Source: Chryseobacterium indologenes (GTDB lineage Bacteria; Bacteroidota; Bacteroidia; Flavobacteriales; Weeksellaceae). From it: a stretch of DNA of 64,000 nucleotides. Both the position numbers and the translations under genes were made by a program. This document shows, piece by piece, positions 1-64,000 of this stretch (position 1 is the stretch's first letter; every line of letters starts with the position of its first letter). The notes beneath the pieces were generated by a model, which saw only the letters and a program-made list of their open reading frames with translations, did no database searches and was not told the DNA's origin. The stretch is taken from the NCBI RefSeq assembly GCF_018362995.1, contig NZ_CP074372.1, positions 4,944,468-5,008,467 of the forward strand, given 5' to 3'.

Positions 1-1
1 T

Positions 2-271
2 AAAACCTTTGCGGTAGAGCTTACAGAACGCGGGATCCGTGTCAACGGGGTGAGTCCCGGACATATTAAGACCAATATTTTTAATAATACAGGCTTAACC
101 GGAGAGCAGATTGAAAATGCCATTGAGGATATTATTCCTACCATACCTTTTAAAAGACAGGGGGAACCGTCAGAAATAGCCAATGTAGTTCTGTTTCTTG
201 CATCAGAAGAAGCCTCTTATATCCATGGGGCTGAAGTAAAAGTAGATGCCGGGATTTCTGTGATCAGATAA
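2..271 (+). CDS. SDR family oxidoreductase, C-terminal part (5' end outside window)
   Basis: This is the last ~89 residues of a short-chain dehydrogenase/reductase whose start lies before the window. The frame is open from base 2. It reads through ELTERGIRVNGVSPGHIKT, the conserved SDR segment after the catalytic YxxxK, and ends in FLASEEASYIHGAEVKVDAG, the usual SDR C-terminus. The substrate cannot be told because the active site and Rossmann fold are missing. A GTG at base 50 is internal, not a start. It is convergent with the small lipoprotein gene that follows. Confidence 0.85.
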   Translation, partial: KTFAVELTERGIRVNGVSPGHIKTNIFNNTGLTGEQIENAIEDIIPTIPFKRQGEPSEIANVVLFLASEEASYIHGAEVKVDAGISVIR

Positions 272-299
272 TGGCAGAATATTTCAGAGCAATTAAAGA

Positions 300-611
300 T
301 TATTTGATCTCTTTAATTTCCTTGATGATATTGGTTTTATTTTCAATACCAATATTATAGGTCTTACTTTTCTTAAGGCTCTGGGTTGCCTTTTCCATCA
401 GAGTTTTGTACTCCGGTGATTTTTTTGAAATATAAAAAACCTGAGCACTGATTCCAATGGCAACACGTACTACTTCATTGGGTTTATCCGGATCTTCGGT
501 GATATCTGAAATAGTAGCATTATTATACCAGGTTAAGTTCTGTGAACTGGAATTACCGGAACAGGATGTAATCATAATAAAAAGTAATAATAGATAGGAC
601 CAGGCTTTCAT
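300..611 (-). CDS. small lipoprotein resembling the protein-glutaminase propeptide
   Basis: This encodes a 103-residue protein with a lipoprotein signal (MKAWSYLLLLFIMITSC; lipid Cys 17), so it is probably membrane anchored. No family is recognised outright. Residues ~50-100 line up by eye with the propeptide of the protein-glutaminase encoded just upstream on the same strand: ISAQVFYISKKSPEYKTLM here against VTAQPYYIRDTKENAGYIS there, followed by similar spacing of further residues. The catalytic domain is absent. A terminator separates the two genes, so it may be transcribed separately or by read-through. A role as an inhibitor or immunity-like partner of the enzyme is inference only. Confidence 0.7.
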   Translation of the reverse strand: MKAWSYLLLLFIMITSCSGNSSSQNLTWYNNATISDITEDPDKPNEVVRVAIGISAQVFYISKKSPEYKTLMEKATQSLKKSKTYNIGIENKTNIIKEIKEIK

Positions 612-630
612 AGCAAAAAGTATTAAGTAA

Positions 631-667
631 AAAGCTCCTGCAATGTATCAAAATAAATGCAGGAGCT
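631..667 (-). terminator. terminator of the protein-glutaminase gene
   Basis: The arms AGCTCCTGCA and TGCAGGAGCT form a stem, followed on the minus strand by TTTTTA. It sits 14 bases past the protein-glutaminase stop codon. Confidence 0.75.
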
Positions 668-680
668 CTATATAAATTAG

Positions 681-1640
681 TTAAAATCCACAGCTTCCTA
701 CGCTAGGTGCAGGAGAAGGAGAACATCCTGAAAGGGATGAGAAGATATTCAATACACAATTGGTATTTACATAGTTGTTATCATACAGTAAAGAACCTGA
801 TGGACTTCTGTAGTACACGTTTCCTGCTGTATTGGCAAAAGAGGATACAGACGCAGATCCACAGCTTGTGTTCGTACATGCCGCTCTCCATGCAGCATCA
901 GTTACAGGTCCGCTGGAGAATAATGATGGATCAATGATTCTTTTCTCAACAATTCCGGAAGCATTTTTAAAGCTTACCAATATTGCTACGTGATATACCC
1001 ATGATACGCAGCATGTTCCTGTAGAAGCTCTCAGGTTACCGTACACGAATTGCTTTTCACAGTCGTATCCTGCATTCAATAGTATTTGTCTCATTTTGTG
1101 GGCTCTTGCATAGCATCCATCAACAGGATATCTGAAGGTGATGCATGGAGAAGAAGCTGTAGAAGTTCCGCAGGCCTGATTTTTTATCTGAGCAAACAGA
1201 CTGTTTAAAGTGGCAAGGTCAGGAATAACGCTTACTGCTTTTCTGCTCTCTTCTTTTACTTCTTTAGTAAAGATAGATTTGAAATAACGGATATCTTCAG
1301 CGGTAGCTTTGTCTACTTTTGCGATTTCGCTGGTATTGGCTTTAAGGAAAATCTGAACAGGAGTTTCGTTTTCAACAGCCTGTCTGATTATGGAAATATA
1401 ACCTGCATTTTCTTTAGTGTCCCTGATGTAATAGGGTTGAGCAGTAACCATAAATGAGATTTTAAATTTCCCATCTTCTTTTTCAATCCCTACCGGGACA
1501 GTTTTGCCGAAATCTTTCATTGCAATTTCGTTTGACTCTTTGGCAACAAGATTAGGATCCTGGTTGGCAGCTGAATCTGAGCAGGCATTAAATGACAGTA
1601 CCGACACAAATACCATCATGGATAACAGAAATTTTTTCAT
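681..1640 (-). CDS. protein-glutaminase (protein-glutamine glutaminase), secreted prepro-enzyme
   Basis: The enzyme hydrolyses side-chain amides of glutamine residues in proteins and peptides, releasing ammonia (EC 3.5.1.44). The product is 319 residues: signal peptide ~1-20 (ending FNAC, a poor lipobox), propeptide to ~135, mature enzyme from ~136 (VSVIPDLATLNS). The catalytic triad of the family is visible as Cys176 (PVDGCYARAH), His217 (VYHVAIL) and Asp237 (IIDPSL). The spacing of 41 and 20 residues matches the published Cys156/His197/Asp217 of C. proteolyticum. Many paired cysteines and the C-terminal SCGF are also conserved. I chose the MKKFLL start because the longer frame adds 19 residues before a normal signal peptide. 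The gene is single, with its own terminator. Confidence 0.95.
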   Translation of the reverse strand: MKKFLLSMMVFVSVLSFNACSDSAANQDPNLVAKESNEIAMKDFGKTVPVGIEKEDGKFKISFMVTAQPYYIRDTKENAGYISIIRQAVENETPVQIFLKANTSEIAKVDKATAEDIRYFKSIFTKEVKEESRKAVSVIPDLATLNSLFAQIKNQACGTSTASSPCITFRYPVDGCYARAHKMRQILLNAGYDCEKQFVYGNLRASTGTCCVSWVYHVAILVSFKNASGIVEKRIIDPSLFSSGPVTDAAWRAACTNTSCGSASVSSFANTAGNVYYRSPSGSLLYDNNYVNTNCVLNIFSSLSGCSPSPAPSVGSCGF

Positions 1641-1883
1641 AGTTTTTATATTTTGGTGGTTAATTTTCAGTGAACATTTTAATTTGTAATAGTTCACTTA
1701 TTCGTGATATTAAAAGTAATAAAATTTAAAATATATGCAAGATTTTTTTTCAATAAAATAAATTATTCTTTCATTTTATTGATTTTATGATATTTAAAAT
1801 GGTGAAAAACTAATGATTATAGTGGTGGATTTAAAGAAAATAAGTTTTTTTTAAATTATGAGTTTTTTGGTTTTCATGGGTTA

Positions 1884-1950
1884 GATTCCTACGGAATGGA
1901 CAAACTGTGGGGTAAAACCTCGATTCCAATTGTGTCATTCCGTAGGAATC
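1884..1950. repeat. inverted repeat with 15-bp perfect arms
   Basis: The arms GATTCCTACGGAATG (1884-1898) and CATTCCGTAGGAATC (1936-1950) are perfect reverse complements separated by 37 bases. Each arm is itself partly palindromic around CCTACGG/CCGTAGG. It lies in the 495-base gap between the protein-glutaminase start and lipB and has no T-tract, so it looks more like a dispersed REP/MITE-type repeat than a terminator. The rest of the gap shows only a short AAGGTTTTGAAAACCTT palindrome (1991-2007) and the lipB terminator. Confidence 0.6.
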
Positions 1951-2083
1951 TGGCCAATTTCACAAATCAGCACTATTTTTCAACATCTATAAGGTTTTGA
2001 AAACCTTTGATTTCCAAATTATGAAACGGTTTAGATTCTATGGGATTTAAATGTTCTGATAATTATGATACTATTTAAACTAA

Positions 2084-2114
2084 AAACCCAGTTTCAATTA
2101 TTGAAACTGGGTTT
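2084..2114 (-). terminator. terminator of lipB
   Basis: A perfect stem AAACCCAGTTTCAA / TTGAAACTGGGTTT with a 3-base loop is followed on the minus strand by a short T run. It lies 22 bases downstream of the lipB stop. Confidence 0.8.
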
Positions 2115-2135
2115 ATTATATTTTAAGTCAATTGA

Positions 2136-2864
2136 CTATTTGTAAATGAGTTCTGCCTGGAAAACGTCTGCAAAATGTTTTCTGATCTTTGCTTTCAGTT
2201 CTTCCATTTCTTCCGGAGTAAGCTCTCTTTCAAGTTCTCTTTTCAGAGAAGTCACCTGCTTATCTTTGATACCACATGGAATGATGTATTCAAAATAACG
2301 CATATCCGTATTTACATTCAATGCGAAACCATGAAGAGTTACCCATCTTGAAGCTTTTACACCCATCGCACACATTTTTCTGGCATAAGGTTTCCCTACA
2401 TCCAGCCATACTCCTGTTTCTCCCGGAGAGCGCTCACCTTTAATGCCGTATTCTGCAATCGTTCTGATGATTACTTCTTCCAGATTTCTCATGTATAAAT
2501 GAATGTCTGTAAAAAAGTTCTCAAGATCCAGGATAGGATAGCCTACAACCTGTCCGTAACCGTGATAAGTAATATCTCCGCCACGGTTTACCTTTACGAA
2601 AGTGGCATCAATCTCTTTCAGTTTATCAAAGCCGGCAAGCATATTTTCTTCGTGTCCGCTTTTTCCTAAAGTATACACATGAGGATGCTCTACAAAAAGA
2701 AGGTGGTTGGGAGTGGTTGTATGCTGTTCTGCAGGAAGATCTCTGTTTTTTATCTTGGTATCAATGATATTTTTCATCAGCTGCTCCTGATAATCCCAGG
2801 CTGGCTGATATTCTTTGACCCCTAAATCTTCAAATTCTACTGATTTATTTTGATTTGTATTCAT
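2136..2864 (-). CDS. lipB: lipoyl(octanoyl) transferase LipB
   Basis: It transfers octanoyl from octanoyl-ACP to lipoyl domains of 2-oxoacid dehydrogenases and GcvH, the first step of de novo lipoate attachment in the cytoplasm. The 242-residue protein carries the family signature RGGDITYHGYGQ (94-105), the active-site Lys170 in MGVKASRWVTLHGFALN and catalytic Cys197 in IIPCGIKDKQVTSL. Length is normal, with a short N-terminal extension. It lies 31 bases after trpA on the same strand and could share the end of the trp transcript; its own terminator follows. Confidence 0.96.
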   Translation of the reverse strand: MNTNQNKSVEFEDLGVKEYQPAWDYQEQLMKNIIDTKIKNRDLPAEQHTTTPNHLLFVEHPHVYTLGKSGHEENMLAGFDKLKEIDATFVKVNRGGDITYHGYGQVVGYPILDLENFFTDIHLYMRNLEEVIIRTIAEYGIKGERSPGETGVWLDVGKPYARKMCAMGVKASRWVTLHGFALNVNTDMRYFEYIIPCGIKDKQVTSLKRELERELTPEEMEELKAKIRKHFADVFQAELIYK

Positions 2865-2895
2865 TTCAATTTTTGATATACAAATTTAGTGAATT

Positions 2896-3639
2896 TTACC
2901 CTTTTATGGAATGGATAAAATCTATGGCACTTTTCTTCCAGTCTCTATCCTGAAGCAGAATATTCACAAAGGCTGTTCCTATGATACCGCCATCCGCTTT
3001 TTCCGTTACATTTTCAAAATCCTCTTTCGATTTAATTCCAAATCCGATCATCACAGGATTTTTGAGTGGGAGGGAAGCTACCCTGGAAAGGTAGTTTTCA
3101 TTTTTTAAAACCGCATTTTCATTACCCGTTGTAGAGGAAGAGCTTACTGCATACAGAAAACCTGAACTTAGAGAATCAAGATACATCATTCTTTCATCAG
3201 AGGTTTCCGGAGTCACCAGAAAAGTAAAGTTAAGATTGTACTGCTTTAAAACAGACTGATAATTTTTCTCAAACTCAATAGGAGGAAGATCCGGAAGAAT
3301 CAACCCTGAAACACCGCTTTCCGAACATGCTGCACAGAATCTCTCAAATCCAAAACTCAAAACAGGATTGATATAACCCATAAGGATAATGGGAATTCTG
3401 ATTTCGTCTTTGATGGCTTTTAACTGAGATAGTAACTTTTCAATCGTCATTCCGTTTTGTAAAGCCAGTTCATGAGCCTTCTGAATCACCGGTCCGTCCG
3501 CCACAGGATCAGAATAAGGCATTCCGATCTCGATCATATCTGCTCCGGAATCCTGAATCAGTTTTATAATATCAGCAGTATCTTCCAGTTGTGGAATTCC
3601 TGCGGTGAAGTATATATTTAGTTTTTTCATTTCTTTCAT
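2896..3639 (-). CDS. trpA: tryptophan synthase alpha subunit
   Basis: It cleaves indole-3-glycerol phosphate to indole and glyceraldehyde-3-phosphate, passing indole to the beta subunit. The 247-residue TIM barrel keeps the catalytic acids in MIEIGMPYSDPVADGP (Glu37 and Asp48, equivalent to Salmonella Glu49 and Asp60) and the phosphate-binding loops GFGIKS and GIIGTAFV. The first codons read MKEMKKLNIYF, so initiation at the second Met (base 3630) is equally possible. It is the last trp gene of the operon, 93 bases after trpB; that gap holds only AT-rich sequence. Confidence 0.96.
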   Translation of the reverse strand: MKEMKKLNIYFTAGIPQLEDTADIIKLIQDSGADMIEIGMPYSDPVADGPVIQKAHELALQNGMTIEKLLSQLKAIKDEIRIPIILMGYINPVLSFGFERFCAACSESGVSGLILPDLPPIEFEKNYQSVLKQYNLNFTFLVTPETSDERMMYLDSLSSGFLYAVSSSSTTGNENAVLKNENYLSRVASLPLKNPVMIGFGIKSKEDFENVTEKADGGIIGTAFVNILLQDRDWKKSAIDFIHSIKG

Positions 3640-3732
3640 TTCTTTCTTTTTTGTATTGATGTATTGGTGTAAAATGTATTTATGACCAGGTTTTATCTGT
3701 TAACATCATTTTACGTGAATACTTTTTACATT

Positions 3733-4911
3733 TTATAAATTCTTCAGATACGTTTCCATATCCTTATCTCCACGGCCACTCAGACAAATGACAACAACAT
3801 CATTTTCATTAAATTTCTTCTTGTCCAGAACAGCCAGCGCGTGAGAGCTTTCCAATGCCGGAATGATTCCTTCCAGTTTGGTCAGCTCGAAAGCACATTT
3901 CAAAGCTTCATCATCATTAATACTAAAGAATTCAGCACGTTTTTCTTTAAATAAATGCGCATGAAAAGGCCCGATCCCCGGATAATCCAATCCTGCAGAG
4001 ATAGAATGGGGTTCAATGACCTGGCCGTCTTCTGTTTGCATCACAAGGCTTTTACTTCCGTGAAGTACTCCAAGAGTTCCTAGGAAAGTAGTTGCCGCAG
4101 ATTTTCCTGAATCTACCCCCAATCCTCCTGCTTCTGCAGCAATGATTTTTACTTCTTTTTCCTCTACAAAATGATAAAAAGTCCCTGCCGCATTACTTCC
4201 ACCCCCTACACAGGCAATCACATAATCAGGATTTTCTCTTCCGATTTTCTCTTGAAGCTGCTCTTTGATTTCTTTTGAAATAATGCTTTGAAATCTTGCC
4301 ACAAGATCCGGAAATGGATGAGGACCTACCACGCTTCCAATCACATAATGAGTTGTCTGAGGATTGTTGATCCAGTCTCTTAACGCTTCATTCACTGCAT
4401 CTTTAAGTGTTTTTGATCCTGAAGTGGCTGGCACAACTTCAGCACCCAGCATTTTCATTCTTGCAACATTCGGGGCTTGTCTCTGGATATCAATTTCTCC
4501 CATGTAAACAATACATTCCAAACCAAGCAAAGCGCACGCTGTAGCGGTGGCAACACCATGCTGTCCGGCTCCGGTTTCAGCAATAATTCTGGTTTTTCCA
4601 AGACGTTTTGCTAACAGAACCTGTCCCAGAGCGTTATTGATCTTATGAGCTCCGGTATGGTTGAGGTCTTCCCGTTTTAAATAAATCTGAGTCTGGTATT
4701 TCTGACTTAGGTTTTTAGCAAAATATAAAGGAGTAGCACGGCCTACATAATTTTTCAGCAAATCCTGATACTCAGCCTGAAAATCTTCAGATTCTATAAT
4801 TTCAAGATAGTTTTTTTGCAATTCTTCTACATTAGGATAGAGCATTTCGGGGATAAAAGCACCTCCAAACTCTCCATAATATCCGTTTTCATCGGGGTTT
4901 TTATAATTCAT
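3733..4911 (-). CDS. trpB: tryptophan synthase beta subunit
   Basis: This PLP enzyme condenses indole with serine to give tryptophan. The 392-residue product has the PLP lysine (Lys90) in [12 protein letters not shown], the glycine-rich phosphate loop [10 protein letters not shown], the substrate loop [12 protein letters not shown] and the N-terminal [12 protein letters not shown], all typical of TrpB1. Four bases separate its start from the end of the acetyltransferase gene, so it is translated from the same operon. Nothing unusual is seen in the catalytic core. Confidence 0.97.
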
Positions 4912-4915
4912 TTTT

Positions 4916-5461
4916 TTATTCTTTAGTAATTAAATAAGCATTATTCTGTGCGCTTAGCTGATTAAGCAGTTCTTTGGTTTCCTTTGATGCATTAAAAATC
5001 AAAATATCATCGTCTTCAGAGTTAATCCATTCCGATCCGATACTTTCTTTGATCATTTTAGCTTTGTCATGAAGAATTTCAATTGAACACTTTTCATAAA
5101 AAAGGCGGAGATCCGAATGGCAGAAACCAATAGTATCCAAATTTCTCTGAATAACATTTTCTTTGAAATGACGAACTAAAGCAGCTCCATACCCTTTCTT
5201 TTTATGAGCAGAAACAAGTCCTACAGCTTCCGCAAAAGAATAATCAGTGCCGGCTATTTTTAACGTAAAATCAAAATTGACACGCATCAATGCCAGAATA
5301 TTTTCATCGGTATCCAGTATAAAATGAAATTCAGAATCTTTGAAAAAAGTCCGGAAATAAGCAGACTTCATGCTGTTCCAGGCAGAAATATCCCAAAGCT
5401 GTAAGATATGTTCTATCTCATTTTCCGTTAAATCTTTCGTCTCCTTTACTTGATATTTCAT
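4916..5461 (-). CDS. GNAT-like acetyltransferase inside the trp operon
   Basis: The 181-residue protein shows the acetyl-CoA binding element of GNAT enzymes, [21 protein letters not shown] (variant of V-x-x-x-x-R/Q-x-x-G-x-G/A), preceded by a beta-strand stretch and followed by [19 protein letters not shown], where the second half of the fold is expected. The substrate is unknown. Its ATG overlaps the stop of the preceding hypothetical gene by 4 bases (ATGA), and trpB follows after 4 bases, so it is translationally embedded in the operon. It is not a standard trp gene. It may modify an amino acid or a small molecule, but nothing in the sequence shows which. Confidence 0.75.
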
Positions 5462-5970
5462 GAGTTTAAGCTATTAATAAATGTAAGATGATAATCGTAT
5501 TGTTGTTTGGTAATCAGTTTTTTATAATGTAATAATTCTATTTTATGCATTAAATCAATTAATGTTGCTTTATCTATTTTGGATTGATACATGGTAATTG
5601 CAATTTCCAGATTGTCAATCATATAATAAGAATCAGAGTCTTCATACAGCAGAAATATTTTAGCATAAATCAATCCTAAGTCATATTTTATAACTGATCT
5701 TACGTGGCTATCCAGAAACTTATCCGAAATAATAACAAGATAATAGCTGTTCCACAAACTGATTCTTTCAAAAAAGTACTGGATATCGGTTTCCTGAAAA
5801 TCTTTGATGATTTCAATGAATTCAGACAATAATCCACCAACTTCCCAATGCTCTATATTGCTGTCATTCTCAGCTACAAAATGATACAGAGCCTGGATTT
5901 TTTCATTCCCAAATTTAGGAGGAAACAGGGTTTTATAAAATGTCTTTTTTAGCAAATGTATGTTCATCAT
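5458..5970 (-). CDS. hypothetical protein between trpF and the acetyltransferase
   Basis: This is a 170-residue protein of no family I recognise. It has no signal peptide or membrane segment. It is predicted mostly helical and rich in Ile, Leu, Tyr, Asp and Phe (for example YFFERISLWNSYYLVIISDK), which suggests a helical bundle. Its 3' end overlaps the acetyltransferase start by 4 bases and its start is 26 bases from trpF, so it is co-transcribed in the trp operon. The coupling to the acetyltransferase suggests that the two act together, but this is inference. Confidence 0.65.
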   Translation of the reverse strand: MMNIHLLKKTFYKTLFPPKFGNEKIQALYHFVAENDSNIEHWEVGGLLSEFIEIIKDFQETDIQYFFERISLWNSYYLVIISDKFLDSHVRSVIKYDLGLIYAKIFLLYEDSDSYYMIDNLEIAITMYQSKIDKATLIDLMHKIELLHYKKLITKQQYDYHLTFINSLNS

Positions 5971-5996
5971 TGTGTCTTTTTAGGGGTTATATCTTT

Positions 5997-6689
5997 TTAT
6001 TGATATAGGTTTTTAAACTTTTTTATCCGGTCAATATTTTTATTTCCAGGCTCTATTTCAAATTTTGAATTGATATCTAAAGCAAAAGGCTGCTGTTGTA
6101 AATCTTCAATATCTCCAATATTTTCTTCTGAAATACCACCACTTAAAAAGTAGGGCAGTGGAATCTTAAGATCGTTCAGCAAAGTCCAGTCAAACTGTTT
6201 TCCCGTGCCACCGAATGCTTTCCCGTCTGTATCAAACAAATAATAGGTGATAGGTGACAGGTTGCAGGTTTCAGATTGCTGACTGAAAGTTTGCAGTATT
6301 TTATTTTTGGTTGCTGAATCATTGTTTCCTATCCTTATCACTTTAATGATCTTGACTTCGGGATCCAGTTTTTGTCTTAATCCAGCAATGAAACGATAAC
6401 TTTCGTCGCCATGAAGCTGTACAAAATTCAATCCTGCTTTTTGAACAATCTGTAGAATGACCTCTGCTTTTTCGTTTACAAAAACACCAGTTTTTCCCTG
6501 ATGATTAATGGCAGAGATTTCTTCCAGGTTCAGATGATTCAAAACATATCTCGGTGATTTTTCATAAAAGATAAAGCCAAGAAAATCTACGTTCATTGCC
6601 ATCAGCTCTTGAATCTGGCTTAATTGCGTTAAGCCACATACTTTGAGTTTGGGAGTGCTGATAGGTTGCAGGTTCATTTCAGGTATCAT
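5997..6689 (-). CDS. trpF: phosphoribosylanthranilate isomerase with two repeat-derived insertions
   Basis: It converts phosphoribosylanthranilate to the enol form of carboxyphenylamino-deoxyribulose phosphate. Family landmarks are LKVCGLTQ (15-22, catalytic Cys18), VQLHGDE (90-96), LFDTDGKAFGGTGKQFDW (catalytic Asp153) and LSGGISEEN. At 230 residues it is longer than the usual ~205. The excess is a 12-residue N-terminal extension (MIPEMNLQPIST) and a 14-residue insert (135-148) before LFDTDG. Both are encoded by 7-bp-period DNA like that in the intergenic repeats, and removing them restores a normal length. The insert precedes a catalytic loop, so activity is probable but not certain. It lies 8 bases after trpC. 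Confidence 0.93.
   Translation of the reverse strand: MIPEMNLQPISTPKLKVCGLTQLSQIQELMAMNVDFLGFIFYEKSPRYVLNHLNLEEISAINHQGKTGVFVNEKAEVILQIVQKAGLNFVQLHGDESYRFIAGLRQKLDPEVKIIKVIRIGNNDSATKNKILQTFSQQSETCNLSPITYYLFDTDGKAFGGTGKQFDWTLLNDLKIPLPYFLSGGISEENIGDIEDLQQQPFALDINSKFEIEPGNKNIDRIKKFKNLYQ
6246..6287. repeat. 7-bp-period degenerate repeat inside trpF
   Basis: Six consecutive heptamers can be read: GGTGATA, GGTGACA, GGTTGCA, GGTTTCA, GATTGCT, GACTGAA. The tract is 42 bases, a multiple of 3, so it adds 14 residues without a frameshift. It has the same character as the intergenic tracts at 34380-34488 and 63270-63453. Confidence 0.7.
6655..6689. repeat. 7-bp-period repeat at the trpF start
   Basis: The heptamers TAGGTTG, CAGGTTC, ATTTCAG and GTATCAT cover the first codons of trpF. 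The tract encodes the N-terminal extension that precedes the conserved LKVCGL strand, and it appears to supply the start codon. Confidence 0.55.
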
Positions 6690-6697
6690 TTTGTCTA

Positions 6698-7471
6698 TTA
6701 AATTTGTACTGAAAAGTCTTCAAATGCTTTAGCCGGATTTGTATTTTTCATAAAATATTCTCCCATCAGGAAGCCGTCAAATCCTTTTTCTTTTAAAAAC
6801 TGAAAATCTTCAAGGTTATAAATACCGCTTTCCGCTACAGATAAAACTTCTTTTGGAAGCAGGTTTTTCAGCTGAACAGAATGTTGCAGATCCACTTTGA
6901 AGTCTTTAAGATTTCTGTTGTTGATTCCTACAAGATCAATTTTTGAATTACAATGTTTCAGTTCATCTTCCGTATGAATTTCCAGTAAAACTTCCATTTT
7001 CAGTTTATGGGCAAGATCTGTAAATTCTTCTACCTGAGCGGATGAAAGACAGGAAGCGATCAGTAAAATGACATCAGCACCAATACTTTTAGCTTCATAA
7101 AACTGGTATTCATCAATCATGAAATCTTTTCTCAGAATCGGAATGTTAATATCATTTCTTACACTTACAATATCATTTAAGTTTCCTCCGAAAAAATCAT
7201 GATCAGTCAGAATAGAAATTCCACTGGCTCCAAAATTTTCGTATGCTGAAACCACTTCTAAAGGTTCTACATTATTGTTTATGATTCCTTTTGAAGGAGA
7301 TTGTCTTTTAAATTCAGCGATAATTCCGCTTTTATTTTTGATGGATTCTTTCAGAGAATGGGTTTTCCTTCCAAAAAAGGCTGTGCTCTTTAACCGGTCA
7401 AGAGATATGCGTGATTTTGCCCCGGCAACTTCCTCTTTTTTTCGTTCAATAATTTTATCAAGTATGGTCAT
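6698..7471 (-). CDS. trpC: indole-3-glycerol phosphate synthase
   Basis: It closes the pyrrole ring to give indole-3-glycerol phosphate. The 257-residue TIM-barrel protein shows the N-terminal ILDKIIERKKEEVA, the catalytic lysine loop IIAEFKRQSPSKG, PILRKDFMIDEYQFYEA, LLEIHTEDEL, the substrate-binding VGINNRNLKDF and VAESGI. All are standard for TrpC, and it is not fused to TrpF as in enterobacteria. It follows trpD after a 183-base gap and precedes trpF closely in the same operon. Confidence 0.97.
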   Translation of the reverse strand: MTILDKIIERKKEEVAGAKSRISLDRLKSTAFFGRKTHSLKESIKNKSGIIAEFKRQSPSKGIINNNVEPLEVVSAYENFGASGISILTDHDFFGGNLNDIVSVRNDINIPILRKDFMIDEYQFYEAKSIGADVILLIASCLSSAQVEEFTDLAHKLKMEVLLEIHTEDELKHCNSKIDLVGINNRNLKDFKVDLQHSVQLKNLLPKEVLSVAESGIYNLEDFQFLKEKGFDGFLMGEYFMKNTNPAKAFEDFSVQI

Positions 7472-7479
7472 TTGATACA

Positions 7480-7640
7480 GAATTTAATAAGATGATAAAA
7501 ATGATAAACCATTAAGGGATATTAAGATGATAAGATAAATTAAGTTCCATCAAAGATGGAGAATGAAGGATGTCGCTAAATAAATAGCTTTAGCCATGAT
7601 CTTAACTATTCTTCACCACTTAAAAATTCTTAACGGTTAA
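7480..7640. repeat. degenerate AT-rich repeat in the trpD-trpC gap
   Basis: The 183-base gap has no open frame. It contains loosely repeated words (AAGATGA, TTAAGAT, GATAAGA, TTCTTAA) that often recur at about 7-base spacing, a weaker version of the heptamer tracts elsewhere in the window. I see no promoter or terminator in it. Confidence 0.35.
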
Positions 7641-7654
7641 AAAAAATAATAAGA

Positions 7655-8686
7655 CTAATTAATTAAAAGATTAAAACTTTTCAACGCTTTTCCACTTTGC
7701 AGACTTTCCTGAGCTAAAAGAAGACAATCATTATATGTTCCAAATTGGTGAGTATTGTACAGCGCTACTGAAGCATTGGCCAGAATCACAGAATTTTGTT
7801 GTTCCGTACCGTTTCCTTCCAGGATATTCATAAATATTTTTGCCGTTTCCTGAACAGAGCTGCCAGCTTTAATATCTTCCAGCGTTACCGGATTGAAACC
7901 TAAATCTTCAGCAGAATAAATTTCTTCTCCGTTTTTTGTTATGATTTTGCTGTCGTCGGTAAGACTTATTTCATCATATCCGTCAAGGCCATGTACCAGA
8001 ATAAACTCACGTTCCTCTTTTTGAAGGAGGTACTGATAAATTCTTGCAATTTCCAGATTGTATACCCCAATCATTGAATATTTGGGTTTTGCAGGATTAA
8101 CTAATGGTCCCAAAAGGTTAAAAAATGTTCTTAATCCCAAAGATTTTCTCAATAATCCAACAGATTGAAGCGCGGGATGAAAATAAGGAGCATGTAAAAA
8201 GCAGATATTGGCTCTTTCAAGGTCTTCATTCAATTGTTCCGAACTGTTTTTGAACTGATAGCCCAATTCTTCCAGTACATTGGATGAGCCTGTGATAGTG
8301 GAAGCTCCGTAATTTCCATGCTTGGTTACCTTCTGCCCGGCTCCGGCCACCACAAAGCTGGCTAATGTTGAGATATTGATAGTGTCTTTTCCGTCGCCTC
8401 CCGTTCCCACAATGTCAATGGCGTCACTGGCATCTATATCTGCAGGAACAGCCATCTGCAGCAGAGCCTCTCTGAAGCCTTCCACTTCCTTCAGAGTAAT
8501 ATTTCTCATCAGGAAAACACTGATAAATGCAGTAACTTCTGCGGAATTGAACTTATTCTGTGCAATTTCAATCATGGTAGCCTTAGCTTCTGATTTTGAA
8601 AGTGTATTATGGTTGAACAGGTATTGCAGTATTTCTTTCATTTGTGGCGTTTTTATTGTTGTTGATGGGATTTCAAGTGTTTTCAC
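7655..8686 (-). CDS. trpD: anthranilate phosphoribosyltransferase
   Basis: It joins anthranilate to PRPP. The 343-residue protein has the PRPP/pyrophosphate-binding loop IVGTGGDGKDTINIST (92-107), KHGNYGASTITGSSNVLEELG, the anthranilate-site segment FLHAPYFHPA, and RTFFNLLGPLVNP, all diagnostic of TrpD. Its start overlaps the trpG stop by 4 bases, which indicates translational coupling. The N-terminal helical domain (residues 15-75) is complete. Confidence 0.97.
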   Translation of the reverse strand: MKTLEIPSTTIKTPQMKEILQYLFNHNTLSKSEAKATMIEIAQNKFNSAEVTAFISVFLMRNITLKEVEGFREALLQMAVPADIDASDAIDIVGTGGDGKDTINISTLASFVVAGAGQKVTKHGNYGASTITGSSNVLEELGYQFKNSSEQLNEDLERANICFLHAPYFHPALQSVGLLRKSLGLRTFFNLLGPLVNPAKPKYSMIGVYNLEIARIYQYLLQKEEREFILVHGLDGYDEISLTDDSKIITKNGEEIYSAEDLGFNPVTLEDIKAGSSVQETAKIFMNILEGNGTEQQNSVILANASVALYNTHQFGTYNDCLLLAQESLQSGKALKSFNLLIN

Positions 8687-9282
8687 GATAAAAGAAAGTT
8701 TTTAATGATTACTTCTCCTTCGGGTGTTAAAATACTCTCAGGATGGAACTGTACTCCGTGTACATCATAGGTTTTGTGCTGTAAAGCCATGATCATTCCG
8801 TCTTTATCTACAGCTGTGATTTCCAGTTCCTCCGGGAAACCTTCAGGATTTACTGCCCAGCTGTGGTATCTGCCTACTTCTAATCCGGAATGCAAATCTT
8901 TGAATAATTTAGTATTTTCTTTTACCAATTCAGTCGTGGTTGCTACTCCGTGGAAAATTTCAGCCAGGTTAATAAGATTTCCTCCGAAAGCTTCAGCAAT
9001 AGCCTGCTGTCCGAGACATACTCCCAGGATACTTTTTTTAGGGGCATATTCTTTAATAAGGTCTAATAAAATGCCTGCTTCCTCAGGAATTCCAGGACCT
9101 GGAGAGAGAATGATCTTGTCATACTTTCCAATTTCTTCCAGAGTAATTTCATCATTTCTTACCACATCCACTCTTTGATTCAGAATTCTTTCAATAATCT
9201 GGACCAGGTTATAAGTGAAGCTGTCGTAGTTATCAAATACGAGAACTTTAAGGGGCTGCTGCGTGTTTATATTGTTGTTCAT
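8683..9282 (-). CDS. trpG: anthranilate synthase component II (glutamine amidotransferase)
   Basis: It supplies ammonia from glutamine to TrpE. This class I glutamine amidotransferase of 199 residues has nucleophile Cys89 in ILGVCLGQQAIAEAFGG, the oxyanion segment LSPGPGIPEEAG and the His-Glu pair in VQFHPESILT near residue 178. It is a separate protein, not fused to TrpD or TrpE. The TrpE-type partner upstream and the tight coupling to trpD favour TrpG over PabA, though a shared role in folate synthesis cannot be excluded. Confidence 0.95.
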   Translation of the reverse strand: MNNNINTQQPLKVLVFDNYDSFTYNLVQIIERILNQRVDVVRNDEITLEEIGKYDKIILSPGPGIPEEAGILLDLIKEYAPKKSILGVCLGQQAIAEAFGGNLINLAEIFHGVATTTELVKENTKLFKDLHSGLEVGRYHSWAVNPEGFPEELEITAVDKDGMIMALQHKTYDVHGVQFHPESILTPEGEVIIKNFLLS

Positions 9283-9304
9283 TTCTTTTTTGTTAGGTTG
9301 TTTT

Positions 9305-9346
9305 GCTAGTTGCTAGTTGCTAGTTGCTAGTTGCTAGTTGGTAGGG
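9305..9346. repeat. heptamer array GCTAGTT x5 between trpE and trpG
   Basis: Five perfect copies of GCTAGTT (9305-9339) are followed by the decayed unit GGTAGGG. It occupies most of the 70-base trpE-trpG gap and is a candidate for copy-number variation by slippage. Confidence 0.9.
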
Positions 9347-9352
9347 CTTATT

Positions 9353-10777
9353 TTATTTTTCAACTATTTTTTCTGCTTTTTCCACTGCTTTTTTCAGTGC
9401 ATTCAGCTTGTTATTGACTTCCTGCAGTTCATTTTCCGGAACCGATTTTGCCACAATACCGGCACCAGCCTGATAAAAGAGTGTATTGTTTTTACTTAAG
9501 AAAGTTCTGATCATGATGGCCTGGTTGCAGGTTCCGTTCAATCCGATCATTCCTATACAGCCACCATAATACCCGCGGGAGTCTTTTTCGTATTGATTAA
9601 TAAGTTGAAGCGCTTTATGTTTCGGAGCTCCACTCAGTGTGCCCTGAGGGAAGGTTGCAGATACCATTTCAAGAGGGTTGATATCTGTGGAAACATCGGC
9701 TGTTACTTCACTTACCATATGAATAACGTGAGAGAATAGCTGAATTTCTTTAAGCTTGGTCACCGTTACATTTTTTCCGAGTTTTCCAAGATCATTTCTT
9801 GCCAGGTCCACCAGCATGGTATGTTCTGCATTTTCTTTAGGATCAGCTTTTAATTCTTCAATAGCCTGAAGATCAGTCTCAAAGTTTCCTGTTCTTTTAG
9901 ATGTTCCGGCAATCGGGTGGATGATTGCTTTATTGTCTTTTATAATTAATTGGCTTTCAGGACTAGATCCGAATAATTTATAATTTCCGTAATCAAAATA
10001 GAAAAGATACGGAGAAGGGTTGATATTTCTTAAAGCACGGTATACATTGAATTCATCTCCCTTGAATTTCTGTTCAAACCTTCTGCTCAGAACAAGTTGG
10101 AAGACATCGCCACGCATACAGTGTTTCTGGGCTGTTTTTACCAACTCTCTATACTCTTCATCAGTAATATTAGACGTTTCCTCATCTGTTTTTTCGAAAG
10201 GATACACCGGAGTATTCTGATTTTTAATAAGGTTTTCCAACAGATGAAACTCGGATTTTACGCCGTCAATAGAATTTTCAATGATATACATTTCATCGTT
10301 GAAATGATTGATCGCAATTACATATTGATATAATCTGTATCTCAGAACAGGAATTTCAACTTCCTTACTTTGTGCTTTAAGATTGATCTTTTCGAAAAAC
10401 TGTACCGCTTCAAAGCTTGTATATCCAAAAAGGCTCTGGGCGGTTTGTTCTATAGGATCGTTGGTTTCTTCACATTTAAAAATTTTCCTGAATTCTTCAA
10501 ATATATCTGTGATATTGCGTTCCATCATGAATTGCTTTACAGGAGCAGAAGCAGGAAGCTTGATTTCATATTCGTTGAGGTTTTTTACTTCAATTCCTGC
10601 AATGGCATTTACAGCGATGAAGGAAAAGTTGTTATCAATACTTTTTGAATCCGAGCTTTCCAGAAGAATGGTATCGCGGAATTTATCTCTGATTTTAAGA
10701 TAAATATTCATGGGCGTGTGAAGATCTCCCAGTATTTTTTTCGAAACAGTTTTTATTTTAATTGTATCAGTATGCAT
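9353..10777 (-). CDS. trpE: anthranilate synthase component I
   Basis: It makes anthranilate from chorismate with ammonia from TrpG, and it is the first enzyme and normal feedback target of the pathway. The product is ~474 residues. The C-terminal chorismate-binding domain shows KHCMRGDVFQLVLSRRF, SPSPYLFYF-like NPSPYLFYFDYG, HPIAGTSKRTG, AEHTMLVDLARNDLG and FPQGTLSGAPKHKA. The N-terminal half has LLESSDSKSIDNNFSF, the region of the Trp-inhibition site. I start it at MHTDTIKI: the longer frame from a TTG at 10831 would read through the attenuator hairpin. The leader peptide and terminator upstream regulate it. Confidence 0.95.
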   Translation of the reverse strand: MHTDTIKIKTVSKKILGDLHTPMNIYLKIRDKFRDTILLESSDSKSIDNNFSFIAVNAIAGIEVKNLNEYEIKLPASAPVKQFMMERNITDIFEEFRKIFKCEETNDPIEQTAQSLFGYTSFEAVQFFEKINLKAQSKEVEIPVLRYRLYQYVIAINHFNDEMYIIENSIDGVKSEFHLLENLIKNQNTPVYPFEKTDEETSNITDEEYRELVKTAQKHCMRGDVFQLVLSRRFEQKFKGDEFNVYRALRNINPSPYLFYFDYGNYKLFGSSPESQLIIKDNKAIIHPIAGTSKRTGNFETDLQAIEELKADPKENAEHTMLVDLARNDLGKLGKNVTVTKLKEIQLFSHVIHMVSEVTADVSTDINPLEMVSATFPQGTLSGAPKHKALQLINQYEKDSRGYYGGCIGMIGLNGTCNQAIMIRTFLSKNNTLFYQAGAGIVAKSVPENELQEVNNKLNALKKAVEKAEKIVEK

Positions 10778-10802
10778 TTTGTTTTTTTGTAAGATTAAAG
10801 AA

Positions 10803-10836
10803 TAAAAAAAGGCTTCAACGGTATCCGTCAAAGCCT
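10803..10836 (-). terminator. trp attenuator (rho-independent terminator in the leader)
   Basis: On the minus strand AGGCTTTGACGG and CCGTTGAAGCCT form a 12-bp stem (two G-U pairs) with a 3-base loop, followed directly by seven T residues. It lies between the trp leader peptide and trpE, 26 bases upstream of the trpE start. An alternative pairing is visible: GGTATTGTCA upstream (10879-10888) can pair with TGACGGATACC (10820-10830), destroying the terminator stem. Confidence 0.9.
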
Positions 10837-10869
10837 ATATATTGTTTTTTGATTATTTCTGCTGTATGA

Positions 10870-10938
10870 TTAGCAACATGACAATACCTTCAGACCCGAC
10901 GAAGAGTTTGAAAGCCACCACCAAATATTGTTGCTCAT
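10870..10938 (-). CDS. trpL: trp leader peptide with three consecutive Trp codons
   Basis: This is a 22-codon open frame, MSNNIWWWLSNSSSGLKVLS plus two Cys, then TAA. Three adjacent TGG codons lie at 10915-10923. It precedes a strong terminator and the trpE start, the arrangement of classical ribosome-mediated attenuation. ACAATA, at the codons just before WWW, can pair with TATTGT in the antiterminator strand. A ribosome stalled for lack of Trp-tRNA would therefore mask region 1 and favour read-through. The pairing model is by eye; the codon run and terminator are plain in the sequence. Confidence 0.88.
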   Translation of the reverse strand: MSNNIWWWLSNSSSGLKVLSCC

Positions 10939-10951
10939 TTTAAACATGGGA

Positions 10952-10959
10952 CAAATGTA
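10952..10959 (-). promoter_or_regulatory. -7 box of the trp operon promoter
   Basis: On the minus strand TACATTTG matches the Bacteroidota -7 consensus TAnnTTTG and lies 13 bases before the leader peptide ATG. The nearest TTTG upstream (10975-10978) is 15 bases away rather than ~19, so the -33 element is uncertain. Confidence 0.55.
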
Positions 10960-11022
10960 GAAAATTTTTTAATACAAAAACTAAAAAATAGTAAAAATTA
11001 AAAAACTTAATATAAGAATCTC

Positions 11023-11664
11023 CTATTTAAGCTGTTTAAGCTCAAGTTGTAATTCTTTGATTTTCTCTTTGTAAGCTTTATCATCATAGTATTTTACATA
11101 CTCTTCCAATGCCGCAATGTATTCTTCAAGGAATTCTTTATTGGTTCTGTCTGCTTCATATTTGATTTTTGCAGAGTTGACGGGGGCTTGCTTTTCATAT
11201 TGTCGTAAAATCTTGCCTTCTCTGGACTGATCATAAAGAATAACTATGTTCTTTTCATATCCGGGAATGTATTTTACAGGAATATCCTTATCATCAGGTA
11301 TTCTGATTGAATTGCTGATAGGATAGATTACAGCAGAAGTGGTGGAGAAAAAGGTTGTGGTGTATTTTCCGTCCTGTTTCCTTACAATGGCTTCATAATC
11401 ATGGATAAACATTTCGTTTAGGGTGGAGTTGGTTTCTACATCAGATGTGATGATTGCTATGCTTTCCACTCCGTATTTATTTAAAAACCATGCATTTAAA
11501 AACTGTCCTCCAATCCCGTTTAATATTGCCAGAGGAATGATCGGGATCAAAAACCATGCTTTTTTGGTCAGGTAAGAAAGTCCACCAAAGAATACCAGCA
11601 ACAGAATCACAGTATAAAAACCATGATGACTGGTAAAAAACAGAATTTTTGAAATTAAAACCAT
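11023..11664 (-). CDS. hypothetical membrane protein
   Basis: The protein has 213 residues and no recognised family. Two or three hydrophobic segments lie near the N-terminus (FYTVILLLVFFGGLSYL and AWFLIPIIPLAILNGIGGQF). A soluble beta-rich middle follows (IITSDVETNSTLNEMF to NIVILYDQS), and a charged, helical, probably coiled-coil C-terminus (FLEEYIAALEEYVKYYDDK and beyond). It lies alone between the trp leader and a short inverted-repeat element and shows no operon partner. Confidence 0.7.
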   Translation of the reverse strand: MVLISKILFFTSHHGFYTVILLLVFFGGLSYLTKKAWFLIPIIPLAILNGIGGQFLNAWFLNKYGVESIAIITSDVETNSTLNEMFIHDYEAIVRKQDGKYTTTFFSTTSAVIYPISNSIRIPDDKDIPVKYIPGYEKNIVILYDQSREGKILRQYEKQAPVNSAKIKYEADRTNKEFLEEYIAALEEYVKYYDDKAYKEKIKELQLELKQLK

Positions 11665-11693
11665 GGATTAAATATAACGATAATAATCTTTGA

Positions 11694-11848
11694 TTAAACG
11701 CTGGGATGGCAAAAATGTTATTAAATTACTGTTAAAACGGTCGCAAAGGCGTTTCACTTAGCAAAGTCCGCTGTGATTAGCTAAACAAGAGCCCTTGCGA
11801 ACAAAAAAGTAGAGTTTTACATAATTATTTTGTGATCCCAGCGTTTAA
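11694..11848. mobile_element. 155-bp MITE-like element with 14-bp perfect terminal inverted repeats
   Basis: The ends TTAAACGCTGGGAT (11694-11707) and ATCCCAGCGTTTAA (11835-11848) are exact reverse complements; the outer TTAA may be the target duplication. Inside, TCGCAAAGGCG and GAGCCCTTGCGA can pair imperfectly. There is no open frame. It fills the gap between two minus-strand genes. Mobility would need other copies in the genome, which cannot be seen here. Confidence 0.6.
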
Positions 11849-11853
11849 AACAA

Positions 11854-12306
11854 CTATTTTACGGGTTCAGACAAAGGAATATCAGGAGTTCCACTATAGA
11901 AAACAATCAGCGTTGCCCCTTTATCTCCGGTTTTTCCTCTGTGGCCGGTATTAACCATTTCAGGAAGAACCTGACCTTTTCTTATCCATTGTGTTTTGCC
12001 ATCTTCCTTTCTTTCGATCTGGATTTCTCCTTTTTCTACATACGCAGCATTAATGACAGGGTGTTTATGCCAGTGCAGAGCTTTGTTGGGAGGAACAGCA
12101 ATTTTCAGAACCGATATTTCAGGCTGTGTTGTGGGATAAGCCGGATACACAGTTCCATCCCAGGACTTTGTAGTTTTTAAAAGCGTTACAGATTCAATTT
12201 TATCAGAATATTCTGATTGTGGCTCGTTCGATGAATTATCACAGGAAAGAAGCAGGGAAGAGAGTAGAGCAAAGAAAGCTGTACCCAATAGATTTTTTTT
12301 AATCAT
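11854..12306 (-). CDS. cupin-domain lipoprotein
   Basis: A lipoprotein signal (LLSSLLLSC, lipid Cys 22) precedes a single cupin of about 100 residues. Cupin motif 1 is visible as LHWHKHPVINAAYVEKGEI (two His and one Glu, the usual metal ligands), and motif 2 as EMVNTGHRGKTGDKGATLIVFY. The protein is 150 residues long. Substrate and reaction are unknown; periplasmic single-domain cupins of this sort often bind a metal or small ligand. On the minus strand TATTTTTG (12353-12360) upstream is a likely -7 box. Confidence 0.8.
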   Translation of the reverse strand: MIKKNLLGTAFFALLSSLLLSCDNSSNEPQSEYSDKIESVTLLKTTKSWDGTVYPAYPTTQPEISVLKIAVPPNKALHWHKHPVINAAYVEKGEIQIERKEDGKTQWIRKGQVLPEMVNTGHRGKTGDKGATLIVFYSGTPDIPLSEPVK

Positions 12307-12508
12307 AAACTTTCAATTAATAGATTGATTTTGGTTCGGATGATCCGTGATACAAAAATAGCAAGCTTGTTTAAATTTCCCTAATGTTTGAATTATTTTT
12401 TTATTGATCTGATTACAATTCAGTCCTTAAAAAATATTTATCAAAGAAAACATTTGTCATAAGTTTAAAACTTTATTTTTTATATTTTTGCTACCAAATT
12501 AGAAAAAA

Positions 12509-12727
12509 ATGAAAAAAGTATTAGCAATCGCATTTATCGGAGGTTTATTATTAGCAAGCTGCAAAAAAAAGCCAGATCACTCTTTACAGGATAGCAACAC
12601 TATGATGGAAGAGCCAGAAGCAACGACTGTTGTAGATTCTACGGCAAAAACTGCTGTTCCTGCTGCTGCAACTCCGGCTACAACTGCTCCTGAAGCTGCT
12701 AAAACAGATTCTACAGCGAAGAAATAA
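12509..12727 (+). CDS. small Ala/Thr/Pro-rich lipoprotein
   Basis: This 72-residue product has a lipoprotein signal (MKKVLAIAFIGGLLLASC, lipid Cys 18), then KKKP, followed by a low-complexity tail rich in Ala, Thr, Pro and Lys with repeated DSTAKK/DSTAKT. There is no globular domain; it is probably an extended periplasmic protein. Its stop overlaps the start of the cytochrome gene by one base (TAATG), so the two are co-expressed and may work together at the envelope. TATTTTTG at 12483-12490 upstream fits a -7 box. Confidence 0.8.
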   Translation: MKKVLAIAFIGGLLLASCKKKPDHSLQDSNTMMEEPEATTVVDSTAKTAVPAAATPATTAPEAAKTDSTAKK

Positions 12728-13101
12728 TGAAAAAAATACTTTTGGCAGGAACACTCGGCCTTCTGATCATTTCCTGTTCTAAAAAAGAAAATACAGCAGA
12801 AGTGGCTCCTTCTTCTGAGACAACAGCTGTTTCAGAACCGGCTAAATCTAATCTTTCAGGTGACCAGATCATGGAAACATTGGATTGCTCAGGATGTCAC
12901 GCTGTGAATGAGAGAATGATAGGACCTTCTTATAAGGAAATTGCAGGGAAGTACTCTGAAAAGGATACAGAATTGTTGGCTTCCAAAATTATAGAAGGCG
13001 GAAGTGGAGTATGGGGAAGTGTGCCTATGGCTGCCCATCCACAGGTATCTAAAGAAGATGCCAAAAAAATGGTGGAATATATTTTAAGTCAGAAGAAATA
13101 A
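12727..13101 (+). CDS. class I c-type cytochrome, lipoprotein-anchored
   Basis: The product is 124 residues with a lipoprotein signal (LLIISC, Cys 17), a Ser/Thr/Glu-rich linker, then a ~75-residue cytochrome c domain. The haem-attachment motif is CSGCH (54-58) and the axial Met is Met101 in GSVPMAAHP, the pattern of cytochrome c551/c552. It is a probable periplasmic electron carrier, perhaps feeding a terminal oxidase. It is translationally coupled to the small lipoprotein before it and followed by rlmF after 3 bases. Confidence 0.92.
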   Translation: MKKILLAGTLGLLIISCSKKENTAEVAPSSETTAVSEPAKSNLSGDQIMETLDCSGCHAVNERMIGPSYKEIAGKYSEKDTELLASKIIEGGSGVWGSVPMAAHPQVSKEDAKKMVEYILSQKK

Positions 13102-13104
13102 AAT

Positions 13105-14034
13105 ATGTCTGCTGAAAAATCCAGTCTGCACACAAGAAATCTGCATCGCAATCCCTATGATTTTGATGAGCTTATTTCTTGTGTGCCGGAACTGAAACAC
13201 TTTGTTTTCGTTAATGCTTATCAGACGGTAACCATTAATTTCAGCATTCCAAAAGCGGTGAAACTGCTCAATAAAGCCTTACTCTTACATTTTTATCATA
13301 TTAAAGGCTGGGATATTCCCGATACCAATCTTTGTCCTCCAATTCCCGGAAGGGCAGATTATGTACATTATATTGCTGATCTTTTAGCTGAACAGCTGGA
13401 CCAAATTCCGACAGGAAATTCTGTAAAAGGATTGGATATAGGAACAGGAGCTAATCTTGTGTATCCTTTAATCAGCCACAGATCTTATGGCTGGGAAATG
13501 CTGGGAACAGATATCAATCAGGATTCTTTGGCCAATGCTCAAAATATTCTGGATCAAAATGAAGACCTTATGTCTGTTATTCAGTTGAAAAGTCAGCCTG
13601 ATGCTGATCATATCTTTACCAATATCATTAATCCTGATGACAGGTTTACCTTCACCATGTGTAACCCTCCTTTTCATGATTCTGAAGATTCTGCAATGAA
13701 AGGAAATATTAGGAAAACAAAAAATCTTAATAAATCAAAGAAAGCCAAACCTGTTCTTAACTTTAGCGGTCGGCAGTCTGAGCTTTGGTGTGAAGGAGGC
13801 GAACTGGCTTTTATTACAAAGATGATTCATGAAAGTGCATTATTTTCATCACAGGTTCTTTGGTTCACGTGTCTGGTTTCCAAAAAAGACAACCTCAATA
13901 AGCTCAACAATCTTTTAAAGAAAGTAAACGTTGTGGAGGTGAAAACCATTGACATGGCTCAGGGACAAAAGGTAAGCAGAATGCTGGCCTGGACGTTTAT
14001 TCCTCAAAAAGATCGAAAAGCCTGGTTTATTTAA
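13105..14034 (+). CDS. rlmF: 23S rRNA (adenine-1618-N6)-methyltransferase
   Basis: It methylates A1618 of 23S rRNA. This 309-residue, SAM-dependent, class I methyltransferase starts with LHTRNLHRNPYDFDELI, the N-terminal signature of the YbiN/RlmF family. The SAM loop is LDIGTGANLVYPLI (110-123) and the amino-methyltransferase motif is CNPPFHDSEDSA (NPPF at 187-190). The C-terminal SRMLAWTF is also family-like. It follows the cytochrome gene after 3 bases, probably on the same transcript. Confidence 0.93.
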   Translation: MSAEKSSLHTRNLHRNPYDFDELISCVPELKHFVFVNAYQTVTINFSIPKAVKLLNKALLLHFYHIKGWDIPDTNLCPPIPGRADYVHYIADLLAEQLDQIPTGNSVKGLDIGTGANLVYPLISHRSYGWEMLGTDINQDSLANAQNILDQNEDLMSVIQLKSQPDADHIFTNIINPDDRFTFTMCNPPFHDSEDSAMKGNIRKTKNLNKSKKAKPVLNFSGRQSELWCEGGELAFITKMIHESALFSSQVLWFTCLVSKKDNLNKLNNLLKKVNVVEVKTIDMAQGQKVSRMLAWTFIPQKDRKAWFI

Positions 14035-14130
14035 GGTTCAAGGTTTAAAGTTTAGGGTTCAATGTTTAAAGTTTATAGCACGATAGTACATATCTTGAAT
14101 CTCATTACCCCGTATCCCGCATTTCCTGTC
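14035..14130. repeat. degenerate heptamer tract between rlmF and lysS
   Basis: Reading in 7-base steps gives GGTTCAA, GGTTTAA, AGTTTAG, GGTTCAA, TGTTTAA, AGTTTAT, and on the right side TCTTGAA, TCTCATT, ACCCCGT, ATCCCGC. The left half is G/T-rich and the right half C-rich, so the tract can fold imperfectly on itself. Confidence 0.7.
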
Positions 14131-14158
14131 CACTTTTTAAAATTTCTGAAAAAAGCCA

Positions 14159-14189
14159 TTGATGGTCATGTCAAAAATGCCTAAATTTG
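14159..14189 (+). promoter_or_regulatory. promoter of lysS
   Basis: TTG (14159-14161), a 20-base spacer and TAAATTTG (14182-14189) match the Bacteroidota pattern TTG-N19-TAnnTTTG, 23 bases before the lysS ATG. Confidence 0.6.
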
Positions 14190-14211
14190 TACGCTTTTAG
14201 AAAAATAAGAA

Positions 14212-15909
14212 ATGCAATTATCAGAACAAGAAATCATTAGAAGAGAAAAGCTGAATAAGCTTACTGAAATGGGGATTAATGCGTTCCCTGCGGATGAGTA
14301 TACCATTACAGATACTACAGAATCTATAAAACAGGACTTTTCTGAAAGTAAACAGGTGAAGATCGCTGGTAGATTGATGTCCCGCAGAATTCAGGGGAAG
14401 GCTTCTTTCGCAGAATTGCAGGATTCTAAAGGAAAAATCCAGGTTTACTTCAACAGAGACGAGATCTGTCCAGGTGAAGATAAAGAACTATATAATGAAG
14501 TATACAAACACCTTTTGGATATTGGTGATATTATCGGTATCGAAGGAGAATTGTTTACTACGCAGGTAGGAGAGATGACGGTTTTAGTAAAGAACTTTAC
14601 ACTTCTTACAAAGGCTTTGCGTCCTCTTCCTCAGGCTAAAACTGACGAAAACGGTGTTGTACATGACGGTTTTACAGATCCTGAATTAAGATACAGACAG
14701 CGTTATGTAGATTTAACGGTAAACCCTCAGGTTAAAGAAATTTTCGTGAAGAGAACAAAATTGTTCAATGCCATGAGAACATTCTTCAACGATGCAGGGT
14801 ACTTTGAAGTAGAAACTCCTATTTTACAGTCAATTCCTGGTGGAGCGGCAGCAAAACCGTTTATCACGCACCACAATGCATTAGATATCCCATTATATTT
14901 AAGAATTGCCAATGAATTATATCTGAAAAGATTGATCGTAGGTGGTTTTGATGGAGTATATGAGTTCTCTAAAAACTTCAGAAATGAAGGGATGGACAGA
15001 ACGCATAACCCTGAGTTTACCGCTATGGAGATCTATGTAGCATACAAAGACTACAACTGGATGATGGATTTCACTGAGAAATTATTGGAATTCTGTGCCA
15101 CTCAGGTGAATGGAAATGCAGAATCTACTTTCGGTGAACACACGATCAACTGGAAAGCTCCTTATCCAAGAGTTTCCATGACAGAAGCGATTCTGAAATA
15201 TACAGGATTTGATATTACAGGAAAAACTGAGAAGGAATTATACGATTTTGCCAAGTCTATCGGTATTGAAGTAAACGAGACGATGGGGAAAGGAAAATTA
15301 ATTGATGAGATCTTCGGTGAGAAATGTGAAGGAAACTTTATTCAGCCGACATTCATTACAGATTATCCGATCGAAATGTCTCCGCTGACAAAGAAACACA
15401 GAAGCAAAGAAGGCTTAACAGAGCGTTTTGAATTAATGGTATGTGGTAAAGAAATTGCCAATGCGTATTCAGAGCTTAATGATCCTATTGATCAGAGAGA
15501 ACGTTTTGAAGCACAGATGACTTTATCTGAAAGAGGAGACGATGAGGCAATGTTCATCGATCAGGACTTCTTAAGAGCATTGGAATATGGTATGCCGCCA
15601 ACTTCAGGGTTAGGAATTGGTATGGACAGATTAATCATGTTCTTAACGAACAATGCATCCATCCAGGAAGTGTTATTCTTCCCTCAGATGAGACCTGAAA
15701 AAGCAGTTCCACAGATTGAACTGGGAGAAGATGAAAAGGTAATCCTTGAAATCCTTAATTCTCAGGAAGAAGCAATGTCTTTAGCTGAAGTAAAAGAAAG
15801 AAGCCAGCTATCCGGTAAAAAATGGGATAAAGCTTCCAAAACTCTTACAAAGAACAATATTGTGAAAGTAGAGAAAATTGATGAAAATCTTTTGATGACA
15901 TTGGTTTAG
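14212..15909 (+). CDS. lysS: lysyl-tRNA synthetase, class II
   Basis: It charges tRNA-Lys. The product is 565 residues. The N-terminal OB-fold anticodon domain includes VKIAGRLMSRRIQGKASFAELQD. Class II motifs follow: motif 1 (MRTFFNDAGYFEVETPILQSIPGGAAAKPF), motif 2 (FSKNFRNEGMDRTHNPEFTAMEIY) and motif 3 (GLGIGMDRLIMFLTN). After motif 3 there is an extra ~60-residue C-terminal tail (EDEKVILEILNSQEEAMSLA onward) resembling a small winged-helix, longer than the E. coli enzyme. The last 47 bases recur, nearly intact, beyond the next gene. Confidence 0.97.
   Translation: MQLSEQEIIRREKLNKLTEMGINAFPADEYTITDTTESIKQDFSESKQVKIAGRLMSRRIQGKASFAELQDSKGKIQVYFNRDEICPGEDKELYNEVYKHLLDIGDIIGIEGELFTTQVGEMTVLVKNFTLLTKALRPLPQAKTDENGVVHDGFTDPELRYRQRYVDLTVNPQVKEIFVKRTKLFNAMRTFFNDAGYFEVETPILQSIPGGAAAKPFITHHNALDIPLYLRIANELYLKRLIVGGFDGVYEFSKNFRNEGMDRTHNPEFTAMEIYVAYKDYNWMMDFTEKLLEFCATQVNGNAESTFGEHTINWKAPYPRVSMTEAILKYTGFDITGKTEKELYDFAKSIGIEVNETMGKGKLIDEIFGEKCEGNFIQPTFITDYPIEMSPLTKKHRSKEGLTERFELMVCGKEIANAYSELNDPIDQRERFEAQMTLSERGDDEAMFIDQDFLRALEYGMPPTSGLGIGMDRLIMFLTNNASIQEVLFFPQMRPEKAVPQIELGEDEKVILEILNSQEEAMSLAEVKERSQLSGKKWDKASKTLTKNNIVKVEKIDENLLMTLV
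15863..15909 (+). repeat. lysS-tail direct repeat, copy 1
   Basis: These are the last 47 bases of lysS. They match 17449-17495 at 44 of 47 positions, so the 16013-17434 gene is bracketed by a direct repeat. Confidence 0.85.
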
Positions 15910-15935
15910 TCGAAATCATTTCTATAATATTATAT

Positions 15936-15968
15936 AAAAGCGAGCATTTTGTTCGCTTTTGTATTTTT
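15936..15968 (+). terminator. terminator after lysS
   Basis: AAAAGCGA and TCGCTTTT pair around a 9-base loop, followed by GTATTTTTTT. Confidence 0.75.
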
Positions 15969-16012
15969 TTTGTATTTTTTCATTAATTTGCACCAGATAA
16001 AAACACGCTTTA

Positions 16013-17434
16013 ATGAGAAAATTAATTACTACAAGTATTGTATTGGTCAGTTCCTTGATCAATGCACAAATTAACTTAATCCCAGATTCTAATTTTGGAA
16101 ATAATAGTACAGTTGATTTAGGATCAGATGTTACTGCATTTCTTTCTTACCATTTTTTAAATGACAAAATAATGGTTCAAAATTATGATCTTGTAGATCC
16201 GGATCTTACTTACTCCAGAGTTACAATGCTCAATAATAATGGTAGCTTAGATGGTAGTTTTGGTACAGGTGGTTCTTTTCTTTTCCCGAAAAACTACAAT
16301 GCTAACGAAGATGCAGATTTTGTGTATCATCTTACTTCATCGCATCTATTCATGTTTTCTGGTAGAAAATATTTGTATAATGGAACTTTAGATCAAACTT
16401 ATGGAACGAACGGACAATCGCTAAGCTATCATCCGTCAGAAATTTATCGGAAAGTACTTCCTGATGGCAAATTAATTATCAGAACCATAAATAATTTTTA
16501 TCGATACACACAGTCAGGGAATTTAGATACGACTTTTGGTACCAATGGAAGTCTTGTGAGTAATAATCTTTTAACAAATTATGGCTATCCAACTTTTGAT
16601 TACCATCAGGAATTCGTTCCATTATTTTCGGACAATTCTGTTTTAGAATACGATGGTAATTATTCTCATTTTAGAAAGATGAATTACACCACGGGTTATT
16701 ATGATACTAATTTCGGGGTGAACGGAGATGCTCAATTTTCTACAGGAACTTCTGCTACGATTATGAAATTTCGTGTTTTGAATGACAATTCTTTCATTAA
16801 TTATTTATTTGATAATAATACTAACTTTTTAACGAAAACATTATCAACGGGAATGTTAGATAATTCTTTTGGAAATAATGGTAGAATTGATTTACCAAGT
16901 AACATAAGTGCTACAAATTTATTGTACAACCAGGATTTTGCTGCGGTCAATGATAATAATTTTATTATTCCTGTTTTCGATGATAACTATCCGAAAAAGA
17001 TGTACCTCGCCAATTTCAATAATAATGGATTAAGTACAATAAACAGTCAGAATCTTTTAGATACAGGAATTACCACTGCTATGGTAAATCCTGATGACAA
17101 AGTATTTATTTCTGTAAAAGATGGTTATCTCTATCTTTTTGTAAATCCTAGATTTATCAAAAGATATTTAATCTCAGAAAATACTTTGAATACGCGTGAA
17201 AATATAAACAAGACTGACGAAATTAGTTTTAACAATCCTTTCAAAGATGAATTACATTTTAAAACCACAGAAAAAATAAAATTTACCGAAATTTATGATG
17301 AAGCTGGGAAATTGGTCTTGAAAAATTCAGGACAAAAAGACAACAATACTTCTGCGCTTCCAAAAGGGGTTTATATTATTAAAATAACCAAGGAAAATGG
17401 GCAGATAATTTCTAAAAAAGCAATTAAGAATTAA
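16013..17434 (+). CDS. type IX-secreted delta-60 repeat protein with C-terminal sorting domain
   Basis: This 473-residue secreted protein has a signal peptide (MRKLITTSIVLVSSLINAQ). The body contains repeats of the form LDxxFGxxG (GSLDGSFGTGG, GTLDQTYGTNG, GNLDTTFGTNG, GMLDNSFGNNG), the delta-60 repeat type. The last ~70 residues (EISFNNPFKDELHFKT onward, ending GVYIIKITKENGQIISKKAI) are a Por secretion-system type A sorting domain. It should be exported to the surface or medium by type IX secretion. Codon use is visibly more AT-rich (many AATAAT runs) than lysS, and the lysS-tail repeats on both sides suggest acquisition by recombination. Confidence 0.88.
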   Translation: MRKLITTSIVLVSSLINAQINLIPDSNFGNNSTVDLGSDVTAFLSYHFLNDKIMVQNYDLVDPDLTYSRVTMLNNNGSLDGSFGTGGSFLFPKNYNANEDADFVYHLTSSHLFMFSGRKYLYNGTLDQTYGTNGQSLSYHPSEIYRKVLPDGKLIIRTINNFYRYTQSGNLDTTFGTNGSLVSNNLLTNYGYPTFDYHQEFVPLFSDNSVLEYDGNYSHFRKMNYTTGYYDTNFGVNGDAQFSTGTSATIMKFRVLNDNSFINYLFDNNTNFLTKTLSTGMLDNSFGNNGRIDLPSNISATNLLYNQDFAAVNDNNFIIPVFDDNYPKKMYLANFNNNGLSTINSQNLLDTGITTAMVNPDDKVFISVKDGYLYLFVNPRFIKRYLISENTLNTRENINKTDEISFNNPFKDELHFKTTEKIKFTEIYDEAGKLVLKNSGQKDNNTSALPKGVYIIKITKENGQIISKKAIKN

Positions 17435-17448
17435 TAGTATCTATTTGC

Positions 17449-17495
17449 TGAAAGTAGAGAAAATTGATGAAAATCTTTTGATGAAATTGGCTTAA
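17449..17495 (+). pseudogene. displaced lysS 3' end (direct repeat, copy 2)
   Basis: This 47-base stretch repeats the lysS end with three mismatches. In the lysS frame it would encode KVEKIDENLLMKLA followed by TAA. No lysS sequence precedes it, so it is a remnant separated from the body of lysS by the 16013-17434 gene. A terminator (17519-17547) follows it. Confidence 0.8.
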
Positions 17496-17518
17496 GATTT
17501 TTCAGAAGATATAAATAT

Positions 17519-17547
17519 AAAAGGTACAGAGCTATTCTGTACCTTTT
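17519..17547. terminator. bidirectional terminator
   Basis: AAAAGGTACAGA and TCTGTACCTTTT form a perfect stem. It overlaps the end of the minus-strand ClbS-like gene and may originally have ended lysS. Confidence 0.75.
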
Positions 17548-18044
17548 TCTTTTTTCCATTTCCGAAGCTGATTTCTGAAGTTCTTAAACGGAGCTACGGT
17601 ATTGATATGAATCCATTTCCAGACGGGCCATTGAGCCGGTGTAGTTGCCCATTTTCTTTGTCCCGGAATGAATAATGTATCGTCATCAAGGCTTTCTATC
17701 CATGCAATAATTTCATTAACCTGATTTTGTAATAATGCTCTTTGCTCTTGTAAGCTATAAGATCCGTATTGATCATAAAATGACTGATATAATCCCTTCA
17801 GGTTATTCCATTTGTATTCAGGAGTAGGTGTTTTAACATCAATTCCCTTTTTTTCATCAGATTCCCATTGCAAAAGCAGGTGAGTCCAGCCCAGCTGATA
17901 AGAAATGTTTTGTGATGGAGTTTTGTCAACTCCGGATTGAAGGTCTTTTTCGTCTTCTTTAATATCATCAAATTCCTGATCGTAAAGCTGGAATCTTTTC
18001 TTCAGCTCTTCAATAAGTTCTGTTTTATCCTTATAGCTCTGCAT
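17532..18044 (-). CDS. ClbS/DfsB family four-helix-bundle protein
   Basis: The 170-residue protein of the ClbS/DfsB (DUF1706) family has N-terminal [21 protein letters not shown], the [16 protein letters not shown] core helix, the conserved [18 protein letters not shown] and a C-terminal [15 protein letters not shown]. The E. coli relative ClbS hydrolyses a colibactin cyclopropane to protect its producer, but most family members have no known substrate and no colibactin genes are here. It is cytoplasmic with no signal peptide and lies 7 bases after cydB, so it is probably on the same transcript. Confidence 0.85.
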
Positions 18045-18051
18045 ATTTTAC

Positions 18052-19056
18052 TTATTTTCTAAGTTTACTGAACGATGCCATCAGATAAAATAAAAAGGGA
18101 AGAATAAATAATGAACCCAGCATCAAAGCCCATCCCAATGCGGCAATAGTTTTTTCAGGGGCCATATGTTCCAGTAATGAAAGATGCTGTCCGTTTCCTA
18201 ATAGAATAATATTCGGATTATGCTGATACGTTGCAGCTACTAAAATCATGACCATCTGAAATCCTGCCAATGCACGTACAGGAAGTAGTTTTTGTCGGTT
18301 TAATGCTCTTAAAATAAGTAATAAAGCAATCGTTGCAAAGGCAATAGCCATAATTCCCAAAGGTTTTGAAAATACCCACATCAAAAGAGGAATATCTGAA
18401 ATATAAGCTGTTAAAAACACCAATATTCCGGTAATGACCACAAAGATCATCGTTTGCTTGGACTTTCTTATCATCAGCAAAAGATCTGCTTTATCACGGG
18501 TCTCCCTCAATGAAAAGATAGAAGCCAGATAAGCGCACAATGCTACAGTGAATAGCCCCACAGAAACTCCAAACCAGTTCAGCCAGCTAAAAATATATAA
18601 ATCCACAAAACTTACCGCGTCAGGATTGATAGAGTGGGAAACTGTTGCCGCAGCAATTAACCCTAAAAAGAAAGGTGTTAAAAGACTCGCGTAATAGAAA
18701 ATCTGGGTATATAAAACCTGCCAGTTGTCTTTCACAGCATCATAGTGTCTGAAGGTAAATGCTGTTCCTCTTGCAATAATGCCTACAAGCATCAATACCA
18801 AAGGAATATGCAGATAGGTAGACATGGTAGTATAAATTTCGGGAAACCCTACAAAAAGAATCACAATTGCGATGATCAGCCACATATGATTGGCTTCCCA
18901 AACAGGAGCAATAGATTCATACATGATTTCCTGAGTCTTATGTCTTGCTTTTTTATTGGTGAAAAGCTCTACAATACCAGCTCCGAAATCGGCTCCTCCC
19001 AGAATAATATAAAGACAGATGGAAAGCCAGAGAAAACCTATAACAACGTAGATCAT
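18052..19056 (-). CDS. cydB: cytochrome bd quinol oxidase subunit II
   Basis: This integral membrane subunit of the high-affinity cytochrome bd oxidase pairs with CydA. It has 334 residues with about eight hydrophobic helices. Family segments are GFLWLSICLYIILGGADFGAGIVE, the SIAPVWEANHMWLIIAIVILF quinol-oxidase motif and GTAFTFRHYD. Its start overlaps the cydA stop by 4 bases. No small CydX frame was found after it. It should support respiration at low oxygen in this otherwise aerobic group. Confidence 0.96.
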   Translation of the reverse strand: MIYVVIGFLWLSICLYIILGGADFGAGIVELFTNKKARHKTQEIMYESIAPVWEANHMWLIIAIVILFVGFPEIYTTMSTYLHIPLVLMLVGIIARGTAFTFRHYDAVKDNWQVLYTQIFYYASLLTPFFLGLIAAATVSHSINPDAVSFVDLYIFSWLNWFGVSVGLFTVALCAYLASIFSLRETRDKADLLLMIRKSKQTMIFVVITGILVFLTAYISDIPLLMWVFSKPLGIMAIAFATIALLLILRALNRQKLLPVRALAGFQMVMILVAATYQHNPNIILLGNGQHLSLLEHMAPEKTIAALGWALMLGSLFILPFLFYLMASFSKLRK

Positions 19057-20396
19057 GATTTTTTGTTTTTATCGTTAAACTGAGGGTCGGTAGGATCGTA
19101 AAGTTTCGGTACCATTTGAATCTGTCTTCTTAAAAGGAAGATAAGAATCATCGATAATGATATGAAAATTGCAGTAAAGAAGTAGAAGGAATACTGTATT
19201 CCAGGCATTGGGGTAACAGCATCTACTGTTCTCATAATTCCGTAAATAATCCACGGCTGTCTTCCCACTTCCGTCACCGTCCATCCCGCTTCCAAGGCAA
19301 TATATCCAAAAGGTGTTGCTATTAAAAAGGTTTTTAGCAGCCAGTTTTTACTCAGCCATTCCTTTCTGAAGAAAAAGGAATATAAATAAATAACTCCAAT
19401 ACCAATCATGACCACTCCGAAAAAGATCATAATCTGAAAAGCGTAATGAACAACTGCAACCGGAGGCCATTCATCTCTCGGAAAATCTTTAAGACCTTTT
19501 ACTTCAGCATTGAAATCATTGCTCACCAGAAAACTTAAAACCTTTGGAATCTTAACAGCATATTTCACCTCTTCTTTGTCTTCGTCAGGAATTCCCCCAA
19601 CGATAAATGAAGCACCTTTTTCAGTTTCAAAATGAGCTTCCATAGCAGCCAGTTTTATCGGTTGTCGTTCTGCTACCGATTTTGCGGCAACATCACCGCT
19701 TAAAGGTGCTCCGAATGCACCGATAAGAGCAAAACCTACCGCAATTCTAAAAGCTTTGGTATGAAATTCAATATTTCTTTTTCGCATGATCATAAAAGCA
19801 TGAACTCCGGCTACAGCAAATCCCGTTGCACAAAATGCAGCAACAGTCATGTGAAGAGCCTGTGGAAACCATGCATCGTTGAACATCGCTTTAATAGGAT
19901 CTATGTTAAGGTATTGCCCATTTATATAATCAAAACCCGTTGGAGAATTCATCCATGAATTGGCTGCTACTACCAGAATTCCGGAAGCAAGCCCGCTTAC
20001 TCCCACAAGAAATCCGCAGAACCAGTGAAACCATTTGTTGAATCTTTCCCATCCATATAAAAAGAACCCGATGGCAATAGCCTCAATGAAAAAGGCTGTT
20101 CCCTCAAGAGAAAAAGGCATTCCGAAAATAGGACCGGCATGTTTCATAAAACCAGGCCATAAAAGCCCCAGCTCAAAAGAAAGCATTGTTCCCGAAACAG
20201 CTCCGGTAGCAAAAAGAATGGCTACTCCTTTGCTCCACGCTTTTGTAAGTCCTTTATATATTTCATTATTGGTCTTTAGGTATTTCCAGTGGGCAAAAGC
20301 CATGAGAAAAGGCATCACCATACCCACACAGGAGAATATAATATGAAAGCCCAGTGAAAGCGCCATCTGGGCACGGGCAGCTATAAAATCATCCAT
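19053..20396 (-). CDS. cydA: cytochrome bd quinol oxidase subunit I
   Basis: This is the haem-bearing, quinol-oxidising subunit of cytochrome bd. The 447-residue protein with nine predicted helices starts AARAQMALSLGFHIIFSCVG (His of haem b595/d near residue 18), has SWMNSPTGFDYINGQY, the low-spin haem His in QALHMTVAAFCATG and the signature GWTVTEVGRQPWIIYGIMRT. The Q-loop is short, so it belongs to the short-loop CydA class. It starts the cydAB operon, and the 204 bases up to gyrB form a divergent promoter region. Confidence 0.97.
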   Translation of the reverse strand: MDDFIAARAQMALSLGFHIIFSCVGMVMPFLMAFAHWKYLKTNNEIYKGLTKAWSKGVAILFATGAVSGTMLSFELGLLWPGFMKHAGPIFGMPFSLEGTAFFIEAIAIGFFLYGWERFNKWFHWFCGFLVGVSGLASGILVVAANSWMNSPTGFDYINGQYLNIDPIKAMFNDAWFPQALHMTVAAFCATGFAVAGVHAFMIMRKRNIEFHTKAFRIAVGFALIGAFGAPLSGDVAAKSVAERQPIKLAAMEAHFETEKGASFIVGGIPDEDKEEVKYAVKIPKVLSFLVSNDFNAEVKGLKDFPRDEWPPVAVVHYAFQIMIFFGVVMIGIGVIYLYSFFFRKEWLSKNWLLKTFLIATPFGYIALEAGWTVTEVGRQPWIIYGIMRTVDAVTPMPGIQYSFYFFTAIFISLSMILIFLLRRQIQMVPKLYDPTDPQFNDKNKKS

Positions 20397-20561
20397 AATA
20401 TCAACTTTTCAGTAAATAAATTTACGCATAAATTATTGATGTTGAATATGATTTACAACAGTTGGTATTTCACCAATACCTTTTAATTTTGAATCTTTTA
20501 TTATCTTCCTGCTCCTTATGTTTTCAATAAGAAAACTCTACATTTTTTTGACACTTTTTAA

Positions 20562-22565
<2,004 letters not shown>

Positions 22566-22584
22566 ACCTTTTTAAAAATATAAT

Positions 22585-22618
22585 AAAAAAAGCTTCTGAT
22601 TATTTAGAAGCTTTTTTT
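22585..22618 (+). terminator. terminator of gyrB
   Basis: AAAAAAAGCTTCT and AGAAGCTTTTTTT form a stem with an 8-base loop and a T-rich end. Confidence 0.85.
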
Positions 22619-22647
22619 ATATTTGGATAAACCAAAAAAACAATAAT

Positions 22648-23070
22648 ATGTTAACTCTTTTACAAACAGATCCTTATAATGGGACAGATGCAGTGTCTGG
22701 AGCAGCCGCTGCAGGATTAGGGATCGGAACAATGTTCTTCGGCTTACTATGCTATATTTTCTATGGATACTGCATGTACAAAATCTTTCAGAAAGCAGGA
22801 AGACAAGATGCCTGGGCTGCTTTTATCCCGATTTATAATTCAATAGTATTGCTGGAGATCGTGAAGAAACCAATATGGTGGATCATTCTGTTCTTTATCC
22901 CGTTGGTAAACATCTATGCATGCTGGGTTGTATATGACAGACTGGCGAAAGGTTTTGCCAAAGAAACTCCTCTTTACACTATTCTGATTCTCCTTTTTGG
23001 ATTTATCTTTATTCCTGTGTTGGGACTTGGCAGTGATCGTTATGATAGTAAACTGGTTCCCAATGATTAA
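22648..23070 (+). CDS. DUF5684-like small membrane protein
   Basis: The 140-residue protein has three to four hydrophobic helices (MFFGLLCYIFYGYCMYKIF, PIWWIILFFIPLVNIYACWV, LYTILILLFGFIFIPVLGLG). The sequence KIFQKAGRQDAWAAFIPIYNSIVLLEIVKKP and the ending GLGSDRYDSK are characteristic of the DUF5684 family, which has no known function and is sometimes fused to signal peptidase. It is probably monocistronic. A hairpin with T-tract follows at 23090-23117. Confidence 0.8.
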   Translation: MLTLLQTDPYNGTDAVSGAAAAGLGIGTMFFGLLCYIFYGYCMYKIFQKAGRQDAWAAFIPIYNSIVLLEIVKKPIWWIILFFIPLVNIYACWVVYDRLAKGFAKETPLYTILILLFGFIFIPVLGLGSDRYDSKLVPND

Positions 23071-23089
23071 AAAAGAAAATGAAAAACTT

Positions 23090-23117
23090 AAAGACTTCAG
23101 AAATGAGGTCTTTTTTT
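23090..23117 (+). terminator. terminator after the DUF5684 gene
   Basis: AAAGACTTC and GAGGTCTTT pair (G-U included), followed by a T run. Confidence 0.7.
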
Positions 23118-23205
23118 ATGAATGGCTGTTAGATTGTAGAATTAATTATACTGCTGATTATTATTAATTCTACAGCTTTTGAATTATATGAATCATAATT
23201 TATTT

Positions 23206-23412
23206 TAAATTTGAAACGCAGACAATATGAAGTTTTATCACTTCATGCACAGAATAAATATTTGGAATGAGTATAAATATTCTGTTTTAACTTTTCAGAC
23301 TTAAAATAATGAAAAGTTGATAATGTGTTCATATCCTTATAAGTACATCCAAAAAGTACTTTTTAAGTATTAGGTTTAAGGCTTCACTGTGTTGAAGCCT
23401 TTTATATTTTTT
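23206..23412 (+). ncRNA. candidate small structured RNA
   Basis: The 387-base gap before the next gene contains a 12-bp inverted repeat (23135-23146/23163-23174), a -7-like TAAATTTG (23206-23213), then several possible hairpins (GAAG..CTTC; CTTTTCA..TGAAAAG; AAGTAC..GTACTT), and a strong terminator stem AAGGCTTCA/TGAAGCCTT (23378-23401) with a T-rich tail. The following gene has its own -7 box after this terminator, so the terminator must end something starting upstream. A 25-residue frame with many aromatic residues (23227-23304) lies inside. No known RNA family is recognised. Confidence 0.4.
23378..23412 (+). terminator. strong terminator upstream of the DUF3857 gene
   Basis: A perfect 9-bp stem AAGGCTTCA/TGAAGCCTT is followed by TTTATATTTTTTT. 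It ends the candidate small RNA, or read-through from the DUF5684 gene. Confidence 0.75.
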
Positions 23413-23433
23413 TAACAGTTATTAAGATTTTCT

Positions 23434-23441
23434 TATTTTTG
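23434..23441 (+). promoter_or_regulatory. -7 box before the DUF3857 pair
   Basis: TATTTTTG matches TAnnTTTG. It lies 16 bases before the ATG at 23458, so the 5' leader would be short. Confidence 0.5.
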
Positions 23442-23457
23442 CTTAATTTTAATAACT

Positions 23458-25350
23458 ATGATGAAAATATTAGTTCTTGGGGCTTTCTCTATTGCCTCAT
23501 TACATTTTGCACAAAGCTATCCTGCTTCTGCAATTCCTGAGAATTTAAAGAAAAATGCTAATGTTGTTATACGAAAAGATTTTACAACAGCTCAGATAAA
23601 CAAAGTTGATCAGATAAAATATCAGTATAATACGGTTATTACAGTTTTAAACAAAGATGGTAATGATCAGGCTACAGCTTATATTCCTTATGATAAAGCA
23701 AGACGTATTTCAAATGTAAAACTGACTATCTACGATGAAGCCGGAAAAAAGATTAAAAGTGTTTCAAAATCTGATTTTCAGGATGTAGCAAACAATCCCC
23801 AGGGAATTTTTTATTCTGATAACAGAGTTCTGGTGTATTCTTATACACCGGCTCAATATCCTTATACCGTTGACTTTTCTTATGAAACTGATGATGAAAA
23901 TACAGTTTTTATCCCTGACTTTGTACCTTTTACTTCTATCAAAACATCTCTGGAAGAAGCACAGTTTAAAATCATTAATACTTCAGGAATTGAGCTTCGC
24001 ACTAAGATATATCCGTCAAAATACAATTATGCTTCTGTTATAGAAAATGGTGGCGCAAATGATAAAACTTATTCATACAAAAACGTACCTGCAATTGATG
24101 ATGCTTTTATGATACCGCAGCCCGTTAAAATCTTGCCTTCAGTAAACTTTGCACTGGCAAAATTCAGCTTGGCAGGAAAGCAGGGAACTTTAAACAGCTG
24201 GACAGATTTCGGAACCTGGATTTATAATGATCTTCTGATACCGGTTTCAGCTTCTACTCCTGCTATCAAGGCAGAAGTGGCATCTTTACAACTGCAGGGA
24301 TCTGTGGAAGATAAGGTGAAGAAAATTTATCAGTACATGCAGAACAAAAGCCGCTATATTGCTGTAGCATTAGGAATAGGCGGCTGGCAGCCTATGATGC
24401 CGGATGAGGTTCAGAAAAAAGGCTATGGAGACTGCAAGGGGCTTACGAATTATATGAAAGTTCTTCTGAATGAGGCGGGAATTCCTTCCAATTATTGTAT
24501 CATTACTTCTGGTCGTTCGCAGGTTTCTTTTGATCCTGAATTTCCTTCCATGGGTGGAAACCACGTTATCCTGATGGTTCCGACTGAAAAGGGGAATATC
24601 TGGCTTGAAAATACTTCTCAGCAAATGGCTTTTAATCATTTAAGTTACAGTACAACCGATAGAAATGTACTGGCAGTGACCCCAAAGGGAATCGAACTTA
24701 TCAATACACCGGTATATAAAGCAGAACAAAATAAAGAAAAGCAGGTGTTGAAAATTAACCTTAATGAGGATAACAGTATCGCCGGAACAGGAAACTTTTA
24801 CTATACTGGAAATCAATATGATTATAATTTAAGGTTTGTAAATCTAAACCCAAAAGAGAAGAACGATGCCGTAAAAGCCAATTTTGACATTTTGAACTTT
24901 GAAAAAGTGGAAATGAAAAACTTTAACAATGACAGAGACAATGCTGTTATTACATACGATCTTGATTTTAAAACCAATAATTTCTCTAAAAAAGCAGGAA
25001 ACAGCCTTTTATTCAGATCTGTACCCATTTTTTCTGATGTTGTTTATAAGACGGATGAGAACCGTGAACTTCCTTTTGAAGTCAATATGTCTTTCGAAGA
25101 TGAATATGAAATTGCCTTTGTGCTTCCTTTGGGCTATAAAATTGATGAAACTCCGGATAACTCAAACATCACTTCTGAATTTGGATCATATAAGCTAAGC
25201 TTTGTTAAAAATGATAATCAGATAAAAGTGATCAGGAAAATGCAGATCAATAAAGGATTGTATCCAAAAGAAAAATATAATGATTACATCAGTTTCAGAA
25301 AGAAAATTCTGAATATGGATAATTCAAAAATTTTAATAACAAAAATATAA
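23458..25350 (+). CDS. DUF3857/transglutaminase-like secreted protein (catalytic Cys and His present)
   Basis: This 630-residue exported protein has a signal peptide ending near AQS, an N-terminal DUF3857 domain (~50-215) and a transglutaminase-like domain (~250-400). The core residues are visible: Cys in KKGYGDCKGLTNYMKVLLNEAG and His in MGGNHVILMVP. The third position reads IWLENTSQ, where WLDPT/DAT is usual. Role unknown; such proteins may cross-link or cleave cell-envelope proteins. The gene is followed after 2 bases by a paralogue that lacks the catalytic residues. Confidence 0.85.
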   Translation: MMKILVLGAFSIASLHFAQSYPASAIPENLKKNANVVIRKDFTTAQINKVDQIKYQYNTVITVLNKDGNDQATAYIPYDKARRISNVKLTIYDEAGKKIKSVSKSDFQDVANNPQGIFYSDNRVLVYSYTPAQYPYTVDFSYETDDENTVFIPDFVPFTSIKTSLEEAQFKIINTSGIELRTKIYPSKYNYASVIENGGANDKTYSYKNVPAIDDAFMIPQPVKILPSVNFALAKFSLAGKQGTLNSWTDFGTWIYNDLLIPVSASTPAIKAEVASLQLQGSVEDKVKKIYQYMQNKSRYIAVALGIGGWQPMMPDEVQKKGYGDCKGLTNYMKVLLNEAGIPSNYCIITSGRSQVSFDPEFPSMGGNHVILMVPTEKGNIWLENTSQQMAFNHLSYSTTDRNVLAVTPKGIELINTPVYKAEQNKEKQVLKINLNEDNSIAGTGNFYYTGNQYDYNLRFVNLNPKEKNDAVKANFDILNFEKVEMKNFNNDRDNAVITYDLDFKTNNFSKKAGNSLLFRSVPIFSDVVYKTDENRELPFEVNMSFEDEYEIAFVLPLGYKIDETPDNSNITSEFGSYKLSFVKNDNQIKVIRKMQINKGLYPKEKYNDYISFRKKILNMDNSKILITKI

Positions 25351-25352
25351 CC

Positions 25353-27287
25353 ATGAAAAAGCTAATAGTATTGGTCCTTTGCTCTGCCAATGCAATAATG
25401 ATTAATGCTCAGAAGAAATATGAATTTCTGAATCCTCCGAAATTCAACGATGCAGATTTATCCAAAACTAAATCTTTATTGGATGAAAATGCTCCTGCTG
25501 AAATTTTGTATAAATCTGCTTACTTTATGATAGATGCGAACACAGGGAATCTGCACAAAAAATATTATTTCAGGGTTAAGATTTATGATAAAGACAAAGC
25601 TGAAGACTGGTTGAATCTTGAAATTCCTATTTATAATGTTGGGACCAACAGAGAATCACTGGGTAAATTCAAGGCTTTTACCTACAATCTTGAAAACGGA
25701 ATCACGGTTCCGGTAAAAGTGGAAAAAAGTTCACAATATAAAAGTAAGGAGAATAAATATGTTACTCTGACAAAATTTGCTTTTCCAAGTGTGAAAAACG
25801 GATCTGTCTTAGAATATCAATATGAAATTATATCTCCGTTCCGCTTTATGATTCCAGAAGTATTGATAGAATCAGATACTCCTTCGCTGAACACAGAATA
25901 TGTTTTTGATACCCCTATCAATATGTCATACAATGTGAACTATACTGGCGGACTTACACCTAAATACAGAGAAATGGAGGAAAGGAACCTGTATGGTGCC
26001 CAATACAAAACCTTCAGATTTGCTTATGAAAACCTAAAAGGCTTTAAAACTGAAAAGTTTGTAAGGAATGACAGAAATTTCAGAACGAAAATCAGTGCAG
26101 AGTTGAACTCTACTAACTTTGGTGAGCTTAAACTGTATTCATCCTCATGGGATCAGATCGGAAAAAGACTTTATGAAAGTGACGATTTTGGAGGAGAACT
26201 GAAAAGAACAAAGCTGGCAAAAGAAAACATGCCGGCAGGAGTTTCAGAAATGAAAACCGATCTTGAAAAGGCAAATGCCATTTTTTCATATGTTCAGAAG
26301 ACTTTTACCTGGAATAAAGATAAAGGAGTCTCTACAGAAGATGGTATCAAAAAATTGTTGGAAACTAAAGTTGGAAATGCAGCAGAAATCAATCTTTTCC
26401 TTGTAATGATGCTTCGTGAAGCCGGGCTTAAAGCTGATCCGTTGGTAATTTCTACTGTGGAAAATGGGTTGATTAACCTGGTATCACCTAATATTTCCAA
26501 CATGAATTTTGTATTGGCCGCTATCAATATTGATAATCAATTGCATATCTATGATGCGACATCAAAGCAATCCTCTCTGGATGAAATACCTCTTAAAAAC
26601 TGGAATCAATATGGGATTTTGGTTACTAAAGAAAAGACTCTGCAGATTCAAATGGCCAATGTAAAATCAAGCAACACTTTCCTTACAGTCAATGGTAAGA
26701 TCAATGATGATGGAAGTATTTCAGGAACCTATTCTGACAGAGATACAGGTGCCTATGCCATGTATGTGAAAGACAGCTATGATGACAATGCTGAGAAATA
26801 TAAAAAGCAGTATAAGGAAAACTTTTCTATGGACTTTACGGATATCAATTCAAAAGTATTGGAAAACGGAGATTTTGAAAGCAGCATGAAATTCTCTTCA
26901 ATGAACCTTATTGATAGAGTAGGAAAGAAAATGATCATCAATCCGATGCTGTTTTTAAACAAAAGTTCCAACGAGTTTGATCAGACGGAAGTAAGACAAT
27001 ATCCCATCGATTTTGGATCGCCTATTACGAAAGTGAAAAAGGTAGTTCTTGAAATTCCTGAAGGATATGTTATTGAAGAAATGCCTAAAGAAAAAAGAAT
27101 CGTTACTGAAGATAAAGAAATAGCCTATACCTATTCGGTAGAACAAAAAGGAAATAAACTGGAAGTGACTACCACCACAAAAGTGAGCAGTTCAGATTAT
27201 CCGAAAGAATATTATCCTGCATTTAAACAAATCTGGGGAGTAGCATCTAAGTTTGAAAACCAGGTAATAAGCCTTGTTAAAAAGTAA
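25353..27287 (+). CDS. DUF3857/transglutaminase-like paralogue without catalytic residues
   Basis: The 644-residue exported protein (signal peptide to ~INAQ) has the same layout as its upstream neighbour. Where that protein has GDCKG, this one reads VGNAAEINLFLVMMLREAG, so the nucleophilic Cys is absent. The expected His position reads NMNFVLAAINID. Only the Asp element (HIYDATSKQ) survives. It is therefore probably not an enzyme; a binding or regulatory role with the first protein is a reasonable guess. The two-base gap indicates co-translation. Confidence 0.85.
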   Translation: MKKLIVLVLCSANAIMINAQKKYEFLNPPKFNDADLSKTKSLLDENAPAEILYKSAYFMIDANTGNLHKKYYFRVKIYDKDKAEDWLNLEIPIYNVGTNRESLGKFKAFTYNLENGITVPVKVEKSSQYKSKENKYVTLTKFAFPSVKNGSVLEYQYEIISPFRFMIPEVLIESDTPSLNTEYVFDTPINMSYNVNYTGGLTPKYREMEERNLYGAQYKTFRFAYENLKGFKTEKFVRNDRNFRTKISAELNSTNFGELKLYSSSWDQIGKRLYESDDFGGELKRTKLAKENMPAGVSEMKTDLEKANAIFSYVQKTFTWNKDKGVSTEDGIKKLLETKVGNAAEINLFLVMMLREAGLKADPLVISTVENGLINLVSPNISNMNFVLAAINIDNQLHIYDATSKQSSLDEIPLKNWNQYGILVTKEKTLQIQMANVKSSNTFLTVNGKINDDGSISGTYSDRDTGAYAMYVKDSYDDNAEKYKKQYKENFSMDFTDINSKVLENGDFESSMKFSSMNLIDRVGKKMIINPMLFLNKSSNEFDQTEVRQYPIDFGSPITKVKKVVLEIPEGYVIEEMPKEKRIVTEDKEIAYTYSVEQKGNKLEVTTTTKVSSSDYPKEYYPAFKQIWGVASKFENQVISLVKK

Positions 27288-27337
27288 TATGTAAGAAAAC
27301 TTAAGCAAGATTTATAAAAAAAAATAAAGCTTTTTCG

Positions 27338-27368
27338 AAAACCATTCATCTTTTGAATGGTTTTTGTA
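27338..27368 (+). terminator. terminator of the DUF3857 pair
   Basis: AAAACCATTCA and TGAATGGTTTT form a perfect stem with a 5-base loop and a T run. It lies 50 bases after the stop. Confidence 0.75.
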
Positions 27369-27390
27369 TTTGATACCAAAAATCAGAATT

Positions 27391-28215
27391 ATGAAAAATA
27401 CGATTGCTGTTATAGCATTATCTTCTTTCTTAGCGGTGACTGCCTGTAAAAAAAATGAAAAGGCAGGGCCAGTAGAAAAAACAGAAAATAAAACCACGGA
27501 AGGATTTGTGGTAGACTCTGTGAAAGTGAATGATTCTACAAAGATCACAGATTCTTTAAAAGTGAGCTACACTTCAAAACTATTGGTTTTTCCTTCATTA
27601 AAAGATAAAAAGTTATTAGACAGCATCTATTTTCAGAATGAAAAAATCAAAGACTTTTCCAAAGCAGGTCTTCAGGCCTACCTTGATAAAGAAAAGAATG
27701 ATTATTTCAATTCTATAAAAAATGATAATAAAGATTGGGTTTCTGATGTTACCTATGCTCAGAATTGGTATTCGAGTTCACATATGAATTTAATGTCCAA
27801 TACAAATGATTATATGCATATTCAGTATGTAGGAAGCGGGTATGAAGGGGGAGCTCATGACAATTATGGTTTTTCAGAAAGAGTTTTTGATCTTAAAAAC
27901 AGTAAAAAGTTAGAGCTAAAAGATATTACTTCAATGCCTAAAAATAAAATTGAAGCAATTCTGATGAAAAATATTGATAAAATCAACAGCGGAACGATGG
28001 ATGGTGACGGAGAAGTAAAAAACTCAGAAATGCTGCTGGTTGAGAAAATCCCTGCATCCGATAACTTTTATTTTGATGATAAAAACCTGTATTTCCATTA
28101 TAGTCCTTATGAAATTGCCGCTTTTGCAGCAGGGGATATCACAATTCCAGTCTCGTGGGAAGACCTCAAAGGCACATTAAATACAGAATTTAAAGAAAGA
28201 ATGAAAATTAAGTAA
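27391..28215 (+). CDS. RsiV-like (DUF3298/DUF4163) lipoprotein
   Basis: The product is ~274 residues. The lipoprotein signal is MKNTIAVIALSSFLAVTAC (Cys 19). The C-terminal half carries the DUF3298 pattern: HIQYVGSGYEGGAHDNYGFS, FDLKNSKKLELKDITS, and at the end NFYFDDKNLYFHYSPYEIAAFAAG before TIPVSWEDLK. This resembles the extracytoplasmic domain of anti-sigma factor RsiV, but there is no transmembrane or anti-sigma part here, so only the fold is shared. I chose the MKNTIAV start because it gives a proper lipoprotein signal. Confidence 0.82.
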   Translation: MKNTIAVIALSSFLAVTACKKNEKAGPVEKTENKTTEGFVVDSVKVNDSTKITDSLKVSYTSKLLVFPSLKDKKLLDSIYFQNEKIKDFSKAGLQAYLDKEKNDYFNSIKNDNKDWVSDVTYAQNWYSSSHMNLMSNTNDYMHIQYVGSGYEGGAHDNYGFSERVFDLKNSKKLELKDITSMPKNKIEAILMKNIDKINSGTMDGDGEVKNSEMLLVEKIPASDNFYFDDKNLYFHYSPYEIAAFAAGDITIPVSWEDLKGTLNTEFKERMKIK

Positions 28216-28258
28216 ATTAATGCTTCCAGATCAGGAAGCATTTTTTAATTTTGCGTCA

Positions 28259-29110
28259 ATGGAAAAAGTAGCTTTTATTATCAACCCTTTTTCGGCCAAA
28301 AAAAACTATCAGCCGTTTTTGAATGAACTTAAAACAAAGGTTAACAACCCGTTGTATTATGTGTCAGAATCTATTCCGGGAACCGATGAGTTTATCCAGT
28401 CTCATTTTGAAGAAGTGGATATTTTTGTGGCCATAGGAGGGGACGGTACCATTTCTACCGTAGCCAAAAATCTGATTAACACAGAAAAGATTCTGGCTAT
28501 TTTCCCGGCTGGTTCAGGAAACGGATTTTCCAATGAAACCCAGTTCAGTAAAAATCTGGATGAACTTTTAGAAAAAATAAAGGTCAAAAACTCCAGAAAG
28601 ATTGATACTTTTACGGTAAACGACAGGCTTTCTATTAATGTTTCAGGAACAGGATTTGACGGTAAAGTTGTCAAGGAATTTGAAAAAACAAGCCGCGGAT
28701 TCAAAAACTATATCAAAGTTTCCTTAAAAACTTTCTTCAACTACAAGCCTATCAAGGTGAAGTTTTTTGATGAAGAATATCAACAGTACAACGGAAGATA
28801 TCTCATGATGAATATTGCTAACACCCGTCAGTTTGGTAATAATGCTTACATAGCTCCAAAAGCCAGCAAGAGTGATGGTTTGGTGGATATGGTCTTGGTG
28901 AAAAAGTTTCCTTTGACCTATTCTGCGCTGTTTGCTTTCAGAATGTTTACCAAAAGACTGAAAGACGATGACTATGTCACCTATCTTCCAGTCTCTGAAA
29001 TATCTTTTAAAGTCAATACCAAAAACTGGCACCTCGACGGTGAATTCAATAAAATAAAATCACCAATTCATGTTAAAGTACAGCCGTCAAGCTTAAGTAT
29101 CCTGATTTAA
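28259..29110 (+). CDS. diacylglycerol kinase-family lipid kinase
   Basis: It is a probable cytoplasmic ATP-dependent lipid kinase acting on diacylglycerol or a sphingoid/isoprenoid-like lipid. The 283-residue protein opens MEKVAFIINPFSAKK and has the nucleotide loop VAIGGDGTISTVAKNLIN, the glycine motif FPAGSGNGFSNE and ISVSGTGFDG-like NVSGTGFDGKVV, all standard for the DAGK catalytic family (PF00781). The start is put at 28259 because the 13 upstream residues read through a 3' hairpin region and are atypical. It is convergent with dctA. Confidence 0.9.
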   Translation: MEKVAFIINPFSAKKNYQPFLNELKTKVNNPLYYVSESIPGTDEFIQSHFEEVDIFVAIGGDGTISTVAKNLINTEKILAIFPAGSGNGFSNETQFSKNLDELLEKIKVKNSRKIDTFTVNDRLSINVSGTGFDGKVVKEFEKTSRGFKNYIKVSLKTFFNYKPIKVKFFDEEYQQYNGRYLMMNIANTRQFGNNAYIAPKASKSDGLVDMVLVKKFPLTYSALFAFRMFTKRLKDDDYVTYLPVSEISFKVNTKNWHLDGEFNKIKSPIHVKVQPSSLSILI

Positions 29111-29226
29111 AGTTCAAGGTTCAAGGTTTTGAGTTTAAAGCTTACAGGGAGATAGTCCTTAATAAACTTCCTCTGAAACTTCATAGAATATCTCCTGATA
29201 CCTATAACCTACGATCTGCCACCTGT
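29111..29226. repeat. degenerate heptamer tract between convergent genes
   Basis: The left side reads TTCAAGG TTCAAGG TTTTGAG TTTAAAG. The right side reads CCTGATA CCTATAA CCTACGA TCTGCCA CCTG. G/T-rich left and C-rich right halves can pair imperfectly, which would suit a shared terminator of the lipid kinase and dctA genes. No conventional stem with a T-tract is seen. Confidence 0.6.
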
Positions 29227-30507
29227 TTATACTTCCAGCTTTTTCACAACTTCATCCGGATGATCCATGCAATATTGAAGTTGGTTCTTGTCAAGTTGTT
29301 TTTCCCAGTTGGCAACTACTACCGTAGCTACAGAATTCCCGATTACATTAGTCAGGGCCCGGCATTCACTCATAAATTTATCGATCCCAAGAATTAATGT
29401 CATTCCGGCAATTGGAATTTCAGGAACTACTGCTAGGGTTGCTGCCAGGGTTACAAATCCGGCACCCGTAACACCTGCGGCTCCTTTTGAACTTAACATT
29501 GCCACGAGAAGAAGCATCAGCTGTTTTTCAATAGGAAGATGGATGTTTAATGCCTGTGCGATAAACAGAGAGGCCAGTGTCATGTAGATATTGGTTCCGT
29601 CGAGATTGAAGGAATATCCTGTAGGTACTACAAGTCCTACAATAGCCCGTGAGCAACCCGCTTTTTCAAGTTTTTCCATGATTCCCGGAAGGGCAGACTC
29701 TGATGAGCTGGTTCCCAAAACAAGAAGAAGTTCCTCTTTAAGGTAAAAAAGAAACTTAAAAATATTAAATCCGTTATACCATGCCACGGCTCCTAATACC
29801 AGAACTACAAATAGTATAGATGTAATATAGAAAGTAGCTACCAGAAATATAAGGTTCAGTACAGAATGAAGCCCATATTTTCCGATAGTAAATGCCATTG
29901 CTCCAAAAGCTCCTATTGGGGCCAGTTTCATAAGCATATGAACGATTTTAAATACCGGAGTTGACAGATCCTGTAAAAAATCAGTTACTTTCTGGCTTTT
30001 TTCTTTTGTTAAAACCAAAGCTACTCCCATTAAAATAGCCACCAAAAGAACCTGAAGAATATTATCACCCACCAAAGGACTGAATAAAGTCTCCGGAATA
30101 ATATTCATAATGAACCCCGTAAGCGTTGATTCATGAGCTTTTGCCTGGTATTGAGAAACATCGCCTGAAAGAGTAGCAGGATCAATATTTAAACCATGGC
30201 CCGGCTGTAAAATATTTCCTACTATTAATCCGATGATAAGTGCAAGAGTTGAAAATGTGAAAAAATAGATCATTGCTTTTATGGCAATTCTACCTACTTT
30301 TTTCAAATCGGTCATGTGAGCGATTCCCAGCGTGAGGGTAATAAAGATCACCGGGGCGATGATCATTTTTACTAATTTGATGAACCCATCCCCCAGAGGT
30401 TTCATTTTTTCTCCCAGTTCAGGATAAAATTTTCCAAGAAGAATACCGGCAACGATGGCAATAATCACCTTGAAATAAAGCTGATTGTATATTTTTTTTG
30501 CTTTCAA
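29227..30507 (-). CDS. dctA: C4-dicarboxylate/cation symporter DctA (DAACS family)
   Basis: It takes up succinate, fumarate, malate or related dicarboxylates with protons or sodium. The 426-residue inner-membrane protein has about eight helices and two hairpins. The family signatures are the serine-rich [18 protein letters not shown], the [23 protein letters not shown] motif, and [22 protein letters not shown]. Glutamate transporters share the fold, so the exact substrate is inferred from overall similarity to DctA. Single gene. Confidence 0.88.
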
Positions 30508-30611
30508 AGAACAGTCGTTTTGTTTTTTAAGGGCGAAAATTAAGAAAATTTATCTGAAAACATGACAAAAGTCATTGAAAAGATCTGTACAGAGGACTGA
30601 TCAATAAAAAA

Positions 30612-30661
30612 CTCCGGCTTCATTCGTAAAAAGGCAAAAGCCTTTTAGAATGAAGCCGGAG
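30612..30661 (-). terminator. terminator of the gamma-glutamyltranspeptidase gene
   Basis: The outer stem CTCCGGCTTCATTC/GAATGAAGCCGGAG encloses an inner stem AAAAGGC/GCCTTTT, followed on the minus strand by GTTTTTTA. Confidence 0.85.
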
Positions 30662-30688
30662 CTGTATTTAATTTTTTGAAAGATACTA

Positions 30689-32377
30689 TTATTCCACTGC
30701 AACAGAATCATCTCCACGGCCGTCTGCCACTGCATGGATGCTTCCGTTTTCATCAAGAACAATCATTTCTGTTTTTCCAATGTATTTTGTTTTTTCAATA
30801 ACATAGTTTTTGCTTTTCAGATCCGAAATTGTGCTTTCAGGGAAGTTATTTTCTACCGTAATCGTTTCCGGAAGCCATTGGTGATGGAATTTTGGTGCAT
30901 TCACTGACATATTGGCGTTCAGTTTAAAATCAACAACATTCACAATAGACTGGTATACTGAAGTAGGGATGGTAGTTCCTCCGGGAGTTCCCACTACCAT
31001 ATAAGGTTTTCCATTCTTAAGGAGGATAGTTGGGGTCATGGAAGAAAGCATTCTCTTATTCGGCTGGATAGAATTGGCTTCTCCGCCCACTGCACCGAAC
31101 ATATTGGGTACACCTGGTTTGATAGAGAAATCATCCATTTCATTATTTAAGAAGAATCCGGCTCCTGAAACCAATACTTTACTTCCGTAATAACCGTTAA
31201 GAGTTGTGGTTACAGAAGCAGCATTTCCATCCTTGTCCAAAACGGAAATATGAGTAGTCTGCATAGATTCTTTAGGCTGTTCTATGATTTTACCTACTTC
31301 TGCACTAGGTGTAGCTTTATCAAAACTGAAACTCTTCCATCTTCCTTTCAGATAGTCGTCAGAGATCAGGTAAGAAGTTTTATCCTGAATAAAATCCGGA
31401 TCACCCATATATTCTGCTCTGTCTGCAAAGGCTCTTCTTTCTGCTTCAGCCATGATTTGAACGGCTTTTGTAGAGTTTTGCTGATACTTTTCGAGGTTTT
31501 CAAAACTTGCCATTCTCAGCATTTGAGCCAGAAGAACTCCACCGCTTGAAGGTAAAGGCATGGTTACTACATTGCTTCCTTTATATTCAAATTCAAGGGC
31601 TTTTCTCTCTGCAACTTTATAATTTTTAAGATCTTCCAACGTGATAATTCCGTTGCCCCTTTTCATTTCAGCAACTAAAAGATCAGCTGTTTTTCCCTCA
31701 TAAAAACCTTTTGCTCCTAATTTTTGGATCAGTTTCAAGGTTTCAGCCAGGTCTTTTTGAATTAATAAATCTCCGGCTTTCCATGGAGCATCTTTTACAA
31801 AAATGATAGAAGATTTGTTATGTTTCTGAAATTTTTCCCTTTGGTTATTCAGCATTTCTGCTTCCTTATCTGTAATAGCAAATCCTTTCTCTGCAAGATC
31901 AATGGCGGGTTGAATAATTTTTTCCATAGGGAGTTTGCAGTATTTAAGGGTAGCAAAAAAACCGGCCACACTTCCGGGAATACCCACTGCCAGTCTTCCA
32001 TTTTGAGAAAGATCCGTATCTGCTTTTCCTTTTTTATCAATATACATATCGCGGGAAGCTTTTTTCGGAGCAGTCTCTCTGTAATCTAATGTGAATTTTT
32101 CCCCATTGTTTTTTACGCCTACCAGAAATCCACCGCCTCCGATATTTCCTGCCTGCGGATAGACAACAGCAAGGGCATATTGCGTTGCGGTAACAGCGTC
32201 GTAGGCATTGCCGCCCATTTTTAAGATCTTGGCACCCGCTTCACTGGCTAATGGATGTGCAGAGACTACTACACCTTTCTTTTTTACCTGTACTTCCTTG
32301 ATAATATTGATATCTGTGAACTGAGCCCAGCTGAGTTGAGCAGCTAACAGCATCGAAGCAATTAAAATCTTCTTCAT
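30689..32377 (-). CDS. ggt: gamma-glutamyltranspeptidase
   Basis: It cleaves gamma-glutamyl bonds of glutathione and related peptides in the periplasm. The 562-residue precursor has a signal peptide (MKKILIASMLLAAQLSWAQ) and matures by autocleavage before the nucleophile Thr in DKDGNAASVTTTLNGYYGSK. Other signatures are YRETAPKKASRDMYID (substrate Arg), PLPSSGGVLLAQML, SMTPTILLKNGKPYMVVGTPGG and FFLNNEMDDFSIKPG. It is a single gene with its own terminator. Confidence 0.96.
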   Translation of the reverse strand: MKKILIASMLLAAQLSWAQFTDINIIKEVQVKKKGVVVSAHPLASEAGAKILKMGGNAYDAVTATQYALAVVYPQAGNIGGGGFLVGVKNNGEKFTLDYRETAPKKASRDMYIDKKGKADTDLSQNGRLAVGIPGSVAGFFATLKYCKLPMEKIIQPAIDLAEKGFAITDKEAEMLNNQREKFQKHNKSSIIFVKDAPWKAGDLLIQKDLAETLKLIQKLGAKGFYEGKTADLLVAEMKRGNGIITLEDLKNYKVAERKALEFEYKGSNVVTMPLPSSGGVLLAQMLRMASFENLEKYQQNSTKAVQIMAEAERRAFADRAEYMGDPDFIQDKTSYLISDDYLKGRWKSFSFDKATPSAEVGKIIEQPKESMQTTHISVLDKDGNAASVTTTLNGYYGSKVLVSGAGFFLNNEMDDFSIKPGVPNMFGAVGGEANSIQPNKRMLSSMTPTILLKNGKPYMVVGTPGGTTIPTSVYQSIVNVVDFKLNANMSVNAPKFHHQWLPETITVENNFPESTISDLKSKNYVIEKTKYIGKTEMIVLDENGSIHAVADGRGDDSVAVE

Positions 32378-32576
32378 ATGATTGTTTTTCTTGAAACAAA
32401 ATTATTGAATTTTAACCGAACAGCAACCTGATGATCATTGCATTTGATTTTTTCTTTCATTGAAATTATCTAATTGAAAATACAGAGCATTTTCGCGATA
32501 CTATTTTAAATACACCTTTTTTATTATGGTTGGCATGTTTTTTTTACTTTTGTACAATTCTAAAAAAATCTGAAAA

Positions 32577-33542
32577 ATGGAATCCTATACGGAAAGAATA
32601 CTGATTACAGGTGCCTTGGGTCAAATTGGTACCGAACTTACGAACAGACTTGTTGAAATCCACGGAGCGGAGAATGTTGTTGCTTCAGGATTGGACAGAT
32701 GGCAGGAAGGAATTACTTCTGCCGGACACTATGAAAGAATGGATGTTACCAATACACAATTGGTAAGACAGGTGATTCATGATTACGAGATTACTACAGT
32801 GTATCACTTAGCGTCACTTTTATCCGGGACTTCGGAAAAGCAGCCTGTTTTCGCCTGGAAACTGAATCTTGAGCCACTACTTCATTTTTGTGAAATGGCG
32901 AAAGAAGGGCTTCTTAAAAAGATCTTCTGGCCAAGTTCTATCGCTGTATTTGGAAAAGGAATTCCAAAGCATGATGTGGGACAGGATGTAGTGCTGAATC
33001 CGACAACCGTTTATGGGATCTCCAAAATGGCAGGGGAGAAGTGGTGTGAGTACTATTTCGATAAATATGGTGTAGATGTAAGAAGTATCAGATATCCTGG
33101 ATTGATCTCATGGAAAACTCCGGCAGGAGGTGGAACTACTGACTATGCGGTTGAGATTTTCTATAAGGCCATTGAAGATGGAAAATATACAAGTTTCATT
33201 TCCGAAGATACAGGAATGCCGATGTTGTACATGGATGATGCCATCAATGCAACCTTGAAATTAATGGACGCTCCGAAAGAAAGTTTATCCGTTCGCTCTT
33301 CTTATAATTTAGGAGGAATGTCATTTACTCCAAAAGAACTGGCAGCAGAAATCAAGAAAGAAATTCCGGATTTTGCTATTGATTATAACCCGGATTTCAG
33401 ACAGGCAATTGCAGATTCATGGCCGGCTTCTATTGATGATTCAGTAGCTAAAAAAGACTGGGGTCTGACTTATGATTTCGGAATTTCTGAAATGACGAAG
33501 GACATGATCAAGAATCTAAAGGTAAAATTAAGCAAGGATTAA
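32577..33542 (+). CDS. NAD-dependent epimerase-type L-threonine 3-dehydrogenase
   Basis: This is an extended SDR of 321 residues. It has the NAD loop ITGALGQIGTEL (10-21), the catalytic Ser and YxxxK in FWPSSIAVFG and TVYGISKMAGEKWCEYYF, and RYPGLISWKTPAGGGTTDYAVEIFY. The latter pattern distinguishes GalE-like L-threonine dehydrogenases of psychrophilic flavobacteria from sugar epimerases. The predicted reaction is L-threonine to 2-amino-3-oxobutyrate with NAD. No 2-amino-3-ketobutyrate ligase gene is adjacent. Confidence 0.85.
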   Translation: MESYTERILITGALGQIGTELTNRLVEIHGAENVVASGLDRWQEGITSAGHYERMDVTNTQLVRQVIHDYEITTVYHLASLLSGTSEKQPVFAWKLNLEPLLHFCEMAKEGLLKKIFWPSSIAVFGKGIPKHDVGQDVVLNPTTVYGISKMAGEKWCEYYFDKYGVDVRSIRYPGLISWKTPAGGGTTDYAVEIFYKAIEDGKYTSFISEDTGMPMLYMDDAINATLKLMDAPKESLSVRSSYNLGGMSFTPKELAAEIKKEIPDFAIDYNPDFRQAIADSWPASIDDSVAKKDWGLTYDFGISEMTKDMIKNLKVKLSKD

Positions 33543-33626
33543 TAATGTAAAGTAATGCTTTAATTAATAATCTTTTTAACATCTGATTTTTAATATTTTA
33601 CAGAATTTATATAAACTTTAATTTAA

Positions 33627-34379
33627 ATGGTATTATTGACTTTTAACATCACCTGTATTGAAGCTGAAGTAAAAAACGGCTCTCAAATTACTGATGATGA
33701 GCGTTTGAAAATTATAGAAAATAATACCAGAGCAATTCTTAGAATTTTAGATATTCATGATATCAAATCAAGTTTTTTCGTAGAGATTTCTCTTGTCGAA
33801 AAGCTTCAAAATTTAATAAAAGCAATTTCATCCAAAGGGCATGAAATTGCTTTTTATAATAAAGACTCCAATCCTGAAGAAATTGAAAATGCCAAAAAGA
33901 ATATTCAGGATCTTCTGGAAAAACAGATCAGGGGAATCCGTCAGAAAGATGTAAAAGTTTCACAGGAAATTTTGAAGCTGATGGAATTTAATTACGTTTC
34001 CAATATCGATAATGCCAATATTCTTTTCCCTTTCAAAAGACTCAAAAGAGATACGGAAATTACAGAAGAAGACGGACTGAGTATTGTCCCTGAAAGTATC
34101 TCCCCTTACAGTCAGCTTCCCTATAATGATTTCGTGTTCCAGATCCTGCCGATGAAATATTACCAGAATATGGTGCTGGAAACTTTGCAGAATGAAGAAT
34201 TTGTATTGATCTACCTGAACACATGGCAGTTTACAGATTTTAAGAAATACCGTTTTGATATTCCATTTTACAGAAGCTTATTTTCGGGCAAAAAAATGGA
34301 GGACAAACTAGATGCCCTCCTTACTTTTCTCAATGACAGGGAAATGGCTACTTCCCGTATGAAAGATTATATTTTTTAG
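33627..34379 (+). CDS. polysaccharide deacetylase-like protein with degenerate metal site
   Basis: The 250-residue cytoplasmic protein follows the NodB-like layout: N-terminal strand MVLLTFNITCIEAEV, a helix RAILRILDIHDIKSSFFVEIS (typical ...IPATFFT position) and KGHEIAFYNKDS. In active enzymes the first strand carries DD/DxE and the third the HxxxH metal ligands. Here the equivalents read FNIT and GHEIAFYN, so most zinc ligands appear lost. It also has RGIRQKDVKVSQEILKLMEFNYVS and a QILPMKYY segment like family members. Probably non-catalytic; function unknown. Confidence 0.65.
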   Translation: MVLLTFNITCIEAEVKNGSQITDDERLKIIENNTRAILRILDIHDIKSSFFVEISLVEKLQNLIKAISSKGHEIAFYNKDSNPEEIENAKKNIQDLLEKQIRGIRQKDVKVSQEILKLMEFNYVSNIDNANILFPFKRLKRDTEITEEDGLSIVPESISPYSQLPYNDFVFQILPMKYYQNMVLETLQNEEFVLIYLNTWQFTDFKKYRFDIPFYRSLFSGKKMEDKLDALLTFLNDREMATSRMKDYIF

Positions 34380-34488
34380 GTTGCAGGTAGTAGGTTGCAG
34401 GAATTAGGGAGAATTCAAGGTTCAAGGTTTAAAGTTTAAGGTTGTTTGTAACCAGCAACTAATAACTCGCATCCCGAACCCCGCATCT
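34380..34488. repeat. degenerate heptamer tract between convergent genes
   Basis: The left arm reads GTTGCAG GTAGTAG GTTGCAG and TTCAAGG TTCAAGG TTTAAAG TTTAAGG. The right arm reads AACCAGC AACTAAT AACTCGC ATCCCGA ACCCCGC ATCTCTA. The two arms are roughly complementary. It separates the deacetylase-like gene from the convergent metallophosphoesterase. Confidence 0.75.
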
Positions 34489-35694
34489 CTAACTCAGCTC
34501 AAAAAGCGTAATCTCCGGTAATACTCCAACTCTTCCCGGATAGCCCAATACTCCGAATCCTCTGTTTACATACAGTAGCTTTCCTTCGCTTTCATATAAA
34601 TCAGCCCATTTTGGGTATTTGTATTGTACCGGTGACCATTTTATATTTTTAAGATCCAGTCCAAACTGCATCCCATGCGTATGCCCTGAAAGTGTCAGGT
34701 GGATATTTGCAGGGTGTTTTTTTACCACATAATCAAAATGGGTAGGGTCGTGGCTCATCAGGATCTTTGTGGCAGATTCCGGTACGTTTTTTAAAGCATC
34801 ATCTATTTTTCCAAATTGAGGGAATGGTTTTAATCCCCAGTTTTCAACTCCTAGAATGTAAAGTTGTTCTCCGTTTCTTTCGATGACTCTATGTTCGTTT
34901 CTCAACATATCAAAACCAGCCTGCTTTTCATAACTAATCAGGGTGTCAAGGTTTTCTTTTTTGGCAGCAGGTGATTCCCAGGATACGTAATCGCCGTAAT
35001 CATGGTTTCCTAATACTGCAAACTTACCGTCTTTGGCCTGGATTTTTGAAAACAACAGAATGAAAGGCTTGAACTCATCTGCAACGTTATTGACCATATC
35101 TCCGGTAAATAATACCAGGTCAGGTTTTTGCTCATTAATCAGATCTATAGCATGTTGTAATTTGCTGGGGTCAGAGAAGCTTCCGCTGTGAACATCAGAA
35201 ATCTGGACGATTTTATATCCTTTGAAGCTTTTCGGAAGATTGTTGAATTTTACCCTTACCCTTCTTACGGTGTGTCGGTATTTACCAAAAGTAATCCCAT
35301 CTATGAAAAGAGCAGAAAGAATACCTCCCATTCCTAAGCCTACGATGCTCAGGAATTTCCTTCTTTCCGGGAAGAAGTTTTCTGAAGACTTGGCAAAGCC
35401 GATCAGGTATCCTCCGGTTCTGAAGATATCGTCAATTAATAAAAACAGAACGACAAAAATTTTTGGAAGAATGAAAATCAAAAATAGAGAGATCATAATC
35501 TGAGCCCTTACCGTACTTCTGTCTGATCTTTGGAAATGGGTGACTTCATAAGCGAAAATTCCATACACGGCTAAAGAGAGTACCCAATATCCGATTTTTA
35601 TCCATGAATTATCAGTAAGTGTTCTGATAGCCTGATAAATATAAACTTCCAAAAACAGGAAGATTCCAGCGATGATTAAAAAATTTTTTTGCAT
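34489..35694 (-). CDS. membrane-anchored metallophosphoesterase
   Basis: The 401-residue protein has four hydrophobic helices in the first ~110 residues, an RRKFLSIVGLGMG segment (twin-Arg-like), and a C-terminal calcineurin-like domain with all five metal blocks: ISDVHSGSF, LVLFTGDMVNN, VLGNHDYGDY, LMSHDPTHF and LSGHTHGMQFG. It resembles YkuE/YaeI-type enzymes, some of which hydrolyse UDP-diacylglucosamine or lipids. The substrate is unknown. The active site probably faces the periplasm. Confidence 0.9.
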   Translation of the reverse strand: MQKNFLIIAGIFLFLEVYIYQAIRTLTDNSWIKIGYWVLSLAVYGIFAYEVTHFQRSDRSTVRAQIMISLFLIFILPKIFVVLFLLIDDIFRTGGYLIGFAKSSENFFPERRKFLSIVGLGMGGILSALFIDGITFGKYRHTVRRVRVKFNNLPKSFKGYKIVQISDVHSGSFSDPSKLQHAIDLINEQKPDLVLFTGDMVNNVADEFKPFILLFSKIQAKDGKFAVLGNHDYGDYVSWESPAAKKENLDTLISYEKQAGFDMLRNEHRVIERNGEQLYILGVENWGLKPFPQFGKIDDALKNVPESATKILMSHDPTHFDYVVKKHPANIHLTLSGHTHGMQFGLDLKNIKWSPVQYKYPKWADLYESEGKLLYVNRGFGVLGYPGRVGVLPEITLFELS

Positions 35695-35706
35695 GTTCTG
35701 ATCAAA

Positions 35707-35745
35707 AAAAGCACAAAGAATAACTTCCCTGTGCTTTTATATTTT
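35707..35745 (-). terminator. terminator of the FabH-like gene
   Basis: AAAAGCACA and TGTGCTTTT pair around a 14-base loop with T runs on both sides. It serves the minus-strand synthase and may also act on the plus strand. Confidence 0.7.
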
Positions 35746-35762
35746 TTTGTTTATTAAATATT

Positions 35763-36830
35763 TTAAGGAAATCTGTAAACGAGCGCATTGATGTTCATTC
35801 CGGCACCTACCGAAGTCATCACAACGTTCCCTTTTTCTTTAAACGTTTGACCCTCCATTTTTCCTTTAATTATTAAATCATACATGGTAGGAATTGTTGC
35901 TACAGAAGTATTTCCAAGATCCTGAATCGTCATAGGCGAGATCGAGTGATCATATTCTTTAATGTCATAAAGCTTGTGAAGTCTTTCAATCATCGCGTAA
36001 TCCATTTTAGCGTTTGCCTGGTGAATTAAGATTTTATCTATATCTTCAATAGAAAGACCTGCATCAGTAATGGTGTCTTTAATGGCTACGGGTACGTTTT
36101 TAAGCGCGTATTCGTATATTTTTCTTCCCAGCATTCTTACATAAAGACGTTTTTGGTCTACTTCTTTATTGATAGAAGGGGCGTTTTCAAGATAATTCAA
36201 TTCCGGACCATTGTCACAGATTGTATTGTGAGCGATGATTCCTACATTTTCATCGTCAGTAGCTTTTACCACAACTGCTCCGGCACCGTCAGCAAAGATC
36301 ATTCTGTTTCTGTCATGCGGATCTGTTACACGGCTTAGTGTTTCACCTCCTATTACAAGAATTGTTTTTGCTACTTTAGCTTTAATAAGGTTATCAGCCA
36401 AAATCATTGCTTCTACCCATCCCGGACATCCGAAAAGCATATCATACGTTACGCATTTTCTGTTTTTGATCCCCAGTTTATTCTTCACTCTTGCTGCCAT
36501 TGTAGGCATAAAATCAGCATATCCGTTTTCGGTAACTTCTCCGAAATTGCTTGCATAGATGATATAATCCAATTCCTCGCCGTCTACTTTTGCATCCTCA
36601 AGGGCAGTTTTTGCAGCTTCATAACCGATTTGTGAGTTGGAAAGATCATCCTCAATGAATCTCCTGTTTTCGATTTCTGTAATCTCTACAAATTTCGCAA
36701 TGGTCTCTTCCACAGGCTTTTCAATCTTTACTCCGTCTTCAGTGTAGAACTCGGAATTCATGAAGTAATCTCTACCAATAACTCTGTTCGGAATATAACA
36801 TCCAGAGCCAATAATGATCGTATTCGGCAT
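35763..36830 (-). CDS. beta-ketoacyl-ACP synthase III family protein (FabH-like)
   Basis: This 355-residue thiolase-fold condensing enzyme has the Cys-His-Asn triad in place: Cys in MLFGCPGWVEAMILA, His in ILIHQANAKMD and Asn in DLGNTSVATIPTMY. FabH starts fatty acid chains from acyl-CoA and malonyl-ACP. The FGCPG context and 355-residue length differ from canonical FabH (~325 residues, ACAG), so it may use another starter or serve a secondary pathway. On the minus strand a -7 box TAACTTTG lies at 36857-36864. Confidence 0.85.
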   Translation of the reverse strand: MPNTIIIGSGCYIPNRVIGRDYFMNSEFYTEDGVKIEKPVEETIAKFVEITEIENRRFIEDDLSNSQIGYEAAKTALEDAKVDGEELDYIIYASNFGEVTENGYADFMPTMAARVKNKLGIKNRKCVTYDMLFGCPGWVEAMILADNLIKAKVAKTILVIGGETLSRVTDPHDRNRMIFADGAGAVVVKATDDENVGIIAHNTICDNGPELNYLENAPSINKEVDQKRLYVRMLGRKIYEYALKNVPVAIKDTITDAGLSIEDIDKILIHQANAKMDYAMIERLHKLYDIKEYDHSISPMTIQDLGNTSVATIPTMYDLIIKGKMEGQTFKEKGNVVMTSVGAGMNINALVYRFP

Positions 36831-36856
36831 TCGTTTATATGATTTTTTTAAAGATG

Positions 36857-36864
36857 CAAAGTTA
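36857..36864 (-). promoter_or_regulatory. -7 box of the FabH-like gene
   Basis: On the minus strand TAACTTTG fits TAnnTTTG, 26 bases before the start codon. Confidence 0.45.
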
Positions 36865-36901
36865 ATAATTAATATTAATAACGGAGAATTAAAAATATTA
36901 T

Positions 36902-36909
36902 TAAATTTG
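36902..36909 (+). promoter_or_regulatory. -7 box before the 36932 gene
   Basis: TAAATTTG fits TAnnTTTG and lies 22 bases before the ATG. It is divergent from the FabH-like promoter. Confidence 0.45.
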
Positions 36910-36931
36910 CAAAAATTGTACTTTACAATCT

Positions 36932-37501
36932 ATGAAAAACAACTCGTCCTTAAAAGGCTTACTTATTGCAGCTGTGGCGTTTATCGTTGCCTTTGGGATC
37001 TACTTCCTTTTTTTAGCCAAGAAGAATTATTATGTTGTAGATAATCCTACCCCGAATACGTATTACTTTAAGATCAATAACGGATCTGAAGGAATCATCT
37101 CTGCCGGGCAGTATGTGCATGTGGATTTGAATAAAGGGAAAAACTCTATTCAGGTTTTTGATCAGAACAAAAAAATGCTGTATGATTCGGCATTTGAAGT
37201 GAATAAGCTTCGTGGTCTGATTAATATTACCCATCAGGATTACTATGTGAATGATCAGTATTACGGATACAATCTTAAAAAAGATTCGTTGCTGGCCAAC
37301 CTTGATAAAACGGTCATTGACGGAAAGGATTATTACGGAGGAGCCAGACGCTTCAATAAGCTTTACACAGAAGATTTTTATTACAATGTGGATGAAGATT
37401 ATGACAAAGTGATCAAGAATATCCAGAAAGTGGAATCCCGATCTAAAATCTTCAGAAAGCAGGATTACCTAAATTATTATAAAGAATATTACAAGTTTTA
37501 A
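36932..37501 (+). CDS. hypothetical membrane-anchored protein upstream of menaquinone methyltransferase
   Basis: This 189-residue protein has one N-terminal transmembrane anchor (LLIAAVAFIVAFGIYFLFLA) and a periplasmic part of unknown fold rich in Tyr, Asn and Lys (NPTPNTYYFKINNGSEG, then DYYVNDQYYGYNLKKD). No family is recognised. It heads a likely operon with ubiE/menG (3-base gap) and porT (3-base gap), so its expression is linked to quinone synthesis and type IX secretion. Confidence 0.7.
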   Translation: MKNNSSLKGLLIAAVAFIVAFGIYFLFLAKKNYYVVDNPTPNTYYFKINNGSEGIISAGQYVHVDLNKGKNSIQVFDQNKKMLYDSAFEVNKLRGLINITHQDYYVNDQYYGYNLKKDSLLANLDKTVIDGKDYYGGARRFNKLYTEDFYYNVDEDYDKVIKNIQKVESRSKIFRKQDYLNYYKEYYKF

Positions 37502-37504
37502 GTT

Positions 37505-38236
37505 TTGACAAAAGATATCACCAAAGTTACTCCCTACAATTCAGAGGCTACGAAAAAAAGCCAGGTAGAGGATATGTTCGACAATATTGCACCGAAGTAT
37601 GACCTTCTGAACCATGTTTTATCCATGAAAATTGATGTTTTGTGGAGAAATAAACTGGTAAGATGGATGAAAAATGATAATCCGCAGGAAGTGCTGGATG
37701 TGGCTACAGGAACGGGAGATCTGGCAATTACTATTGAAAAAGGAACCGGTTCTAAAGTAGTTGGATTAGATTTATCACAACAAATGCTGAATGTTGGCGT
37801 TATTAAAATAAAAAAACTTAAATTAGACGGCAAAATTTCCATGCAAAAAGGGGATGCAGAAAATTTACCTTTCGAGGACAATAGATTTGATGCTGTTTCC
37901 GTTGCATTTGGAGTAAGGAATTTTGAAAACCTTCCCAAAGGTTTAGCAGAGTTAAGAAGAGTAGTTAAAGATAACAAAAGTGTTTATATACTGGAGTTTT
38001 CAAAGGTTGAGGGTTTCATGGGGCCATTTTATATGTTTTATTTCAAAAATATATTGCCTGCCATCGGCAGATTGGTTTCTAAGGATAATAGGGCGTATAC
38101 ATACCTTCCGGATTCTGTAAATGCTTTTCCTTTCGGGGAGAAGATGAAGCAAATTCTTTTAGATACGGGATTTAAGAAAGTTGAATATAAAAAATTAAGT
38201 TTAGGTATAGCCACAATTTATAAAGCAACAAAGTAA
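37505..38236 (+). CDS. ubiE: demethylmenaquinone methyltransferase
   Basis: It methylates demethylmenaquinone to menaquinone, the last step of menaquinone synthesis (also called menG). The 243-residue SAM methyltransferase has MFDNIAPKYDLLNHVLSM, the SAM loop VLDVATGTGDLAI, GDAENLPFEDNRFDAVSVAFGVRNF and AYTYLPDSVNAFP, all UbiE signatures. The start is TTG at 37505: an in-frame stop lies immediately upstream (37499-37501), and the next ATG would remove conserved residues. It is preceded after 3 bases by the membrane protein gene and followed after 3 bases by porT. Confidence 0.95.
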   Translation: MTKDITKVTPYNSEATKKSQVEDMFDNIAPKYDLLNHVLSMKIDVLWRNKLVRWMKNDNPQEVLDVATGTGDLAITIEKGTGSKVVGLDLSQQMLNVGVIKIKKLKLDGKISMQKGDAENLPFEDNRFDAVSVAFGVRNFENLPKGLAELRRVVKDNKSVYILEFSKVEGFMGPFYMFYFKNILPAIGRLVSKDNRAYTYLPDSVNAFPFGEKMKQILLDTGFKKVEYKKLSLGIATIYKATK

Positions 38237-38239
38237 CCT

Positions 38240-39022
38240 ATGAATAAATTTCTATTAAAAGCACTGGTTTTAACCTCAGTAAATGTTGCCGTTTTTGCAA
38301 ACGCGCAATTCAGAACCCGAAACAGAATGGATAAGTTGGAAGATTTCGACGAGCAGAAATTCAGTTGGGGGTTTTATTTGAACGGGAACAGACTGGATTA
38401 CCGCATTGTTTTGCATCCGAAATATGGGATGAATGATAATGAAAACCTTGTTACCTCCAAGGAAAGTTATAGCTTCGGTGCCGGGCTTATTGCAAAATGG
38501 AGACTGAATGATTATCTTGATGTAAGGATAGAACCAGGTTTACAGTTTGCACAAAGACAGTTGACTTTTAATACTCAATCCAATGACATTTATGCAGGCG
38601 GTTCTTTGACCAATCCTCCTTTTATGCCATTCCCTTTACAGGAAAAGGATAAAGTAAGAGAAATTAAATCTACATTAATTGACGTTCCTGTAATGCTGGA
38701 ACTTCACGGACAAAGATGGTACAATTCAAGACCTTACATTGCTGCTGGGGTAAACTATGTTGTAAACCTTCAGTCTAACTCAACTTCCACAGATGATAAC
38801 ATGCAGGGAATCTACAGATCAACGACTCACAACTTTGCATGGTCTGCAGAAATGGGGATCCAGTTTTATTTCAACAAATTTAAACTGACTCCTGCTGTAA
38901 GAGGAACATTCTTCATGAACAATGAGAAAGTGGCTGATAACGCTACTACACCTCCTTACTGGGCTTCTGCGATTTCTACATTACAGACAAGAGCTGTAAT
39001 GTTTGTTCTGAAATTTGAATAA
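38240..39022 (+). CDS. porT: PorT-like outer membrane protein of type IX secretion
   Basis: This 260-residue exported beta-barrel protein of the PorT/SprT type is needed for type IX secretion in Porphyromonas and Flavobacterium. The signal peptide ends FANAQ. Next comes FRTRNRMDKLEDFDEQKFSWGFYLN, then barrel strands (GAGLIAKWRLNDYLDVRIEPGLQF, VPVMLELHGQRWYNSRPYIAAGV, and a C-terminal FVLKFE ending in an aromatic-containing strand). Location directly after ubiE is the arrangement I know from other flavobacteria. A terminator follows. Confidence 0.88.
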   Translation: MNKFLLKALVLTSVNVAVFANAQFRTRNRMDKLEDFDEQKFSWGFYLNGNRLDYRIVLHPKYGMNDNENLVTSKESYSFGAGLIAKWRLNDYLDVRIEPGLQFAQRQLTFNTQSNDIYAGGSLTNPPFMPFPLQEKDKVREIKSTLIDVPVMLELHGQRWYNSRPYIAAGVNYVVNLQSNSTSTDDNMQGIYRSTTHNFAWSAEMGIQFYFNKFKLTPAVRGTFFMNNEKVADNATTPPYWASAISTLQTRAVMFVLKFE

Positions 39023-39047
39023 AAAATATTTCATTGAAAAATAGACC

Positions 39048-39073
39048 GGAGGTGCATTAGCACCTCCTTTTTT
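39048..39073 (+). terminator. terminator of the ubiE-porT operon
   Basis: GGAGGTGC and GCACCTCC form a perfect 8-bp GC-rich stem around ATTA, then TTTTTT. Confidence 0.9.
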
Positions 39074-39104
39074 GTTGTTATATCAAAATATAGAGTGTTT
39101 TATT

Positions 39105-39134
39105 TTTGTTAGTGTTATTATTTTTTTATTTTTG
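39105..39134 (+). promoter_or_regulatory. promoter of the coiled-coil gene and zapA
   Basis: TTTG (39105-39108), an 18-base spacer and TATTTTTG (39127-39134) match the Bacteroidota pattern. It lies 27 bases before the proposed ATG at 39162, which supports that start. Confidence 0.55.
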
Positions 39135-39161
39135 CTTTTAGTTAGAATATACAAACCTGAA

Positions 39162-39464
39162 ATGCTTCAAGATTTAGAAAACAATTTTTCAGAATTAGAG
39201 AGAAAGATTTCGACTCTGCAAAAGAACTATAAAAATCTTACGGAAAATTTAAAAGAATTAAGTATTGAGCATGAAGAGTTGAAGAAGAAGTATGATGAGG
39301 AGAGAAGAAAGAATCAGGTATTAGCAGAAGAACAAAAAAATATAAAACTTTATTCAGCAATATCAGGAAATCCTGAACACAATAGATTAATGAAAAACCA
39401 TATCAACAGATTGGTGAAAGAAATTGATTTCTGTATTGCTCAGCTTCAAAACAGTGGATTATAA
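39162..39464 (+). CDS. coiled-coil protein upstream of zapA
   Basis: The ~100-residue protein is almost entirely one coiled coil (LENNFSELERKISTLQKNYK, then NLKELSIEHEELKKKYDEER), ending in a short helical tail with NHINRLVKEIDFCIAQLQNSGL. The longer frame from 39072 adds a hydrophobic stretch encoded by the promoter region, so I take the internal ATG. The stop overlaps the zapA ATG (TAATG). By context and form it may act with ZapA at the division ring, much as ZapB does in enterobacteria, but that is inference. Confidence 0.75.
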   Translation: MLQDLENNFSELERKISTLQKNYKNLTENLKELSIEHEELKKKYDEERRKNQVLAEEQKNIKLYSAISGNPEHNRLMKNHINRLVKEIDFCIAQLQNSGL

Positions 39465-39751
39465 TGGAGATAAGGAGAATAACCGTCAACATTGCAGGAA
39501 GAGTGTATCCGCTGAACGTACCGGCAGCAGAGGAAGAAACTTTGCGTAAAGTAGGGAAGCAGATCGAGAATATGATTAAAGATTTTGAACAGAACTTCGA
39601 TGTAAGAGATAAACAGGATGCTCTGGCTATGTGTGCCCTTAAACTGGGAACCAATGCAGAAGTAGTTTCTCTTAACTACGAAAAAAATATTAATTCTACC
39701 AACGAGAGATTAGTTCAGATTAATCAGTCGTTGAATGAAATCGGGAAATAG
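39464..39751 (+). CDS. zapA: cell division protein ZapA
   Basis: This 95-residue FtsZ-ring-associated protein promotes FtsZ filament bundling. The N-terminal domain starts MEIRRITVNIAGRVYPLNVPA and continues EEETLRKVGKQIENMIKDFEQ. A C-terminal coiled coil follows DKQDALAMCALKLGTNAEV. This matches the ZapA family in length and layout. It is translationally coupled to the coiled-coil gene and followed by a 6S-like RNA, the same neighbour as in proteobacteria. Confidence 0.92.
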   Translation: MEIRRITVNIAGRVYPLNVPAAEEETLRKVGKQIENMIKDFEQNFDVRDKQDALAMCALKLGTNAEVVSLNYEKNINSTNERLVQINQSLNEIGK

Positions 39752-39774
39752 ATTTTTTTTCCTGAAAAATTACT

Positions 39775-39944
39775 GCCTACAATAATTCTAACACATTAAA
39801 GGTAAACTCAACGCTAAACAATTACCGAACAAATGTCCATCGAATGGCGTGCCGGATTTCCGGATTACAGACAATGGAAATCAGTTCAAATCGTGTTGAT
39901 TAGGAGTTTACTCTCAATCTCTGGATTATTGTAGGCTTTTTTAT
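39775..39944 (+). ncRNA. ssrS: 6S-like RNA (ssrS)
   Basis: A closing stem of 12 perfect base pairs joins GCCTACAATAAT (39775-39786) and ATTATTGTAGGC (39925-39936), directly followed by TTTTTTATTT. A second pairing TAAACTC/GAGTTTA lies inside, then an open central region and a terminal hairpin around GCCGGATTTCCGG. One long rod with an internal bubble, ~165 nt in length, directly after zapA is what is expected of 6S RNA, which binds RNA polymerase holoenzyme. I recognise it by form and context, not by alignment. Confidence 0.72.
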
Positions 39945-39979
39945 TTGGATATGAAGACAATTAAAACTCAATATATATT

Positions 39980-41548
39980 ATGACAACAGCCATTATAGCC
40001 GGCGTTATTTGCTTAGTTATTGGGGCAATCATAGGGATGTTTTTCTCTAAAAGCTCATTGAATACTAAGGCAAAATTTATCATAGATGATGCAACAAAAA
40101 ATGCCGAAAACCTTATAGAAAAAGCTACCGTACAAGCTGAATCCATAAAGAAAGAAAAAAACCTTCAGGCAAAAGAAAAATTCCTGGAACTGAAATCTCA
40201 GCATGATGCAGACATTCAGTCCCGTGAAAAGAAAATGCAGGAAGTTGAAAAGAGAACGAAAGACAAAGAGCATAAGCTGAATGATGAACTTAGCAAGACC
40301 GGAAAACTTGAAAAAGATTTGGACAAGCAGATTGCAGATTATGCTAAGAAGAACGAAATCCTTGAAAGAAAACAGCAGGAATTAGATATAGCTACTGCCA
40401 AGAAAGTAGAAATACTTGAAAAAATCTCTAATTATACTGCAGAGGAAGCTAAAGCAGAATTGGTAGAAACCATGAGAGCTGAGGCAAAAACAAGAGCACA
40501 GGCACATGTTCAGAGCATCATGGAAGAAGCTCAGCTGAATGCGAAAAACGAAGCAAGAAAAATCGTTATTCAGACTATTCAGAGAATTGGAACTGAGCAG
40601 GCTATTGAAAATTCAGTATCCGTTTTCAACATCGAGTCTGATGAAGTAAAAGGTAGAATTATCGGTAGAGAAGGTAGAAATATCCGTGCTCTAGAAGCTG
40701 TAACAGGAGTTGAAATCATCGTTGATGATACTCCGGAAGCTATTCTTCTTTCATGCTTTGACCCTGTGAGAAGAGAGATTGCAAGACTATCCCTTCACAG
40801 ATTGGTTACTGATGGTAGAATTCACCCGGCAAGAATTGAAGAAGTCGTTGAAAAAACCAGAAAACAAATTGAAGAGGAAATCATTGAAGTAGGTAAGAGA
40901 ACGATCATTGATTTAGGAATCCACGGATTACACCCTGAATTGATTAAAATCGTAGGTAGAATGAAATACCGTTCTTCTTACGGACAAAACTTACTACAGC
41001 ACTCAAGAGAAGTGGCTAACATTGCTGCAACTATGGCTGCTGAATTAGGATTAAACGTAAAATTAGCCAAAAGAGCAGGTCTTTTACACGATATCGGTAA
41101 AGTTCCAGAGCAGGAATCAGAATTACCACACGCACTTTTAGGAATGCAGTGGGCTGAGAAATATGGTGAAAACCCTGAAGTAGTGAACGCTATCGGAGCT
41201 CACCACGACGAGATTGAAATGAAGTCATTACTATCTCCGATCATTCAGGTTGCCGATGCAATTTCAGGAGCAAGACCGGGAGCTAGAAGACAGGTATTGG
41301 AATCGTATATCCAGAGATTGAAAGACCTTGAATCTGCAGCACTAAGCTTCGACGGAGTATCCAGCGCTTATGCAATCCAGGCTGGTAGAGAACTGAGAGT
41401 AATGGTAGAGAGCGGAAAAGTGAACGATGAAGTAGCTTCTCAACTTTCTTACGATATCTCTGAGAAAATTCAGAATGAACTGACTTATCCGGGACAGGTA
41501 AAAGTAACAGTAATCAGAGAAACGAGAGCTGTGAATATTGCCAGATAA
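39980..41548 (+). CDS. rny: ribonuclease Y
   Basis: This membrane-anchored endoribonuclease initiates mRNA decay. The 522-residue protein has an N-terminal anchor ([19 protein letters not shown]), a long coiled coil (~residues 30-205), a KH domain ([23 protein letters not shown]), and an HD phosphohydrolase domain with [21 protein letters not shown] and [10 protein letters not shown]. It ends ETRAVNIAR, the usual RNase Y terminus. The start is normal, 35 bases after the 6S-like RNA tail, and a terminator follows. Confidence 0.97.
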
Positions 41549-41570
41549 TAATCAGAAAAAGATATTTAAT

Positions 41571-41605
41571 AAAAACCTTTCAAGAAATTGAAAGGTTTTT
41601 TATTT
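41571..41605 (+). terminator. terminator of rny
   Basis: AAAAACCTTTC and GAAAGGTTTTT pair around a short loop, followed by a T run. Confidence 0.85.
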
Positions 41606-41621
41606 TTATCAAAACTTAAAA

Positions 41622-42863
41622 ATGCAAGAACTGTCCATGTCTTCAAAACTGAAGTACATTTTTTCAATTCCCGTTATTATTTCCGCCTTAGGCTATTTTG
41701 TAGATATTTATGACCTTCTTTTATTCGGGATCGTCAGAATACCAAGTTTAAAAGCGCTGGGACTCAATCCGGATGCTGACGGAACCTTTATTCTGAACTG
41801 TCAGATGGTGGGGCTTCTTATCGGAGGCGTTTTCTGGGGGATTTTCGGAGATAAAAAAGGAAGGCTTTCCGTACTCTTCGGATCTATTTTAGTGTATTCT
41901 CTGGCTAATATTGCCTGCGGGTTTCTTCCTTACTTTCCAAAAGAACATTTGGTGTGCCAATATGCCGGTTTGAGGTTTATCGCAGGTATTGGCCTCGCCG
42001 GAGAGCTTGGAGCGGGAATTACGCTGGTTTCTGAAAGTCTGCCGAAGAGTCTGAGAGCAATCGGAACCTCAGTGGTGGCTGGTTTTGGATTAATGGGAGC
42101 TGTAGTGGCTCAGCTTACGGTAGAACTGGCCGGTGGGTGGAATATCTCTTATATCATTGGCGGGATTATGGGAATTATGCTGCTGGTACTGAGAATAAGT
42201 GTATCCGAATCCGGAATTTATAAGAATATTGAGCATAAAAACGTTTCAAAAGGTAATTTTCTATCCTTTTTTACCAATAAAGACAGATTGATAAGATACT
42301 TAAAATGTATTGCCGTAGGATTACCTACATGGTACTGTATAGGGATTCTTGCCGTTTTAGCCAATCAGTTTGCCCCTGAATTAGGGATAAAAGAGATTAA
42401 CCCTGGAAAAGCAATTATGTGGGCTTATGTGGGGATCTCTGTCGGTGACCTGTTGAGTGGTTTTATTTCTCATGCTTTAAAATCCCGTAAAATGGCCATT
42501 TTTTACATGCTGATCTTTACCCTGATTGGAGTAGCCATCATGTTATTTGGGAATACCAACACGGAAACAAAATATTATCTGTTTTGTGTATGGTTGGGCT
42601 TCGGGACAGGTTATTGGGCTATGTTTGTGACCTTGGCGGCGGAACAGTTTGGAACCAATATCAGAAATACGGCAACAACAACGGTTCCCAATATGGTAAG
42701 AGGACTTGTACCAGTGATGATATTTGCTTTTGATTCTCTGAAAGGACATTTCCCCGTTGTGGAAAGTGCTGCTATAGTAGGAGTGGTAGTATTTGGACTT
42801 GCATTTTATTCCTCACTTACCATTTCCGAAACTCATGACAGAGACCTTGAATTTACAGAATAA
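41622..42863 (+). CDS. MFS transporter
   Basis: This 413-residue major facilitator has 12 predicted helices. The loop motif between helices 2 and 3 is GDKKGRLSVLFGS, preceded by GLLIGGVFWGIF. LRFIAGIGLAGELGAGITLVSES and SLRAIGTSVVAGFGLMGA match the sugar/metabolite-proton symporter group. The substrate is not evident. A second in-frame Met at residue 6 (MSSKL) is an alternative start. Monocistronic. Confidence 0.85.
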   Translation: MQELSMSSKLKYIFSIPVIISALGYFVDIYDLLLFGIVRIPSLKALGLNPDADGTFILNCQMVGLLIGGVFWGIFGDKKGRLSVLFGSILVYSLANIACGFLPYFPKEHLVCQYAGLRFIAGIGLAGELGAGITLVSESLPKSLRAIGTSVVAGFGLMGAVVAQLTVELAGGWNISYIIGGIMGIMLLVLRISVSESGIYKNIEHKNVSKGNFLSFFTNKDRLIRYLKCIAVGLPTWYCIGILAVLANQFAPELGIKEINPGKAIMWAYVGISVGDLLSGFISHALKSRKMAIFYMLIFTLIGVAIMLFGNTNTETKYYLFCVWLGFGTGYWAMFVTLAAEQFGTNIRNTATTTVPNMVRGLVPVMIFAFDSLKGHFPVVESAAIVGVVVFGLAFYSSLTISETHDRDLEFTE

Positions 42864-42959
42864 TCTGAACTGTTTAATAAATAAGCCTGTGCTATTCCTT
42901 GTTTTTAATATAATAATTGGTTTAAAATCAATAATTTATTAATTTTGTTCTGATTATTG

Positions 42960-42989
42960 TTGCGTATAATTAATATTTGTTTAACTTTG
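42960..42989 (+). promoter_or_regulatory. promoter of the first Cys-rich double-glycine peptide
   Basis: TTG (42960-42962), a 19-base spacer and TAACTTTG (42982-42989) match the Bacteroidota promoter consensus exactly in spacing. The peptide ATG is 41 bases further on. Confidence 0.65.
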
Positions 42990-43030
42990 GAAGGTAACTA
43001 AAACTATATTGTTTAATCAAACTAAATCTC

Positions 43031-43219
43031 ATGAACATTATGAAAAACGCTAAAAAATTAAGAAAACAAGACCTTAAGAATATCGTAGGAGGAGTAAGCG
43101 GAAATCCGGATTTATCTCTTTGCGGATGTAGCTGCTCTGGCTCTGTAACAGGACCTTGGTATTGTGTACAATATATAGCTTGTCCACAGGTCTATACTTG
43201 TGGTGAAGCCGCAATCTAA
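43031..43219 (+). CDS. bacteriocin-like double-glycine peptide with six-cysteine core
   Basis: The 62-residue precursor has a charged leader (MKNAKKLRKQDLKNIVGG, ending Gly20-Gly21) followed by a 41-residue core with Cys at core positions 10, 12, 14, 24, 30 and 36 (LCGCSCSG, YC, AC, TC). Such leaders are cut by C39 peptidase ABC exporters. Met1 or Met4 may be the start. There is no exporter, immunity or maturation gene beside it. It may be a bacteriocin, a signal, or a modified peptide; Flavobacteriia carry many such small genes of unknown role. Confidence 0.8.
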   Translation: MNIMKNAKKLRKQDLKNIVGGVSGNPDLSLCGCSCSGSVTGPWYCVQYIACPQVYTCGEAAI

Positions 43220-43300
43220 AGAAAATTATTTCAATACGAAATAAACATTTCCACATTTAATATGCAGAACCCTTTTGATATCAAAAGGGTTCTGCTCATT

Positions 43301-44236
43301 TTAATGGATAATATACAGAAGGCTGCCCACACTTATGGTAATCCACAGAAGTACAGCGGTGAGTAAAGGTTTTAATCCTATTGATTTCAGCGTTTGAAGA
43401 GAAAGGGTAGAACCAATGAAAAACAAGGTCAGATTCAGGCCGGATTTTGCTAAAACAGTTATAGAAGTACTGAAGCGGTCAAGAAACGGGAAATACGTAT
43501 TCAAAAGAATGGCTACAATAAAATAACCGATGAACCACGGAATTTTTATTTTTGAACCCTTACTTTTAAAAATGAACATTGTAATCAGGGAAATCGGAAT
43601 GATCCAAAGGGCACGTGCTAATTTAACAGTCGTTGCTATTTTCAGGGCTTCATCGCCATACTTGCTGGCTGCACCTACAACAGAGCTTGTGTCATGAATT
43701 CCCACTGCACACCAAAGCCCAAACTGTTCCTGTGAAAGATTCAGCAGATGTCCTATGGCAGGATAGACAAACAAAGCAATAGAATTTAGGGTAAAAACAA
43801 TCGCTAAGGCAAGAGAAATCTGTTTGGTGCTAGGTTTAATAATCGGAGATACTGCGGCAATAGCACTCCCTCCACAAATAGCTGTTCCTGCAGAAATAAG
43901 GTAAGAAAGAGGTCTTTCCAGCTTAAATATTTTGCCCAGAAAATAGCCTAATACCATTACTGTAACAATACTCACAACCGTTAACATCAAGCCTGTTTTT
44001 CCGGCGTGTAAAGCTTCATCCAGTTTCATCCCGAATCCAAGGCCCACAATTGAGATCTGCAAAAGTAAATGAATATAATGATGAAGATGTTTCTCAAAAG
44101 GATTTTCGATAAAAACAGCCAGGCCAAAACCTAAAACAAGGGCAATTGGTGAAGATACAAGAGGGGTAAGGCACAGAACTGCCAATACAATAAAAAATAC
44201 TTTTCGGGTCATTTCATTCTGAATGAAATCTTTCAT
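43301..44236 (-). CDS. YeiH-type putative sulfate/sulfite exporter
   Basis: This 311-residue, ten-helix membrane protein is of the PSE (UPF0324/YeiH) family. Marker segments are LLQISIVGLGFGMKLDEAL, SAGTAICGGSAIAAVSPII and FGLWCAVGIHDTSSVVGAASKYG. Family members are thought to export sulfate or organosulfur products. A LysR gene lies immediately upstream on the same strand, as with E. coli yeiE-yeiH, and a LysR-type operator precedes this gene. Confidence 0.88.
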   Translation of the reverse strand: MKDFIQNEMTRKVFFIVLAVLCLTPLVSSPIALVLGFGLAVFIENPFEKHLHHYIHLLLQISIVGLGFGMKLDEALHAGKTGLMLTVVSIVTVMVLGYFLGKIFKLERPLSYLISAGTAICGGSAIAAVSPIIKPSTKQISLALAIVFTLNSIALFVYPAIGHLLNLSQEQFGLWCAVGIHDTSSVVGAASKYGDEALKIATTVKLARALWIIPISLITMFIFKSKGSKIKIPWFIGYFIVAILLNTYFPFLDRFSTSITVLAKSGLNLTLFFIGSTLSLQTLKSIGLKPLLTAVLLWITISVGSLLYIIH

Positions 44237-44310
44237 AATGCGAACTTTTAAATTTGCATCAAAATTCCGGAAAATAGTATTACGAAATAAATTGTATTTT
44301 GTTATATTGG

Positions 44311-44325
44311 ATAACTAAAAGTTAT
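44311..44325. promoter_or_regulatory. candidate LysR operator (T-N11-A dyad)
   Basis: ATAACTAAAAGTTAT is a perfect dyad with the T-N11-A spacing of LysR-family sites. It lies 75 bases upstream of the YeiH-like gene and close to the end of the LysR gene. Confidence 0.55.
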
Positions 44326-44331
44326 ATCTTT

Positions 44332-44366
44332 GCTTATTGCTTATTGCTTATTGCTTATTGCTTATT
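44332..44366. repeat. heptamer array GCTTATT x5
   Basis: Five perfect copies lie between the LysR gene end and the YeiH-like promoter, followed by the decayed unit GCCTGTC. Confidence 0.9.
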
Positions 44367-44371
44367 GCCTG

Positions 44372-45247
44372 TCATTCTGCAAACCTCAGAAAAAGCTTAA
44401 TCAGTTCAGATTGCTCTCCTTTAGGCAGAATAAAATGGAAGTCTCTTTCAATGCTGAAGTTTTTAATATCAATGACGGTCAGGACGTTGTTTTTCAGTTC
44501 ATTCAGGATGGTGCTGATCGAAAGAAATGCCATACATTCCGAGTGGAGAAGATAGTTCTTGATACTTTCACTGCTTCCCAGCTGCATGATGATATTCAGT
44601 TCATGGATATTGATTTCTTTTTCTTTAAGCCTGTTTTGTATAAACTCAAGAGTCCCCGAACCCTGTTCTCTGAAGATCAGATCCAGATGATAGAGATCTT
44701 TTAAGTTTAAGGTTTTATGAGCAAGTGGGTGATCTGATTTCGCTGCCAGAACAATTTCATCAGGTTTAAAAGTCTTATATTCAAAATAAGAAGACTGTGA
44801 TTCCCCTTCAATGATTCCCAGATCAATTTTTTCTTCTTTTAAAAGGGCAGAAATAGCTTCCGTATTTCCAGTAAGAAGCTCAATCTTAATATCTTTATAA
44901 TATGTATTAAATTTCGCTAAAATTTCAGGTAAAATATACTGCGCAACGGTTGTACTCGCCCCGATAATCAGTTTTCCCTTATGCTGCTGATTGATCTGGC
45001 TTATCTCAAATTCCATGTCGCGGTAGATATTTCTGATCTTTTCTGCATGCTCATACAGAATCTTTCCGCTTTGAGTCAGCTGGATAGAAGTTCCTTTACG
45101 GTCAAACAGCTTGGCGCCTATCTGAGTTTCAATCTCTTTAATGTGTTTAGTGACAGCGGGTTGTGAAATATGAAGCTCTTCTGAAGCCTTAGTGAAACTT
45201 AATCGGGAAGCTACCGTATGGAAAACTTTTAATCTGTAATCGAACAT
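44372..45247 (-). CDS. LysR-family regulator beside the YeiH-like exporter
   Basis: This 291-residue LysR-type regulator has an N-terminal winged helix with FDYRLKVFHTVASRLSFTKA and SEELHISQPAVTKHIKEIE (recognition helix), then a periplasmic-binding-like effector domain (KLIIGASTTVAQYILPEILA; DLGIIEGESQS; LIFREQGSGTLEFIQNRL). This pattern resembles the CysB/YeiE group, which respond to sulfur metabolites. By context it probably controls the exporter gene through the dyad at 44311-44325. It is separated from that gene by the GCTTATT array. Confidence 0.9.
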   Translation of the reverse strand: MFDYRLKVFHTVASRLSFTKASEELHISQPAVTKHIKEIETQIGAKLFDRKGTSIQLTQSGKILYEHAEKIRNIYRDMEFEISQINQQHKGKLIIGASTTVAQYILPEILAKFNTYYKDIKIELLTGNTEAISALLKEEKIDLGIIEGESQSSYFEYKTFKPDEIVLAAKSDHPLAHKTLNLKDLYHLDLIFREQGSGTLEFIQNRLKEKEINIHELNIIMQLGSSESIKNYLLHSECMAFLSISTILNELKNNVLTVIDIKNFSIERDFHFILPKGEQSELIKLFLRFAE

Positions 45248-45275
45248 GGGGTAAAATTACGAATTATTGTTGGAA

Positions 45276-45362
45276 GTGGCGAGAGGGTACGGGATGCGGG
45301 TTTCGGGGGTTCGAGTTTAAAGTTTAACGTTTAACGTTTTGGGTAACTAGTAATGGGCAACC
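45276..45362. repeat. degenerate heptamer tract between the LysR and CLC genes
   Basis: In 7-base steps: GTGGCGA, GAGGGTA, CGGGATG, CGGGTTT, CGGGGGT, TCGAGTT, TAAAGTT, TAACGTT, TAACGTT, TTGGGTA. It has no open frame and no T-tract terminator. Confidence 0.75.
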
Positions 45363-45371
45363 AAAAACAAT

Positions 45372-46679
45372 TTATAAAAAATCCGAGATTGAACGATCCT
45401 GCTGATCTTCAAATCTTCTGTTTTTCGATTCTCCGATTTTCTGTTGGGTATAAATACTGTTGTGTCCTGAAAGAAGATAAGATGCTACACAGGCAATAGC
45501 GACATAAACTCCACATTCTGCTCCGAATAATTCAATTCCCATCAGCATACAGGCTAGAGGAGTATTGGTTGCTCCGGCAAATACTGCTACAAATCCCATT
45601 CCTGCCAATAATCCGAATGGCAAAGGAATAAAGAGAGACAAAGCACTACCTAAAGTAGCTCCGATAAAGAACAACGGGGTAACTTCTCCACCTTTGAATC
45701 CTGCTGAAAGTGTAACAATAGTAAAAATCATTTTTAACGCAAAATCATACAAAGGAAGCTGTTTCTCAAAAGATTCCACAATCACAGGAACACCTAATCC
45801 GATATATCGGGTAGTACCCATCGCAAAAACTGCCATGGCAATAATAACTCCACCGACTACAGGACGAAGAGGCGGATATTTAATTTTTGATTTGAAAACA
45901 GAGCCTGCCCAATGAATAATCTTACTGAAAGCAGCAGCACAGACCCCGAAGATTATTCCTGCCAGAATACTGTATAGAATGGGTAAAAACTCCAGCTTAG
46001 GAATAAAGTCAATATGATAATGGGTATGTTTTACATTCCATAGATTTGTGGCCCAGTCCGCCAGAATAGCTGAAGCAAAAGCAGGGAATATCGCATTATA
46101 CCGTATTCTTCCGATCAGAAAAACCTCAAGTCCAAAAACAGCTCCAGCCAAAGGAGTCCCGAAAACAGAACCAAATCCGGCAGCAATGGCCGAAATAATC
46201 AATATTTTCCTTTCATTTCTGTCAAGTTTGAAAGGTCTGGTAAGCTGATCTGCTATAGCTCCTGCCATCTGAAGAGCTGTTCCTTCACGCCCTGCAGATC
46301 CTCCGAAGAAATGAGTTATCATTGTACCCAGATACACAAAAGGAGCCATTTTAAACGGAATAATTCCTTTGGGCTCATGAATGGTGTCAATCAACAAGTT
46401 GTTTCCAGCCTCAACATCTTTTCCAAAATAATAATAAAGAAGTCCTATCAGAAATCCTGCTACCGGAAGCAAAGCTATCAGCCAAAGATGGTTTTCCCTG
46501 AAATCTGTTGCCCATTCCAATGATTGCAGAAATCCTGCAGAAGCGGTTCCCACCAATGCACTGATAATGATGCTAATACATAACCATTTTAAAATATAAG
46601 GCAGAGCCGGAAATTTTCTGAAGAAAAAATGGGTGTGAAAAATTGCTTTTTTACCAAGTGTTCTTTGACTTTTTGACAT
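45372..46679 (-). CDS. CLC-F type fluoride/proton antiporter
   Basis: The 435-residue CLC channel/antiporter has about ten helices. The selectivity and gate segments read GGSAGREGTALQMAGAIADQ (GREGT rather than GREGP of chloride CLCs) and AGFKGGEVTPLFFIGATLGSAL. An early loop is AGNNLLIDTIHEPKG. This GREGT and NNL pattern is that of the CLC-F fluoride exporters. A fluoride riboswitch precedes the gene, so it should expel fluoride when intracellular F- rises. It has no partner genes. Confidence 0.9.
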   Translation of the reverse strand: MSKSQRTLGKKAIFHTHFFFRKFPALPYILKWLCISIIISALVGTASAGFLQSLEWATDFRENHLWLIALLPVAGFLIGLLYYYFGKDVEAGNNLLIDTIHEPKGIIPFKMAPFVYLGTMITHFFGGSAGREGTALQMAGAIADQLTRPFKLDRNERKILIISAIAAGFGSVFGTPLAGAVFGLEVFLIGRIRYNAIFPAFASAILADWATNLWNVKHTHYHIDFIPKLEFLPILYSILAGIIFGVCAAAFSKIIHWAGSVFKSKIKYPPLRPVVGGVIIAMAVFAMGTTRYIGLGVPVIVESFEKQLPLYDFALKMIFTIVTLSAGFKGGEVTPLFFIGATLGSALSLFIPLPFGLLAGMGFVAVFAGATNTPLACMLMGIELFGAECGVYVAIACVASYLLSGHNSIYTQQKIGESKNRRFEDQQDRSISDFL

Positions 46680-46683
46680 AATA

Positions 46684-46776
46684 ATCCTGATTAGTTATTT
46701 GTTAATAATCTTTTAATCAGGCGTCATCAGCTTTTGTAAAGCGGTTGGGTAAGGAAGAACACCATTTCCTTTGAGG
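46684..46776 (-). promoter_or_regulatory. fluoride riboswitch (crcB motif) with translation-type expression platform
   Basis: On the minus strand the aptamer reads GGAAATGGTGTTCTTCC, then CCCAACCGCTTT, and AAAGCTGATGACGCC, the order of conserved blocks in crcB-motif RNA (GG..ATGG.GTTC..CC, AACCGC, TGATGACGCC). Just after it, CCTGATTA (46714-46721) can pair with TAATCAGG (46686-46693), which contains the AGG just before the CLC start. With fluoride the CC would be held in the aptamer and the ribosome site freed. The mechanism is inference; the aptamer call is by sequence pattern. Confidence 0.88.
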
Positions 46777-46779
46777 GTA

Positions 46780-46787
46780 CAAATATA
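46780..46787 (-). promoter_or_regulatory. -7 box of the riboswitch transcript
   Basis: On the minus strand TATATTTG fits TAnnTTTG and lies just upstream of the aptamer. The expected -33 region falls inside the AAAAGAT array. Confidence 0.6.
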
Positions 46788-46799
46788 TGAATTATGGTA

Positions 46800-46890
46800 A
46801 AAAGATAAAAGATAAAAGATAAAAGATAAAAGATAAAAGATAAAAGATAAAAGATAAAAGATAAAAGATAAAAGATAAAAGATAAAAGAT
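46800..46890. repeat. heptamer array AAAAGAT x13
   Basis: Thirteen perfect tandem copies (91 bases) lie immediately upstream of the CLC-F/riboswitch promoter. The perfect sequence suggests recent expansion and likely length variation between strains. Confidence 0.97.
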
Positions 46891-46915
46891 CTTGTCGTTA
46901 AAATTCAATAGAGGT

Positions 46916-46965
46916 GGGCTTTAGCCCGCCCACATCAATTTAACACTTTGCACCGGCTTTAGCCC
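46916..46965. repeat. two copies of a GGCTTTAGCCC palindrome
   Basis: GGGCTTTAGCCC (46916-46927, extended by flanking GTGGGC/GCCCGC bases) and GGCTTTAGCCC (46955-46965) are 28 bases apart in the gap after the GLPGLI gene. They may form a small structured repeat; no T-tract follows. Confidence 0.5.
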
Positions 46966-46986
46966 AAACTTAAATAAATCAGAGTT

Positions 46987-47826
46987 TTAATAGATTGGAT
47001 AATGTATAGCCTTATCGATTTCGAGCGGGTTGTTGTATTTTCTTATCACTTCCTGCATGTTTTTGGTCTGAGTGTTTAGCTCATCTACGTTGCGAATCTC
47101 TTTTCCGTTGATATTTATTTTCAGGTCGTTGTTGGATTTACTGAAGTTATTTCTTTCAAACGCAAAAGGATCATTGTAAAACTCCATGATCAGCTTATGC
47201 TTCTGCTTTTCATTGATGGGAATAGCTTTGTTACCGAAATTGGATTCAAGAAAGTCATCAGTCGGGTATACTTCCGGCAGTTCCTGACTTTTGATAAGAT
47301 GATAAATGAAATTTTTCTTTGTGTCAGATAGTTCAAATATTAAACCCGGAAGCCCGCGTAATTTAAAAGGACCTTCATTGAACGGAATATCTTTACAGAA
47401 CCAGGCTGTCCAGTTTCTACCTCCGAATTGGGTTGTAGCTTTTTGCAAGGTATAGCTGTCTGCTTTTTTGGTTTCACTCGAAATTGTCCAGTTTATTTTA
47501 TCTGTAGTTTTAAAAGAATAGTATCCATTTTTGATGTTGATGAAATTTTCGTTCTCAAAAGAATTAATCTTTCGTTTCACCACCTGTCCGGACATATCCG
47601 TATGACTGCTATTCATCCCGAATTTTTTATTTAAAGAATCTGTCGTCATAAGATTTTTTCCGTAAAACTTCACCTCTTTTGGGGTAATGTCCAGTATCAT
47701 ATTTAACTTCTCATAAGTAGTTTCTGTAGAATCCATCTTATATTGCAGTTCATAAATAAACCGATGCATCTGCGACTGGACCAACGCTATCATCAGCAAT
47801 GTCATTAAGGTAAAAGTACTTTTCAT
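46987..47826 (-). CDS. GLPGLI family secreted protein
   Basis: This 279-residue exported protein has a signal peptide ending near VQSQ, the family opening HRFIYELQYKMDSTETTYEKLNM and the diagnostic GPFKLRGLPGLIFELSDTKKNF segment (about residues 158-179) with TAWFCKDIPFNEGP before it. GLPGLI proteins are abundant in Flavobacteriia; their function is unknown. Monocistronic. Confidence 0.93.
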   Translation of the reverse strand: MKSTFTLMTLLMIALVQSQMHRFIYELQYKMDSTETTYEKLNMILDITPKEVKFYGKNLMTTDSLNKKFGMNSSHTDMSGQVVKRKINSFENENFINIKNGYYSFKTTDKINWTISSETKKADSYTLQKATTQFGGRNWTAWFCKDIPFNEGPFKLRGLPGLIFELSDTKKNFIYHLIKSQELPEVYPTDDFLESNFGNKAIPINEKQKHKLIMEFYNDPFAFERNNFSKSNNDLKININGKEIRNVDELNTQTKNMQEVIRKYNNPLEIDKAIHYPIY

Positions 47827-47845
47827 ATAATGTGGTTAGTTGTGT

Positions 47846-47932
47846 AAATAGTTGCTGGTTGTTAGTTGCCCACAACCTTAAACTCTAAACTTTAAACCCG
47901 CGCACCCCGCATCTCGTCTCTATAAAAACGGT
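47846..47932. repeat. degenerate heptamer tract
   Basis: In 7-base steps: GTTGCTG, GTTGTTA, GTTGCCC, ACAACCT, TAAACTC, TAAACTT, TAAACCC, GCGCACC, CCGCATC, TCGTCTC. It fills the gap between the GLPGLI gene and the thioesterase, with G/T-rich left and C-rich right. Confidence 0.75.
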
Positions 47933-48387
47933 TTCATCTCATCCTCAATCTGCGTTCTCAGCTCCATCAGACGTTTAGCATAGATTTCCTGTTGTTTTTC
48001 TTCCTCTGTTTCCGGAATCCATTTCGGTACCGGAAGTTTTTTCCCATTTTCATCTACGGCAACAAAAACGATGATACAGTGTGTTTTTTTCTCAAAATTC
48101 GGCTGCTTCAGGTTTCTTGAAAAAACATTGATGGCGATATGCATGCTTGAGGTTCCGGTGTAGATCACCTGCGCATCCACTTTTACCACTTCACCAATTT
48201 TAATAGGGTCATAAAAACGGATTCCGCCTACATATACGGTGACGGAATAATTACCACTCCAGGTTGTCGCACATGCATAACCGGCCTGGTCAATCCATTT
48301 CATAACACTTCCTCCATGTACATTTCCTCCGTAATTCACATCTGAAGGCTCCGAAATAAACTGAAAAGTAATAGGCTTGTTCTGCAT
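47920..48387 (-). CDS. acyl-CoA thioesterase, hotdog fold
   Basis: The 155-residue cytoplasmic hotdog protein resembles YciA/BFIT-type acyl-CoA thioesterases. It has N-terminal FQFISEPSDVNYGGNVHGGSVMKWIDQAGYACA (catalytic Asn/Asp region), SVTVYVGGIRFYDPIKIGE and FVAVDENGKKLPVPKWIPE. It hydrolyses acyl-CoA to free acid and CoA, probably of medium or long chain. Its 3' end overlaps the repeat tract. No operon partner. Confidence 0.9.
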   Translation of the reverse strand: MQNKPITFQFISEPSDVNYGGNVHGGSVMKWIDQAGYACATTWSGNYSVTVYVGGIRFYDPIKIGEVVKVDAQVIYTGTSSMHIAINVFSRNLKQPNFEKKTHCIIVFVAVDENGKKLPVPKWIPETEEEKQQEIYAKRLMELRTQIEDEMKPFL

Positions 48388-48508
48388 CTTTATAAAATTT
48401 GAATAAAGTTATTTAATAATTTCCAAAGTTTTAGATTAAATCCTACTTTTGGAAGACGAAACTTTCAATGAAAGAGAATTTTAACCCATAACAGACTTAG
48501 AAACCGTA

Positions 48509-48865
48509 ATGAAGAAAGTATTTTATCTCAACACATGTGATACCTGCAGAAAAATTTTAGCCCAATTCGATCTTACAGACTGGGAACTTCGAGAAATCAA
48601 AAAAGAGCCGATCACGAAAGAAGAATTGGCAGAAATGCATAAAAAAACAAAATCATACGAAGCATTGTTCAGCAGAAAATCTACTCAGATCAAATTGAGA
48701 GGTTTGGATGTAAAATCATTGACTGAGAAAGATTTTAAAGAGTTGCTGCTGGATCATTATACCTTTTTGAAAAGACCTGTTTTTATTACAGACAAAGAGA
48801 TCTTTGTTGGAAATGATAAGAAGAATGTTGAAGAACTTCAGAAATTCTTTGGGGTAAGCGAATAA
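48509..48865 (+). CDS. ArsC/Spx-family thioredoxin-fold protein
   Basis: This 118-residue protein of the ArsC-like family (ArsC, Spx, YffB) opens VFYLNTCDTCRKIL, giving a CxxC (Cys10, Cys13), then KKEPITKEELAEM, and FLKRPVFITDKEIFVG, where Arg-Pro is conserved in the family. It lacks a clear arsenate three-cysteine relay and no ars operon is present, so it is more likely YffB-like than a true arsenate reductase. A strong terminator follows. Confidence 0.85.
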   Translation: MKKVFYLNTCDTCRKILAQFDLTDWELREIKKEPITKEELAEMHKKTKSYEALFSRKSTQIKLRGLDVKSLTEKDFKELLLDHYTFLKRPVFITDKEIFVGNDKKNVEELQKFFGVSE

Positions 48866-48887
48866 ATAAGACTTTAAATAGTTGATG

Positions 48888-48930
48888 TATCCGGCTCAAT
48901 AATAATTCATTATTGAGCCGGATATTTTAT
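48888..48930 (+). terminator. terminator of the ArsC-like gene
   Basis: TATCCGGCTCAATAAT and ATTATTGAGCCGGATA form a 16-bp perfect stem, then TTTTAT. Confidence 0.9.
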
Positions 48931-49000
48931 ATGTGTATTGTAAGTGTTTGATTTTTAATACTATTTATGACTATATTTATAATCGCCAAAAATTTACAAT

Positions 49001-49186
49001 ATGAAAACAAACTTTTCAAAAACAAAGAAACTGAGCAGATCAGAGTTAAAAGAGATGAGTGGAGGAATTGCTTTCATTCCTCCTTGCAGTATTTTATGCG
49101 GGCCTGCCGGAGGAGTGATTTCTACCCGACCTGGAATAGGAGACGCCTGTAATGCAGACCGTTCAATTTGCTGTATCTGCTACTAA
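49001..49186 (+). CDS. second bacteriocin-like double-glycine peptide with six cysteines
   Basis: The 61-residue precursor has a leader MKTNFSKTKKLSRSELKEMS then Gly21-Gly22. The 39-residue core has Cys at core positions 7, 11, 28, 35, 36 and 38 (PPCSILCG, DAC, SICCICY). It shares the leader pattern (LSRSELKEMSGG against KLRKQDLKNIVGG) with the 43031 peptide, but the cores are unrelated. A TTTG-N21-TATATTTA promoter-like sequence lies upstream. There are no exporter or maturation genes nearby. Confidence 0.8.
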   Translation: MKTNFSKTKKLSRSELKEMSGGIAFIPPCSILCGPAGGVISTRPGIGDACNADRSICCICY

Positions 49187-49188
49187 AC

Positions 49189-49225
49189 AAAAAGAGGCTG
49201 TAATCTAAATTACAGCCTCTTTTTA
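49189..49225. terminator. bidirectional terminator between the peptide gene and gcvT
   Basis: AAAAAGAGGCTGTAA and TTACAGCCTCTTTTT form a 15-bp perfect stem between convergent genes. Confidence 0.92.
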
Positions 49226-49239
49226 TATCTTTTGAACAA

Positions 49240-50316
49240 TTATACAAAAGGAGCTTTTACCACTTTTGCAGGAATGTTTTTGTTTCTTACCTGAATAAAG
49301 ATCTCAGATCCTAATTTGAAATGAGGCTTGTCTACATATGCAAGACCCAATCCGATTTTCTTCATTGGAGACTGTGTTCCGGAAGTTACTTTCCCGATTA
49401 CATTTCCTTCAGCATCTACTACAGGATAATCATGTCTTGGAACTCCTTTGTCTGTAAGTTCGAAACCAACTAGTTTTCTTGTAACTCCTTCCTCTTTTTG
49501 TTTTGCGAAAACATCTTTAGAAACAAAATCTTTATCAAACTTAGTAATCCATCCTAAACCAGCTTCGATAGGCGAAGTCGTATCATCGATATCATTTCCG
49601 TACAGACAGAATCCTTTTTCTAATCTTAAAGTATCTCTGGCAGCCAATCCGCAAGGAATAATTCCTTCTTCTTTACCAGCTTCCATCACAGCGTCCCAAA
49701 GTTTTTCAGCACTTGCATTGTTGAAATAAATCTCAAAACCACCGCTTCCTGTGTATCCTGTGTTTGAAATGATCACATTATTTTCTCCTGCAACAGTTCC
49801 TACTGTAAAGTGGTAGTAAGGAATTTCTGAAAGATTTACTTCTGTAAGTTTTTGAAGGATTTCAGTAGCTTTAGGCCCCTGAACTGCCAATAATGACATC
49901 TCATCAGAAGCATTGGTCATTTTAGCCCCGAAAGTATTGTATTTTGAAATATGATTCCAGTCTTTATCAATGTTGGAAGCGTTCACAACCACGAAATATT
50001 TGTCATCTTCCATTTTGTAAACGATAAGGTCATCTACAATTCCGCCGTTTTCGTTGGGAAGACAAGAATATTGAGCTTTTCCGTTTTCAAGAGCATCTAC
50101 ATTATTGGTAGTTACATACTGTAAAAGGTCTTTTGAACCCGGCCCTTCGATGAAAAACTGTCCCATGTGGGAAACATCAAATAATCCTGCTTTTTCTCTT
50201 ACTGCAAAGTGCTCTTCTGTAACCCCTGAATATTGAACAGGCATTTCAAAACCTGCGAAAGGTACGATCTTAGCTCCCAAAGAAACATGTTTGTCGTACA
50301 AGGCTGTTTTCTTCAT
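49240..50316 (-). CDS. gcvT: aminomethyltransferase (glycine cleavage T protein)
   Basis: In the glycine cleavage system, T protein transfers the methylene from aminomethyl-lipoyl H protein to tetrahydrofolate. The 358-residue protein opens [29 protein letters not shown], has [16 protein letters not shown], the folate-site Asp region [28 protein letters not shown] and [15 protein letters not shown]. LipB in this window would supply octanoyl groups to the H protein. The other gcv genes are not nearby. It probably shares an operon with the next two genes. Confidence 0.97.
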
Positions 50317-50325
50317 ATTTAATTT

Positions 50326-50799
50326 TTATTTCTTTATTTTAAAACTGTTAAAAGTCTCATTGAATTGGGTCATATAGTTTCCGTTCCAGAATTTCTGGCC
50401 ACAGTTGATGGAAACTAAATATAAGTTTTTGTCTTTTTGAAAAACTTTGGTTATCCAGAACAGCTTCTCTTTTTCATCAAAGTGTTCATACACATATTCT
50501 GTGTATCCTTTCTGTCCCTTTTTATCTTTCACTTTATTCTCCTGATCCTGTGACTGATAAAGTGCCAGGATGAATTTTTTTACTTCTTCTTTAGGAAGTG
50601 TCAGATCATGATATTCCGAAATTGTAATGGCTCCTATCTGGCTGGTAGGAAAAATATTGATGATCTCGCTGTCATTTGTAGATTTCCAGCCGTCCGGAAC
50701 ATTAATAGAGTAGTTGGGACTTTCATATACTTTTGCTTTTTGGGCAAAAAACAGACTTCCCGTTAAGATTGCAGAAAAAAACAATATTTTCTTCATCAT
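50326..50799 (-). CDS. hypothetical secreted protein
   Basis: The 157-residue protein has a signal peptide (KKILFFSAILTGSLFFAQ) and a small alpha/beta domain starting YESPNYSINVPDGWKST, a pattern seen in PsbP-like or YbjP-like exported proteins but not specific. No enzyme motif. It lies 9 bases upstream of gcvT and directly after idi (no gap), so it is in an idi-hypothetical-gcvT transcript. Confidence 0.75.
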   Translation of the reverse strand: MMKKILFFSAILTGSLFFAQKAKVYESPNYSINVPDGWKSTNDSEIINIFPTSQIGAITISEYHDLTLPKEEVKKFILALYQSQDQENKVKDKKGQKGYTEYVYEHFDEKEKLFWITKVFQKDKNLYLVSINCGQKFWNGNYMTQFNETFNSFKIKK

Positions 50800-51309
50800 T
50801 TAAAAATGGTGTTTATATTCTTCGAGGATAATTTTGAACCATTCTGTAAAGTTTTCAGGATGTTCAGAGATTTCTTTATCGAGATTTTCAGGGGAAATGA
50901 ATCTGACATCTTCCACTTCTTCTTTATTCAGATTGAAATCAGCTTCATAGTTTCCCACAAATACGTGATCCAGCTCGTGCTCCCAAAGGCCGCTGCCAAC
51001 ATCTGCTTTATAAATAAAATTGAATTTTTCTGAAAGTTCTGTCTCTATTCCAAGCTCTTCCTTTAGTCTGCGCAGGGCCCCTTCCTTATAAGTTTCCCTA
51101 TCTCTTGGATGTGAGCACACCGCATTGGTCCATTGATTGGGAGAATGGTATTTTCCTGAAGCCCTTTTCTGAAGAAGCATTTCTCCTTTACTGTTGAACA
51201 GAAATACAGAAAAAGCACGGTGCAACAGGCCATTGACGTGAGCCTGCTGTTTTTCCATCAGCCCTAAAACCTCATCTTCAGGATTTACTAAAACGACAAA
51301 TTCTTCCAT
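50800..51309 (-). CDS. idi: isopentenyl-diphosphate delta-isomerase type I
   Basis: It interconverts isopentenyl and dimethylallyl diphosphate for isoprenoid (menaquinone, carotenoid) synthesis. This 169-residue Nudix-fold enzyme has active-site Cys65 in NQWTNAVCSHPRDRET, the Nudix-like EGALRRLKEELGIE, and the second catalytic Glu in GLWEHELDHVF (110-112). The metal ligands are in place. It is the first gene of the minus-strand cluster; 316 AT-rich bases lie between it and the next divergent gene. Confidence 0.95.
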   Translation of the reverse strand: MEEFVVLVNPEDEVLGLMEKQQAHVNGLLHRAFSVFLFNSKGEMLLQKRASGKYHSPNQWTNAVCSHPRDRETYKEGALRRLKEELGIETELSEKFNFIYKADVGSGLWEHELDHVFVGNYEADFNLNKEEVEDVRFISPENLDKEISEHPENFTEWFKIILEEYKHHF

Positions 51310-51625
51310 TCCTACAAATGTAAGAGTAATAAATGTATTTTGGAAATTTTTAGATAAACATCATGCTTTTTGTAGTAATCCTGAGAAAGTAGAGAATGCT
51401 TTTTTATAAATTTGCAAATTTACTTTTGCTTTTTGGCTATTCTTATATATTAATCATAAAAAGAAATATCAAAACGAAAAATTTTAACTATTTGAGATGA
51501 AATGGTTGATAAAATATTGATATTATTCTTCAAATACTACTTTTTGTAGTATATTTTTAACTTAAACTAAGATTAACGTGCCTGATAGTTGTAAAAACGC
51601 TAACTTTGTTACTTAATATTTAGTA
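51310..51625. other. 316-base intergenic region without genes
   Basis: No open frame of interest is seen. A stem ATACTAC/GTAGTAT followed by TATTTTT lies at 51533-51552, and TAACTTTG (51601-51608) is a -7 box 17 bases before the HAD gene. The sequence is otherwise AT-rich divergent promoter DNA. Confidence 0.5.
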
Positions 51626-52036
51626 ATGGAATTAGAATACATTGAACACATTAGTCCTATTCTAAAGGATGGCGTAAAAAATTACTTAATAGATATCGAC
51701 GGAACCATTACAGATGACGTTCCAAACGAAGAACCGGAAAGAATGGTTACCTGCGAACCTTATCCTGATGCACTGGAAACTGTCAACAGATGGTATGATG
51801 AAGGGCACCAGATCTGCTTTTTTACTTCAAGAACCGAAAATCTGAAACAAATCACTATTGACTGGCTGGATAAGCATGGTTTCAAATACCACAGCGTACT
51901 TTGCGGAAAACCAAGAGGAGGAAATTATCACTGGATAGACAATCACCTGGTAAGAGCTACAAGATACAAAGGAAGATTTACGGATTTGGTAGAAAAACAA
52001 GTGACCATTGAAGTATTCAAAGAAGACGGCGAATAA
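51626..52036 (+). CDS. HAD-superfamily phosphatase-like protein
   Basis: This small HAD protein of 136 residues has motif I YLIDIDGTITDD (Asp23, Asp25), motif II in QICFFTSRTENL and a motif III/IV-like region KPRGGNYHWIDNH. This matches small HAD proteins of Flavobacteriia that automated annotation often calls phosphoheptose isomerase, although the fold is HAD. The substrate is unknown. serA-like gene follows after 87 bases. Confidence 0.78.
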   Translation: MELEYIEHISPILKDGVKNYLIDIDGTITDDVPNEEPERMVTCEPYPDALETVNRWYDEGHQICFFTSRTENLKQITIDWLDKHGFKYHSVLCGKPRGGNYHWIDNHLVRATRYKGRFTDLVEKQVTIEVFKEDGE

Positions 52037-52123
52037 AAATATAATTCAAAGATTTAAAGATTAAATGCGAACCCGGTTCCTTTAATTTTTAAATCTTTCA
52101 TTTTTTAATATACTCGATATTTT

Positions 52124-53083
52124 ATGAAAGTTTTAGCAAACGACGGCCTGGATCAATCCGGAATAGATGCATTGACAGAAAAAGGCTTTGAAGTGATTAC
52201 TACAAAAGTTCCACAGGAGTTTTTGGTAGATTATATTAACGAGCACAAAATCCGTACTCTATTGGTGAGAAGTGCTACGCAGGTAAGAAAAGATATTATT
52301 GACGGATGCCCATCTATCGACATTATTGGAAGAGGTGGAGTAGGTATGGATAATATTGATGTAGACTATGCAAGAGAAAAAGGAATCCACGTGATCAATA
52401 CTCCTTCTGCTTCTTCGGAATCGGTAGCTGAGCTTGTTTTTGCTCATTTATTTTCCGGAGCAAGATTTCTTCAGGATTCTAACAGAAAAATGCCTTTGGT
52501 AGGAGATACTGAATTTTCAGGTCTTAAAAAAGCTTATGCTGCCGGTATTGAACTGAGAGGAAAGACGATTGGTATCGTGGGAATGGGAAGAATCGGGCAG
52601 GAAGTGGCAAGAATTGCTTTAGGACTTGGGATGAGAGTGGTTGCTGCTGATAATAATGTAGGAAAAGCGAGTATCAAAGTAAAGTTTTATAACAACCAGT
52701 TTATCAATGTTGATATCGAAACTGAGCCATTGCAGGAGGTTTTAAAGCATTCAGACTTTATTACGCTGCATGTTCCGGCTCAAAAGGATGGCTATATGAT
52801 TGGTCAGAATGAATTTGAAATCATGAAAGACGGAGTAGCTGTTGTGAACTGTTCCAGAGGAGGAGTTATTGATGAAGCAGCTTTAATTCAGGCCTTAGAT
52901 TCCGGAAAAGTAAGATTTGCCGGATTGGATGTTTTCATTAATGAACCAACACCTTCTAAGGAAATTCTTAATCATTCTAAAATCTCTCTTACCCCTCACA
53001 CGGGAGCTTCTACTCTTGAAGCACAGGACAGAATTGGGCTTTCTTTGGCTGAGCAGATTTCAAGTATTTTACAGATTCAATAA
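52124..53083 (+). CDS. serA: D-3-phosphoglycerate dehydrogenase (short form)
   Basis: This D-2-hydroxyacid dehydrogenase has 319 residues and no ACT domain. It has the NAD loop GIVGMGRIGQEVA (150-162), the substrate Arg in VNCSRGGVIDEAAL, Glu in GLDVFINEPTPS and His in SLTPHTGAST. It contains TEPLQEVLKHSDFITLHVPAQKDGYM. Its length and motifs fit SerA of Flavobacteriia, the first serine-pathway enzyme. Other 2-hydroxyacid dehydrogenases share these motifs, so the specificity is likely but not proved. Confidence 0.85.
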   Translation: MKVLANDGLDQSGIDALTEKGFEVITTKVPQEFLVDYINEHKIRTLLVRSATQVRKDIIDGCPSIDIIGRGGVGMDNIDVDYAREKGIHVINTPSASSESVAELVFAHLFSGARFLQDSNRKMPLVGDTEFSGLKKAYAAGIELRGKTIGIVGMGRIGQEVARIALGLGMRVVAADNNVGKASIKVKFYNNQFINVDIETEPLQEVLKHSDFITLHVPAQKDGYMIGQNEFEIMKDGVAVVNCSRGGVIDEAALIQALDSGKVRFAGLDVFINEPTPSKEILNHSKISLTPHTGASTLEAQDRIGLSLAEQISSILQIQ

Positions 53084-53102
53084 TTGAATGATATTATACA
53101 AC

Positions 53103-53134
53103 AAAAGCACCTCAAGTTGAGGTGCTTTTTTATT
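53103..53134. terminator. terminator between serA and mscL
   Basis: AAAAGCACCTCAA and TTGAGGTGCTTTT pair with T runs on both strands, between convergent genes. Confidence 0.9.
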
Positions 53135-53150
53135 TTGAATTTTTGTCAGA

Positions 53151-53528
53151 TTATATATTTTTGCTTTTCAACAAATCTCTGATCTCTGTCAGTAGTTTTT
53201 GATCCTCTGTAGGTCCTGCAGGAGCCGGAGCATCTTTTTTGTTGACTTTATTGGCTAGTTTGATGATCCAGAAAAGAACCATGGCAATACAAAGGAAGCT
53301 GATTACTGCTGAAAGGAAATTTCCATACGCAACCCCGTTCCATGTAAGTTTTGCAATATTTTCTGCGCCGGCTGCTTTTAATGCCGGATTCAGTATCAGA
53401 GGAGTGATTACATCTTCTACCAAAGACGAAACAATTTTACCAAATGCTGCACCAATGATCACACCGACAGCAAGATCGAGAACATTCCCCTTAAAGGCAA
53501 ACTCTTTAAATTCTTTTACAAATCCCAT
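53151..53528 (-). CDS. mscL: large-conductance mechanosensitive channel
   Basis: This tension-gated inner-membrane channel protects against osmotic downshock. The 125-residue protein has the N-terminal helix GFVKEFKEFAFKGNVLDLAVGVIIGAAFGKIVSSLVEDVITPLI (first helix and pore region), a short loop, the second helix FLSAVISFLCIAMVLFWIIKL and a C-terminal helix bundle (EDQKLLTEIRDLLK). This is a standard MscL. The divergent 245-base gap to nnr contains no other gene. Confidence 0.97.
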   Translation of the reverse strand: MGFVKEFKEFAFKGNVLDLAVGVIIGAAFGKIVSSLVEDVITPLILNPALKAAGAENIAKLTWNGVAYGNFLSAVISFLCIAMVLFWIIKLANKVNKKDAPAPAGPTEDQKLLTEIRDLLKSKNI

Positions 53529-53773
53529 AATTTATATTTTTTTAATTAGTATATACACAAAAATATAATTAAAAAATGTAAAAAACACTACTTTTTATAG
53601 TTTTTTATTCCCAAAACATTGAGTTTTATGATGAATTCATAGAATTGGATTTAATGAATATTTTAGCTTTATACAGATACTTTATTTCATTCATGAGGTC
53701 TCCTTATTTTTATTATTGACGTGATACCATAATGAAAAATCTTTTGTAATTTGCTTAAAAGTTTGTTTCACCT

Positions 53774-55291
53774 ATGAAGATTTTTACCGCAGAACAGATT
53801 CGCAGCTGGGATCATTTTACAATTTCCCATGAACCGGTTTCATCCATCCAGTTGATGGAAAGAGCTTCAATGGCAGCAGCCCACTGGATTTCGGAACATT
53901 GTAAAAATCATAAAAAGCTGGCCGTATTCTGTGGCAACGGAAACAATGGAGGAGATGGATTGGCGGTAGCAAGAATACTGTACCTCAAAGGTTTTGATGT
54001 CGATGTATTTGTAGGAGATTCCAAACGGAAATTTTCAGAAGATGCTTTGGTCAACCTGAAAAGGCTCCGCGATTTATCAGGAATTTCAGTCAGAAAATTT
54101 GATCAGAGCGAACACTATAATTTTGATGATAAAACAATTATTATTGATGCTCTTTTCGGAACAGGTTTATCCAGATCGTTGGAAGGGGAGTTGAAAGGAC
54201 TTGTAGAGCAACTGAACTCTAAAAAGAATATTAAGATATCCATTGATGTGCCTTCCGGATTATCTTCAGATGAAATTTTTGATAATGGTCCCGTTATTCT
54301 GAAATCTGATTACACACTGACTTTTCAAGGCTGGAAAAGAACTTTCCTTCACCCCGAAACCGGAAAATATACCGGTAAAGTAGAAGTACTGGATATTGAT
54401 TTAAACAAAACCTATGCTGATACAACGGATGCAGAATACTTTATCATTGATGATCCGTTGATAGAATCTATATTCAGGCCCAGACAGGAATTTTCTCATA
54501 AAGGAAGCTATGGTAAAGCTGCAATCATAGGAGGAAGCTATGGGAAAATAGGAGCTGCCGTTCTGGCTACACAATCTGCCTTAAAAACCGGAGCTGGACT
54601 CACCTTTACGCTGGCACCGGAATGTGGATATGAGATACTCCAGACCTCTTGTCCTGAGGCTATGTTTATAGAAGGAGGGGAACAGTTTATAACAAAATTT
54701 GAGATAGACAAAGACCTTATCTATGGCATAGGACCTGGACTGGGAAATCATCCGGATACTGAGAAAAGTTTTCTGAGCTTTCTGAAAAACTATTCCAGCC
54801 CGTTGATTCTGGATGCCGATGCATTGAATATTATTTCTAAAAAATCAGGAAATCTGAAATTAATCCCCAAAAAATCAATTATTACGCCTCATCCAAAAGA
54901 GTTTGAAAGGCTTTTCGGAAGTACAGAAAATTCTTTTAAAAGACTTGAACTAGCCAGAGAGAAGGCAAAAGAGTATCATATTTATATCGTATTGAAAGAT
55001 CATCATACACAAGTTATTACTCCGGAGGGAAATGTGTTTTACAATATAACGGGAAATGCGGGTCTTGCGAAAGGAGGCAGTGGGGATATCCTTACCGGAA
55101 TTCTGACTTCACTTTTAGCACAGGGCTATTCTGAGGAGGAAACCTGTATTCTGGGAATATGGCTTCACGGAAGATCGGCTGATCTTGCTTCAGAAAGACA
55201 TTCAAAAGAATCTATGCTTCCCACGGATGTTATTGGTGAATTTGGAAGCGTTTTTGAGGAGCTGAACAGGAAAGTTGCCAGAAGTTTGTAA
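53774..55291 (+). CDS. nnr: bifunctional NAD(P)HX epimerase/dehydratase
   Basis: It repairs hydrated NADH and NADPH. The 505-residue fusion has an N-terminal epimerase (1-~215; nucleotide loop CGNGNNGGDGLAVAR at 53-67, IIDALFGTG, SIDVPSGL) and a C-terminal ADP-dependent dehydratase (~225-505; KGSYGKAAIIGGSYGKIGAA, ITPHPKEFERLFG, NAGLAKGGSGDILTGI). Both halves appear intact. It is followed by a perfect palindromic terminator. Confidence 0.96.
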   Translation: MKIFTAEQIRSWDHFTISHEPVSSIQLMERASMAAAHWISEHCKNHKKLAVFCGNGNNGGDGLAVARILYLKGFDVDVFVGDSKRKFSEDALVNLKRLRDLSGISVRKFDQSEHYNFDDKTIIIDALFGTGLSRSLEGELKGLVEQLNSKKNIKISIDVPSGLSSDEIFDNGPVILKSDYTLTFQGWKRTFLHPETGKYTGKVEVLDIDLNKTYADTTDAEYFIIDDPLIESIFRPRQEFSHKGSYGKAAIIGGSYGKIGAAVLATQSALKTGAGLTFTLAPECGYEILQTSCPEAMFIEGGEQFITKFEIDKDLIYGIGPGLGNHPDTEKSFLSFLKNYSSPLILDADALNIISKKSGNLKLIPKKSIITPHPKEFERLFGSTENSFKRLELAREKAKEYHIYIVLKDHHTQVITPEGNVFYNITGNAGLAKGGSGDILTGILTSLLAQGYSEEETCILGIWLHGRSADLASERHSKESMLPTDVIGEFGSVFEELNRKVARSL

Positions 55292-55332
55292 TAGGAAATG
55301 AACTGAACGGCTTTTTAAATAGACTTAAAAAC

Positions 55333-55370
55333 AAAAAGGCAAATTTGTAGCGCTACAAATTTGCCTTTTT
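55333..55370. terminator. perfect 38-bp palindromic terminator
   Basis: AAAAAGGCAAATTTGTAG and its exact complement meet at CGCTAC with no free loop, with T/A runs on both ends. It lies between convergent nnr and lgt and can serve both. Confidence 0.9.
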
Positions 55371-55389
55371 ATCTTAAAACCGGAGTCCT

Positions 55390-56697
55390 TTAAACTCCAG
55401 TAGTATTCTTACCTTTTTCTATGTATTCAGGTTTTTCATTTTCTTCCGGAGTAATCTTAAATTTCTTAGAAACGATCATGATAACAACTCCTGCAATCAT
55501 AAAGGGAATAGAAAGTACCTGACCTGTATTCAGACCTCCGATCTGGATGAATTCGTCACCTTGCGGCTCTTTAAGGAACTCAACAAAGAATCTGATAGCC
55601 CAGAGAATAATAAAGAACAGTCCGAATAACCATCCCTGCTGATATTTTTTATCTGTTTTTCTGTAAAGTATCCATAATAAAATGAATAGAAGAACATACC
55701 CTACAGCTTCAAATAACTGGCTTGGATAACGAGGTACGGTAAGACCATATTCACTGCTTTGCTGTGGGAAAAGTAAGGCAAACGGAGAGTTGGGATCAGC
55801 AGGTTTACCAACGATTTCAGAATTGAAAAAGTTTCCCATTCTTACAAATGCTCCTCCTAAAGCTACTACAATACCTAATCTGTCATATACCCAGAACGGA
55901 TTTTTTCTGATGATTTTAAATGAATAATACAGCGTTGTGAAGATCAAAGCGATAGTAGCGCCGTGACTTGCCAATCCTGAAAATCCTGTGAATTTTAAAC
56001 CATTTTTTGTACTTATGGGTAAAAATACACTCCAGAAATCCTCTTTAAACAATTCCGGTTGATAGAAAATAACATGTCCTAATCTTGCCCCAAGGATTGT
56101 TCCAAGTAAAGTCCATGTGAAAAGAGGTTCAAGGTATCTTTGGTTAATATTGTCAATCTTAAAAATTCTCGTCATTAAAACATATCCGAAACCAAATGCA
56201 AATACAAACATCAAACTATAAAAGTGAAGGGTAAATGATCCGATATGAATTCCTTTCGATGGATCCCATATTTTGAATGGAATTTTTAGTTCTATGGTAT
56301 CAGAATCTGTAATAGGTTTTGCTGTTTTTACCGCATATTTAAACTTTGTAACATTTTCCTGGGTAGCAGCGGTACTGATCAGCTTAAAGTTTTTATCAAG
56401 AAACTGATAGTTGGCATCTTTGAATCTTGCCAATGCTGAAGCTGCATAATTATAATAAGAAGGCTCAAGGCTGGACCCGTTAAGGATCACAACAAAAGAC
56501 TGGCTCTTATCTGATTCTCTGTCCGGAAAAGCGGTAAGGTCTCCCATTTCTGTGGTAGAATAGATTTTTACCGGAACATTGCTTCCGTTGATATCTAAAG
56601 TTCCGTCAGATAAACCTCCAGGGTATTCCTGCGCAAAAAAAAGCTGCGTGGTGAACGCAAACAGCACAAGATAAATTCTGAAAAAAATAGTATTCAT
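55390..56697 (-). CDS. lgt: prolipoprotein diacylglyceryl transferase with N-terminal extracytoplasmic extension
   Basis: It transfers diacylglyceryl from phosphatidylglycerol to the lipobox Cys of prolipoproteins, many of which occur in this window. Residues ~150-435 form the Lgt core with seven helices: IGSFTLHFYSLMFVFAFGFGY, LLGTILGARLGHVIFY, LASHGATIALIF and the signature GGAFVRMGNFFNSEIVGKP. Residues 1-150 are extra: a signal peptide (FFAQ) and a soluble domain absent from the ~290-residue E. coli enzyme. Possible fusion; function unknown. Confidence 0.94.
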   Translation of the reverse strand: MNTIFFRIYLVLFAFTTQLFFAQEYPGGLSDGTLDINGSNVPVKIYSTTEMGDLTAFPDRESDKSQSFVVILNGSSLEPSYYNYAASALARFKDANYQFLDKNFKLISTAATQENVTKFKYAVKTAKPITDSDTIELKIPFKIWDPSKGIHIGSFTLHFYSLMFVFAFGFGYVLMTRIFKIDNINQRYLEPLFTWTLLGTILGARLGHVIFYQPELFKEDFWSVFLPISTKNGLKFTGFSGLASHGATIALIFTTLYYSFKIIRKNPFWVYDRLGIVVALGGAFVRMGNFFNSEIVGKPADPNSPFALLFPQQSSEYGLTVPRYPSQLFEAVGYVLLFILLWILYRKTDKKYQQGWLFGLFFIILWAIRFFVEFLKEPQGDEFIQIGGLNTGQVLSIPFMIAGVVIMIVSKKFKITPEENEKPEYIEKGKNTTGV

Positions 56698-56720
56698 TTT
56701 CTATTGATTTAATAGTTTGA

Positions 56721-56972
56721 TTATTGACATTTATGTTTGGGTGGAACGGGATCATAACCGCTGCCTCCCCACGGATGGCATCTCAAAATTCTTTTAAATC
56801 CCAGCCAGAATCCTTTAAAAATCCCATGAACCCGAAGAGACTCAATCATATAATGAGAACAGGTAGGTTCGTAACGGCAGTTTTTGGGAAGTAAGGGCGA
56901 GATGAACCATTGGTAAAATTTTATCAAAATTACCAGCGGAAATGTAATGATTTTATTGAATGTAAGTTTCAA
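56721..56972 (-). CDS. yidD: membrane protein insertion efficiency factor YidD
   Basis: The ~83-residue membrane-associated protein has the YidD sequence [31 protein letters not shown] followed by [20 protein letters not shown]; it contains the conserved Cys pair. It aids insertion of inner-membrane proteins with YidC. The TTG at 56972 gives the family's usual length; a frame from 57038 would add 22 hydrophobic residues that are not typical. It is 23 bases after lgt, probably not coupled to it, and divergent from rarA. Confidence 0.9.
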
Positions 56973-57073
56973 AACAATGCAAAAATAGGGTAAAAAAATG
57001 AAAATTAGTTTAATTTTGTTATAAGTTTCGGTGATCAAAAATCCGGAACATTGATCTTAAAAATAGAATTACT

Positions 57074-58351
57074 TTGAATCAAAATATTCCATTAGCTGAA
57101 AAATTAAGACCCAAAACCCTGAACGATGTATTGGGGCAGGAACACCTTACCGGCAATAAAGGAACAATCAGAAAAATGATTGAAAATAACACGCTGAATT
57201 CGCTGATCCTTTGGGGGCCTCCCGGAACTGGAAAGACGACGCTGGCTGAAATCATTTCAGAACAGTCGGGAAGGAAGTTCTATAAACTTTCTGCTGTTTC
57301 TTCAGGGGTGAAAGATGTTCGTGATGTCATTGATGATGCTAAAAAACAGAATTTGTTTTCCGGGAAATCACCCATCTTATTTATTGATGAAATTCACCGC
57401 TTCAACAAATCTCAGCAGGATTCATTGCTCCATGCCGTAGAGAAAGGCTGGATTGTCCTGATAGGAGCGACTACTGAAAATCCAAGTTTTGAAGTAGTTT
57501 CAGCGTTGCTTTCGAGAAGCCAGGTTTATATTTTAAAAGCTTTGAGTTATGAAAAACTTGAAGAATTGATTGATATTGCTTCTGAAAGATATAATAAAGA
57601 TGAAGGAACCGATTTTAAAATCCTTGAAAAAGAAGCTTTTATTCAATATTCGGGTGGTGATGCCAGAAAGTTGATCAATTCTGTAGAATTGGTTTTGAAT
57701 CAATATAAAAACTCCGGTACAACAGAAATCATTAATACCGATGTTCTTGAAGTTCTTCAGGAAACCATGGCGCTGTATGATAAAAACGGCGAGCAGCATT
57801 ATGATATTATTTCCGCCTTTATCAAGTCAATGCGTGGTGGTGATCCAAATGGAGCTGTGTATTGGCTGGCAAGAATGATTGCCGGAGGGGAAGATATTAA
57901 GTTTATTGCCCGTAGAATGCTTATTCTGGCCGCTGAAGATGTAGGGCTGGCTAATCCCAATGCGCTGGTGGTTGCCAATAATTGTTTTCAGGCGATCAAT
58001 GTGATTGGAAATCCTGAAGCAAGAATTATATTAAGTGAAACGGCTGTCTATCTTGCGGTTTCTCCTAAGAGTAATTCTGCTTATATGGCGATCAATGAAG
58101 CATTGGCTTTGGTAAAACGAACCGGGAATTTACCGGTACCACTTCATTTGAGAAATGCTCCTACAAAACTGATGAAAGATCTGGACTATGGAAAAGAATA
58201 TAAATATGCACATTCCTATGAAGGAAATTTTGTGGAACAGGACTTTCTCCCTGAGGAAATCAGGGATGTAAAATTATATGAACCTGGTACTAATTCTACT
58301 GAGAAGAAGATTTATGAGGAGCTTAAGAAAAAATGGAACAATAAATATTAA
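57074..58351 (+). CDS. rarA: replication-associated recombination protein A (AAA+ ATPase)
   Basis: This RarA/MgsA-family AAA+ protein acts at stalled replication forks. The 425-residue product has Walker A GPPGTGKT (48-55), Walker B ILFIDEIHRFN, sensor 1 IGATTENPSFEV and the family C-terminal segment IKSMRGGDPNGAVYWLARMI and NSAYMAINEAL. The start is TTG at 57074; the N-terminal PLAEKLRPKTLNDVLGQEHL follows within five residues, so no other start is needed. Terminator downstream. Confidence 0.96.
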   Translation: MNQNIPLAEKLRPKTLNDVLGQEHLTGNKGTIRKMIENNTLNSLILWGPPGTGKTTLAEIISEQSGRKFYKLSAVSSGVKDVRDVIDDAKKQNLFSGKSPILFIDEIHRFNKSQQDSLLHAVEKGWIVLIGATTENPSFEVVSALLSRSQVYILKALSYEKLEELIDIASERYNKDEGTDFKILEKEAFIQYSGGDARKLINSVELVLNQYKNSGTTEIINTDVLEVLQETMALYDKNGEQHYDIISAFIKSMRGGDPNGAVYWLARMIAGGEDIKFIARRMLILAAEDVGLANPNALVVANNCFQAINVIGNPEARIILSETAVYLAVSPKSNSAYMAINEALALVKRTGNLPVPLHLRNAPTKLMKDLDYGKEYKYAHSYEGNFVEQDFLPEEIRDVKLYEPGTNSTEKKIYEELKKKWNNKY

Positions 58352-58354
58352 AAT

Positions 58355-58388
58355 AAAAAAGGATGCTGAAAATGGCATCCTTTTTATA
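58355..58388. terminator. terminator of rarA
   Basis: AAAAAGGATGC and GCATCCTTTTT pair around an 8-base loop. It also suits the convergent gene. Confidence 0.85.
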
Positions 58389-58397
58389 TTATTCAAG

Positions 58398-58835
58398 TTA
58401 TTCGGTAGTGTAGATAAACAATGTTTTCTTACCGTTGTGATCTTTTGTTTCAGCTTTTTTCTTGATCTCAGGATAGATCATCGTGCTGGTATCCGTAAAT
58501 TCATAACCTTCAATAAATACCGGATTGTCTGCCGGAATATTATATTGTGCGTTGATGTTGGATAAGGACATTCTGTCCAATGTATTTTCTCCGTTTTTGA
58601 ATTTGTATTCAGTTACCCCTTTTGTAAAAACAGAACTGTATTTTTTTAAACTTTGGGGAAGACCTACCGAAGTATTGTATACTTTAGAAACCTGCAATAT
58701 GTTCTTTTTCGCATTGAACAATTCTACTGTTCCGATAGCGTTGTCAGCAACTGCAAACTTTACAGCAGGATTTTTTTGCTGTGCAAATAAAGTAGCCGAA
58801 GAGAGTATTAAAAAAGAATAGAGTAATTTTTTCAT
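58398..58835 (-). CDS. hypothetical secreted protein
   Basis: The 145-residue protein has a signal peptide (MKKLLYSFLILSSATLFAQ) and a small mature domain (VKFAVADNAIGTVELFNAKK and then KKYSSVFTKGVTEYKFKNGE) of no known family. Nothing shows a function. It stands alone between rarA and the DUF2339 gene. Confidence 0.75.
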   Translation of the reverse strand: MKKLLYSFLILSSATLFAQQKNPAVKFAVADNAIGTVELFNAKKNILQVSKVYNTSVGLPQSLKKYSSVFTKGVTEYKFKNGENTLDRMSLSNINAQYNIPADNPVFIEGYEFTDTSTMIYPEIKKKAETKDHNGKKTLFIYTTE

Positions 58836-58950
58836 AATCAGAATATGTAACTGTTAAAAACGTGATAAATATAGTTATTTTTTATAAAATGTGAATGAAA
58901 TCTCAGATTGTTTTACATTTTATTTATAATAAAAACTTTTATTTTGATTA

Positions 58951-61182
58951 TCAGTCTGTAGTTTCTTCATTTTTATCTTTTTTGTCAACCATATTTCTGA
59001 TGATATTTTTCAGTCGCTGAAAAGCGAAAGAACTTAATAATAAGATAATTCCGAGAGCAATAAAGGCGCTGATTCTTGAAATATTATCCATTTGCCATAC
59101 ATCATAACCGTAGAGTTTTAAAACCATAAGCCCTATCAATGCAAAACCAACCTTGTTGTATTCCTGAATATCTTTTTTTAAACCCATATAAATAAAAATG
59201 CTGGCAAGAATAGTCCATACTATAGGAAGATAAAGAATATTGAAGTGTTCGCTTGCTTCATAAGAATGAGGAAGGTCATTAGAAACCATTAAAACATAAG
59301 AATGATGAAGCTCGCAGCTTAAGGAAATGATAAGTGTCAATGACAGGATCCAGTAAGAAATCCAGACTTTATGAAATTCCGATGATGGAATGATCCGGGA
59401 ACATACATATATAAAAGGAATCCACTGAAGCAGATGCAGTAAATAGAAACTTAAATGGAGCTTTTTTGTTAATACAGCCGTTACAATTGGTAGTGTGGAA
59501 ACTGAAGTATTAAGGATGATCAGAAATAAAAACAGATAAATCAGAGCGGTCTGAACATCACTTCTGATATTCAGCAGTTTTCTGAAAAGTAATAATATAA
59601 ACAGATAATAAATACTGAATAATAATCCTATGCTGACAATCGCTGACCAAGGCATTTCTGAAACATGATATGTGATTTCAAGAAGAAAACTGATATAAAT
59701 AACTCCGTAGCTAATCACAGTCACAAGATCTTCAAAAAAGGTATTAACTTTCTCCTGCGATTCTTTTCCGGTATTCCTTAATAAATATAAATTGATCATT
59801 AGGGAAACGATCGTAAATGAACTGGTAATAAACGGAGGATTGAATATGATATTAAAATCTGTTGTTCCCAGATACTCTGTCCAGGTTACAATCTGAGCGA
59901 TCATGACCAATGGAAAAAGGATGTAAAAGAAAATCCTAAAAATCTTATGACCTGTTTTTTTCCAGATGAAAAGCAGCAGGGTGGTTTCTATTGCCCAGAT
60001 ACTGGTGATAAGGTGGGTTTTAAACTGAATAGCTATGGCAATAGTGATAAGGCTGGTAACGAGTCCTGCAAATACAGAATAAGCGACTCCGAAGTTTTTT
60101 CGTCCATATTCTCTAAAAAGCAGGATAGAATTGACTGCAGCAAAAATGAGTGGAAAAATAATGGGAGGTTCATAGGCTAAAGTATCAAAAATATAAAGTA
60201 GTCCCAGAACACTCGAAAAATTAGCAAAAGCAAGTATTAAAATATCAGAAGTTGAAAGGATATTTTTCTTGATGTAGTCATGCAGGGCAAAAAGGTAGAA
60301 AATCACATAACTGATCATGTAAAAAGTAATGCTTAAAAGTTCCGTGCTCTCATTCGTCCAATAAAAAAGATAAGCGGTTGTAAAAATATAGGCAGTCCAT
60401 CCTACGCTTTTCCAGTGTTGAAGAAAAGAGACTACCAGCATTCCAATATTTAAAAGAGTAAGATAAATAAAAAGGAAAGGGTAGTTGCTTTGCCCAGTAC
60501 TGATCATCAAAGGAGCACTGAAACCTCCAATTAGTGAAAAAATAATCAGGACTTGACTTTTGTAATAATAAGATAAGATAATAGATGCTGCTGTAATGAG
60601 GGCGGTGATCACAAAAGCTGTATTCTGTGTAAAAAGATGATATTCCCGGAAAGCGATGGTGGCGGTGAAGTACAACACGGCAATTCCGCCTCCGGTTATA
60701 ATAGAAGCAAATGCTGTATAGTTTTTTCTGAGGAAATGTCCTGTAATGATGATTCCTGCTCCGGTACAAAAACCAATACCCGCTCTTGCAGTTTCTCCGA
60801 TCCAGTTTTTATCAATAGCATACTTTACAAAGTAACCGATTCCGAGAACAAGAGTAAAAATACCAATGATGGTGAGGGCGTTTTGTTTTAAAAAATCAAA
60901 AACAGGGGTCAGCCAGTCTTTTTGAACCGGCAATAGAACTTCTTCATTTTCTTCCCTGTTTTTTATTTCTTTAGGAACAATTTGATGAGGCTGTACTTGC
61001 TGAGGAACAATAGTTTCTTCCGCTGAAGCTTTTTTTTGCATCACTTCAGACTGAGCCGGGGCCTTATTGATTTTATAATTAAGGTCAGTGATTTCCTTTT
61101 CAAGTCTTCTGATTTTAGTATTCAGATTGTTGAAAATGATGAAGATTACTATAAGTATGATGACAGCAATAAGTTCATTCAT
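58951..61182 (-). CDS. DUF2339 family polytopic membrane protein
   Basis: The 743-residue protein has a short N-terminal helix and coiled coil (NTKIRRLEKEITDLNYKIN), a charged/Gln-rich linker, then about 20 hydrophobic helices. The DUF2339 core is marked by DWLTPVFDFLKQNALTIIGIFTLVLGIGYFVKYAIDKNWIGETAR. Function is unknown; some relatives are listed near envelope or transport genes. It is the largest gene in the window and stands alone. Confidence 0.88.
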   Translation of the reverse strand: MNELIAVIILIVIFIIFNNLNTKIRRLEKEITDLNYKINKAPAQSEVMQKKASAEETIVPQQVQPHQIVPKEIKNREENEEVLLPVQKDWLTPVFDFLKQNALTIIGIFTLVLGIGYFVKYAIDKNWIGETARAGIGFCTGAGIIITGHFLRKNYTAFASIITGGGIAVLYFTATIAFREYHLFTQNTAFVITALITAASIILSYYYKSQVLIIFSLIGGFSAPLMISTGQSNYPFLFIYLTLLNIGMLVVSFLQHWKSVGWTAYIFTTAYLFYWTNESTELLSITFYMISYVIFYLFALHDYIKKNILSTSDILILAFANFSSVLGLLYIFDTLAYEPPIIFPLIFAAVNSILLFREYGRKNFGVAYSVFAGLVTSLITIAIAIQFKTHLITSIWAIETTLLLFIWKKTGHKIFRIFFYILFPLVMIAQIVTWTEYLGTTDFNIIFNPPFITSSFTIVSLMINLYLLRNTGKESQEKVNTFFEDLVTVISYGVIYISFLLEITYHVSEMPWSAIVSIGLLFSIYYLFILLLFRKLLNIRSDVQTALIYLFLFLIILNTSVSTLPIVTAVLTKKLHLSFYLLHLLQWIPFIYVCSRIIPSSEFHKVWISYWILSLTLIISLSCELHHSYVLMVSNDLPHSYEASEHFNILYLPIVWTILASIFIYMGLKKDIQEYNKVGFALIGLMVLKLYGYDVWQMDNISRISAFIALGIILLLSSFAFQRLKNIIRNMVDKKDKNEETTD

Positions 61183-61233
61183 TTCATTAGTTTTATCAAA
61201 TATAAAGAAATGTTTGAAAAGCGATTTAAAAAA

Positions 61234-61270
61234 TTAACCCATCACTTATACTGTGATGGGTTAAATGGTA
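61234..61270 (-). terminator. terminator of the C1q-like secreted protein gene
   Basis: TTAACCCATCAC and GTGATGGGTTAA form a perfect 12-bp stem, followed on the minus strand by TTTTTTAAA. Confidence 0.85.
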
Positions 61271-61293
61271 TAGATAACTAACAATATGTTTTA

Positions 61294-62004
61294 CTAGTTG
61301 GATACTTTGTAAATATAGAATGATGAGATACTGGATCCTAACAATCCTGCATTAATAACACCTGAGTCTGTAAGTCCAAAAGATACTTTATCACCAGCCT
61401 GGAATGAATACAGAGAGTTGATGCTGGAATCAGAAAGTGTTAAGTTAACTGCCAGTGCAAGGTTAACACCACTGAAAGGACGGCTGTCTATTAGTGTGGA
61501 TACTCCTGCTCTGGTTCTTGCGATTCCAATTCCCGGGCCCCCTGACAATAATGATGCCTGTAGACCTGTTCCATATCTGAATGCAAATCCAATAGCATAT
61601 ACCCCTGTAGATGGAATGGTATAAGAACCGTCAGCATCTGTAAATAAAGCGGCACTACCTATATTACGGTCAGCTGCCACAAAGTTGACAGGCAGGAATG
61701 ATGCAGGGAAAACTCCTACATTCAGAAAGCTTAGACCAGTAGTTTTTTTTGCTGCATATACAGTAGTATTGGTTCCTGATGCGGCAATTAATAGCGCAGG
61801 ATCTACAGTGTAAACCTGAGTACTTCCCTGGTTAATTGCTAAAACCTGATAGCCAGGTAATGCTGTAGCTGCAGGTGTGTCTCTAACTTTCAGTGTTCCA
61901 TTAACATCTAGAGTTGCAGATGGAGTAGCTGTATTGATACCAACTTGTGAAAACAAAGGTAAGGTTGCGCATGCTAATATTAAGCTGTAAAGTTTGGTTT
62001 TCAT
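61294..62004 (-). CDS. secreted protein with C1q/TNF-like domain, cell-surface or fibre type
   Basis: The 236-residue exported protein starts KTKLYSLILACATLPLFSQVG and then GINTATPSATLDVNGTLKVRD, a phage-tail-fibre-like N-terminal motif common in Chryseobacterium surface proteins. The C-terminal ~130 residues (LPVNFVAADRNIGSAALFTD to SSISSFYIYKVSN) resemble a C1q/TNF beta-sandwich. Probably a secreted or surface beta-rich protein; function unknown. I start at ATG 62004 rather than TTG 62010. A -7 box TATATTTG lies at 62032-62039 on the minus strand. Confidence 0.78.
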   Translation of the reverse strand: MKTKLYSLILACATLPLFSQVGINTATPSATLDVNGTLKVRDTPAATALPGYQVLAINQGSTQVYTVDPALLIAASGTNTTVYAAKKTTGLSFLNVGVFPASFLPVNFVAADRNIGSAALFTDADGSYTIPSTGVYAIGFAFRYGTGLQASLLSGGPGIGIARTRAGVSTLIDSRPFSGVNLALAVNLTLSDSSINSLYSFQAGDKVSFGLTDSGVINAGLLGSSISSFYIYKVSN

Positions 62005-62010
62005 GATCAA

Positions 62011-62367
62011 GATTTTTAATTAGTTGCTTAGCAAATATACAATAAAAATTATACCCTTCATTGTGAAATTTGCAATTTTAATATTAATATGATGTAATAT
62101 ATTTAAACATATGTTTGTATTTTAGGTTAAATTATCTCATAATTAAATTACGAGTTATTATATTTATTTTTTAAATAATTGTCTGTTTATGAGGTTTTTA
62201 AAGAAATTTATTTCTCCCTATTGTGTGGGTTATTTTTTTAGCAAAAGGGCGGTGTTGAGTACCGGATATTTTTTTTATAAAAATTATTTTTTTTCCGTTT
62301 TTAGTCGTTTTAAAAGCAAAAACACTGCTCAAATGGCAGTGTTTTTAATGTATTTATTTGCTTTTTT
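62011..62367. other. 357-base gap between pheA and the C1q-like gene
   Basis: On the right of the C1q-like gene lies its promoter (62032-62039). The rest is AT-rich, with TTAAATTA-type words and no clear coding. Near the pheA end the pheA terminator occurs. A 60-residue plus-strand frame across this stretch is hydrophobic and runs over the terminator, so it is not called. Confidence 0.5.
62319..62347 (-). terminator. terminator of pheA
   Basis: AAAAACACTGC and GCAGTGTTTTT pair around a 7-base loop with A/T runs on both sides. Confidence 0.82.
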
Positions 62368-63216
62368 CTAGCTTTCCAGGAGGAATTCTTTATAGTTTCC
62401 AAGAAAATCAACATTAGCATTGATAGATTCCAGCTCTTTGAGCGCATTTCCATGTAAGACTTCTTCCCAAGGTCCTTCCACGTTGATGAAGAAGAAATAA
62501 TTGCCCAGTCCGGTCTTTAATGTTCTGGATTCAATTTTGCTGAGGTTCATTTTTCGCCATGCAAAAACAGATAAAACCTGATGCAATCCACCGGGGTGAT
62601 CTTCAGGAAGAGTGATCAGCATTCCCGCTTTTTCTCCCAAAGTTTCCAGCTTGTTATTTTGGTAGGTACTGTGTTGCTTAGAAATGATGATAAACCGGGT
62701 ATGATTCTGTTCAAAATCCTGAATATTACGGTTGATAATTTTCAGTCCATATAAATTGGCGGCAAACTGGTTAGCAACAGCAGCAATAGCAGTCTCCTTG
62801 TTCTCTGAAACAAATTTTGCGGCAGCAGCTGTAGAGGAAAAATCCTGCTTTGGAATCTCTTTATAATGAGTATCCAGAAAATGGAAACTCTGTGCGAGTG
62901 CCTGTGGATGTGAATATATTCTTTCAATATTCTCAATAGAGTTGTCCGGGTGAATCATAAGGTGATGCGCAATAGGCATTACCGCTTCTGCTTCAATCTT
63001 AATAGACGGGGTCTTATATAAATAGTCCAGCGTCATAGAAACTGTTCCCTCAATAGAGTTCTCCAAAGGTACAACGGCCTTTACTGCTTCTCCGCTTTCA
63101 ATAGCTTTAAAACAATCCAGAATACTGGCTTGTGGTAATAACTCTTCATCAGGAAAAAGCTGCGCCGCGGCAAGCTGGGTGAAACTGGCATGAGGTCCCA
63201 AAAATGCAATCTTCAT
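62368..63216 (-). CDS. pheA: prephenate dehydratase
   Basis: It converts prephenate to phenylpyruvate in phenylalanine synthesis. The 282-residue monofunctional protein (no chorismate mutase domain) has N-terminal IAFLGPHASFTQLAA, AVVPLENSIEGTVS, ISKQHSTYQNN after the TRF-type NHTRFIII catalytic motif, and a C-terminal ACT regulatory domain with LHQVLSVFAWRKMNLSKIESR and YFFFINVEG. Phe feedback through ACT is expected. Single gene. Confidence 0.95.
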   Translation of the reverse strand: MKIAFLGPHASFTQLAAAQLFPDEELLPQASILDCFKAIESGEAVKAVVPLENSIEGTVSMTLDYLYKTPSIKIEAEAVMPIAHHLMIHPDNSIENIERIYSHPQALAQSFHFLDTHYKEIPKQDFSSTAAAAKFVSENKETAIAAVANQFAANLYGLKIINRNIQDFEQNHTRFIIISKQHSTYQNNKLETLGEKAGMLITLPEDHPGGLHQVLSVFAWRKMNLSKIESRTLKTGLGNYFFFINVEGPWEEVLHGNALKELESINANVDFLGNYKEFLLES

Positions 63217-63269
63217 AATATAATATATAAGGGATGATTAAAATAAAGGTACAAAGGTGCGAATTAATT

Positions 63270-63453
63270 CATAAATAGAGTTCAATGTTTTATGTTTAAA
63301 ATTTAATGCTGGGAGGTACGAGTTACGAGGTTCGGGTTACGGATGCGGGATGCTGGTTATTTTGATGCTGTTTACTCATAACATTAAACCTTGGGGTCTT
63401 TAACTTTAAAACGTCTAATCCCTATCACCTGCTACCTAACTCCTGCCATCTGG
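63270..63453. repeat. longest degenerate heptamer tract, between pheA and the thioesterase
   Basis: Left part in 7-base steps: GGGAGGT ACGAGTT ACGAGGT TCGGGTT ACGGATG CGGGATG CTGGTTA. Right part: CCTATCA CCTGCTA CCTAACT CCTGCCA TCTGGCT. G-rich left and C-rich right again. It fills most of the 237-base gap. Confidence 0.75.
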
Positions 63454-63864
63454 CTACTCCTTCCAGTTCTTCTCAATCATTTCCATCAGAAAATCTGGAC
63501 ATTTGATAACCTTATTGGTTTTTGCATCCAGAAAAAATAGAGTAGTGGAAGCTTCTGTTATTTTAATATGCTCTTCATTGTAAATTTCATATTCAAATTC
63601 GATCCTTACTCCCGGAATTTTTTTAACATAAGTATGAATTTCTAATTTTTGATCATACAAAGCTGGTCGGATATACTTAATTTTATAGTCCGAAACGGGC
63701 AGCCAAATTCCTTGGTTTTCAATTTCATCGTATGAAATTCCTATGCTTCTGAAGAGCTCAACTCTCCCCACTTCGAAGTACGTTGCATAGTTGCCATAGT
63801 ATACGTATTTCATTGGATCTGTTTCTGCGTAACGTACTCGTATTGAGTGTGTTGTGTGTATCAT
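63454..63864 (-). CDS. acyl-CoA thioesterase, YbgC/4-hydroxybenzoyl-CoA type hotdog
   Basis: The ~136-residue hotdog thioesterase has the active-site segment RVRYAETDPMKYVYYGNYATYFEVGRVELFRSIG (Asp in the AETD position is catalytic in this family), then KIKYIRPALYDQKLEIHTYV and IEFEYEIYNE. It probably clears short or medium acyl-CoA. I start at MIHTTHSIRV (63864) because seven upstream residues are atypical. The gene is near the window end with no visible partner. Confidence 0.92.
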   Translation of the reverse strand: MIHTTHSIRVRYAETDPMKYVYYGNYATYFEVGRVELFRSIGISYDEIENQGIWLPVSDYKIKYIRPALYDQKLEIHTYVKKIPGVRIEFEYEIYNEEHIKITEASTTLFFLDAKTNKVIKCPDFLMEMIEKNWKE

Positions 63865-64000
63865 TTTAGATGTTAAATTATACATACAAATATATTTTTA
63901 AATAATCAATACCTGCAATATTTTTTTTTGAAAAGAAAAAATTGGACCTTTGTCTTCCTTCTAAACACAGTACAAACAAAGAATAATCGGGGCATAAAAA

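Follow-up and report, generated by a model that had tools for sequence, protein, structure and literature searches.

The trp operon of the window, that is, of the whole 64,000-nucleotide stretch analyzed here, is very likely controlled by a ribosome-mediated transcription attenuator in which a TTCGTCGGGTCTG × TAGGCTTTGACGGA duplex would serve as antiterminator and transcription would start at the leader ATG. The window belongs to a 5.0-Mb single-contig genome and, as judged from TrpE, its nearest named relatives are Chryseobacterium species. An attenuator had already been proposed at this place in the original prediction. It is still the best reading of the locus and is supported by the conservation of the Trp codon run and of the terminator, but the antiterminator named at that time is not retained.

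Organization of the trp Locus

The elements of the leader and of the operon that it precedes are listed in Table 1. The possible -33-like TTTG is recognized by reference to the general consensus for such elements. One of the distal genes is named trpB from its sequence and is presumably the tryptophan synthase gene of that name. Two ORFs located between trpF and trpB also appear to belong to the operon. One of them (4916-5461, minus strand) encodes a GNAT-like acetyltransferase and the other (5458-5970, minus strand) a 170-residue protein having no Pfam match.

Elsewhere in the window, a fluoride riboswitch (RF01734, 50.6 bits) is found at 46711-46778 on the minus strand, immediately ahead of a gene for a ClC-type channel (45372-46679, Pfam Voltage_CLC), which is likely a fluoride exporter under fluoride control.

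Table 1. Elements of the trp leader region and operon, in window coordinates.
Feature	Coordinates	Strand	Basis
Possible -33-like upstream element, TTTG	10975..10978	-	Sequence only
Promoter box (-7), TACATTTG (TAnnTTTG)	10952..10959	-	Sequence; spacing to ATG conserved
Leader ORF, 25 codons plus stop, MFKMSNNIWWWLSNSSSGLKVLSCC	10870..10947	-	ATG at 10947, stop at 10872-10870; predicted leaderless
TGG TGG TGG, proposed ribosome stalling codons	10915..10923	-	Present in 81/81 rows (by construction of the alignment)
Leader hairpin (1:2-like), with inner P1 hairpin 10914-10887	10872..10935	-	MFE fold; pairing across rows
Antiterminator 5′ strand (predicted), TTCGTCGGGTCTG, codon-invariant block	10891..10903	-	Pairing and codon conservation
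Antiterminator 3′ strand (predicted), TAGGCTTTGACGGA, terminator 5′ arm	10824..10837	-	Pairing conservation
Intrinsic terminator, AGGCTTTGACGG-ATA-CCGTTGAAGCCT, 12-bp stem, loop ATA, then T-run	10810..10836	-	Sequence, co-variation
trpE, first gene after the leader	9353..10777	-	Pfam PF00425 and PF04715 (Chorismate_bind, Anth_synt_I_N)
trpG, trpD, trpC, trpF, unknown ORF, GNAT-like ORF, trpB, trpA	2896..9282	-	ORFs; Pfam for trpG, trpD, trpC, trpF, trpA and the GNAT-like ORF

The Leader ORF and Its Start Codon

A short ORF containing three consecutive Trp codons precedes trpE at all 80 named loci of relatives, where it was found without anchoring on the Trp run. These loci are the best 80 of 375 encoding a relative; 79 of them are titled Chryseobacterium and one Weeksellaceae bacterium. 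The 81-row alignment used below was anchored on the TGG TGG TGG run, so that its presence in 81/81 rows is by construction. At the level of whole genomes, the core pattern TGGTGGTGGNNNTCNNNNTCNTCNTCNGGNCT was found in 147 of 149 Chryseobacterium genomes and in none of 147 genomes from elsewhere in the family. One of the two exceptions, L120, possesses the leader with one Ser codon missing. The other, G078, shows neither the leader core nor a full-length TrpE match, which may reflect a joint loss of leader and operon in this genome.

The TAnnTTTG box reported upstream of the leader is conserved in position: an in-frame ATG follows it after 4 nt in 80 of the 81 rows and after 2 nt in the remaining one. 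Counted from this ATG, the ORF is 25 codons long in 74 rows and 24 to 28 codons long in the others. The ATG at codon 4 (position 10938), from which the ORF had originally been read as 22 codons long, is present in 46/81 rows. Thus, the Trp run of the proposed ORF is confirmed but its length is not: the conserved start of the leader is the upstream ATG.

The sigma-A box of F. psychrophilum was positioned at -12 to -5 (PMC9723704). Taken together with the 4-nt gap between box and ATG, this spacing would place +1 on the A of the ATG. From its sequence, the trp leader transcript probably begins on the leader ATG and would, in other words, be leaderless. Outside Chryseobacterium, 31 of 48 leaders of the family have their nearest in-frame start 4 or 5 nt past the box. 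Such a gap is rarer further out (1/18 in the order sample, 4/33 in the class sample). Because the short gap is common in the family and rare in the order and class samples, the leaderless form seems to be characteristic of the family. At one locus, L185, the leader begins with GTG, 4 nt after TACATTTG, and Trp-Trp-Cys replaces Trp-Trp-Trp.

Distribution of the Leader in the Family, Order and Class

A Trp-rich short ORF (WW or WxW) accompanied by a terminator was found ahead of trpE at 50 of 57 loci in the family, 16 of 20 in the order and 38 of 49 in the class. The same criteria applied to dinucleotide-shuffled sequences retained 7/1140, 1/400 and 4/980, respectively. The occurrence of the leader in other taxa is not due to chance. 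The 57 family loci are those outside the named set, namely other genera plus one Chryseobacterium. The order count includes L261, where both a WWW leader and a terminator are present. The class sample (L207-L255) represents 49 of the 63 class genomes having a TrpE match; eight of the others were already in the other samples, two of them being Chryseobacterium, and six were left out.

No ORF and terminator of this description were retained at L138, L185 and L202-L206 in the family, at L160, L164, L166 and L168 in the order, and at L208, L209, L211, L214, L215, L217, L222, L234, L244, L249 and L251 in the class. L138 and L202-L206 all belong to genus g52; by eye, the sequence ahead of trpE in L138 reads like the end of trpB, and three of six g52 genomes have RF01692 matches located 1.2 to 2.9 kb ahead of trpE. 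Inspection of L185 revealed its GTG-started leader, and ORFs with Trp codons are present in L208 and L209, outside the criteria. Two tandem ORFs with Trp codons, with terminators, precede trpE at L158, L161 and L163.

In the genome carrying the window, a degenerate pattern for the Ser-Ser-Ser-Gly-Leu motif gave 8 matches vs 11 for the reversed control; of the seven matches beyond the leader, one was viewed and showed no second leader. A search of the same genome for a His-codon leader, using a five-His-codon pattern, gave 5 matches at 4 places, none of them leader-like.

Terminator and Leader Hairpin

The strong U-tailed terminator noted before trpE is well supported. Its 12 pairs, including 6 G-C, are the most found among the 11 terminator-like sites of region 2000-11100, where 6.4 sites are expected from shuffles. 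Across the rows, 98.0% of cells pair. Alignment of the relatives, which had been suggested as a check, shows that both the Trp run and the terminator are conserved, the latter with compensating changes: 40 cells are changed on both sides (33 + 7, in two pairs) vs 15.7 in shuffled alignments, a value reached in 0/500 shuffles. One terminator column is G or A, its counterpart on the 3′ arm being C or U, and the U of the codon-invariant block described below can always pair with it.

The leader hairpin has an MFE of -20.8 kcal/mol. It is not unusually stable according to the folding model (z = -1.32, 22/200 shuffles being equally good). Its cells pair in 95.1% of cases vs 94.4% after shuffling (0/500 reach), and 20 cells show double-sided changes vs 3.4 (0/500), 19 of the 20 belonging to a single pair. 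The inner P1 pair 10914-10887 breaks in 33 of 75 rows.

A Codon-Invariant Block Follows the Trp Codons

Mean column identity reaches 0.991 at alignment positions 34-57, from the Trp codons to CTG, vs 0.857 at positions 4-24 and 0.755 at positions 76-110. After the Trp codons, six degenerate residues are fixed, namely Ser, Ser, Ser, Ser, Gly and Leu. Five of them use a single codon in 81/81 rows and the sixth in 80/81. By way of control, a single codon is used at only one of the 232 such residues in trpE of the 80 named loci. Since the codons are fixed and not merely the residues, the constraint acts at the RNA level, and the peptide alone is insufficient to account for it. The invariance of the block would be explained by its pairing, as antiterminator, with the 5′ arm of the terminator.

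Identity of the Probable Antiterminator

In the conserved antiterminator predicted from these sequences, TTCGTCGGGTCT, located just 3′ of the Trp run, pairs with the terminator 5′ arm. In the window, the TTCGTCGGGTCTG × TAGGCTTTGACGGA duplex has a calculated energy of -12.5 kcal/mol. Over the 75 distinct rows, 98.4% of cells pair in the 12-pair helix, and 95.4% when all 13 antiterminator pairs are taken, vs 29.7 to 49.8% for slid versions of the pairing. Within Chryseobacterium, the block is nearly invariant; there are no double-sided changes, covariation is nil and shuffles are uninformative. Because the block varies so little within the genus, the pairing test was drawn from other genera.

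Using one representative for each of 19 genera of the family (L132 is absent, its terminator being unplaced), the cognate duplexes between the block and the 5′ arm plus loop have a mean energy of -12.78 vs -9.68 (sd 0.54) for permuted partners, and 0/20,000 permutations reach the cognate value. The cognate partner has a median rank of 3 of 19 and ranks first in five cases. In the class, 39 leader-terminator pairs from 38 loci, some of whose leaders are closely related and three of which (L207, for its first leader, L223 and L240) have doubtful leader or terminator calls, give -12.84 vs -9.72 with the 5′ arm, again with 0/20,000 permutations reaching the cognate value. As base composition could favor cognate duplexes, blocks were also shuffled. 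Compared with dinucleotide-shuffled blocks, the cognate block has p ≤ 0.05 in 12 of 15 leaders of a 15-genus family set, picked after looking at the 19-genus result, and in 16 of 39 class leaders. The antiterminator of the window itself is not exceptional in this comparison (p = 0.085). Cross-genus pairings can also be recognized by eye, as for UUCGCUGAGUCU × AGACUUCAGCGA (L122), GGUCAAGGUCU × AGACUUUGAC (L129) and UUGUCGGGUCU × AGACUUCGACA (L126). The duplex starts at a median of 11 nt (family) or 15 nt (class) past the last Trp codon, which is roughly where a ribosome stalled at the Trp codons would have its edge.

Pairing of the block with the terminator loop plus 3′ arm was also considered as a general antiterminator and was discarded, since 1782/20,000 permutations reach the cognate value over the 19 genera, i.e., chance level. 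The same pairing is above chance in the 39 class pairs (273/20,000 reach) and weak in seven f3/f4 leaders (705/20,000 reach; p ≤ 0.05 against shuffled blocks in 4/7).

A different antiterminator geometry is seen in family f3. In leaders L151, L152, L154, L156 and L157 and, in a shorter version, in L153, a post-Trp CGTCGTGA shares bases with the stop codon and has its complement in the terminator loop plus 3′ arm (TCACGAC). In L136 and L198, from genera g56 and g63, CGTTGGTTCG can pair with GAACCGACA, in the terminator loop plus 3′ arm, at -12.8 kcal/mol. This pairing resembles that of f3 and differs from that of most of the family.

Alternative Explanations

The same attenuator could work with the antiterminator of the original prediction, GGTATTGTCA × TGACGGATACC, but we consider this unlikely. 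The complementarity does exist in the window: ten pairs can form, and the best duplex of the segment, as in close relatives, has an energy of -11.1 kcal/mol. Moreover, 83.6% of cells pair vs 82.9% after shuffling, with 29/500 shuffles reaching this value. However, among 46 haplotypes the cognate duplexes average -5.80 vs -5.85 for permuted ones, 2998/5000 permutations reaching the cognate value, and the best duplex of the segment ranges from -1.4 to -11.1 over the 81 rows. The covariation score is reached by 147/500 shuffles, and double-sided changes number 7 vs 4.6 (59/500 reach). With permutation and covariation both at control level, this pairing was rejected as the conserved switch and is regarded as lineage-specific; it could supplement the conserved pairing in the clade of the window. 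GTATTGTCA, which lies outside the block, would matter for induction only if GGTATTGTCA × TGACGGATACC operates.

It is even less probable that the leader peptide itself is the object of selection, either as an arrest peptide or as a trans-acting product comparable to Sinorhizobium peTrpL, although WWWxSNSSSGL is nearly invariant in Chryseobacterium and a trans-acting trp leader peptide has been published (PMC7298713). Peptide-level selection was rejected as the main cause in view of the single-codon usage in the block, set against that in trpE: codons as well as residues are fixed after the Trp run. Furthermore, the RNA pairing persists in several further genera of the family in which the peptide past WWW is quite different or soon ends. 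As for a ligand- or protein-sensing leader (T-box, TRAP or riboswitch) in which the short ORF would be incidental, a structured leader and a terminator ahead of an amino-acid operon speak in its favor. TRAP-controlled trp leaders carry a run of (G/U)AG repeats. However, no Rfam match to a T-box or a riboswitch was obtained at the leader, the Trp codons are conserved and the duplex begins a short distance past them, so that such a leader appears highly improbable. We retain a ribosome-mediated attenuator using the TTCGTCGGGTCTG × TAGGCTTTGACGGA antiterminator.

A Model for the Attenuation Switch

From the sequence elements, their conservation and the cross-genus pairing, which are observed, we infer ribosome stalling, an order of folding, coupling with RNA polymerase and a response to Trp. 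Transcription would start at the leader ATG or within one base of it, and the 25 codons of the leader would be translated by a ribosome. A shortage of charged tRNA-Trp would stall this ribosome on the run of three Trp codons, with its downstream edge over CTTTCAAAC, which forms the 5′ side of the leader hairpin. The block TTCGTCGGGTCTG, then free, would pair with TAGGCTTTGACGGA, the terminator would not form and trpEGDCF..BA would be transcribed. When Trp is plentiful, the ribosome would reach the stop codon and leave. Then, the leader hairpin would reform and hold the block, and the terminator would form. The model predicts that a synonymous change of TTCGTCGGG would lower induction and that a matching change in the 5′ arm, with the 3′ arm adjusted, would restore it.

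Switching was evaluated on RNAs cut before the 3′ arm of the terminator, with an assumed ribosome footprint masked, by comparing equilibrium pairs and retaining differences above 0.5 pairs. With the footprint on the third Trp codon, more antiterminator is predicted than with the footprint at the stop codon in 12/15 family and 36/39 class leaders, and the reverse occurs in none; in three of the 15 family leaders the stalled state is not above the stop state. Compared with the ribosome-free RNA, the stalled state gives more antiterminator in 11/15 (less in one) and 36/39. The equilibrium fold of the window itself shows no switch, the expected antiterminator pairs being 10.7 in the ribosome-free state, 11.6 to 11.7 in the stalled state and 11.6 at the stop codon. 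In the absence of an equilibrium switch, the off-state of the window would have to rest on a leader hairpin forming earlier, i.e., on kinetics.

A wider proposal can be made, to which we attach about even chances: that in Weeksellaceae a fixed RNA block acts at once as codons, as part of the leader hairpin and as antiterminator, the leader being read from a leaderless AUG, and that trp operons of Bacteroidota are governed by ribosome-mediated attenuation. If true, this would represent strong indirect evidence of coupling between ribosome and RNA polymerase in Bacteroidota, at least over leaders. Bacteroidota form a phylum devoid of the usual Shine-Dalgarno sequences. If the leader works as proposed, it would offer a handle on transcription-translation coupling and on the way ribosomes start at leaders lacking a Shine-Dalgarno sequence in these bacteria. 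The analysis also provides a switch that can be tested at the base-pair level, corrects the antiterminator and extends the RF01692 family, itself a computational prediction, to a large genus that its model misses.

Relation to Known Systems

Tandem Trp codons and a 1:2 / 2:3 / 3:4 logic of pairing characterize the trp attenuator of E. coli (RF00513). The Chryseobacterium leader also has tandem Trp codons, but its start, unlike that of the E. coli leader, is predicted to be leaderless; the RF00513 Trp_leader model gives no match at the leader site. The trpLE(G) attenuator of Sinorhizobium meliloti (rnTrpL/peTrpL) is an alphaproteobacterial system. There, the leader ATG is also the point at which the transcript starts (PMC7298713). 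In that case the 5′ end was reported, whereas that of Chryseobacterium is deduced from sequence.

The original prediction also held that trp leaders are little documented in Bacteroidota. This view needs changing, as several sources already deal with such leaders or close counterparts. The Rfam family RF01692, Bacteroid-trp ("Bacteroidete tryptophan peptide leader RNA"), was introduced by Weinberg et al. 2010 (PMC2864571), and its presence ahead of trp has been mentioned for F. psychrophilum (PMC6414381). For the latter organism, leader-peptide attenuation of amino-acid operons was also inferred, from what were described as strong clues (PMC9723704); these attenuators belong to the same phylum and also concern amino-acid operons, but in another genus, and trp has 0 occurrences in the main text of that paper. 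In B. thetaiotaomicron, sORFs reminiscent of leader peptides were reported (PMC7366714). A search of open-access papers by title and opening of the abstract found none on a Chryseobacterium trp leader or on the TTCGTCGGGTCTG × TAGGCTTTGACGGA antiterminator, which is weak evidence of absence.

The RF01692 model has no match in the window, either at the gathering threshold (49 bits) or at E ≤ 10, and none at Chryseobacterium loci L002, L030, L050, L060, L070, L081 and L120. Of 292 family genomes, 41 (g45, g52, g55, g56, g57, g61 and g63) give a match at E ≤ 0.001, 28 of them above the cut-off; none is in Chryseobacterium (g1), in a search whose stricter filters may lose weak matches. Matches above the cut-off were also obtained at six f3 loci. 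The printed RF01692 consensus stops before the terminator loop of f3. Like RF01692, the Chryseobacterium leader precedes trp genes in Bacteroidota and comprises Trp codons, a leader hairpin and a terminator. However, in f3 and g56/g63 the post-Trp segment pairs best with the terminator loop plus 3′ arm, whereas in Chryseobacterium it pairs with the 5′ arm. Genus g61 is matched by RF01692 and yet pairs with the 5′ arm; the two forms thus grade into each other. The switch is therefore of a kind already known from RF01692, of which the Chryseobacterium leader is, by place and function, a divergent relative, and not a new kind.
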